The translations under genes were made by a program, and so were the position numbers. Of a stretch of DNA of 31,024 bases, positions 1-31,024 are shown one piece after another. How positions within the stretch are numbered: position 1 is the stretch's first letter; every line of letters starts with the position of its first letter. The DNA is from a virus: the IMG/VR virus record IMGVR_UViG_3300046003_001482, positions 1 to 31,024 of that record. One strand, 5' to 3'. The notes under the pieces are model-generated. The model was not told where the DNA came from. It saw nothing but the letters and a program-made list of their open reading frames with translations, and did not search any database.

Positions 1-189
1 ATTTCTGGACATTTAGACTTAGATTATAGTAATACCACTTTGAAATTATTCTATTCGGGTAGCACGTCGGATTTAGCTTGGAAGTTTAATACTCCCGGTG
101 GTGTACCAGCTGCTAACGTTAACGCGTACTGGGCTGTTGCAGGGGATGCGCATTTTGATCTATCAGGCTCATATCATATAGATGTATGA
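1..189 (+). CDS. C-terminal end of a tail fibre-like structural protein (partial)
   Basis: The reading frame is open from the first base and stops with TGA at 187-189, so only the last 62 residues are present. They are rich in Gly, Ser, Asn and aromatic residues and lack charged helices, which fits the beta-rich tip of a phage fibre or other surface protein. The next gene starts inside its stop codon region with an ATGA overlap, and three repeat-bearing adhesin genes follow. The family cannot be named from this fragment. The fibre assignment rests on composition and neighbours. Confidence 0.55.
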   Translation: MSGHLDLDYSNTTLKLFYSGSTSDLAWKFNTPGGVPAANVNAYWAVAGDAHFDLSGSYHIDV

Positions 190-302
190 AAACATTTAAA
201 GATTTAAGAGAGAAATGTTGGGATGGTTGGACTCAACAAGGCATGAAAAAGAAGGGTAACAGAATAGTACCCAACTGTGTTAAGGTATCTGAAAGTCAAT
301 GA
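186..302 (+). CDS. 38-aa peptide with capsid-targeting-like N-terminus
   Basis: A short gene between two adhesin genes. Its ATG at 186 overlaps the upstream stop (ATGA), and its own TGA at 300-302 overlaps the next ATG at 299. The peptide begins MKTFKDLREK and contains two Cys and two Trp, with a basic KKKGNR centre. The start resembles the MKTYQEFIAE leader of T4 internal head proteins and recurs in other genes of this window. The exact fit between coupled neighbours argues that it is translated. Function is unknown; packaging in the head is an inference. Confidence 0.6.
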   Translation: MKTFKDLREKCWDGWTQQGMKKKGNRIVPNCVKVSESQ

Positions 303-1585
303 AAAATCTTAAGGAAAAGCAGTTTTTGGTAAATATGGCTCTGTCATTAGGACAGACGCCTGATCCTGCATTGGTGAAGGAGTTAGAAGAGCATAAAAAG
401 ATTATGGATACCGTAACTCCTATGGGTGAGGAGTTTGGTAATTTGATTGCGCAGCTTAAGCAGTTGAAGGATGAAGTTGATACTATAAAAACAACTGTTG
501 AAGTTAAACAACAATACTTTCCAGAAGAGCCGAAAGAGTTTCCTAAACCTCCAACCTTAGATGAATTAATGGCATCGTTGCCAGTTGAAGAGGTAGTGGA
601 AGAGGTAGTGGAAGAGCCTACTGTAGAAGAAGAGGAAACTAACTCTCTAATTAAATTAGCATCAGAACATATTACTAAAGAGTCTAAGATTGAAGAGGAC
701 TCATATCAACAGCCAGATGTACCGCTAATGAAAAGTCTGGATGATATACGTAAAAAGATTAAGTTCTTAGAAGGTTGGATATCTAAAATATCCATGGCAG
801 GGCCTGGTGGTGGTGAGGTTAATTTACTTAAATTAGATGATGTAGATACAAGTGCAATCGGAGATGGTAAGGTACTTGCATATAACGCTGCTAATGCTAA
901 GATAGAATTTAGAACCTCTTCAGGGGGTAGTGGTGGTGCGGTCGATTCTGTTAATGGTTTAACAGGGGATGTAGTCTTAACAACAACAAATGTTGCTGAG
1001 GGTGGTAATTTATATTTTACAAATGCCCGTACCCAATCTCTTATAACCCCTGCGTATAATACTGCTAACGTTGCGTACAGTACTGCTAACGTTGCTTATA
1101 GTACAGCTAATACTGCCTACCTAGCAGCAATTGCAGCTTTCAATACTGCTAATACCGCAGGCGGCGGTGGATCAAATTTACTCGCAGTATCAAGTGCTAT
1201 TATACCTGATACTGATAGTGTGTATAATTTAGGTACTGCTAATTTAAGATGGGGTACATTATTTCTAGCTAATAATACTATTGATCTTGGTGGTGCTTTA
1301 ATATCCTCTGATGGTACAGGTACAATTACTATATCTTCTCAAGGTGCAATCTTACCTGTTAACTCAAAAGTTACAGTGGATGGTTCTGACAAACAAATAG
1401 CATTAGTTGGTAATACTGGTGCAGTTGCTACAGTGGTGCCATTTTACACAAAACAATTAGGCCTAAATACAGTAGCTACTAACTTTACCTTTGGCGCAAA
1501 CCCAGACGATTATGTATTTACAAACTTTACTTTTAGTAATGGTTCATCCATTATACAATCTGCTAGAGCTTTATTCTATTTTTAA
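299..1585 (+). CDS. Tail fibre or baseplate-associated adhesin with heptad and LYFTNAR repeats
   Basis: A 428-residue protein. Residues 1-165 are charged, helix-prone and acidic, with Glu/Val-rich runs near 95-115. A Gly-rich hinge follows (GPGGG, SSGGSGG). The segment SVNGLTGDVVLTTTNVAE then leads into NLYFTNAR, a motif shared with the next two genes. Five heptads of the form AYxTANx, encoded by 1052-1156, predict a short trimeric coiled coil. The C-terminal part is beta-rich. The layout is usual for marine myovirus fibre or baseplate proteins. The start is fixed by the ATGA overlap with the preceding small gene. Which fibre position it fills cannot be told. Confidence 0.7.
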   Translation: MKNLKEKQFLVNMALSLGQTPDPALVKELEEHKKIMDTVTPMGEEFGNLIAQLKQLKDEVDTIKTTVEVKQQYFPEEPKEFPKPPTLDELMASLPVEEVVEEVVEEPTVEEEETNSLIKLASEHITKESKIEEDSYQQPDVPLMKSLDDIRKKIKFLEGWISKISMAGPGGGEVNLLKLDDVDTSAIGDGKVLAYNAANAKIEFRTSSGGSGGAVDSVNGLTGDVVLTTTNVAEGGNLYFTNARTQSLITPAYNTANVAYSTANVAYSTANTAYLAAIAAFNTANTAGGGGSNLLAVSSAIIPDTDSVYNLGTANLRWGTLFLANNTIDLGGALISSDGTGTITISSQGAILPVNSKVTVDGSDKQIALVGNTGAVATVVPFYTKQLGLNTVATNFTFGANPDDYVFTNFTFSNGSSIIQSARALFYF

Positions 1586-1590
1586 ATAAG

Positions 1591-2220
1591 ATGATAACGT
1601 TAAAAACACCTGTAAGAACAGTATATGATGCATCTAATGCAGCTATCGGATTAGCAGAATTTCAAACAGATGAAGTGATAGCTATAGTACATGGAGGTAC
1701 TGGAAGTAATACTATTGCAGGCGCTAAGCTTTCATTATCATTAACAGATAGTAATATTAGAAGTTTATTAAGCGTTGCCGGTAGCGGAACGTATGATAAT
1801 GCAACTGGTGTAATTACAGTAACCGGGGGAGTAACATCTGTCGGTGGTGCTACAGGTACAGTATCTAATGCTCAGGTAGCTGCAGCAGTAGTAGCGGCAG
1901 GTTCTTTAGACACTGCTAATGTTACCGAACGTGACAACTTATACTTTACTAATGCAAGAGCTAGACTTGCAATAACTGCATCAGGTTCTATTAACTATAA
2001 TAATAGTACAGGTATAATTAGTTTTACTCAGGGTAATACAGATACAATAGTGGAGGGAGTTAGTAATCTCTACTTTAATAATACAAGAGCAAGATCTGCA
2101 TTTACAGCAGGAGCTGGTATTGATATAACCAGCGGGACAATTTCGGTAGCGTCTACTATTGATTACGGTTTAATCGATGGGGCGATTACAACAAGCAATG
2201 ATTACGGGAGTATTATCTAA
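1591..2220 (+). CDS. Tail fibre-like protein with LYFTNAR-type repeats
   Basis: A 209-residue protein rich in Thr, Ser, Ala and Asn with almost no long helices. It carries two copies of the xxExxNLYFxNxRARxA repeat (NLYFTNARARLAI and NLYFNNTRARSAF) and the SVGGATGTVSN type of segment. These repeats are common in tail fibres of marine T4-like phages. Its stop overlaps the next ATG (TAATG), which implies coupled translation of the fibre genes. It probably forms a trimeric shaft or adaptor. No receptor-binding domain is recognisable. Confidence 0.65.
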   Translation: MITLKTPVRTVYDASNAAIGLAEFQTDEVIAIVHGGTGSNTIAGAKLSLSLTDSNIRSLLSVAGSGTYDNATGVITVTGGVTSVGGATGTVSNAQVAAAVVAAGSLDTANVTERDNLYFTNARARLAITASGSINYNNSTGIISFTQGNTDTIVEGVSNLYFNNTRARSAFTAGAGIDITSGTISVASTIDYGLIDGAITTSNDYGSII

Positions 2221-3314
2221 TGGCAACCCAGGTACAAATTAGACGCGGTACTACCGCACAACATTCATCATTCACAGGTGCATCAGCTGAGCTGACCTTT
2301 GATACTGATTTAAAAACTGTAAGAGCTCATGATGGCACTACAGCCGGGGGTATTGTTTTAGCAAAAGCTTCTGATGTCTCAACTGCTGTAGCTAACTTAA
2401 TTAACTCTGCACCAGCTACACTTGATACTCTTAATGAGATTGCCTTAGCATTAAATAGTGATAACAACTTTGCTGCTACCGTTATAACTCAACTCAGTAA
2501 TAAAGCTAACACAACAAGTTTAACTACAGCAAATGTTGCAGAAGTTACTAATTTATATTTTACCAATGCTAGAGTGTACTCTGCAGTTACGGGCAACCTT
2601 ACGTTAAAAGCAAATGTTGTTGATCTAACTACTGCTAATGTTATAGAGTTAAATAGCTTATATTTTACAGACGCAAGAGCTCGGCAAGCTATATCAACTT
2701 CAGGGTGTACTCTCAGTTACAGTAATATAACAGGTATTTTAAGTTTTTCACAAGGTAACACAGATACTATTAACGAGGGTTCAACAAATCTATACTATAC
2801 TAATGCAAGAGTCTTTTCTGCAGTTACTGGTAATTTAGCATTAAAAGCTAATCTTACTGATAAGTTAAGTGTATTTGGTTCTACTACCTCATCAGAATTA
2901 CGGGGTATTATCTCTGATGAAACTGGTACTGGTAGTTTAGTATTTAATGCATCACCAACGTTTACTGGTACTGTAAGCGCTGCAGAAATTAATGCCACCG
3001 GTAACGTTACATCACCTTTCTTTTACTCCCAATCTGATATTAACTTAAAGAAAGATTTAGTACACGTTACCAATGCTCTGGATATTGTTAAGTTACTTGA
3101 TGGTTATTGGTTTAAGTGGAAAAACAATGATGTTGACTCCATTGGTTTGATTGCACAGCATGTTGAATCTGTTTTACCAATGCTAATTGGTACTTCCCCA
3201 GATGGATCAAAAACAGTTCAGTATAATGGTATCATTGCTATTCTAATAGAAGCAATTAAAGCCCAACAAATTCAAATTGACGAGATTAGAGCGAAATTGA
3301 ATGAGAACATTTAA
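2220..3314 (+). CDS. Tail fibre/adhesin with MTD-like N-terminus and C-terminal S74 chaperone domain
   Basis: A 364-residue fibre protein. Residues 1-50 (QIRRGTTAQHSSF, then an acidic stretch and HDGTTAGG) match the N-terminal domain of the phage major tropism determinant type. The middle has three more LYFTNAR-like repeats. From about residue 272 a Peptidase_S74 (intramolecular chaperone autoprocessing) domain follows: SD at 272-273 with INLKKDL, then YWFKWK, GLIAQHVE and the helix ILIEAIKAQQIQI. In this family the C-terminal domain folds the trimer and then cuts itself off just before the Ser-Asp pair. Cleavage here is inferred from the conserved dyad. This is a good receptor-binding candidate. 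Confidence 0.82.
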   Translation: MATQVQIRRGTTAQHSSFTGASAELTFDTDLKTVRAHDGTTAGGIVLAKASDVSTAVANLINSAPATLDTLNEIALALNSDNNFAATVITQLSNKANTTSLTTANVAEVTNLYFTNARVYSAVTGNLTLKANVVDLTTANVIELNSLYFTDARARQAISTSGCTLSYSNITGILSFSQGNTDTINEGSTNLYYTNARVFSAVTGNLALKANLTDKLSVFGSTTSSELRGIISDETGTGSLVFNASPTFTGTVSAAEINATGNVTSPFFYSQSDINLKKDLVHVTNALDIVKLLDGYWFKWKNNDVDSIGLIAQHVESVLPMLIGTSPDGSKTVQYNGIIAILIEAIKAQQIQIDEIRAKLNENI

Positions 3315-3504
3315 AGAAGTCAGAGAGAATTTCCAAGACGGTCGTAACCCACAGGATAAGGGCGACATGGCAAGACACGGTCTTAAGGGTAAATCTGTTA
3401 CACAATTAAAGAAGGTTAGATCTTCTGACTCAGCATCACCTAGAGAGAAGCAATTGGCGCATTGGCGAATCAATATGACACAAGGTAAAAACAAAGATAA
3501 ATAA
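3301..3504 (+). CDS. 67-aa basic protein, conserved in marine T4-like phages, with capsid-targeting-like start
   Basis: Begins inside the end of the fibre gene (14-base overlap) with MRTFKEVREN, again like the T4 internal-protein leader. It continues with a basic segment (ARHGLKGKSVTQLKKVRSSDSASPREKQLAHW) typed here only in part by its landmarks KGKS, SPREKQ and AHWRIN. I recall similar small proteins next to fibre genes in marine myophages but know no function. A reverse-strand reading frame also covers this stretch, but coupling and protein composition favour this one. Internal head or tail peptide is an inference. Confidence 0.6.
   Translation: MRTFKEVRENFQDGRNPQDKGDMARHGLKGKSVTQLKKVRSSDSASPREKQLAHWRINMTQGKNKDK
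3496..3503 (+). promoter_or_regulatory. Possible T4-type late promoter box (GATAAATA)
   Basis: GATAAATA matches the T4 late consensus TATAAATA at seven of eight positions. It lies about 25 bases before the ATG at 3529, where a transcript would start around 3513. It overlaps the stop codon of the preceding gene. Such 8-mers occur by chance in AT-rich DNA, so position is the only support. Confidence 0.25.
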
Positions 3505-3528
3505 TTAACTACTATTATTAAGTTTACA

Positions 3529-4563
3529 ATGACCTTTAAAAAACACATACAAGAAGCTGCAGGAGAAAAACATGGAGTTCTAGCCTATGGGCGTATGAAC
3601 CCACCTACAGCAGGTCATGAGAAAGTTATTAATAAGGTTCATGATGTTGCCAAAGCGCATAATGCTATTCATAAGGTAGTGCTTTCGCATACTACAGGTA
3701 ACGATAGTAACCCATTATCACCGGAAAGTAAGTTAAAGCATGCTAAACATGCATTTCCAGGTACAAATATTAGTGTTGCTACAAAAGAAAAACCAACTAT
3801 TTTACATCATGCTGCTGAAATGTATAAATCCGGTGTAAAGCATTTACACGTAGTTGCAGGTTCAGATAGAGTAGATGAGTACCATAAATTATTACATAAG
3901 TATAATACAGGTGAGCCACAAAAACACGGTGCTTATAAATTTAAATCTATAACGGTTCATTCATCAGGTGAGAGGGATCCAGACGCTGCGGGTTCAGAAG
4001 GCATCTCAGGTACTAAGATGCGGGAACATGCAACTGCAGGTAATAAAAAAGCTTTTCATTCTGGTTTACCTAAGGGTATGAAGCCGGAACATAAGGAAGC
4101 ATTATATCATGATTTACGTAAGAGTATGAATATTAAAGAAGTGTTTGATCCACATCTTAAAGTTTCTGAATATCAGTGGGGCGAGACCAAAGGTGCTAAT
4201 AAGATGAGAGATATGACCCCAGGTGAAAAAGTAAATAAACAACCTGTAAAGAGAAAAGAAATGAGAGAAAGCAGACTACCAGTCTTATTGATGAATGCAT
4301 TTCAGCTGAAACAGTTGAATGAAGAAATATCTCAATTAGAATTCGATGGCATACAAACTAAAAATTTAGAAATGTGCCCAAATGCTTATGAGTTGTTTAA
4401 AGGTATGATTCAAAAGGTAAGGGATGGTGAGATGATTGGAGAACCAGCCGGTCACCAGCAAGCTCCAACTTCTAAAGGAGGCGTTCCAGCTCCTGAGATA
4501 ATGCCAGTTCTTCCTTCTGATACCAGAAAAAAAATGCAGTTTAAATACTATTTGGGAATATAA
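3529..4563 (+). CDS. HxGH-family nucleotidyltransferase (cytidylyl/adenylyltransferase-like) with capsid-targeting-like leader
   Basis: A 344-residue protein. Residues 1-11 are MTFKKHIQEAA, close to the T4 internal-protein leader, with a gp21-like I-x-E site at 7-9. Residues 16-30 hold GRMNPPTAGH, the (H/T)xGH nucleotide-binding motif. ISGTKMR at 159-165 matches the second signature (IS-x-T-x-x-R) of the NMN adenylyltransferase/phosphopantetheine adenylyltransferase superfamily. About 170 residues of unassigned sequence follow. The enzyme fold is well supported; the substrate (NMN, a cytidine donor or other) is not visible. Sitting among virion genes, it may be packaged with DNA and delivered to the host. 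Its stop overlaps the Dps-like gene start (TAATG). Confidence 0.78.
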   Translation: MTFKKHIQEAAGEKHGVLAYGRMNPPTAGHEKVINKVHDVAKAHNAIHKVVLSHTTGNDSNPLSPESKLKHAKHAFPGTNISVATKEKPTILHHAAEMYKSGVKHLHVVAGSDRVDEYHKLLHKYNTGEPQKHGAYKFKSITVHSSGERDPDAAGSEGISGTKMREHATAGNKKAFHSGLPKGMKPEHKEALYHDLRKSMNIKEVFDPHLKVSEYQWGETKGANKMRDMTPGEKVNKQPVKRKEMRESRLPVLLMNAFQLKQLNEEISQLEFDGIQTKNLEMCPNAYELFKGMIQKVRDGEMIGEPAGHQQAPTSKGGVPAPEIMPVLPSDTRKKMQFKYYLGI

Positions 4564-4991
4564 TGCTATCGGAATCGTTAAAAACAACTCTTGCAGATGC
4601 CTTTACATTTGCATTAAAAGCACAATTTTATCACTGGAATATTGAAGGTGCTGATTTTGCGCAGTATCATGACTTCACACAAGAACTTTATACAGACGTT
4701 CAAACATCGGTTGATGCTATCGCAGAGTTAATTAGATCTACCGATTCTTATGCACCCGGTACACTTACGCGTTTTCAAAGTCTGACTACTATTGAAGAGA
4801 CTGACGTTATACCAGATGCAAGAACAATGCTAGTAAATTTAAGAGTCGAGAATGACAAGTTACTAGCTACTTTATATCGTACCTATAATGATGCAGAAAA
4901 AGAAACTCAGTTTGGTGTTTCAAATTATATACAAGACAGAATTCAGGCGCATGAAAAACATGCATGGATGTTAAAGGCGATAACCAAATGA
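4563..4991 (+). CDS. Dps-like ferritin-family protein
   Basis: A 142-residue protein that reads as a Dps/ferritin-like four-helix bundle. The segment AQFYHWNIEGADFAQYH is followed by ELYTDVQTSVDAIAELI. Dps proteins form 12-mer shells that oxidise and store iron and protect DNA. The inter-subunit ferroxidase ligands His24, His36, Asp51 and Glu55 are present at the family's spacing. The fifth ligand (Asp67 in E. coli Dps) is Gln40 here, with Glu41 next to it. Length is slightly below the usual 150-170, mainly because the N-terminal DNA-binding tail is missing. It sits among virion genes, coupled on both sides, so it may be a virion component. Confidence 0.82.
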   Translation: MLSESLKTTLADAFTFALKAQFYHWNIEGADFAQYHDFTQELYTDVQTSVDAIAELIRSTDSYAPGTLTRFQSLTTIEETDVIPDARTMLVNLRVENDKLLATLYRTYNDAEKETQFGVSNYIQDRIQAHEKHAWMLKAITK

Positions 4992-6103
4992 ATTTAGATA
5001 ACTGGCCATACAGACAGCACGAGCTGTTAAAGACAGCTATGGAAGCTACTGACTCCTATCTAGGAGTAAAAAAGCATGCTAAAGAACACTTCGATCAAAA
5101 TATGAGATTACCGGGGCCTGCTTTACATGACTTTTCGTATCATATGTCTAGAGCTCATGAGGCACTACAGGCGCTAGGGGTTCTAGACGAACATCAACCA
5201 TACATGACTAATCACGTCGCAGATATGGCTAAAATGCATGGTCATGATGATGCTACTATTTCAGATCTACCTGGCGTTCATGTTCCGGCAGCAGACTTTG
5301 GCGAGGTAGAAGAGGCGTTTAAAATGCCAGCAGAAACAGCTCAAGAAAAAATGTATCGCCAGCATCAAGAATTAAGAAAGAAACGTGGTCTACCAGACCC
5401 TGAGCATTACAAAAAGATTGCACAACAGAAGCAAAAAGAAATTGAAGATATGAAAGAAAGTAAAGAGTTTTGGGACTTAGCAAAAGAACGAGCTGACGAA
5501 CCTAAAGAAAAACTTTCACCTGCATGGAAAGCTAAAGCTAAAGCACGCGCAGCAGCTGCCGGGCGTAAGTACCCTAACATGGTTGATAATGTTTGGGCTG
5601 CTCAACAACAAGAGAGTATGGTACTCAACTTTAAAAACTATATTCAAGAAAAATTAGAGCCTTTAGACAGTATTAAGGATGAAGATATAGACGATATGGT
5701 GGAAGGTACAACATGGGAAGATATTGTTGACCTTTATGATTCCACCGAGTTGGTTGAAGAAGACGATTTAGAGGAAGCATTATCAGCGCAATCTAGACTT
5801 AAGAAACGTCAAGCATTTATGCGCGGTAAGAGTAAAAGAAATATGGCAAGGGGTTTAAAGTTGCGTAGAGCTTCTTCACCAGAGACGTTAAAGAAACGTG
5901 CTATATCAGCTGCTCGTCGCGCTGTATATAAGCGTATACTTAGAGGTAGAGATAAATCTAACTTATCGGCTGCAGAGAAAAGTAGAATTGAGCAGCAAGT
6001 TTCTCAAATGAAAAATATGCAGTCTGCAATTGTTACAAAGATGATGCCTAAGATTAGATCTATAGAACAAGCCCGATTAGCTCGATATAGAGGTGGTAAG
6101 TGA
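4988..6103 (+). CDS. Conserved marine T4-like phage structural protein, 371 aa
   Basis: The best start is the ATG at 4988, which overlaps the Dps-like stop (ATGA) and gives MNLDNWPYRQHELL; an in-frame ATG at 4964 would overlap more. The N-terminal third is helical. At residues 211-221 lies MVLNFKNYIQE, a capsid-targeting-like element with an I-x-E site inside the protein. The last 130 residues are very basic (RLKKRQAFMRGKSKRNMARG, later RGRDKSNLSAAEKS), a segment I recall as widely conserved in marine myophages. No enzymatic motif is seen. The basic C-terminus suggests nucleic-acid contact in the head. An internal cut near residue 221 would separate an acidic linker from the basic domain. Confidence 0.6.
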   Translation: MNLDNWPYRQHELLKTAMEATDSYLGVKKHAKEHFDQNMRLPGPALHDFSYHMSRAHEALQALGVLDEHQPYMTNHVADMAKMHGHDDATISDLPGVHVPAADFGEVEEAFKMPAETAQEKMYRQHQELRKKRGLPDPEHYKKIAQQKQKEIEDMKESKEFWDLAKERADEPKEKLSPAWKAKAKARAAAAGRKYPNMVDNVWAAQQQESMVLNFKNYIQEKLEPLDSIKDEDIDDMVEGTTWEDIVDLYDSTELVEEDDLEEALSAQSRLKKRQAFMRGKSKRNMARGLKLRRASSPETLKKRAISAARRAVYKRILRGRDKSNLSAAEKSRIEQQVSQMKNMQSAIVTKMMPKIRSIEQARLARYRGGK

Positions 6104-6516
6104 AAAAGTTTATATTAATGAGACAAGAGCTACTAGAGGAGACATGCCCGGTAGCTACTCAAGATATTCATGTAAATATTGTTAATAGACAACATGCTAT
6201 TGACGAATATAACTACGGTCCAGCTAACCCAGCAGAGCCAGAAGATTACTGGCAGAAGTCAGCTGATATCTGGGGTATTAAAGTAGATACAGCAAAGACT
6301 ATGAAGTGCGAGAATTGCGCTGCATTTGATATATCGGATAAGATGCGTAAGTGTATTTCTGCTGGTATTAAAGGGGAGCATGATATTGACGCGATGGCAA
6401 CGATTGAAAAATCAGATCTAGGCTATTGCAACCTACTTCACTTTAAATGCGCAGGATCAAGATCCTGTAAGGTATGGTTAACTAATGGTCCAATAGATGA
6501 CGCTGATTTGACATAA
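6100..6516 (+). CDS. Cysteine-rich conserved phage protein, GTG start
   Basis: A 138-residue protein. GTG at 6100 overlaps the upstream stop (GTGA); an ATG at 6118 is an alternative that removes six residues. It contains TCPVATQDIHVNIVNRQ and then NYGPANPAEPEDYW. The cysteine set MKCENCAAF, KC, GYCNLLHFKC and SCKVW could bind a metal or Fe-S cluster. The CENCAAF...CK(V/A)W pattern recalls high-potential iron-sulfur proteins, but this is only a resemblance. The family recurs in marine T4-like phages with no assigned function. It lies within the virion gene block. Confidence 0.55.
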   Translation: MKKFILMRQELLEETCPVATQDIHVNIVNRQHAIDEYNYGPANPAEPEDYWQKSADIWGIKVDTAKTMKCENCAAFDISDKMRKCISAGIKGEHDIDAMATIEKSDLGYCNLLHFKCAGSRSCKVWLTNGPIDDADLT

Positions 6517-7133
6517 TGTTTACTGTAACAAATGCAACATTTGATCCTACTCTACAGCTAGAAAATAGAGTAAGCAATGATGTATTTACAGAACAATATA
6601 TAAGGTATTTTGATAATGATGGTTTTGAGCTATCATATCTAGAGCAAGAGTATTATAGGGAAAACAATGTTTCAATTAATACCTTACTTAATCACACATG
6701 CGATCAGACAGAATGGATTAGATGCGATGACTCTTTATTCAAACTGGATCACAGCTTGTTACTCCATCGTAGATCCTTTGTGGGGGAAGCGAGAGAACAA
6801 TTAATAAAGTATAAAAGTCAGTTTCCGCAGTTAGATAAATATATTAGATTAACCCCTAAATGGGGTTTAGATTTTGCTTTAGAGTATTACCATGGGGAAA
6901 CATCCCTCGAGGTTATTCATTTTGAAAATGATTATCCAAGTTACGAACAAGCTTTAGAAGCTAAGCTTAAGCTAGAAGAAAAAATATTAATAACTGATTG
7001 GATTCATTTTGTACAAAAGTTAATTTGGTACAAAGATAAATGGGAAAACTTACCAGGTATGCAACAGAACGATTGGAAAGCCAAATTCTGGTGCCTAAAT
7101 AGAGCAGAAGAAACTATTAAATCTTTTAAATGA
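6516..7133 (+). CDS. Hypothetical phage protein, 205 aa
   Basis: Starts in a TAATG overlap with the previous gene and ends in an ATGA overlap with the next, so it belongs to the same co-translated chain. The protein is rich in aromatic and acidic residues with no signal peptide or membrane segment. Recognisable stretches are LTPKWGLDFALEYYHG, EVIHFENDYPSYEQA and a helical EAKLKLEEKILITDWIHF. I recall similar proteins in marine myophages but no function. Codon use and composition match the neighbours. Virion association is inferred from position only. Confidence 0.55.
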   Translation: MFTVTNATFDPTLQLENRVSNDVFTEQYIRYFDNDGFELSYLEQEYYRENNVSINTLLNHTCDQTEWIRCDDSLFKLDHSLLLHRRSFVGEAREQLIKYKSQFPQLDKYIRLTPKWGLDFALEYYHGETSLEVIHFENDYPSYEQALEAKLKLEEKILITDWIHFVQKLIWYKDKWENLPGMQQNDWKAKFWCLNRAEETIKSFK

Positions 7134-7534
7134 AAACACTTAGACAATTTAAAGAAGACCATGCATGTTGTGGCCAATGTAATGATAGTACTGTAGAAGA
7201 AGTTTTTGCTTCTACAGGCGAAGAGCAATATGAAGACTGGGGTGATACCTCTGAGGAAGTTATCTTAGAACAAGATGGCAAACCTAGAGTAAACCTAAAC
7301 AAGCCTTTTCTAACCCCGGGTGGACCGAAGAAGAGATCTGTTTATGTTAAAAATGACAAAGGTAATATTGTCAAAGTAAATTTTGGCGACCCCAATATGT
7401 CAATTAAACGAGATGACCCTGCACGCCGTAGAAGTTATAGAGCTAGACACAATTGTGATAATCCAGGTCCAAAATGGAAAGCTAATTATTGGAGTTGTAA
7501 ATTCTGGTCATCTACCCCAGTTTCAAAATTATAA
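7130..7534 (+). CDS. Conserved phage protein with capsid-targeting-like start and RARHNC...WSCKFW motif
   Basis: A 134-residue protein. It opens MKTLRQFKEDHACCGQC, a leader of the kind seen at 186, 3301 and 3529, followed by Cys pairs. A conserved C-terminal half reads KPFLTPGGPKKRSVYVKN, then VNFGDPNM and ends RSYRARHNCDNPGPKWKA with YWSCKFW. This half is familiar from many marine T4-like phages and from some large viral genomes, without an established role. Cys and His could bind zinc. Its ATG overlaps the upstream stop. Head-internal location is an inference from the leader and the neighbourhood. Confidence 0.6.
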   Translation: MKTLRQFKEDHACCGQCNDSTVEEVFASTGEEQYEDWGDTSEEVILEQDGKPRVNLNKPFLTPGGPKKRSVYVKNDKGNIVKVNFGDPNMSIKRDDPARRRSYRARHNCDNPGPKWKANYWSCKFWSSTPVSKL

Positions 7535-7545
7535 AGGAATATTAA

Positions 7546-8571
7546 ATGTTTACTAATAGCAAATTTGTCTCCCAAGACCTGCAAGACGCAATTAAAAAAG
7601 TTATGAATAGTGGCTCTGTAGAAGAGGCTAAAATTGTACACCCTAATCAGCAAAGAATTGATGTTCATGAGCCTGAAAAGGATGAAATCACAGCTGATGA
7701 TTTTAAAAAGCTTCGTGGTATGAAAAAAGAAAAGCCTATGAAGGAAGAAGAAGAGCAGGTAGATGAAAAAGTAAACGTATTTCATTCAACTAGCCCGGGT
7801 GCAGATATGAAAAGATTCCCCAAAGATTCCTCGGCACCTGAAGCAAAAGCTCACCGAGATGCAACAGCAACTGCTGTAAAAGGGTTGAGAAAAGCTGGAG
7901 AGATGGACCGTAAAAGCTTTTCCTATGGCAGCACGGGTGATATGAAGACCTCTAAGGGTGGTACAGTAACGGCCATGCGCGTTAAAGAAGAGGCTGAAGA
8001 ACTAGATGAACTTAAAAAGTCAACCGTGGGTTCTTACATTCAAAAGAAATTTCAAAAGATGAGTGGTGAACCGGCTTCAAAAAATCCAAATGAAATCTTT
8101 GCTAAAAAAGATGCAAAAGGTATAAAAGGTGCTGGTTTGCGTATGAGTGGTATCAAAGCAACACAAAAAGAAAGTATTGATTTTTTAGACGACGCAGATG
8201 AAGTAACTGTTTTAAAACCACTAGATATCGAAATTCAAGAATCTTATACTTTTGGTGACTATCTTACCGCTGCTAAAGATATCGTCGGTGAAGAAGCTGC
8301 TATCGATTTAGCTAACTATGCTTTTAATAAGCAAGATACAGCTTTATTTGTTGAGCAAGTTACAAGAAGCGATATTCAATCTAAAATTAATGCTCATGCA
8401 GCAGCGGGTCACAAAGTCTCTGAGCCTAAATATATAACAAAGGATGGCAAACTTCATGCTGAATACGTGGTGACTGACAAGGAGTCAGGAATCCGTCGCA
8501 AGTACATTCAACACGGTACTATGCGTAAGGTAGAGAACATGGGTGCCAAAGGTAAAAAAGATTCAGAATAA
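7546..8571 (+). CDS. Charged internal/structural phage protein with embedded targeting-like motif
   Basis: A 341-residue, highly charged and low-hydrophobicity protein preceded by an AAGGA ribosome site. It includes a lysine/glutamate-rich segment around residues 60-75. Residues 232-242 read ESYTFGDYLTA, another element like the T4 leader, located after an acidic IEIQES stretch. The C-terminal region (SKINAHAAAGHKVSEPKY to YIQHGTMRKVENMG) looks folded. There are no catalytic motifs. It probably belongs to the capsid interior or scaffold-like set, where proteolysis by the prohead protease would release the C-terminal part. The true function is unknown. Confidence 0.55.
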   Translation: MFTNSKFVSQDLQDAIKKVMNSGSVEEAKIVHPNQQRIDVHEPEKDEITADDFKKLRGMKKEKPMKEEEEQVDEKVNVFHSTSPGADMKRFPKDSSAPEAKAHRDATATAVKGLRKAGEMDRKSFSYGSTGDMKTSKGGTVTAMRVKEEAEELDELKKSTVGSYIQKKFQKMSGEPASKNPNEIFAKKDAKGIKGAGLRMSGIKATQKESIDFLDDADEVTVLKPLDIEIQESYTFGDYLTAAKDIVGEEAAIDLANYAFNKQDTALFVEQVTRSDIQSKINAHAAAGHKVSEPKYITKDGKLHAEYVVTDKESGIRRKYIQHGTMRKVENMGAKGKKDSE

Positions 8572-8584
8572 TAAGGAGACATAA

Positions 8585-9400
8585 ATGTCCGCATGGGGTC
8601 TATCAGACAATACCACAATTGCAGGTACTGTTACGCATTACATTGCAAATACCAACCTAGTTGGTGCATCAACGTACTTTTTAGCTAATCTTAATGCTGG
8701 AGATTATCTAACTATTTCAGGAGTTTCAGGTAAGTATCAGGTAGCTGATATTACTTCTAATACTGCTCTTTCATTGACTACAATACCACGAACAGCTGGT
8801 ACTACAAAGAAAGTATTTGTTCAGCAAGGTCCAAAATATGAATTTTCTAGCAATATAGCTCCTGTCGATAGACAGAGTAACATTGTTTCTATCGAGACAG
8901 TTTTTGGTGTAGATTCAACTGAAATGGTTACGGTTGCTGTTGATACGGTTGCAATTGCTAACGTTGGCGCAGGCTATCAAAGATTAGCTAATGCAACTGC
9001 AATTACAGCTAATACAACTGGGGTATTTACTACTACTGGTTCAACACAACCTACAAGAAATGCTACAGCTACTTTAACCTTTACTAGTAATGTTCTTACA
9101 GCAATTACAGTGACAGACAGAGGTGCAGGTTATGCACCAGCAGCAAATACAATTGCTGTAACAGCTAATACATCTTTTGTAATCGCTACTACTGGTTTAT
9201 CACAACCAACTATTAATGCTTTAGGTACCATTAGCTTTACCACTGGGGGCTCAGCAAGCAATGCTTCTCATTCAGGTTGGGTATCGGTTATTACCTATAC
9301 AGATGCTTTCGGTAACCCAAGAGAGAAATCTGAAGTTCTTGTAGCTTTGTCTAAGAACGGTATTACTCAAGATGATGAAGATGTTACATTCCCGGACTAA
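8585..9400 (+). CDS. Virion structural protein with beta-rich repeats
   Basis: A 271-residue Thr/Ala/Asn/Gly-rich protein with a good Shine-Dalgarno (AAGGAG) eight bases before its ATG. Two related segments, NVGAGYQRLANATAIT and DRGAGYAPAANTIAVT, repeat about 55 residues apart; the GAGY module is common in marine phage fibre proteins. The end, HSGWVSVITYTDAFGNPREK then LVALSKNGIT and acidic residues, matches what I recall of a structural protein widespread in marine T4-like phages. It is likely a tail or capsid-decorating protein. The specific position in the virion is unknown. Confidence 0.65.
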   Translation: MSAWGLSDNTTIAGTVTHYIANTNLVGASTYFLANLNAGDYLTISGVSGKYQVADITSNTALSLTTIPRTAGTTKKVFVQQGPKYEFSSNIAPVDRQSNIVSIETVFGVDSTEMVTVAVDTVAIANVGAGYQRLANATAITANTTGVFTTTGSTQPTRNATATLTFTSNVLTAITVTDRGAGYAPAANTIAVTANTSFVIATTGLSQPTINALGTISFTTGGSASNASHSGWVSVITYTDAFGNPREKSEVLVALSKNGITQDDEDVTFPD

Positions 9401-9403
9401 TAA

Positions 9404-9844
9404 ATGGCAGATAGTAAGATAAGTGAGTTAACATCGGCCACCTCGATTGGGGTGTCCGATTTGTTATATGTTGTACAGTCTAACACTAGTAAAAAAGTTA
9501 CTACTGGTACTTTATTTGCAAATGCTGCTAACGTGGCATTTTTAGGTAATATTAATTTAGATACCACAGTTCAATTACTTTCTTCTCCTGGTGCGATAGA
9601 TCTAAAAAAACAAATAACACATTTAAGTGCTGATGCTACCGGCGGATTATTAACGATTCCTGCCGGTACAAACAGTCAACTTAAATTTATTGTTATGATT
9701 ACCAATTCCGGGGGTACATATTACATATCATCCAACATCGCAAATAGCGGTAATGTAATTTTTAATAATGTAGGAGACACTGCGACCCTGTTATATACAA
9801 ACAGTAAATGGTTTGTAACCGGAGGCACTGCTTCAATAACCTAG
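9404..9844 (+). CDS. Small tail fibre-like structural protein
   Basis: A 146-residue beta-rich protein that begins MADSKISELTSATSIGVSDL, the attachment-type N-terminus found in many phage fibre proteins (ISELT...DLLYVV). The remainder is Asn/Thr/Ser-rich (TNSGGTYYISSNIANSGNVI) and ends with a strand pair KWFVTGGTASIT. Only three bases separate it from the previous stop. It probably assembles on the tail or capsid surface. No receptor-binding or enzymatic domain is visible. Confidence 0.6.
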   Translation: MADSKISELTSATSIGVSDLLYVVQSNTSKKVTTGTLFANAANVAFLGNINLDTTVQLLSSPGAIDLKKQITHLSADATGGLLTIPAGTNSQLKFIVMITNSGGTYYISSNIANSGNVIFNNVGDTATLLYTNSKWFVTGGTASIT

Positions 9845-9847
9845 AAT

Positions 9848-10234
9848 ATGTTTGAATTGACTGAACAAAACTTTACATTATATGCAATTAAACATTATGA
9901 TAATCCTGCATGCAAAGGCATGACAGAATTTTATGATGACCTTAAAAAATTTAGGTATCTTAAGAGGCTATTTAGAAAATATGTAGCTGGTAGAGATTTA
10001 AAAGAACGTTTAATAATTAACCATTTGGTTGTAATCTACAATATATTTGGCTCAGAGGCTGCAACTAAGATGCTCTTTTTTAAAATAGAGAGTAAGTATT
10101 GGTCGCAGCTTAAAACGTTTTTAGTCTTTTTAAATTATATGCCTATAGGTCCGATACCACTAAATAATACCCTTATCCAAGGCTTTGAAATACCCATGGA
10201 TGAAAACGTAGCTGATGCACTAGGAAAACTTTAA
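9848..10234 (+). CDS. Conserved marine T4-like phage protein, 128 aa
   Basis: A helical protein, starting MFELTEQNFTLYAIKHYDNP. This opening and the segment DDLKKFRYLKRLFRKY are familiar from marine myovirus genomes, where the gene travels with the next one. No signal peptide or membrane helix; the sequence is basic in its first half and hydrophobic later. It overlaps the next ATG (TAATG), so the two are probably made in fixed proportion. Its function is not known to me; structural or assembly role is inferred from the block it lies in. Confidence 0.58.
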   Translation: MFELTEQNFTLYAIKHYDNPACKGMTEFYDDLKKFRYLKRLFRKYVAGRDLKERLIINHLVVIYNIFGSEAATKMLFFKIESKYWSQLKTFLVFLNYMPIGPIPLNNTLIQGFEIPMDENVADALGKL

Positions 10235-10764
10235 TGGGCCGTTTTGTAGATTCAATTATCGCGTATCGTATTCTACGGATGCTTACCACTCCGTTTGAAG
10301 AAACGGAAGCATTCCAGCGCGGAATTATTGATGCAAAAGGTAAAGAATTAAAGAAAATGAAAGATTTGCATACGGTAGCAGACCGAGATGCTTATTCCAT
10401 TCTTCATAGAATGGTATTTCGAATTAAACGTATTATAGAAAAAGTACCTCTTGAGAATAAAAAGCTAGTGTCCTTTGCAGCAGCATTAGCATTAATTAAG
10501 GAACACGCAGATACAAAAACTGAATTAATTAATCTAGAGTCGTTATATCTAGATAAAATAAAAACTGACTTAACTGAAGAGATCTACGTTATTGAAGAGT
10601 TTATAAATAACAAACAGACTTTTACATTTAGACAATTTTTAGAAGACATTCCTGCTAACAATGCCGGTACCCCTGGTATAGCTGGATTCACCCCTGAAAC
10701 AATGGGTGTACCTAGAAACAAACAGCCTAAAGTAATTAGACGCAAGAAACCCAAAATTATTTAA
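10234..10764 (+). CDS. Conserved marine T4-like phage protein with C-terminal targeting-like motif, 176 aa
   Basis: Helical N-terminal 120 residues (IIAYRILRMLTTPFEETEAF, then ILHRMVFRIKRIIEKVP) of a type conserved in marine myophages. At residues 129-138 it has TFTFRQFLED, the recurring short motif, here near the C-terminus. It is followed by a Gly/Pro/Asn linker and the basic end KQPKVIRRKKPK. Coupled by TAATG to the gene before. A basic tail after a possible cleavage motif would suit a DNA-contacting head protein, but this is an inference. No named function. Confidence 0.58.
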   Translation: MGRFVDSIIAYRILRMLTTPFEETEAFQRGIIDAKGKELKKMKDLHTVADRDAYSILHRMVFRIKRIIEKVPLENKKLVSFAAALALIKEHADTKTELINLESLYLDKIKTDLTEEIYVIEEFINNKQTFTFRQFLEDIPANNAGTPGIAGFTPETMGVPRNKQPKVIRRKKPKII

Positions 10765-10767
10765 CAA

Positions 10768-11124
10768 ATGGCTGACTTAATGGCAAAAACAGATATCGAA
10801 ACCGAAACAAGAGTTTCAATATTAGAAAATCAAGTTGAAAATATTACATCTAATGTTGTAAAGCTTGAGACTAAAATTGATAGTAATTACGCAACCTTAC
10901 ATCACCGTATTAGCGATTTAAGGGATGACTTACGTAATGATATTGAAACTAAACATGAAAAATTAATTGCTAAGTTAGACGAAAGAGCGGTGGATAGCTC
11001 TGAGCAGCATAAAGTAATTAGTGAAAAAATTAACTCAATAGAAAAATGGCGATGGATGATGGTAGGCGGTGCTATTGTCGTTGGTTACTTCATAGCTCAT
11101 TTAAGACTTGATAAACTAATTTAG
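10768..11124 (+). CDS. Coiled-coil protein with C-terminal membrane anchor
   Basis: A 118-residue protein. Residues 12-92 are a continuous heptad-rich coiled coil (TRVSILENQVENITSNVVKL, then LDERAVDSSEQHKVISEKI). WRWMMVGGAIVVGYFIAHL at about 94-112 is a single membrane segment at the C-terminus, followed by RLDKLI. This architecture resembles XhlA/haemolysin-like phage membrane proteins, but the sequence is too low in complexity to be sure. It is the last gene of the virion-side block, just before a terminator. A lysis or membrane role is possible. Confidence 0.55.
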   Translation: MADLMAKTDIETETRVSILENQVENITSNVVKLETKIDSNYATLHHRISDLRDDLRNDIETKHEKLIAKLDERAVDSSEQHKVISEKINSIEKWRWMMVGGAIVVGYFIAHLRLDKLI

Positions 11125-11153
11125 TTGATATATTCTAGGTAGTACAGTATAAT
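11125..11153 (+). promoter_or_regulatory. Sigma70-type promoter for the primase operon
   Basis: TTGATA at 11125-11130 and TATAAT at 11148-11153 are separated by exactly 17 bases. A start point near 11160 would produce a leader of about 24 bases before the primase ATG at 11184. It overlaps the terminator hairpin that follows. Confidence 0.65.
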
Positions 11154-11154
11154 T

Positions 11155-11178
11155 AGACCTCTATATGGGGTCTTTTTT
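11155..11178 (+). terminator. Intrinsic terminator of the virion gene block
   Basis: AGACC at 11155-11159 pairs with GGTCT at 11169-11173, with a 9-base loop, and runs into six T residues at 11173-11178. It closes transcription coming from the coiled-coil gene. The stem is short, so termination may be partial. Confidence 0.6.
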
Positions 11179-11183
11179 AATTT

Positions 11184-12197
11184 ATGTCTATATACCTTGA
11201 TCAAAAATACTTATTGTTAATAAGTAATCGCCTGCCCCTTTTCAAAAAGAAAAACGATACTACCTATAACTGTAGGTGTGTTATCTGTGGTGACTCTCAA
11301 AAGAATAGACGTAAAGCTCGAGGTTACTTCTTCAGCTATAAAACTGATATTCGGTATAAGTGTTATAACTGCGACATATCTTTAAGCTTTTCAAACTTTT
11401 TAAAACAGCAGGACGCTAACATATACTCTCAGTATGCTTTAGAGAAGTATAGTGAAGGTCACAATAAATCAGCTAATGCAGTACCGGAGTTTAAATTTGA
11501 AGAGCCGGTATTTAAGACGCCGCAAGAAAAGCTAATCGATAAACTGCTAGATCGATTAGATACATTACCAGATGATAACGAAGCAGTTATATTTTGTACC
11601 GGTAGAAAGATACCTAAAAATAGATTTAAACAGCTGTATTACATAGATAATATTAAAAATATTGTACAATTAAATGAAAAATATAAAGAAAGTATCCAAG
11701 GAAAAGAACCTAGACTGGTATTACCGTTTTATGATAATAACGGGCAATTATCTGGGGTTACCTGTAGAGCATTACGAGGTGAAGCACTTCGATATATTAC
11801 GGTTAAAGTTAAAGAAGACGTCCCACTCATCTTCGGTATAGATAGTATAGATAAACTTAACCCTGTATATGTTGTAGAAGGACCTATCGATAGTTTATTT
11901 TTGCCTAATAGTATTGCGATCGGAGGTACATCTTTCGGTAAAATACATGAGTTAGATATTGAGAAAGAGCGTATAATTATTGTATTTGATAATCAACCTA
12001 GAAATAAAGAAGTATGTAAACTAATAGAGAAGAATATCGATAAAGGTTATCAGGTAGTTATATGGCCTCAGAATCTATTAGAAAAAGATATTAATGAAAT
12101 GGTGCTAGCTGGCCGTAGTGTAGCTAAGATTTTAAAAGAGAATACTTTTAAAGGGCTTACTGCGATGACTAAATATATTGCTTGGAAAAGATGCTAA
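11184..12197 (+). CDS. 61: DNA primase, T4 gp61-like
   Basis: A 337-residue primase that would make RNA primers for lagging-strand synthesis together with the gp41 helicase, which is not in this window. An N-terminal zinc ribbon has C32-V-I-C35 and C60-Y-N-C63. A Toprim domain follows in the C-terminal half, with the acidic motif VVEGPIDSLF and the downstream IIIVFDNQPRN that supplies metal-binding Asp. Length agrees with T4 gp61 (342). The start follows the terminator region and a promoter at 11125-11153. Its TAA overlaps the ThyX ATG. It is the first gene of the replication half of the window. Confidence 0.88.
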   Translation: MSIYLDQKYLLLISNRLPLFKKKNDTTYNCRCVICGDSQKNRRKARGYFFSYKTDIRYKCYNCDISLSFSNFLKQQDANIYSQYALEKYSEGHNKSANAVPEFKFEEPVFKTPQEKLIDKLLDRLDTLPDDNEAVIFCTGRKIPKNRFKQLYYIDNIKNIVQLNEKYKESIQGKEPRLVLPFYDNNGQLSGVTCRALRGEALRYITVKVKEDVPLIFGIDSIDKLNPVYVVEGPIDSLFLPNSIAIGGTSFGKIHELDIEKERIIIVFDNQPRNKEVCKLIEKNIDKGYQVVIWPQNLLEKDINEMVLAGRSVAKILKENTFKGLTAMTKYIAWKRC

Positions 12198-12877
12198 TGA
12201 ATACAAACGAAATCTCTCATGTTAAACTTATTTCCTATTCCCAGTCGGCTACCGACAATCATGACGACTTACAAGAACTTGTTGCGTTTTGCGCCCGTGT
12301 ATCCAATCCAGGAAATCAATCCAGTAAAGAGTCAACTGAAAAACTTATTAAGTATCTTATTAAACATCAGCACTGGTCACCCCTTGAAATGGTCTCAGTC
12401 TGCCTCGAAATTACCACCACCAGAGATATTGCCCGACAAATCTTACGCCACCGCTCATTCTCATTTCAAGAATTTAGCCAAAGGTATGCCGACCCAGTAC
12501 AGGAACTTGATTTTGTTTTACGAGAAGCAAGACTACAAGACACCAAAAATAGACAGAACAGTATAGAAACTGAAGACAGGGAACTGCAGCAACAATGGTA
12601 TATTAAGCAAGTTAATTTAATTGCTGAGGCTAGAAATGCTTATAAATGGGCTATTGATAACGGAATTGCTAAAGAACAAGCTCGAGTAGTACTACCGGAA
12701 GGTCTTACTTCCTCTAGAATGTATATGAATGGTACCTTGAGATCCTGGATCCACTATATACAATTACGCGCTGCAAATGGTACACAAAAAGAACATATTC
12801 TAATTGCTAATGAATGTGCAAAAGCTATTACAAAAATATTTCCTTTAACAGCTGAATTAACACCAGCTCCTGAATAA
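12197..12877 (+). CDS. thyX: Flavin-dependent thymidylate synthase ThyX
   Basis: Makes dTMP from dUMP using FAD, NADPH and methylenetetrahydrofolate. The signature RHRx7S is present as RHRSFSFQEFS at residues 84-94, followed by QRY. Other family landmarks are HWSPLEMVSV (59-68) and the C-terminal RSWIHYIQLRA. At 226 residues it is of normal length. I chose the ATG at 12197 for its TAATG overlap with the primase stop; ATG 12191 and TTG 12182 are in frame too. It replaces the T4 ThyA-type enzyme and works with the downstream NrdAB and dCMP deaminase to feed dTTP synthesis. Confidence 0.93.
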   Translation: MNTNEISHVKLISYSQSATDNHDDLQELVAFCARVSNPGNQSSKESTEKLIKYLIKHQHWSPLEMVSVCLEITTTRDIARQILRHRSFSFQEFSQRYADPVQELDFVLREARLQDTKNRQNSIETEDRELQQQWYIKQVNLIAEARNAYKWAIDNGIAKEQARVVLPEGLTSSRMYMNGTLRSWIHYIQLRAANGTQKEHILIANECAKAITKIFPLTAELTPAPE

Positions 12878-12887
12878 ATAAACGACG

Positions 12888-13343
12888 ATGTGGATTATAG
12901 ATTTTTTACCTGCCTGGATATTTTATGCAACCTTAGTGTTAGGTATTGTAGGTATAGGGCTGTCCTACTTCCTCAGTGCAATACCTATTATTAATAATTA
13001 TAAATTACCTCTTCAAGTATTATCTATTCTTACTGCGGTTATTAGTGTTTGGTATATTGGTGGTAGTACTGTAGAAGAGAAATGGCTTGCTAGAGTAAAA
13101 GAACTTGAATTAAAAGTAGCAGAAGCAGAAGTTAAAAGTGGTAAAGTCAACACAGTCATACAACAAAAAGTAGTAACTAAAGTAAAAGTAGTAAGAGAAA
13201 AGGTTGAGGTAGTTAAAAGAGAAATACAAATACAAAAAGAAGTAATCAATGCCGATTGCAAATTAAGCGATACTGCTATTGATCTATATAATAAAGCGGT
13301 TGCAGAACCTACTGAAGACAAACGAGTAGGGGATACAAAATGA
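12888..13343 (+). CDS. Inner-membrane spanin subunit (Rz-like)
   Basis: A 151-residue protein with two N-terminal membrane segments (about residues 8-31 and 38-60) and then a long charged coiled coil (about 65-130, with VKVVREKVEVVKREIQIQKE). The next gene is a small lipoprotein starting inside its stop codon. This two-gene arrangement is that of i-spanin and o-spanin, which fuse inner and outer membranes at the end of Gram-negative lysis. Two membrane helices rather than one would need an N-out topology for the coiled coil to lie in the periplasm. Spanin identity rests on architecture and neighbour, not on sequence similarity. Confidence 0.7.
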   Translation: MWIIDFLPAWIFYATLVLGIVGIGLSYFLSAIPIINNYKLPLQVLSILTAVISVWYIGGSTVEEKWLARVKELELKVAEAEVKSGKVNTVIQQKVVTKVKVVREKVEVVKREIQIQKEVINADCKLSDTAIDLYNKAVAEPTEDKRVGDTK

Positions 13344-13618
13344 AATTACTTTTAGCAACTGTTCTCAGTTTATCATTAGTTGGTTGTAGTACAACAGTCC
13401 CAGTTAAAATACAGTTTCCTGCTGTTCCAGATATTCTTATGGAGCCGGCAGGAAATCTGACCCCGTTAGACAAAAGTAAGAACCCACAGCTTAGTGATTT
13501 AATAGATAACGCCAACGATAACGCAGGTAAATACTACGAATTAAAAGAAAAGTATAATGCATGGCAAGAGTGGTACAGAGCTCAAAAATCTATTCACGAA
13601 GACATTTACAAAAAATAA
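13340..13618 (+). CDS. Outer-membrane lipoprotein spanin subunit (Rz1-like)
   Basis: A 92-residue protein with a lipoprotein signal: MKLLLATVLSLSLVGC, lipobox LVGC, lipidated Cys16. The mature part starts with a Pro-rich segment (VPVKIQFPAVPDILMEPAGN) and ends in a charged helix KYYELKEKYNAWQEWYRAQK. Its ATG overlaps the i-spanin TGA, the usual coupling of a two-component spanin. The protein would sit in the outer membrane and bind the coiled coil of the partner across the periplasm. It indicates a Gram-negative host. It is larger than typical Rz1 but within the range of separated spanins. Confidence 0.72.
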   Translation: MKLLLATVLSLSLVGCSTTVPVKIQFPAVPDILMEPAGNLTPLDKSKNPQLSDLIDNANDNAGKYYELKEKYNAWQEWYRAQKSIHEDIYKK

Positions 13619-13639
13619 AACAATTTAGGTTAGTTAAGA

Positions 13640-15430
13640 ATGAATACAGTACATGGTATAACGGTAGACTATTCTCGCGATTCTTTGTTCGATACATTAG
13701 GATTATTGAGATTAAAAGAATCGTATATGAAGGAAAGCGAATCTAGTCCACAAGAGAGATTTGCATACGTAGCAAGAACATTTGGTAGTGATGCAGAGCA
13801 TGCTCAGCGATTATATGAATATTCATCTAAGCATTGGCTTAGCTATTCCACCCCTATTCTATCGTTTGGTAGATCAGCTCGTGGCATGCCTATTTCTTGC
13901 TTTTTACCTTTCTTAGATGATTCCGCAGAAGGGTTGGTAAATACACTTTCAGAGGTTAATTGGCTTTCTATGCTAGGGGGTGGCGTTGGAATTGGTATTG
14001 GTATTCGTAGTGCCGATGATAAGTCTGTTGGTATCATGCCTCATCTGCGCACTTATGACGCTTCAAGTCTCGCGTATAGACAAGGTAGGACCCGTAGAGG
14101 TAGTTACGCTGCTTATCTCGATATTAGTCACCCTGATATTTTATTGTTCCTTGAGATGAGGAAGCCAACAGGCGACCCTAATATGAGAACTCTAAATCTA
14201 CATCACGGTATTAATATTACTGATGACTTTATGCATGTTGTAGAAAAGTGCATGCAGGATAAAGATGCTGATGATTCCTGGGAACTTAAAGACCCACACT
14301 CAGGTGTAGTAAGAGAAGTTGTATCGGCAAGAGAGCTATGGCAGCGTATTCTTGACCTTAGAATGCAAACAGGGGAACCATACATTCACTTTATCGATAC
14401 TAGTAATCGTATGATGCCGGAGTTTCAAAAGAAGTTAGGGTTAAGTATTAAGCAGTCTAATCTATGTAGTGAAATTATTTTACCAACCGATAAGCAGAGA
14501 ACAGCAGTCTGTTGCTTATCTTCTGTAAACTTGGAGTATTATGATGATTGGAAAAACGATACACTTTTTCTACGGGACGTGGCAGAGATGCTCGATAATG
14601 TACTTCAGTACTTTATTGATAATGCTCCTCCTACTATCTCTAGAGCAGTATACAGTGCTTCTCGGGAGCGTAGTATTGGTGTGGGCGCTCTCGGGTATCA
14701 TGCTTACCTCCAACGGAATAATATACCTTTTGAGTCCGCTATGGCCGTTGGAAGAAACAAACAAATCTTCAAACACATCAGAGAACATTTAGACGACGCT
14801 AATTACGTTCTTTCAAAGATACGCGGCGAAGCACCAGATGCTATTAATACAAATCGTCGGTTCAGTCATCTAATGGCTATTGCACCAAATGCTAGTAGTT
14901 CTATTATTATGGGTAATACTAGCCCCTCCATTGAGCCGTATCGGGCTAATGCATACAGACAGGATACCTTATCAGGCTCTCATTTAAATAAAAATAAATG
15001 GTTAGATAATATTATTAAGGAAAAATGTGAAGAAGATTCTAAACTGGACTATAACGAAGTATGGTCAAGCATTATGTCCAACGATGGAAGCGTTCAGCAT
15101 CTCACCATATTGGATGACTGGACAAAAGACGTATTTAAAACATCCATGGAAATCGATCAAAGATGGATTATACAGCATGCGGCAGATCGACAAGTTTATA
15201 TCGATCAAGCCCAATCGCTTAATCTATTCTTTAGACCGGACACAAATATCAAGTACTTACATGCCGTTCACTATCTAGCGTGGAAATCAGGTCTTAAAAC
15301 TTTATATTATTGCAGATCAGAAAAGATAGGTAAGGCAGATAAGGTTTCAAGAAGAATCGAAAGAGACGTAATAAAGGAACTAGACATGAAAGCTATCGTA
15401 GAAGGAGAGGCTTGCTTAGCCTGCGAATAA
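13640..15430 (+). CDS. nrdA: Ribonucleoside-diphosphate reductase large subunit, class I, without ATP-cone
   Basis: A 596-residue catalytic subunit that reduces ribonucleotides with the radical supplied by NrdB. Visible active-site elements are Cys87 (ISCFLP), Asn274-Leu-Cys276-Ser-Glu278, Cys291 and Cys292 (AVCCLSS), the radical-transfer pair Tyr556-Tyr557, and the C-terminal redox pair Cys592 and Cys595 (CLACE). The N-terminus starts directly with the all-alpha barrel domain. The roughly 90-residue ATP-cone of E. coli NrdA (about 760 residues) is absent, so the usual dATP feedback site is missing. It is followed two bases later by nrdB. The start follows weak ribosome-binding sequence. Confidence 0.94.
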   Translation: MNTVHGITVDYSRDSLFDTLGLLRLKESYMKESESSPQERFAYVARTFGSDAEHAQRLYEYSSKHWLSYSTPILSFGRSARGMPISCFLPFLDDSAEGLVNTLSEVNWLSMLGGGVGIGIGIRSADDKSVGIMPHLRTYDASSLAYRQGRTRRGSYAAYLDISHPDILLFLEMRKPTGDPNMRTLNLHHGINITDDFMHVVEKCMQDKDADDSWELKDPHSGVVREVVSARELWQRILDLRMQTGEPYIHFIDTSNRMMPEFQKKLGLSIKQSNLCSEIILPTDKQRTAVCCLSSVNLEYYDDWKNDTLFLRDVAEMLDNVLQYFIDNAPPTISRAVYSASRERSIGVGALGYHAYLQRNNIPFESAMAVGRNKQIFKHIREHLDDANYVLSKIRGEAPDAINTNRRFSHLMAIAPNASSSIIMGNTSPSIEPYRANAYRQDTLSGSHLNKNKWLDNIIKEKCEEDSKLDYNEVWSSIMSNDGSVQHLTILDDWTKDVFKTSMEIDQRWIIQHAADRQVYIDQAQSLNLFFRPDTNIKYLHAVHYLAWKSGLKTLYYCRSEKIGKADKVSRRIERDVIKELDMKAIVEGEACLACE

Positions 15431-15431
15431 A

Positions 15432-16424
15432 ATGATTAAAAAAGTTAATAGCAGTTTAACAGACGAGCGTAATTCATTTAAACCATTTAACTACCCATGG
15501 GCGTATGATGCCTGGCTTAAACATGAACAAAGCCATTGGTTGCATACGGAAGTTCCTATGATGGAAGATGTAAAAGATTGGAAGAAGAAGCTAACAAGTG
15601 AAGAGAAGCAATTCTTAACTCACATCTTTAGATTCTTTACTCAGGGGGATATTGATGTTGCGGGTGGGTATGTAAAGAATTATTTACCGTATTTCCCACA
15701 ACCAGAAGTACGTATGATGTTATTAGGTTTTGCTGCAAGAGAGGCATTGCATGTTGCAGCATATAGCCATTTAATTGAGACATTAGGATTACCTGAAACA
15801 ACATACAATGAATTCCTAGAGTATCAGGAAATGAAGGATAAACATGATTATGTTCTTGATATTAGCTCACAGAATGGCGATAGGGCTTCTACTGCTACTC
15901 ATATTGCAGTATTCTCTGCTTTCACCGAAGGAATGCAACTATTTAGTTCCTTTATCATGTTACTTAATTTCCAACGCAATGGTAAAATGAAGGGTATGGG
16001 TCAGATAATTGCATGGTCTATCGTAGATGAAACACTACATGCTGAATCTATGATTAAGCTATTCCGTACTTATATTGAAGAGAATAAAGAGATCTGGAAT
16101 GACGACCTTAAGAGTAGAATATATTCTATTGCAGAAAAAATGGTTGAGCTAGAAGATAAGTTTATTGATCTAGCATTTGGTATTAGCCCGATGAATAACT
16201 TAACAGCTGCAGAAGTTAAGCAGTACATTAGATACATTACTGATCGTCGTTTAATTAGCTTAGGTCTTAGAGGTATTATGAAGGTAAAGAAGAATCCTTT
16301 ACCTTGGGTAGAAGAGATGATTAACGCACCTACTCATACAAACTTCTTTGAGAATAAGGCAACAGATTATGCCAAAGGAGCTCTATCGGGCGACTGGAAT
16401 GATGTATGGGGTAAGGCTGCTTAA
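15432..16424 (+). CDS. nrdB: Ribonucleoside-diphosphate reductase small subunit, class I
   Basis: A 330-residue R2 protein that generates and stores the tyrosyl radical at a di-iron centre. Metal ligands and the radical site are recognisable: Asp73 (FFTQGD), Glu104 and His107 with Tyr111 (REALHVAAYSHL), Glu in AFTEGMQLF, and Glu/His in VDETLHAES. Tyr111 is retained, so a classical tyrosyl-radical mechanism is expected. The C-terminus (SGDWNDVWGKAA) would dock on NrdA. Gene order nrdA-nrdB with two bases between them and the dCMP deaminase two bases after gives a compact nucleotide operon. Confidence 0.95.
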   Translation: MIKKVNSSLTDERNSFKPFNYPWAYDAWLKHEQSHWLHTEVPMMEDVKDWKKKLTSEEKQFLTHIFRFFTQGDIDVAGGYVKNYLPYFPQPEVRMMLLGFAAREALHVAAYSHLIETLGLPETTYNEFLEYQEMKDKHDYVLDISSQNGDRASTATHIAVFSAFTEGMQLFSSFIMLLNFQRNGKMKGMGQIIAWSIVDETLHAESMIKLFRTYIEENKEIWNDDLKSRIYSIAEKMVELEDKFIDLAFGISPMNNLTAAEVKQYIRYITDRRLISLGLRGIMKVKKNPLPWVEEMINAPTHTNFFENKATDYAKGALSGDWNDVWGKAA

Positions 16425-16426
16425 TA

Positions 16427-16858
16427 ATGAAACGAAATATTATTAACGCTCATATGAAAGTAGCAGAGACGTATGCTGCTCTTTCATCTGCGGTGAGACT
16501 CAAGGTTGGTGCTATTGTAGTAAAAGATAATAGAGTTATTAGTATTGGTTATAACGGTACGCCAGCTGGTTGGGATAATACCTGCGAAGAGGTAGTAGTA
16601 AGATATGAAAACGGTAAAGAAGAAATAAAAACTAAACCGGAAGTTATTCATGCTGAAGCTAATGCTATTGCTAAGTTAGCGCGTACGACAGAGTCAGGTC
16701 TAGATGCAAGTATGTTCATTACTCATGCACCATGTATGGAATGTGCTAAGTTAATTTACGGAGCAGGTATTAATAAAGTTTTTTACAAGCATACATATAG
16801 AGAAAATACAGGCATTGAATTTCTTAAAAAATGTAATATTGAGGTTGAACAAGTATGA
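16427..16858 (+). CDS. cd: dCMP deaminase
   Basis: A 143-residue zinc enzyme that converts dCMP to dUMP, the substrate of ThyX. The zinc and catalytic set is His75-Ala-Glu77 (VIHAEANAIA) with Cys103 and Cys106 (APCMECAKLI). The N-terminal GYNGTPAGWDNTCEE matches the substrate-binding region of T4 Cd. It is shorter than T4 Cd (193), lacking an insert. The gene ends in an ATGA overlap with the cytidylyltransferase. Together with NrdAB and ThyX it shifts pyrimidines toward dTTP, in line with an AT-rich genome. Confidence 0.93.
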   Translation: MKRNIINAHMKVAETYAALSSAVRLKVGAIVVKDNRVISIGYNGTPAGWDNTCEEVVVRYENGKEEIKTKPEVIHAEANAIAKLARTTESGLDASMFITHAPCMECAKLIYGAGINKVFYKHTYRENTGIEFLKKCNIEVEQV

Positions 16859-17319
16859 AAGATAATAAAACGGTTGGATTTAATTGTAGTACGTTCGATC
16901 TGTTTCATGCAGGTCATGTAACTATGTTAAAGCAAGAGAAAAGAATGTGTGACTATCTTATTGTAGCCATACAAACAGATCCCACAATAGACAGACCGCT
17001 TACTAAAAATAAACCGGTACAATCTATTTACGAAAGATTTACTCAGGTATCCGCATGTAGATATGTTGACGAAGTTATCGTTTATACAACAGAAGAAGAT
17101 CTTCTTAACGTATTAAAAACTCAACATATCGATATTCGTTTTCTTGGAGATGAGTATAAAACAAAGGACTTTACGGGTAAACAGTGGTGCTTAGATAATA
17201 ATATTAAAATTCATTACCATTTAAGAGATCACCCGTATAGTAGTTCAGCGCTTAGACGGCGTGTTGCTGAAGCAGAAAAGGAAAAGAATAAAGATAATGC
17301 AGAAATCTTATCAGTGTGA
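16855..17319 (+). CDS. Cytidylyltransferase-like protein (TagD/GCT type)
   Basis: A 154-residue nucleotidyltransferase with a Rossmann-like fold. FNCSTFDLFHAGHVTML gives the HxGH motif (HAGH) after the first strand. RYVDEVIVY, RFLGDEYK and YSSSALRRRV match the later elements of glycerol-3-phosphate cytidylyltransferases, the last being the counterpart of the I-S-T-T-x-I-x-x-R signature. It would transfer CMP (or AMP) from a nucleotide to a small phosphorylated alcohol or sugar. The substrate is not visible. It overlaps the dCMP deaminase stop by ATGA and may act in surface or lipid modification rather than DNA precursor supply. Confidence 0.75.
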   Translation: MKDNKTVGFNCSTFDLFHAGHVTMLKQEKRMCDYLIVAIQTDPTIDRPLTKNKPVQSIYERFTQVSACRYVDEVIVYTTEEDLLNVLKTQHIDIRFLGDEYKTKDFTGKQWCLDNNIKIHYHLRDHPYSSSALRRRVAEAEKEKNKDNAEILSV

Positions 17320-17443
17320 TAGCTGCGATGCAGACTTTAAAGTTAAACACAATCTAGATGAAAAATATTATGAAGTAAACTTCTGCCCGTTTTGTGGTGG
17401 GGTTATTGAAGCCGAGGAAGACGATATAGATGACGACGAATGA
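17297..17443 (+). CDS. Small zinc-ribbon protein, 48 aa
   Basis: Translation from ATG 17297 gives MQKSYQCDSCDADFKVKHNL, then FCPFCGGVIEAEEDD. The pairs CDSC and CPFCG, 27 residues apart, form a zinc ribbon like that of FmdB-type and phage transcription-linked small proteins. It overlaps the cytidylyltransferase end by 23 bases and the next gene by 14. An in-frame ATG at 17261 would add twelve mostly basic residues and lengthen the overlap. Acidic C-terminal tail. Function unknown; protein or nucleic-acid contact is likely. Confidence 0.6.
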   Translation: MQKSYQCDSCDADFKVKHNLDEKYYEVNFCPFCGGVIEAEEDDIDDDE

Positions 17444-17834
17444 ATGGTTATACAATAATGAACCATTCACGGATCCGGGTGAGCATTATGGGTTTGTTTA
17501 CATTATAACTAATAAATCAAGTGGCAGAAGATATATTGGTAAAAAGTTATTCTGGAGTATAAAAAGAAAGCAAGTCAATAAAGTTCGTAAACGTTACAAA
17601 GCTGAATCTGACTGGAAAGATTACTGGTCATCGTCAGAAGAATTACGAGAAGAGATTCTTCTTACAGGTAAAGATAATTACACCAGAGAGATAATTCATC
17701 TGTGTAAGAATAAAGGTACTTGTAACTATCTAGAAGCGAAAGAGCAATTTACCAGATCAGTTTTAGAAAACAAAGATCTATGGTATAATTCATGGATCAG
17801 TGTAAAGGTGAATCGATCCCATATTAAATTATGA
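17430..17834 (+). CDS. GIY-YIG-like endonuclease domain protein
   Basis: A 134-residue protein with the GIY-YIG fold signature: GFVYIITN at residues 21-28 and GRRYIGKK at 32-39. It continues SDWKDYWSSSEELREEI and DNYTREIIHLC as in small phage Seg-like and repair nucleases. A Glu in the helix NYLEAKEQF could be the metal-binding residue. There is no separate DNA-binding domain. Proteins of this type are common in marine T4-like phages, and most are thought to be freestanding nucleases, although their targets are not known. No intron or disrupted gene is visible near it. Confidence 0.65.
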   Translation: MTTNEWLYNNEPFTDPGEHYGFVYIITNKSSGRRYIGKKLFWSIKRKQVNKVRKRYKAESDWKDYWSSSEELREEILLTGKDNYTREIIHLCKNKGTCNYLEAKEQFTRSVLENKDLWYNSWISVKVNRSHIKL

Positions 17835-18787
17835 CAATTATATTATTAACTATGTTTTCTGCTCTAGCCGTTTCGGCAGTAGCAGCGTACTTCTCTGTAA
17901 TAGGTCTTATGGCAATATTTGCCTCTGCACCTATTCCAATTGCCGTAATGGGGGCTTCGTTAGAGTTAGCGAAGCTCGTTACTGCATCTTGGATTTATAG
18001 AAACTGGAAAGAGGCGCCTGGCTATTTAAAATATTATTTTATTATAGCAGTAGTTATTTTATCCTTAATTACGTCTATGGGTATTTTTGGGTACCTTTCC
18101 AAAGCCCATTTAGATCAAGCTGTACCGTCTAATGATGTTCTTGCTAAGGTTACATTATTAGATGAGAAGATTAGTATCGAAAAAGAAAATATCGATACTA
18201 GTCGTAAGTCCCTAAAGCAAATGGATGAATCAGTAGACCAAGTTATGAATAGGTCTTCAGATTCTAACGGTGCGGATAAAGCAGTTAATCTACGCCGCAC
18301 ACAACAAAAAGAACGAGCTAGATTACTTTCAGAAATCGACATAGCTCAAAAACATATAAGCGTTCTTAATCAAGAACGATCCCCTATCGCTTCAGAGCTT
18401 CGTAAGGTAGAAGCAGAAGTCGGTCCTTTAAAATATATTGCTGCTTTTCTTTACGGTGATAATCCAGATACTAATATGCTGGAGAAAGCTGTACGATTAG
18501 TAATTATCTTAATCGTTATAGTATTTGATCCGTTAGCTATTTTACTAATTATAGCGTCTAACTACTCTTTAAAAAATTATCGTAAAGAAAAAATAGAGGT
18601 TGGACCAGGTCCAATTGAACGTACTGTATTTGAACCTACAGTTGAGGATGAAGTTCCTATTGCTGCTGATAAGGAAAATTGGAGTAAAGAATTATATAAT
18701 CGTCTAGAAAAAAGCAGTAAAGTAATTGATACTTCACGCATCCACTCTATACCTAAAGAAATTATGGATAAGGTATTTCATAAGTAA
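17831..18787 (+). CDS. Multi-span membrane protein with cytoplasmic or periplasmic coiled coil
   Basis: A 318-residue protein. Hydrophobic stretches lie near residues 3-33, 36-56, 68-90 and 219-245. Between the third and fourth is a 120-residue charged helical domain (about 95-210, with KVTLLDEKISIEKENIDTSR and RTQQKERARLLSEIDIAQ) that should form a coiled coil. The C-terminal 70 residues are soluble. The gene overlaps the GIY-YIG gene (ATGA). I recall similar proteins in marine myophages, but without function. Possible roles are membrane remodelling, superinfection exclusion or replication anchoring; none is supported by a motif. Confidence 0.55.
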   Translation: MTIILLTMFSALAVSAVAAYFSVIGLMAIFASAPIPIAVMGASLELAKLVTASWIYRNWKEAPGYLKYYFIIAVVILSLITSMGIFGYLSKAHLDQAVPSNDVLAKVTLLDEKISIEKENIDTSRKSLKQMDESVDQVMNRSSDSNGADKAVNLRRTQQKERARLLSEIDIAQKHISVLNQERSPIASELRKVEAEVGPLKYIAAFLYGDNPDTNMLEKAVRLVIILIVIVFDPLAILLIIASNYSLKNYRKEKIEVGPGPIERTVFEPTVEDEVPIAADKENWSKELYNRLEKSSKVIDTSRIHSIPKEIMDKVFHK

Positions 18788-18788
18788 C

Positions 18789-18817
18789 TTGCCATTAGTC
18801 TATCTTTATACTATAAT
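18789..18817 (+). promoter_or_regulatory. Sigma70-type promoter
   Basis: TTGCCA at 18789-18794 and TATAAT at 18812-18817 are 17 bases apart. GGAGG at 18829-18833 then precedes the ATG at 18841. It lies in the only gap between the membrane protein gene and the next operon. Confidence 0.68.
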
Positions 18818-18840
18818 AAGGCTTAATTGGAGGATTTGAT

Positions 18841-19170
18841 ATGGATAGAGACGTAAAAGATACTACCTGGTATAATAAAACAGGTACGTGGTATAGTCAA
18901 GCAGACGATAAAGAAAAAAAGTTATTCCGAGAATGGGTAACGGGTATATTACGTACTACTGCGTTAGTTAATATTGAGTTTAGAAAAAAAGATGATACTA
19001 TTCGCAGCATGCAGTGTACCCTGAAGCCTGAACTATTACCGGTATATGAAAATAAAACCGAGCGTACTAAAGCGGTTAACGAAGAAGTATGTTCGATCTT
19101 TGATCTAGAAAAAGCTGAATGGCGTTCGTTTCGATTTGATACAATTACTAAGATAGAGTTTGACCTATGA
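18841..19170 (+). CDS. Conserved phage protein, DUF2693-like
   Basis: A 109-residue soluble protein. The core (IEFRKKDDTIRSMQCTLKPE, then KTERTKAVNEEVCSIFDLEK and AEWRSFRFDTI) has the pattern of a small phage family I know as DUF2693, which lacks a described function. A strong GGAGG ribosome site seven bases before ATG and an upstream promoter make it the first gene of a probable early or middle operon with the following three genes. Its TGA overlaps the next start (ATGA). Confidence 0.6.
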   Translation: MDRDVKDTTWYNKTGTWYSQADDKEKKLFREWVTGILRTTALVNIEFRKKDDTIRSMQCTLKPELLPVYENKTERTKAVNEEVCSIFDLEKAEWRSFRFDTITKIEFDL

Positions 19171-20231
19171 GTAAATTAATTGAACCTAAAGTAGATTGTA
19201 CTTCTGATCGATATGTTACGCAGCTTTCTCATGCGTTCTCCTTCTATAATATGGAAAAAGATAAGAAGGACGCTAGATCTTATATGAAGATCTTTCTTAA
19301 AGAGTTTGATAAGACTGGTAAAAGTGCAATTAAGTTTGACGAAGTACCAGATCCTTTGTTTATTTCTACGTACGGTTGGTTAGCTCGTATTAAGACCAAT
19401 GGATTTAACCTTAGAAAAGATCATGAGACAGACTTTAGTAACTATGTTACTAAATTATTAGCTGCTAAGTACCCTAGTAAAAAAGTAGTTGTAGAGGTGG
19501 CTCCTAAGCCATCTATTCAAGATTACATGCAAGAAAAAACTAAAGAATGTATTGGAGAATTAGAAGGCTCTATTGATAGCTACATAAAAGAAGGCACTTC
19601 ATTAGATCTTTATAACTATTTAAAACTTCATAATATACCTAAGCCTTACTGTAGTTCTATTAAAGAATGGGCTAGTAAACGTGGAGTAGAATTTAATGAA
19701 GCTTATTCTGCAACTGATGGTGATTTAAAGGAAGGGTATTCTAATCTAGGTAAACGTAAGTTATCTGGGTTAGTTAAGCTTATGAGTAGCTTCGTAGAAG
19801 ATCTCGATAAGTATTCAGAATTTAAAAATGCTAATCGTAAGCCCCGAGTTCGCAAAGCTAAACCGGCATCAGTACAGGTAGCTAAATTAAAATATAAGAA
19901 AGAAGATATAGATCTTAATATTAAGTCTGTTAATCCTGCTGAGATGGTAGGTGCATCGCAGGTATGGCTTTACAATGTTAAGTATAAACGTATTGCGGTT
20001 TACCGTAGCGATTCTACTTCAGGTATTCAGGTTAAAGGTACTATGCTGCAGAATTATGAACCAGATCAGTCAGAGCAAAAATCTTGTCGTAACCCTAAGG
20101 ATGTAATTGCTCGTGTTATGAGTGCTTCTAAAATTCAATTACGTAAAATTATCTCAGATCTTACATCTAAAGATTTTGCAATGAATGGTCGTCTTAACGA
20201 GGAATGTATCATTTTGAGAGTAATTAAATAA
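19167..20231 (+). CDS. Conserved marine phage protein, 354 aa
   Basis: A soluble protein of unknown function. Residues 1-110 are helical, and a basic linker (KNANRKPRVRKAKPAS) sits near 225-240. The C-terminal third has a conserved beta-rich part: SQVWLYNVKYKRIAVYRSD, GIQVKGTMLQNYEPDQS, and NGRLNEECIILRV at the very end. I recall this C-terminal pattern from marine T4-like phages. It lies between the DUF2693-like gene and RNase H and is coupled to both, so a link to DNA replication is plausible but not shown. Confidence 0.55.
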   Translation: MSKLIEPKVDCTSDRYVTQLSHAFSFYNMEKDKKDARSYMKIFLKEFDKTGKSAIKFDEVPDPLFISTYGWLARIKTNGFNLRKDHETDFSNYVTKLLAAKYPSKKVVVEVAPKPSIQDYMQEKTKECIGELEGSIDSYIKEGTSLDLYNYLKLHNIPKPYCSSIKEWASKRGVEFNEAYSATDGDLKEGYSNLGKRKLSGLVKLMSSFVEDLDKYSEFKNANRKPRVRKAKPASVQVAKLKYKKEDIDLNIKSVNPAEMVGASQVWLYNVKYKRIAVYRSDSTSGIQVKGTMLQNYEPDQSEQKSCRNPKDVIARVMSASKIQLRKIISDLTSKDFAMNGRLNEECIILRVIK

Positions 20232-21115
20232 TGCTAGTAGTAGACTATTCACAAACTATCATCTCTAATCTAATGGCAGAGATTGGTAACAGACGTGATA
20301 TCGATATCGATGTTAATTTACTTCGTCATATGGTTATCAATACACTTAGAAGTTATAAAGTTAAATTTGGTAAAGAGTATGGTGAGATGGTTATTGCTTG
20401 TGATAATAGAAAGTACTGGCGTAAGCAAGTCTTTCCATACTATAAAGCAAATAGAAAAAAAGCTAGAGAAGACTCAGGGCTTAATTGGCAATTAATTTTT
20501 GAATCTATTAATCTTATTAAAGAAGAGCTTAGAACTATTTTTCCGTTTAAAGTTTTAGATGTAGAAGATGCTGAAGCGGATGATATTATTGCATCATTAG
20601 TATACTGGTCGGTTAATAACGATTTAAAAGAAGGGGCTTTATTTACTGAGCCTAAACCTTTTCTAATCGTTTCTGGAGATCATGACTTTAATCAACTGCA
20701 AACTTACAGACATGTAAGACAATTTTCACCTGTGCAAAAGAAGTTCGTATCATCGGAACTATCTCCAGAGAAATGTGTTATTGAGCATATTGTAAGAGGT
20801 GATAAAGGAGACGGGGTTCCTAATATCCTTACATCGGATGACTCGATTGTAAATGGTGATAGACAAAAATCTATTACTTCTAAGCGTTTGCAAGAGTTCT
20901 TAGAAAATGGATTTCTAGCGTGCGCTAATGAAGAGGAACGTCGTAACTATCATCGTAATAAAACACTAGTAGATCTTTCTATGATTCCAAAAGAGCTACA
21001 GGATCGTATTATAAATAACTTTGTGAGTAGCCCGGTTAAAGATAGAAGTCAATTGCTAGACTACTTTATTAAACATAGAATGAAAAACATGATTGAGCAT
21101 ATAGAGGAATTTTAA
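20231..21115 (+). CDS. rnh: RNase H / 5'-3' flap nuclease, T4 Rnh-like
   Basis: A 294-residue FEN-type nuclease that removes RNA primers and adjoining DNA from Okazaki fragments. Family elements in order are VVDYSQTIIS at the N-terminus, CDNRKYWRKQVFPYYKANRK (helical arch and DNA-binding basics), EDAEADDIIA, SGDHDFNQL and GDKGDGVPNI. The acidic residues of these motifs bind two metals. Length is close to T4 RNase H (305). It follows the 19167 gene with a one-base overlap, and the DUF6433-like gene starts at its stop. It would act with gp61, gp59 and gp32 on the lagging strand. Confidence 0.9.
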   Translation: MLVVDYSQTIISNLMAEIGNRRDIDIDVNLLRHMVINTLRSYKVKFGKEYGEMVIACDNRKYWRKQVFPYYKANRKKAREDSGLNWQLIFESINLIKEELRTIFPFKVLDVEDAEADDIIASLVYWSVNNDLKEGALFTEPKPFLIVSGDHDFNQLQTYRHVRQFSPVQKKFVSSELSPEKCVIEHIVRGDKGDGVPNILTSDDSIVNGDRQKSITSKRLQEFLENGFLACANEEERRNYHRNKTLVDLSMIPKELQDRIINNFVSSPVKDRSQLLDYFIKHRMKNMIEHIEEF

Positions 21116-21582
21116 TGCAATTACTAATTTCGGAAATCTTAGATCAGGTAGAAGCCGCTAACGATCTAAACCAAAAAATAAACATTCTAAGACAGAATGA
21201 TTCTCATATTATACGTACTATTATGAGATTAAATTATGATCCATTCCTTAAAATGGATCTACCAGAAGGCGAACCGCCATTTAAGAAAATACTCGAACGA
21301 CCTGCTGGTTATTCTGAATCTAATCTTAATACAGAATATAGACGGTTCTATATTTGGTTAACACCACAGCCTACTCTACCAAAGCTTAAAAAAGAAGCTC
21401 TATTCGTAACTATGTTAGAATCGTTACATTGGAGTGAAGCGGAGGTATTGCTTAGCGCTAAGGATCGTAAACTTCATAAGAAATATAAAAGTCTTACTGA
21501 GGATATGATTCGCCAGGCTTATCCAAATACTATTACACCGCGTGATAAGTTCCCCGAGGGCTTTGACGCCCCTTTAGTTTAA
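21115..21582 (+). CDS. Conserved phage protein, DUF6433-like
   Basis: A 155-residue soluble protein. LPEGEPPFKK, YRRFYIWLTPQPTLPKLKKE, LFVTMLESLHWSEAEVLL and DRKLHKKYKSLTEDMIRQAYP are landmarks of a family I know as DUF6433, common in marine myophages and usually next to replication genes. No catalytic motif is visible. It begins at the RNase H stop (TAATG) and ends at the edge of a structured noncoding gap, so it is the last gene of this operon. Confidence 0.65.
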   Translation: MQLLISEILDQVEAANDLNQKINILRQNDSHIIRTIMRLNYDPFLKMDLPEGEPPFKKILERPAGYSESNLNTEYRRFYIWLTPQPTLPKLKKEALFVTMLESLHWSEAEVLLSAKDRKLHKKYKSLTEDMIRQAYPNTITPRDKFPEGFDAPLV

Positions 21583-21697
21583 AATCTCTCTGGAAGAAAT
21601 TTACTACGCCACGTAAAGTAACTATTCCGTGGCTAGTAAGTTCGTCTATACCTGATTCAGAGAGATTCTATAACGTAAAGCAGGTATCAGCTCGACG
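21583..21697 (+). ncRNA. Candidate structured RNA, possibly pseudoknotted
   Basis: A noncoding stretch starting right after a stop codon. Stem P1: 21583-21594 pairs with 21656-21667 (ten perfect pairs AATCTCTCTG/CAGAGAGATT, plus G-U and A-T). Inside, hairpin P2: 21602-21606 and 21608-21613 pair with 21628-21638, with C21607 bulged. ATACCTG at 21648-21654 pairs with CAGGTAT at 21681-21687, and CGTC at 21643-21646 with GACG at 21694-21697. The last two cross P1, giving an H-type pseudoknot or an alternative fold. It could be a 3' UTR element, a regulator or a small RNA. No known riboswitch class is recognised. Confidence 0.5.
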
Positions 21698-21703
21698 TAA
21701 CTC

Positions 21704-21732
21704 TTGATTTATAACTTGGTTTATTATATAAT
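21704..21732 (+). promoter_or_regulatory. Sigma70-type promoter
   Basis: TTGATT at 21704-21709 and TATAAT at 21727-21732 with a 17-base spacer. AAGGAG follows at 21742-21747 before the ATG at 21753. It begins seven bases after the predicted RNA structure, so transcripts from it would not contain that structure. Confidence 0.6.
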
Positions 21733-21752
21733 AATAAAACTAAGGAGATTAT

Positions 21753-22136
21753 ATGACTACTATTGTTTATAACGCTATTCGTACCCCTGACGGTACGGTA
21801 CTTGAATCTACCCATAGGCATGACTATAAAGTCTATATGGATAAGAATGGTAAAGAGTATATGGTAGACGGTGGGTTAGATTATCTGCGACGTAATGTTC
21901 ATGATGATGCACCCTATGAGGAGTTGAGTGTTAATGCTGATCAAGATCATTTAACTATACGGGAAGTACTTAAATGGGGTACGTATGGTAAGAACGGCGA
22001 TCAGCCTAAGAGATTAATTATAATTAAAGATATGAGTACAGAGCATATTCAGGCTTGCTTAGATACTATTCTTAGTATTCACCCTATATGGGAAAAAGCT
22101 TTTAATGACGAACTTAAATTAAGAGGTGTTGTATGA
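21753..22136 (+). CDS. Conserved phage protein, 127 aa
   Basis: A soluble protein with a good AAGGAG site and a promoter directly upstream, so probably the first gene of an operon of small genes. It reads AIRTPDGTVLESTHRHDYKV, then DGGLDYLRRNVHDDAPYEEL and a helical IIIKDMSTEHIQACLDTIL. I recall this type from marine T4-like phages as a hypothetical protein. No membrane or signal segment and no catalytic motif. Its stop overlaps the next ATG by ATGA. Confidence 0.6.
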   Translation: MTTIVYNAIRTPDGTVLESTHRHDYKVYMDKNGKEYMVDGGLDYLRRNVHDDAPYEELSVNADQDHLTIREVLKWGTYGKNGDQPKRLIIIKDMSTEHIQACLDTILSIHPIWEKAFNDELKLRGVV

Positions 22137-22486
22137 TGATATATGGTAATACTACGTCTAAGTTTAAACCTAAGCAGAAGTCTAAAGCTGAGCGAGAAGA
22201 GTATGATGCTTGGTGCAAAAAGCATGGTATTAAAGCGGTTGGTAAAACTAAGAAGCAGACTGTTAGAGTACTTGATAGCCCAGTATTAGTAACTAAGCCT
22301 ATTCATAGAGAGACTATACGCTATCCTAGTTTAGATACCGGTCATACTGGTGCGGTAAATATGGGTAAGCAGAGGCAAGTGTATACTGGGGATAAGATAA
22401 TCGGTATTGCTACTATGCATAAGTCTAATTTGGTTCCTATCTTTAATGATGAGAGTGCAGTAGAAGTATCCCGTATGAGACGATAA
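22133..22486 (+). CDS. Hypothetical basic phage protein, 117 aa
   Basis: Begins in an ATGA overlap with the previous gene (two adjacent ATGs at 22133 and 22136). The protein is basic and probably partly unstructured: KFKPKQKSKAEREEYDAWCK at the start, then KKQTVRVLDSPVLVTKPIHR, a Thr/Tyr-rich segment with YPSLDTGHTGAVNMGKQRQV, and a short C-terminal strand region. I do not recognise a family with known function. Coupling to its neighbour and even codon use support a real gene. Confidence 0.55.
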   Translation: MMIYGNTTSKFKPKQKSKAEREEYDAWCKKHGIKAVGKTKKQTVRVLDSPVLVTKPIHRETIRYPSLDTGHTGAVNMGKQRQVYTGDKIIGIATMHKSNLVPIFNDESAVEVSRMRR

Positions 22487-22511
22487 TTTTTTTAACTACA
22501 TGAGGTATAAT

Positions 22512-22787
22512 ATGAGTCTTCCTTCAGACCCAGCAGCGCGTAAAGCAATCAAAAAATGTATGGATGAACTATCTGCATCCATGGCCCGAACACAAGGTGA
22601 GCGAGATTTTATTAAGGAAGCAATTAATAATATTTGTGAGGAATATGAGCTTAGTAAAAAAACGTTTCGACGTCTAGCTGTTACATATCACAAGCAGAAT
22701 TTCTCTAAAGAAGTAGCCGATCATGAAGAATTTGAAACTATGTATGAACAGCTTACCGGTGAAACCACCCTAGGTAATAATGCGTAG
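22512..22787 (+). CDS. dsbA: DsbA-like dsDNA-binding protein, late-transcription associated
   Basis: Translation from ATG 22512, six bases after a TGAGG site, gives a 91-residue helical protein. An ATG at 22500 would add four residues but lacks a ribosome site. The C-terminal half (ICEEYELSKKTFRRLAVTYHK, then VADHEEFETMYEQLTG) lines up with T4 DsbA, which has LGVDGKMFNRLLALYHKDN and an acidic end. T4 DsbA binds double-stranded DNA and is thought to help late promoters. With gp33 in this window it suggests T4-style late transcription. Similarity is moderate, seen by eye only. Confidence 0.65.
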   Translation: MSLPSDPAARKAIKKCMDELSASMARTQGERDFIKEAINNICEEYELSKKTFRRLAVTYHKQNFSKEVADHEEFETMYEQLTGETTLGNNA

Positions 22788-22962
22788 TACATACATATTA
22801 GAACATAAAACGGTAGATAAATTAGGCCGTTTTAAAAAAGCCGTACATGTTGGTGCCTTTAAAACTTTAGATGCTGTGGAAGCAGCTAAAAAATCTATAC
22901 TAGATAAGACTCCAGCTGCTACTTTTGAGATATATATTAGTGACCATATCTTATTTGAGTAA
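22780..22962 (+). CDS. Hypothetical small phage protein, 60 aa
   Basis: Starts in an eight-base overlap with the DsbA-like gene. The sequence (MRSTYILEHKTVDKLGRFKK, then HVGAFKTLDAVEAAKKSIL and FEIYISDHILFE) suggests a small alpha/beta fold with a strand-helix-strand order. No family is recognised. It is followed three bases later by the next gene, as expected in this packed operon. Confidence 0.5.
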   Translation: MRSTYILEHKTVDKLGRFKKAVHVGAFKTLDAVEAAKKSILDKTPAATFEIYISDHILFE

Positions 22963-22965
22963 CGT

Positions 22966-23499
22966 ATGAATATATTTTATTTAAGTAATAATCCAACCGA
23001 ATGTGCGCAACAGCATGTTGATAAGCATGTAGTTAAAATGATCCTGGAGTATGGGCAGCTAATGTCTACTGCACATAGAGTACTGGATGGCCAGCCATAC
23101 TATGGTAAAACCAAAAATAATCGTAACATACAAAGATGGTTACTACCTGATTATCGGGAAGAAATAATGTGGAAAGCTTCTCACTTCAACCATCCATCTG
23201 GTATCTGGGTGAGACAGTCCTTGGATCATTATACCTGGTTGTACAGCTTATGGTTGGAAATGCTTAAGGAATATACTTTTCGGTATAATAAAAAGCACTC
23301 AGCTGAAAGAATGAAAGCACTATTTAGTAAGCCTCCTGATAACATACCGCATAAGGGTTGGTTATCCGAGCCAACTCCAGCGATGCCTGATACTTATAAA
23401 GTCTCTAATTCTATTCAAAGCTATCGCAATTATTATATGGGCGATAAAAAGTCTTTTGCGTCGTGGAAGAATAGAGATACCCCAACCTGGTTTATATAA
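22966..23499 (+). CDS. Conserved phage protein, possibly pyrimidine-dimer glycosylase-like
   Basis: A 177-residue protein. The start MNIFYLSNNPTECAQQHVDK HVVKMILEYGQLMSTAHR (read in two parts) belongs to a family common in marine phages; I recall members annotated as pyrimidine dimer DNA glycosylases. Other landmarks are HFNHPSGIWVRQSLDHYTWL and the C-terminal YRNYYMGDKKSFASWKNRD. Its similarity to T4 DenV is weak, and the DenV catalytic N-terminal Thr cannot be identified. DNA repair is thus a guess. Conserved His, Lys and Trp suggest an enzyme. Confidence 0.5.
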   Translation: MNIFYLSNNPTECAQQHVDKHVVKMILEYGQLMSTAHRVLDGQPYYGKTKNNRNIQRWLLPDYREEIMWKASHFNHPSGIWVRQSLDHYTWLYSLWLEMLKEYTFRYNKKHSAERMKALFSKPPDNIPHKGWLSEPTPAMPDTYKVSNSIQSYRNYYMGDKKSFASWKNRDTPTWFI

Positions 23500-23507
23500 A
23501 TAAAAAT

Positions 23508-23762
23508 ATGCCTACTTATACCTTCTTAAATAACAAAACTAACGAAGTAGAGAAGCACACTTTTCGTGTTTCAGAATACGATGCGTTCCTAGAGAATAAT
23601 AAACAACTAGAACGCTATCATGAACCAGGCTATGCTGCAGCAATGGGAGACTCTGTAAAATTAGGAATACGTAGACCGGACTCTGGATTTAATGAAGTAC
23701 TTTCAAAGATTCATGCAGCAAATTATAAAAGTAATTTAGATAGTAAATTATCTAGAAAATGA
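23508..23762 (+). CDS. Small conserved phage protein, FmdB-like N-terminus
   Basis: An 84-residue protein. MPTYTFLNNKTNEVEKHTF resembles the start of FmdB-type regulatory proteins (MPTYEYxC...), but the usual zinc-ribbon cysteines are missing. It continues SEYDAFLENNKQLERYHEPG and the conserved GIRRPDSGFNEVLSKIHAAN, which I recall from marine phage homologues. It lies just upstream of a strong terminator and is the last gene of the 21753 operon. Function unknown. Confidence 0.55.
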   Translation: MPTYTFLNNKTNEVEKHTFRVSEYDAFLENNKQLERYHEPGYAAAMGDSVKLGIRRPDSGFNEVLSKIHAANYKSNLDSKLSRK

Positions 23763-23790
23763 AGCAAGCAGTAATGTTTATTAAACAACC

Positions 23791-23823
23791 AAAGGGCTAC
23801 GTTTCTATGTAGTCCTTTTTTTT
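23791..23823 (+). terminator. Intrinsic terminator before phoH
   Basis: AAAGGGCTAC at 23791-23800 pairs with GTAGTCCTTT at 23809-23818 (ten pairs, one G-U) around an eight-base loop, followed by T residues through 23823. It ends the operon of small genes starting at 21753. Confidence 0.82.
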
Positions 23824-23837
23824 CTTCAAAGGGTAAC

Positions 23838-24596
23838 ATGTCCAATAAAAGAGTATCTAAGCTCGCAATAGTCCCCGACAACAATGAGAAGCCCGTAGTA
23901 AATAGAAACAACACACTTAGATTAAAAATAGACAACCTTAAGACATTTGATCCACTAACACCTAACCAGAAAAAATTCTTTGAAGCTTATAAACGAGGAG
24001 ATTATTTTATTGCATTACACGGGGTAGCAGGTACCGGTAAATCTTTTATTGCATTATACAAAGCATTAGAAGAAGTGTTAGATAAATCTAACCCATTCAA
24101 TAAAATTATTATAGTTAGATCAGCGGTTCAGTCTAGAGACATGGGGCACTTACCCGGAGACATCGACGAAAAATTAGATATATATCAACAACCGTATCAT
24201 CAAATTTGTACTACATTATTTGATAGAAAAGACGCCTATGATCGTCTAGTAGAACAAAATCATATTGAGTTTATATCTACATCGTTTATTAGAGGTATGT
24301 CGTTTGATGATGCTATTATTATTGTTGATGAAATGCAGAACATGAATTTTGAAGAAATTGATACGGTAATGACGCGAGTGGGTACTAGATCAAAAATTAT
24401 ATGGTGCGGTGATTATAGACAAACGGATCTACGTAAGAGTAATGATAAGTCAGGTATACTAAAGTTTTTTGATATTGCATACCATATGGGTGCATTTACA
24501 AGAATAGAATTTGAAGTAGAGGACATTGTAAGAAGTTCTCTAGTACGCGATTATATTATGGCTAAAATTAAACACGAGGACTTAATAAAAGAATGA
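23838..24596 (+). CDS. phoH: PhoH-like ATPase
   Basis: A 252-residue P-loop NTPase. Walker A is GVAGTGKS at 62-69 and Walker B is AIIIVDEMQNMNFEE, with GDYRQTDL as the sensor-like motif. The family is very common in marine phages and was once linked to phosphate stress; helicase-type RNA work is now considered likely, but the phage role is not settled. An N-terminal extension of about 35 residues is basic. The gene follows a terminator, with GGGTAAC before ATG as a weak site; no clear promoter was seen. The Fe-S carrier gene starts in its stop (ATGA). Confidence 0.92.
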   Translation: MSNKRVSKLAIVPDNNEKPVVNRNNTLRLKIDNLKTFDPLTPNQKKFFEAYKRGDYFIALHGVAGTGKSFIALYKALEEVLDKSNPFNKIIIVRSAVQSRDMGHLPGDIDEKLDIYQQPYHQICTTLFDRKDAYDRLVEQNHIEFISTSFIRGMSFDDAIIIVDEMQNMNFEEIDTVMTRVGTRSKIIWCGDYRQTDLRKSNDKSGILKFFDIAYHMGAFTRIEFEVEDIVRSSLVRDYIMAKIKHEDLIKE

Positions 24597-24922
24597 TTAC
24601 CCTTACAGAGTCAGCTCAAAATAAAGTTCTTAGTATTTTATCAGAAGAGTCTAACCCAGATATAGCTCTTCGAGTTTTTGTTCAGGGCGGTGGTTGTTCC
24701 GGGTTCTCTTATGGGTTTACATTAGATGATATTCAAAATGAAGACGATTTTCAAGTACCTAGTGAAAGATTTAAATTTTTAGTAGATGCTATGTCGATGC
24801 AATATCTTGAAGGCGCCTCGGTTGATTATGAGAATACTCTGACCGGAGGCCAATTTAAAATAAATAATCCAAATGCTACTGCTTCATGTGGTTGTGGTAG
24901 TAGCTTTACAATAAAGGAGTAA
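24593..24922 (+). CDS. A-type iron-sulfur carrier (ErpA/IscA/HesB family)
   Basis: A 109-residue protein of the family that holds and transfers Fe-S clusters to apo-enzymes. All three conserved cysteines are present: Cys35 in QGGGCSGFSYGF, and Cys99 and Cys101 in ASCGCGSSF. Length and motif spacing are those of ErpA/IscA. It is coupled to phoH by an ATGA overlap and followed by the endolysin gene after an AAGGAG site. Whether it belongs closer to ErpA or IscA cannot be told by eye. In a phage it is an auxiliary gene that could supply clusters to host or phage enzymes. Confidence 0.9.
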   Translation: MITLTESAQNKVLSILSEESNPDIALRVFVQGGGCSGFSYGFTLDDIQNEDDFQVPSERFKFLVDAMSMQYLEGASVDYENTLTGGQFKINNPNATASCGCGSSFTIKE

Positions 24923-24924
24923 AT

Positions 24925-25563
24925 ATGAGTTTTGATTTTAACTTTACGGCAGATCAAGTACGTCAACTTATACCAAGAGCAATTGGTGGTTCTGATTCTT
25001 GGTTTGAAAGTCTGGAAGAAGCATTACCTCAGTATGGTATTACTACAGTAAATAGAGTAGCAGCGTTTATTGCTCAGTGTGCTCATGAGTCTGGTGGCTT
25101 TTCTACACTAGAAGAAAACTTAAAATATAAAGCAGTTACTTTAACTAAGCTATGGCCTCAACGCTTTCCTGCTGGTATTGCAGAACAATACGCTGGTAAT
25201 TCCCAAAAAATTGCTAATAAAGCATATGGTGGTAGAATGGGTAATGGAGCAGAAGAGACCGGTGAAGGTTATAAATTTAGAGGCAGAGGGTTACTTCAAC
25301 TAACCGGTAAGGATAACTATAAGGCTTGCTCACAGGTCTTATTTCAGGATAGTACATTAATTGAAGATCCTGATATGTTACTTGACCCGTATTATGCTAC
25401 TCATTCAGCCTGTTGGTTCTGGCATAAAAATAAGCTTAATGAGTTAGCAGATGCGCAAGATATTAAAACAATGACTAAAAAAATCAATGGGGGTTTTATT
25501 GGTTTAGAAGATCGTATCAAACATTACAATCACGCAGTAGCAGTTCTTTCAGGAAGCCATTAA
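24925..25563 (+). CDS. Endolysin, glycoside hydrolase family 19-like
   Basis: A 212-residue GH19 chitinase-type lysozyme that cleaves the glycan of peptidoglycan. The catalytic Glu55 lies in AQCAHESGGFSTLEENLKY (two parts of one stretch). GYKFRGRGLLQLTGKDNY is the second conserved block, and MTKKINGGFIGLEDRI the C-terminal one. No signal peptide is present, so export would need a holin. An AAGGAG site precedes the ATG. It stands away from the spanin genes at 12888-13618; the lysis set is spread over the genome. Confidence 0.88.
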   Translation: MSFDFNFTADQVRQLIPRAIGGSDSWFESLEEALPQYGITTVNRVAAFIAQCAHESGGFSTLEENLKYKAVTLTKLWPQRFPAGIAEQYAGNSQKIANKAYGGRMGNGAEETGEGYKFRGRGLLQLTGKDNYKACSQVLFQDSTLIEDPDMLLDPYYATHSACWFWHKNKLNELADAQDIKTMTKKINGGFIGLEDRIKHYNHAVAVLSGSH

Positions 25564-25572
25564 AAGTAAATT

Positions 25573-26241
25573 ATGTTTAATCATGTAAAGTTAGACCGTG
25601 AAGTACCGAAATTGACTCAGTTGAACGAAGATGGTGTTAGACATTACGTAACACCAGAAGGTAATAAGTATCCTTCTATTACAACTGTTTTATCTGAGTA
25701 TAGTAGGCAAGGTATTATGGAATGGAGGAAGCGGGTAGGCAATGAAGAAGCTAATAGAGTTTCTGGTAAGGCGTCTACTCGCGGTACTAAGTTACATAAG
25801 GCTTGCGAGTCATATTTAGACAATATGGAGCCTGTATTTAAAACTCCGTATGAACTAGACTTGTTTAATCGATTCAAAAGTACATTGCACCGTATCGATA
25901 ATATTCATGCTCAAGAGCTACGAATGTATTCCGACCATTTACGTATCGCAGGTACTGTAGACTGTATAGGGGAATTTGATGGTAAGTTATCTGTTATTGA
26001 CTTTAAGACAGCAGCAAAGCCAAAGGATAGAAGTTACATCGAAAATTACTTCATGCAATGCTCAGCCTACGCTATTATGTTTGAAGAAAAGTTTGATATC
26101 CCTATTTCGCAGATCGTAATTGCAGTTGCTGTGGAAGACGGTGACCCGCAAGTCTTTATCGAGAAAAGAGACACGCATGTTAAACGATTGTTACACTTTC
26201 GGGATCTTTATGAACGAAAGAGTGGATTAGTTGTTGCTTAG
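25573..26241 (+). CDS. PD-(D/E)XK exonuclease, Cas4/RecB-like
   Basis: A 222-residue nuclease of the kind found in many marine T4-like phages. RGTKLHKACESYL provides the first helix with conserved His. GTVDCIGEFDGKLSVIDFKTA provides the Asp and the D-x-K catalytic core. YFMQCSAYAIMFEEKF is the QxxxY helix typical of RecB-type nucleases. No cysteine cluster of the Cas4 type is present. It probably processes DNA ends in recombination or host DNA breakdown. Its final codons overlap the -10 region of the possible tmRNA promoter. Confidence 0.83.
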   Translation: MFNHVKLDREVPKLTQLNEDGVRHYVTPEGNKYPSITTVLSEYSRQGIMEWRKRVGNEEANRVSGKASTRGTKLHKACESYLDNMEPVFKTPYELDLFNRFKSTLHRIDNIHAQELRMYSDHLRIAGTVDCIGEFDGKLSVIDFKTAAKPKDRSYIENYFMQCSAYAIMFEEKFDIPISQIVIAVAVEDGDPQVFIEKRDTHVKRLLHFRDLYERKSGLVVA

Positions 26242-26245
26242 CCTG

Positions 26246-26251
26246 TATAAT
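26246..26251 (+). promoter_or_regulatory. Possible -10 box for the tmRNA locus
   Basis: TATAAT directly after the exonuclease stop region, preceded by TG. The best -35 at 17 bases is TGGATT (26223-26228), which is poor. A start near 26258 would give the acceptor piece first. A TATAAATA at 26280-26287 is an alternative late-type promoter. Confidence 0.35.
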
Positions 26252-26257
26252 CTATAT

Positions 26258-26356
26258 GTGGGCGGTTGAGATACTGCACTATAAATAGTAATATGATCGT
26301 ATGAAGTTGAATGAAAAGTATTCTGGACGAGGGTTCGATTCCCTCCATCTCCACCA
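26258..26356 (+). ncRNA. tmRNA acceptor piece
   Basis: Ends with a T-arm GAGGG (26329-26333), loop TTCGATT (26334-26340) and CCCTC (26341-26345), then CATCTCC, the discriminator A26353 and CCA. TTCTGGACGA before the T-arm resembles the E. coli tmRNA segment TTTCGGACGC. The 5' limit is set only by a possible promoter. No anticodon arm exists, so this is not a tRNA. Confidence 0.85.
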
Positions 26357-26415
26357 GAAACATTCTTGTCCATGGAGTTGGGAACGGGCAGATAAACCGT
26401 GAGAGTGTTTCTGAT
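26357..26415 (+). other. Intervening segment of the permuted tmRNA
   Basis: Lies between the encoded CCA and the first G of the coding piece and would be cut out during maturation. Its ends continue the acceptor helix: 26346-26369 pairs with 26399-26422 over 24 pairs including six G-U. The loop at 26370-26398 is unassigned. Confidence 0.75.
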
Positions 26416-26501
26416 GGGGATGACCTGGTCTCGACAGGGTAACAAGTAAAGATATGGACGATTCGGTAGGCGATGACCGTAAATCAAGCAAAATAGTAAA
26501 T

Positions 26502-26534
26502 GCAAACGATGAAAAGTTCGCTTTAGCCGCTTAA
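26502..26534 (+). other. tmRNA tag reading frame, ANDEKFALAA
   Basis: Codons GCA AAC GAT GAA AAG TTC GCT TTA GCC GCT then TAA. The tag ends ALAA like E. coli ANDENYALAA, which ClpXP recognises. With E. coli spacing after TAGT, the resume codon could be AAT at 26499, giving an extra N-terminal Asn. Confidence 0.85.
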
Positions 26535-26597
26535 GGTTAAATGAGGTTTCGCTAGCTGTCCTGACTAATCAATCAGCTAGCACGTATAAATAGTTAT

Positions 26598-26628
26598 AAC
26601 GGTTGGTAGACCCGTTTTAAAACTACCA
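26598..26628 (+). other. H-type pseudoknot in the tmRNA coding piece
   Basis: AACGG (26598-26602) pairs with CCGTT (26612-26616). TGGTAG (26604-26609) pairs with CTACCA (26623-26628). Connecting loops are 1, 2 and 6 bases, the last TTAAAA, as in a classical pseudoknot with an A-rich third loop. Confidence 0.65.
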
Positions 26629-26651
26629 TCACACAAACACAGGAGATTAAT

Positions 26652-26924
26652 ATGAGTAATATGACACCGTTCGAGATTCGCCTAGAACTTTTAAAAATGG
26701 CTAAAGACATGCTTTCCGATGAGTATTACGGTAAGCGAGAAGTAATTGGCAACGACTGGACAACTAAAGTCGAAGCTGCAAGACACGCAGGTCAACCAGC
26801 ACCTGATCATCCAGGCTTTCCAGCCTATCCATCCGAAACAGAAATCATCCTTAAAGCACAAGTCTTGAACGGATTCGTTTCGAATATACCTACAGATACA
26901 AAACACACTTCTACCAAGAAGTAA
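26652..26924 (+). CDS. Conserved marine T4-like phage protein, 90 aa
   Basis: Preceded by an AGGAG site ten bases before ATG, right after the tmRNA locus. The start MSNMTPFEIRLELLKMAKDM is a helix I recall as highly conserved in marine myophages, but with no assigned role. The middle has a Pro-rich segment (GQPAPDHPGFPAYPSE) and the end another helix (IILKAQVLNGFVSNIP). Soluble, with no cysteines or metal motif. A TATAAATA at 26585-26592 could drive it late in infection. Confidence 0.6.
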   Translation: MSNMTPFEIRLELLKMAKDMLSDEYYGKREVIGNDWTTKVEAARHAGQPAPDHPGFPAYPSETEIILKAQVLNGFVSNIPTDTKHTSTKK

Positions 26925-26936
26925 TCTGATAGTGTT

Positions 26937-26951
26937 GGGGGCTTGTCCCCC
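26937..26951 (+). other. GC-rich intercistronic hairpin
   Basis: GGGGG (26937-26941), loop CTTGT, CCCCC (26947-26951), standing out in AT-rich DNA. No T run follows, so it may be an mRNA end-stabiliser, a processing site or an attenuator rather than a full terminator. Confidence 0.45.
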
Positions 26952-26969
26952 TTCAAATAAGGAGAACCC

Positions 26970-27509
26970 ATGGTACGTTTATTTTCCATTGCATTAGCTT
27001 TTATTTTACTATTCTGTACATTTAATGGCGTTAATGCAGTTACCAAACATAAAATAGAGAACATTAAACAAATTAGTAAGAGCGATCGTTCAGGTCCCTC
27101 TCTAAGTGAACGAGAAAGACATCTTAGCTGTTTGGCTAAGAATATTTACTTCGAAGCTGGTAGTGAATCATTTGAAGGTAAAGTTGCAGTAGCTCAAGTT
27201 ACATTAAATAGAGCAGCGAGTGGTAAGTTTCCTTCTGATATATGTAAGGTAGTTTATCAGAAGACTCTAGTATCATCTAAGTTTGTATGTCAATTTTCTT
27301 GGTACTGTGAAAATGGTCCTGCAATTAAATCTAATGAACGTTATGTAGAATCTATGGAAGTAGCTAAGAAAGTATTACTAGAGAACTTTAGATTGTCTTC
27401 TCTAAAGAGTGCTCTATACTTTCATGCTGATTATATCAAGTCGCCTAACTGGGGTAAGCCAGTGGTAGCAAGAATTGGACGTCACATTTTCTACGCAGAT
27501 AAAGGGTAA
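26970..27509 (+). CDS. SleB-like cell wall hydrolase, exported
   Basis: A 179-residue protein with an N-terminal signal peptide (about residues 1-24, MVRLFSIALAFILLFCTFNG then VNAV). The Hydrolase_2/SleB domain follows: CLAKNIYFEAGSESFEGKVA, VAQVTLNRAASGKFPSDICK, FSWYCENG and the C-terminal HADYIKSPNW. SleB-type enzymes cut peptidoglycan; the conserved Glu in YFEA is the likely catalytic residue. Several Cys suggest a periplasmic, disulfide-bonded form. The AAGGAG site is strong. It may assist lysis or, if packaged, entry. A three-base gap separates it from a small membrane protein gene. Confidence 0.8.
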   Translation: MVRLFSIALAFILLFCTFNGVNAVTKHKIENIKQISKSDRSGPSLSERERHLSCLAKNIYFEAGSESFEGKVAVAQVTLNRAASGKFPSDICKVVYQKTLVSSKFVCQFSWYCENGPAIKSNERYVESMEVAKKVLLENFRLSSLKSALYFHADYIKSPNWGKPVVARIGRHIFYADKG

Positions 27510-27512
27510 TTC

Positions 27513-27833
27513 ATGGATAAGCTAATTGATTTCATTACATATATTCGCAATTATATTACTGATTATCTAGATAATTTCTCACAAGCAACAGCAGATACTT
27601 TTGCTTGGATTAGTATTATTGTTTTAAATCTTTGCACTATACCAACATATCTAGCTGTTATGTCAGGTGTTACAGATAAAATGCCTCCGTTGGATATGAC
27701 ACTACTCTTATGGGCAGGTCTGTTGCTTTATTTTGTAAGATCAGCTATAATTAAGGATATGTTGATGGTGTTTACAATTGGTGTAGGCTTTGCTATTCAA
27801 TCTATTTTACTAGGATTAATTTACTTCGTATGA
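27513..27833 (+). CDS. Small three-span membrane protein, holin candidate
   Basis: A 106-residue protein with an amphipathic N-terminal 28 residues and three predicted membrane segments (about 30-51, 60-78 and 84-105). It comes three bases after the SleB-like hydrolase gene and overlaps gene 33 (ATGA). Size and topology would suit a class I holin, and no other holin is evident in the window, but sequence does not identify it. Alternatively it is a conserved phage membrane protein of other function. Confidence 0.5.
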   Translation: MDKLIDFITYIRNYITDYLDNFSQATADTFAWISIIVLNLCTIPTYLAVMSGVTDKMPPLDMTLLLWAGLLLYFVRSAIIKDMLMVFTIGVGFAIQSILLGLIYFV

Positions 27834-28093
27834 CAGATGAAACTCAAGTACTTACTGATAGTTTAGTAATTACAAAACGATTTAGATCACCCAATGAATT
27901 TAGCATGTACATTGATGAGATTGTAACGCAGTTTAAAATAGGGTACATGGATGCAGTAATTAATTACTGTAGTGAGAAAGACATTGATGTGGACAGTATT
28001 GGTCCATTAATTGGTCAGAAATTAAGAGAAAAAATTCAAATGGAAGCTGAGCAGGCTAATATGATTAAACCAAGAGGTCATCTACCTATATGA
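27830..28093 (+). CDS. 33: Late transcription coactivator, T4 gp33-like
   Basis: An 87-residue protein. In T4, gp33 bridges RNA polymerase, the gp55 sigma factor and the sliding clamp to activate late promoters. Here YIDEIVTQFKIGYMDAVINY, then DSIGPLIGQKLREKIQMEAE and the short C-terminal MIKPRGHLPI follow the pattern of marine T4-like gp33 proteins as I recall it. The hydrophobic C-terminal end is the clamp-binding element. Its position directly before gene 59 and near gene 32 matches T4 order, which strengthens the call. gp55 is not in the window. Confidence 0.72.
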   Translation: MTDETQVLTDSLVITKRFRSPNEFSMYIDEIVTQFKIGYMDAVINYCSEKDIDVDSIGPLIGQKLREKIQMEAEQANMIKPRGHLPI

Positions 28094-28701
28094 TTACTAT
28101 GGAACCGTTTAAGGTATACCAGTATTATCTAGCTTTGAGATTGCACTTTACGACTGATAATTATGATGTGATTAAGCAGCAAGGTAGAGTACGAGCATCT
28201 AAGCAGTCATTCTTTAAACGTAAGGATTTATTAGCTATTAAACGAGTAGCTGAGACTTATTCAGATAAAGATATTGTAGATTTTTTAGTATCTAATTTTG
28301 TATCTGGTGATCGGTGGGGTGGTGTATTTGATATTGAGGCTAAAGACCGGTACATTAGTTGGAAGAAGCGTATGGAATCAATTTCTTATACGTTTGAAAA
28401 AGAAATTGGTAAAGCTGTACTAAGTATGGAAAAGCAGAATTTAACTGCTAAAGATCTTTTCATTATACAAAGCCATCAACACCCCCCTATCATTAAGATG
28501 TTTCTGCGTAATGATGTCTCCATCGAAACTTTAGTAATCCTAAATAAACTAAATAACTTCACAGATCTATTTGATGCTAAGTTGGAAGGCGATCTAGTAT
28601 GGCCTGATATCTCTAGAGTTATTAAAAAATACTCACCATTTTTGAATATACAAAAAGAAAAATATGAAGAACTATTCAAACGATCCACAAGAAATGATTG
28701 A
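28090..28701 (+). CDS. 59: Replicative helicase loader, T4 gp59-like
   Basis: A 203-residue protein close in length to T4 gp59 (217), which loads gp41 helicase onto gp32-coated forks. The N-terminal part VYQYYLALRLHFTTDNYDVI parallels T4 VYKLYLMIKQHMNGKYDVIK. The stretches FFKRKD, FLVSNFVSGDRWGGV and SYTFEKEIGK match further T4 blocks (KRRDKYFFQ, FISNLVANQDAW, FKFEEDI). ATGA overlap with gene 33. All helical, as known for the family. With gp61 and gp32 it makes most of the T4-type lagging-strand set. Confidence 0.9.
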   Translation: MITMEPFKVYQYYLALRLHFTTDNYDVIKQQGRVRASKQSFFKRKDLLAIKRVAETYSDKDIVDFLVSNFVSGDRWGGVFDIEAKDRYISWKKRMESISYTFEKEIGKAVLSMEKQNLTAKDLFIIQSHQHPPIIKMFLRNDVSIETLVILNKLNNFTDLFDAKLEGDLVWPDISRVIKKYSPFLNIQKEKYEELFKRSTRND

Positions 28702-28879
28702 CGCAAGAATTATTGAATTAGAGAAGAATATTTGTTTATTGCAGGAAAATGTATCTACAGTATCGGATCATTTAAGAGAGACACAAAGATACTTAATTAA
28801 ACTAGCCCATACTCAATCTGAGATGGCTAAAAGGTTATCTACATGGCCATTCATTGCTGTAGATACAAGAGGAGAGTAG
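28664..28879 (+). CDS. Small coiled-coil phage protein, 71 aa
   Basis: Helical protein (RIIELEKNICLLQENVSTVS, then DHLRETQRYLIKLAHTQSEM) ending AKRLSTWPFIAVDTRGE. ATG 28664 overlaps gene 59 by 38 bases; ATG 28694 gives 61 residues and an eight-base overlap and may be the true start. Neither has a clear ribosome site, so coupling to gene 59 is likely. I recall similar small proteins beside gene 32 in marine phages, without known role. Confidence 0.55.
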   Translation: MKNYSNDPQEMIDARIIELEKNICLLQENVSTVSDHLRETQRYLIKLAHTQSEMAKRLSTWPFIAVDTRGE

Positions 28880-28880
28880 T

Positions 28881-28994
28881 ATGATAGAAGTTATTTTCTG
28901 GATTCTTATAGGTTGTTTTATCGGTTGGCATTTCCCTCAACCCCAATGGGCTGTCAATCTTCAAAATAAGGTATTGGGTTTATTTAAAAAGTAA
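28881..28994 (+). CDS. 37-aa single-span membrane peptide
   Basis: ATG 28881 follows a GGAGAG site (28871-28876). The peptide is MIEVIFWILIGCFIGWHFPQ followed by PQWAVNLQNKVLGLFKK: one membrane helix at about residues 4-18, an aromatic interface and a basic C-terminal amphipathic helix. Ribosome site and close fit between neighbours support translation. Function unknown. Confidence 0.58.
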   Translation: MIEVIFWILIGCFIGWHFPQPQWAVNLQNKVLGLFKK

Positions 28995-28999
28995 TTACG

Positions 29000-29179
29000 A
29001 TGAAATACGAAAAGGATGAATGGGATCGGGAGAGAAAGCCCCGTAAGGTTTTAAAAGGGACCGATAAGCTTGCCAAACATCGCAAACAGATATATAATAT
29101 GTTGACAGATGAAGATGATCTGGACAACGAAATAGGTGAGGTAGATTATAATGAAACTAATTATACTAAACGTCGCTAA
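29000..29179 (+). CDS. Small charged phage protein, 59 aa
   Basis: ATG 29000, five bases after the membrane peptide gene, runs to TAA at 29177-29179. It is very hydrophilic: MKYEKDEWDRERKPRKVLKG, a basic LAKHRKQIYNM helix, then an acidic DEDDLDNEIGEVDYNE stretch and the end KRR. No ribosome site is evident, so coupling is likely. No family is recognised. Codon use matches the phage genes around it. Confidence 0.5.
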   Translation: MKYEKDEWDRERKPRKVLKGTDKLAKHRKQIYNMLTDEDDLDNEIGEVDYNETNYTKRR

Positions 29180-29212
29180 TACATCGCATATAACGCATAC
29201 AAGGAGATTTAC

Positions 29213-30100
29213 ATGGCATTAGATTTTAACGCTCTGAAGAAGAGCCGTGGTACTTTCGATAGCTTGATGAAAGAAGTCGAGAAGATTGCAACACCACAAA
29301 CTCAAGATAACACTAAGGATGACCGCTTCTGGCAACCAGAGGTAGATAAAGCCGGTAACGGTTATGCAGTCATCCGATTCCTACCACCACCTAAAGGCGA
29401 AGAGCTTCCATGGGTTCGTATTTGGAACCACGGCTTTCAAGGACCTACAGGAAAATGGTATATCGAAAACTCTCTTACAACTCTAGGTAAAGCAGATCCA
29501 GTTTCTGAATTGAATACTGAATTGTGGGCTACTGGTGTAGAGGCTAATAAAGATATCGTACGTAAGCAGAAGCGTCGATTGACTTATGTGGCTAATATAT
29601 ACATTGTTAAAGACCCAGCACACCCAGAGAATGAAGGCAAAGTATGTCTTTATAAATTTGGTAAGAAGATCTTTGATAAGATTAAAGATGTAATGCAGCC
29701 GCAGTATGAAGATGAGTCACCAATTAATCCTTTTGATTTCTGGAAGGGTGCTAACTTTAAACTTAAGATTCGTAATGTAGAAGGATATCGCAATTACGAT
29801 AAGTCTGAGTTTGAAGCTACTAGTGCTTTAGGTGAGGATGACGATCTAGAGGCAGTATGGGTTAAGCAACATTCATTGGCAGAGTTCTTAGATCCAAAGA
29901 ACTTTAAGTCGTATAGTGAATTGAAGACTAAACTTGAATCAGTACTTACAGGTGCTGCAAATGCACCTCGTGCTGAAGAGACTCAACTAGAAGATATTCC
30001 TCGCCCTGTAGCATTGAAGCCAGTACCTAAGAAAGAAGATAACTTTGATGATGCTGATGATTCATTATCTTATTTTGCTAAATTAGCCAACGACGACTGA
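29213..30100 (+). CDS. 32: Single-stranded DNA-binding protein, T4 gp32-like
   Basis: A 295-residue protein that coats ssDNA in replication, recombination and repair. The N-terminal LAST-type basic region (KKSRGTFDSLMKEVEK) would give cooperativity. The OB-fold core includes WVRIWNHGFQGPTGKWYIEN, RRLTYVANIYIVKDPAHPEN and YKFGKKIFDKIKDVM, close to T4. The C-terminal end is acidic (DNFDDADDSLSYFAKL), the protein-interaction tail. The T4 zinc-binding cysteines are absent: the region after WYIEN reads SLTTLGKADPVSELN. A strong AAGGAG site precedes ATG. Confidence 0.95.
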   Translation: MALDFNALKKSRGTFDSLMKEVEKIATPQTQDNTKDDRFWQPEVDKAGNGYAVIRFLPPPKGEELPWVRIWNHGFQGPTGKWYIENSLTTLGKADPVSELNTELWATGVEANKDIVRKQKRRLTYVANIYIVKDPAHPENEGKVCLYKFGKKIFDKIKDVMQPQYEDESPINPFDFWKGANFKLKIRNVEGYRNYDKSEFEATSALGEDDDLEAVWVKQHSLAEFLDPKNFKSYSELKTKLESVLTGAANAPRAEETQLEDIPRPVALKPVPKKEDNFDDADDSLSYFAKLANDD

Positions 30101-30107
30101 GGTAAAC

Positions 30108-30296
30108 ATGAATAGTATTCTTTTAGTACTACTAGCATCATTAACCTTTAATGCTACTGCAGCAGATAAAGCACCAAAGAAAAGTGCTGAACCACCGCTA
30201 GCATTAAAGATTCAGAAGCCTTGTAAGAAGAATCAAACTGAGGCAGATGGATGTAGAGTAGTTAAACGGGCTACCAATAAGCCAGTTAAGAAGTAA
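30108..30296 (+). CDS. Small exported basic protein, 62 aa
   Basis: A signal peptide is visible at residues 1-18 or 19 (MNSILLVLLASLTFNATAA), with likely cleavage before Asp-Lys. The mature peptide is Lys/Pro-rich with two Cys (KPCKKNQTEADGCRVVKRA) that could form one disulfide. It is the last + strand gene, just before the bidirectional terminator, with a GAGGT site upstream. It would act in the periplasm; function is unknown. Confidence 0.55.
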   Translation: MNSILLVLLASLTFNATAADKAPKKSAEPPLALKIQKPCKKNQTEADGCRVVKRATNKPVKK

Positions 30297-30297
30297 G

Positions 30298-30320
30298 AAA
30301 AGGACCTTCGGGTCCTTTTT
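30298..30320. terminator. Bidirectional intrinsic terminator
   Basis: AAAAGGACC (30298-30306), tetraloop TTCG and GGTCCTTTT (30311-30319) form a nine-pair hairpin with T runs on both strands. It sits between convergent genes, gp32-side on + and the virion-like gene on -, so it can end transcription from both directions. Confidence 0.88.
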
Positions 30321-30323
30321 CTT

Positions 30324-31024
30324 TTAGTATACAGTAACTCTATTTTGATATCGATCTAAAGCAGATCCTTGTGATTCCGATCTGGGTGCCGCTTTTATAG
30401 GTACATATGTAGTAGTATTATTTGTACTTACATTATTAGATACTACGGTATTATTACCCCCACCTTTACCTGCTTCTCTACCCATATCAGCATTCTCTGT
30501 AGATGTTTTGGCTACATTAGCACCTACAGGGGTAGCTTTAACTGGGGTAACTTTAGCATCTTTTGCTATAATGTTTTGTTTATCTCTTTGATACTCAGCC
30601 GCGTCCGCATTATATCCAGAAGCATTAGGATCTGTAATCTGACCACCACCAGGGATAATTCCTGCCTTCTGCGCGCCAGATTTATCTACTTCAGTTTTAA
30701 CCGTTTTTCCCTCTGATATTAACTTTTGATCGTCTGCTCTAATAGATCCTTTTTTACCAGCAACTGTCTCAGCTGGTTTAGCAGCTGCTAAAATAGATTC
30801 TTTATCTCTTTGATATTCCGCCGCATCCGTATTATATCCAGGAGCATTAGGATCTGTAATCTGACCGCCACCAGGAATCTTACCACCTGCAGCGCCAGCT
30901 TTTTTATCTTCACCAAATCCAAAGAAATCTTTTACTGCAGATCCAGCTTTATTAATACCCTGAGCAGCTTCTTTTTCATCCAACATTCCAAAAGAAAAGC
31001 CGGATGCTACGCTACCCAATGCAG
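30324..31024 (-). CDS. C-terminal part of a virion-like repeat protein (partial, start outside window)
   Basis: The frame is open up to the window edge on the - strand; the TTG at 31019 is not a convincing start. About 233 residues are visible, ending SALDRYQNRVTVY. Two copies of IPGGGQITDPNA(P/S)GYN with DAAEYQRDK(E/Q)(S/N)I lie about 75 residues apart and share a Gly-rich loop. Ala/Gly/Lys-rich linkers and an Asn/Thr-rich segment (NNTVVSNNVSTNNTTTYV) follow. This composition fits a large tail or baseplate component. It is the only - strand gene, suggesting the next module runs the other way. Confidence 0.6.
   Translation of the reverse strand, partial: ALGSVASGFSFGMLDEKEAAQGINKAGSAVKDFFGFGEDKKAGAAGGKIPGGGQITDPNAPGYNTDAAEYQRDKESILAAAKPAETVAGKKGSIRADDQKLISEGKTVKTEVDKSGAQKAGIIPGGGQITDPNASGYNADAAEYQRDKQNIIAKDAKVTPVKATPVGANVAKTSTENADMGREAGKGGGNNTVVSNNVSTNNTTTYVPIKAAPRSESQGSALDRYQNRVTVY

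Follow-up and report, generated by a model that had tools for sequence, protein, structure and literature searches.

A circularly permuted, beta-type tmRNA gene in a T4-like virus contig, and the permuted tmRNAs of related phages

A two-piece tmRNA has been described in Methylophilales phage Melnitz (Kyanoviridae, T4-like), in a study that counted 53 such RNAs in phage genomes, 50 of them aquatic, and 17 permuted tmRNAs among 47 Melnitz-like contigs (PMC9004378). Its authors already proposed a function in translation maintenance or selective tagging, and placed the Melnitz tmRNA under an early, sigma-70 promoter. SsrA is annotated at a matching locus, exonuclease - tmRNA - gp33 - gp59 - gp32, in the GenBank records of Melnitz (MZ577097) and Pelagibacter phage Mosig (MT647606). 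The earlier note on the DNA analysed here had asked whether such an RNA was on record for related phages; these three sources answer that it was. The phage two-piece tmRNA is already known in kind, and the copy reported here is a further, beta-type member. What is new is its long maintenance, the register of its promoter and the ORFs nested in the linkers of its relatives.

The window, i.e. the whole stretch of 31,024 nucleotides that was analysed, is a 31-kb IMG/VR virus contig with a T4-like gene set: primase, both ribonucleotide reductase subunits, an RNase H-like exonuclease, PhoH, endolysin, gp59, gp32 and gp33. By eye, a Dps/ferritin-like protein (4563–4991) and an IscA/HesB-like iron-sulphur protein (24593–24922) can be recognised as well. 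All genes and RNA features of the window located below lie on the plus strand. Directly upstream of the tmRNA is a PD-(D/E)XK-type exonuclease (25573–26241; PHROG_298, E 3.4e-75); directly downstream is an unnamed phage protein of 90 aa (26652–26924), which has no Pfam or PHROG match in profile searches and has homologues in 48 of the fetched loci. The phage flanks pointed out in the earlier note are thus real on both sides. Further on come the late-transcription coactivator gp33 (27830–28093; PF16805, E 9.6e-19; PHROG_254, E 8e-19), the DNA helicase loader gp59 (28090–28701; PHROG_269, E 1.1e-58) and the single-stranded DNA binding protein gp32 (29213–30100; PHROG_224, E 2.4e-115), the last about 57% identical to gp32 of Pelagibacter phage HTVC008M and of cyanophages.

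The window carries a complete circularly permuted tmRNA gene at 26293 to about 26582. The earlier note had proposed a phage-encoded, permuted two-piece tmRNA and named Rfam covariance models as the means of checking it. Run on the whole window, Rfam gives two significant, overlapping matches and no others: RF04321 (tmRNA_permuted) at 26295–26534, with 148.3 bits over the full model (1–213) and a gathering cut-off of 47 bits, and RF01850 (beta_tmRNA) at 26245–26589, with 136.7 bits, E 6.6e-42, over the whole model (1–331). Independently, ARAGORN calls a permuted tmRNA (tmRNA*) at 26264–26625 with the tag ANDEKFALAA. The interval first given, 26258–26632, marks the right locus and is wider than the RNA itself, the likely mature pieces being 26293–26356 and 26416 to about 26582, as judged from the sequence.

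The acceptor half, with its CCA, precedes the coding half, and the acceptor stem forms between the two. The acceptor (3′ tRNA-like) piece, 26293–26356, is matched by RF04321 from 26295, and we place its 5′ end by the promoter register described below. It consists of the distal P2 strand GATCGT (26295–26300), found by helix search with its partner ACGATT at 26458–26463; the T stem-loop GAGGG-TTCGATT-CCCTC (26329–26345; RF04321 alignment); the acceptor 3′ strand CATCTCC (26346–26352); A73 (26353); and the encoded CCA (26354–26356). After a linker of 59 nt that would be excised (26357–26415), the coding (5′) piece runs from 26416 to 26582, its 3′ end being approximate (RF04321, RF01850 and fold), and holds the acceptor 5′ strand GGGGATG (26416–26422), the mRNA-like domain and a terminal hairpin, GCTAGCTG..CAGCTAGC (26551–26581), which is paired in the predicted fold. 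Both piece ends at the linker, and the stem GGGGATG/CATCTCC with its G3-U70 pair, are as the earlier note had read them: all seven acceptor pairs form, and the alanine identity pair G3-U70, A73 and CCA are all present. The tag frame ANDEKFALAA* (GCA..TAA, 26502–26534) likewise ends in ALAA as first noticed, and has the resume Ala codon, the hydrophobic AA end and the stop. Acceptor stem and T arm are present in the predicted fold of the precursor, as is a long stem in the linker; the linker ends pair as GAAACA..TGTTTC and so lengthen the acceptor stem. Compared with dinucleotide shuffles, the fold has z -3.1 as a whole and z -3.4 for the acceptor/linker part.

When the alpha, beta and cyano models are compared, RF01850 outscores its clan competitor on the window tmRNA, the lower-scoring clan match being left out of the Rfam output. 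In the tree, a branch with 99/99 support divides the beta side, where the window RNA falls, from Melnitz, Mosig and several marine relatives, and the window RNA does not group with the alpha-type tmRNAs of Melnitz and Mosig; on the beta side, the branching order of phage and bacterial RNAs is without resolution. By both sequence comparisons the window tmRNA is of beta type. The SAR11 host implied in the earlier note is thus without support. A betaproteobacterial host would be a guess. Of 200 genomes sampled from the order to which Herbaspirillum belongs, just 8 have an undoubted permuted tmRNA; a DNA pattern scan for permuted tmRNA in bacteria hit Herbaspirillum alone.

Melnitz shares with the window the permuted tmRNA, the gene order PhoH, PD-DEXK nuclease, tmRNA, gp33, gp59, gp32, and a late promoter element, TATAAATA, in matching register. 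It differs in its alpha-type RNA with the tag ANDNYVPVDYALAA and a linker of 142 nt rather than 59, and in having a glutamine riboswitch (PMC9004378), for which the window gives no Rfam match. Mosig (EXVC030M) has a permuted tmRNA, annotated in GenBank, at the matching locus; unlike the window RNA, it sits on a long divergent alpha-side branch, has the short tag GEDNFALAA and lacks a late element at the upstream register. The permuted tmRNAs of betaproteobacteria (RF01850; loci L127–L131 and Herbaspirillum L124) are alike in architecture, in the T loop TTCGATT and in tags such as ANDERFALAA, and have a sigma-70 -10 box at about the register of the phage late promoter; their bacterial promoter, genomic place and linkers of 24–40 nt set them apart. 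Finally, Stenotrophomonas phages Yut2 and DLP6 encode permuted tmRNAs whose P2 region has the GTATGA of the window's relatives. These lie within a tRNA cluster, however, not beside the exonuclease, and have the unusual tags VAANDDSYTVRIAA and ANDDSFAPMAIAA. The DLP6 gene (L158, 1478–1821, tag ANDDSFAPMAIAA) is unannotated in the published genome. In crAss-like phage cr50_1 (L159, 975–1470), an annotated tmRNA is called permuted by ARAGORN with the odd tag GNNFVTDYTAIGA, and failed the acceptor-stem test.

With the exonuclease and gp59 as queries, viral contigs yielded a first set of 106 further loci. Where 2.5 kb or more of sequence follows a related exonuclease gene, ARAGORN finds a permuted tmRNA in 44 of 55 loci, usually less than 1 kb away; the 11 of 55 without a call suggest that some relatives may do without the gene. 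Two loci lacking a call, L011 and L042, have a tmRNA in or near the locus by RF04321, which matches in 14 of 17 related records, these two included. A second search, with the Melnitz exonuclease as query, yielded 80 marine loci and 42 more tmRNA calls. These protein-anchored searches recovered relatives better than a DNA pattern for the exact permuted arrangement, which found five viral contigs only, because most relatives have another T loop. About 33 of 56 related tmRNAs carry TGCAAAT or TGCGAAT there, thus with a G in the place of pseudouridine 55 of tRNAs; TTCGATT is kept in the window. At the DNA level, the window shows only short T-arm matches to isolate phages and no direct similarity to plasmids. 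In phage C48C1, the closest isolate by exonuclease, no tmRNA is annotated in the stretch downstream of that gene.

In the first set, all 56 distinct tmRNAs form the complete acceptor stem (7/7), which comes in seven versions; the 7/7 figure is slightly favoured by a search that demanded at least six of seven pairs. Pairs 4, 5 and 6 vary on both sides in a compensatory way (CG/GC/TA, CG/GC/AT, TA/CG/AT) and G3-U70 is constant in all 56. The T stem is paired in 277 of 280 cells, with compensatory changes, and the distal P2 helix occurs in matched versions (GATCGT/ACGATC, TGCTGT/ACAGCA, AGTCGT/ACGACT). Pairing, covariation and the tag constraint discussed below are the pattern expected if selection maintains a tmRNA that works and tags. 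The permuted tmRNA is an old, maintained and syntenic part of this phage family, not a chance pick-up.

In T4, the late promoter element lies at -13 to -6 from the start. A T4-type late element, TATAAATA, occupies 26280–26287 of the window, so this spacing predicts a transcription start at 26293, 2 nt ahead of the P2 helix. The register is common to relatives: NATAAATA or NCTAAATA starts -47 to -42 from the T-arm GAC in 17 of 43 clusters of upstream sequences, 13 of the 17 having the strict NATAAATA, while shuffled controls give a mean of 0.26 and a maximum of 3 clusters (2000 shuffles). A mere motif count was rejected as evidence for late promoters, and only the shared register counts: in the whole window, TATAAATA is found five times with 6.7 expected, i.e. 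at chance level. A scan for sigma-70 promoters and terminators at the tmRNA locus was also at chance level. In several other lineages, and in some bacterial beta tmRNAs, a sigma-70 -10 box stands at about the register of the late element, and the RF01850 model itself has UAuAAU there. Late elements and -10 boxes sharing one register suggest that the acceptor piece probably begins where transcription starts, these phages having installed a late promoter of their own at that register.

Melnitz has TATAAATA in the register of the window with TTGACA 17 bases before it; from its sequence, either the published early reading or a late one is possible. The window (at 26246–26251) and close relatives also have TATAAT some 45 nt before the acceptor piece, possibly a second, earlier tmRNA promoter. 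A second TATAAATA, at 26585–26592, probably serves the gene that follows (26652) as its late promoter. In Yut2 (L157, 2415–2846) and in loci L070 and L071, the acceptor piece comes directly after the CCA end of a tRNA gene; there, tRNA 3′ processing may make the 5′ end instead of a promoter.

Linker length among relatives ranges from 11 to 398 nt. The window copy is an empty, structured form: its 59-nt linker has no ORF led by a ribosome-binding site. Among 16 distinct linkers of at least 95 nt, 11 contain an ORF that is led by an RBS-like sequence and covers at least 70% of the linker, some of the 11 being interrelated. When the long linkers are shuffled, with base composition only being kept, on average 0.27 of the set and at most 3 have such an ORF. 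The loci concerned are L160 (Melnitz MZ577097, tmRNA 10985–11437), L161, L184, L192, L034, L059, L073, L112, L205, L202 and L215. Several of these nested ORFs run into the tmRNA coding half, as does that of Melnitz, MFKWLSKTRLVVITRDYFRERNRKADAKIPKYLSG.., whose linker lies at about 46.1–46.3 kb of MZ577097. Others are MFDRLTEFFIKLFKIQEKTPIRYLSG.. in L192/L056, a 32-aa hydrophobic peptide preceded by AAGGAG in L034, and a frame of 124 aa in L059. The linkers of L018, L022, L030, L054, L096 and others encode an Oxidored-like motif (PF09791, best E 5.5e-12). Between L054 and L096 its frame has dN 0.044 and dS 1.65, which points to protein-level constraint; no clear start codon follows the CCA, and in most, not all, of these loci the frame can be read without a stop from an ATG that lies within the acceptor piece.

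Linkers of loci with the same tag may be short and structured or carry an ORF (L171 and L172 versus L161), so the linker looks like a site of exchange. For about even money, the tmRNA locus would be more than a rescue RNA: a late unit whose 5′ end is set by the late promoter and whose excised linker serves as an exchangeable nest of microprotein genes, among them the Oxidored-like cysteine-rich peptide, small membrane proteins, the MFKW/MFDRL family of Melnitz and the 124-aa protein. If this is true, processing of the precursor would strip those nested frames that run into the coding half of their stop codon, making the nested message itself a rescue target. In the parts drawn on here, a 2025 tmRNA survey names a tRNA gene and a repeat among the contents of intervening sequences and makes no mention of linker ORFs of this kind, our search having covered the open-licence literature (PMC11915505).

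We consider it quite probable that the window gene is a working phage ssrA that takes part in ordinary trans-translation late in infection. For the phage gene, anatomy, pairing, tag constraint, conservation and promoter register are established directly, and we infer transcription, processing, charging, rescue and benefit. With gp33 and the late sigma factor of the phage acting on it, host RNA polymerase would start at 26293; the single precursor would fold, with the halves of the tRNA-like domain pairing across the linker. The linker (26357–26415) would then be removed by RNase P and tRNA 3′ processing of the host, leaving two pieces joined through the acceptor stem and P2, and the G3-U70 pair would direct charging by host alanyl-tRNA synthetase. 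Host SmpB would bring the tmRNA to ribosomes that have stalled on mRNA which is broken or lacks a stop; these would move to the ANDEKFALAA frame, the tagged protein going to host proteases. The phage would gain free ribosomes late, when mRNA cleavage and the decay of host transcripts yield stopless messages. The intact tag is consistent with the suggestion, made in the earlier note, that a T4-like myophage maintains ribosome rescue during infection.

SmpB need not be encoded alongside tmRNA, as that of the host can serve. It would have to serve here, since SmpB (PF01668) was found in none of 17 related virus records, mostly fragments, of up to 203 kb, with control genomes positive. The same result would suit a decoy, i.e. 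an RNA that titrates host SmpB or blocks host trans-translation, as is reported of the tag-less tmRNA-like RNA in mycobacteriophage DS6A; a DS6A-like RNA with the tRNA domain only inhibits tmRNA (PMC4131195). A decoy needs no tag, however, and the phage gene keeps its full mRNA-like domain. Moreover, the ALAA end is preserved among relatives through 24 different DNA spellings, so the tag is constrained as a peptide and maintained across synonymous changes. Because the tag is kept, we find the decoy unlikely.

Tagging itself could be the main role, with the phage redirecting proteolysis of chosen proteins through its own tag, as the earlier note also suggested. The variable middle residues of the phage tags (43 peptides in 132 loci) and the unusual ends LMAA, RLVA and RIAA in some phages would agree with this. 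In loci L073 and L074, ARAGORN gives a 21-aa tag, DDRKSSTKINAANDERFALAA; the program probably begins it too early, the real tag being ANDERFALAA. The window tag, however, is of the ordinary AND..ALAA kind, close to ANDERFALAA and ANDENFALAA of beta bacteria, and no change of protease is expected from it. With so ordinary a tag, retargeted proteolysis is improbable for the window RNA.

Since ssrA genes are common integration sites and prophages contain fragments of them, as discussed in PMC9004378, the gene could in principle be a relic of host ssrA, left for example by imprecise excision of an integrated element. A relic would hardly be complete, show no decay in 56 relatives, vary its stems in a compensatory way, stay mostly at a fixed locus and have a phage promoter in register; we reject this very improbable origin on conservation. 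That the gene is bacterial DNA in a misassembled contig, for which nothing more than the bacterial look of the RNA speaks, has a negligible probability and is rejected on the phage genes at both sides and the same arrangement in the isolates Mosig and Melnitz and in many independent contigs.

A split tmRNA is thus present in a large T4-like group and apparently tied to phage late transcription. The family may thereby offer a testable case in which ribosome rescue limits late phage protein synthesis. The nested linker genes, those of cultured Melnitz included, would put the spacer of the permuted tmRNA to a new use.
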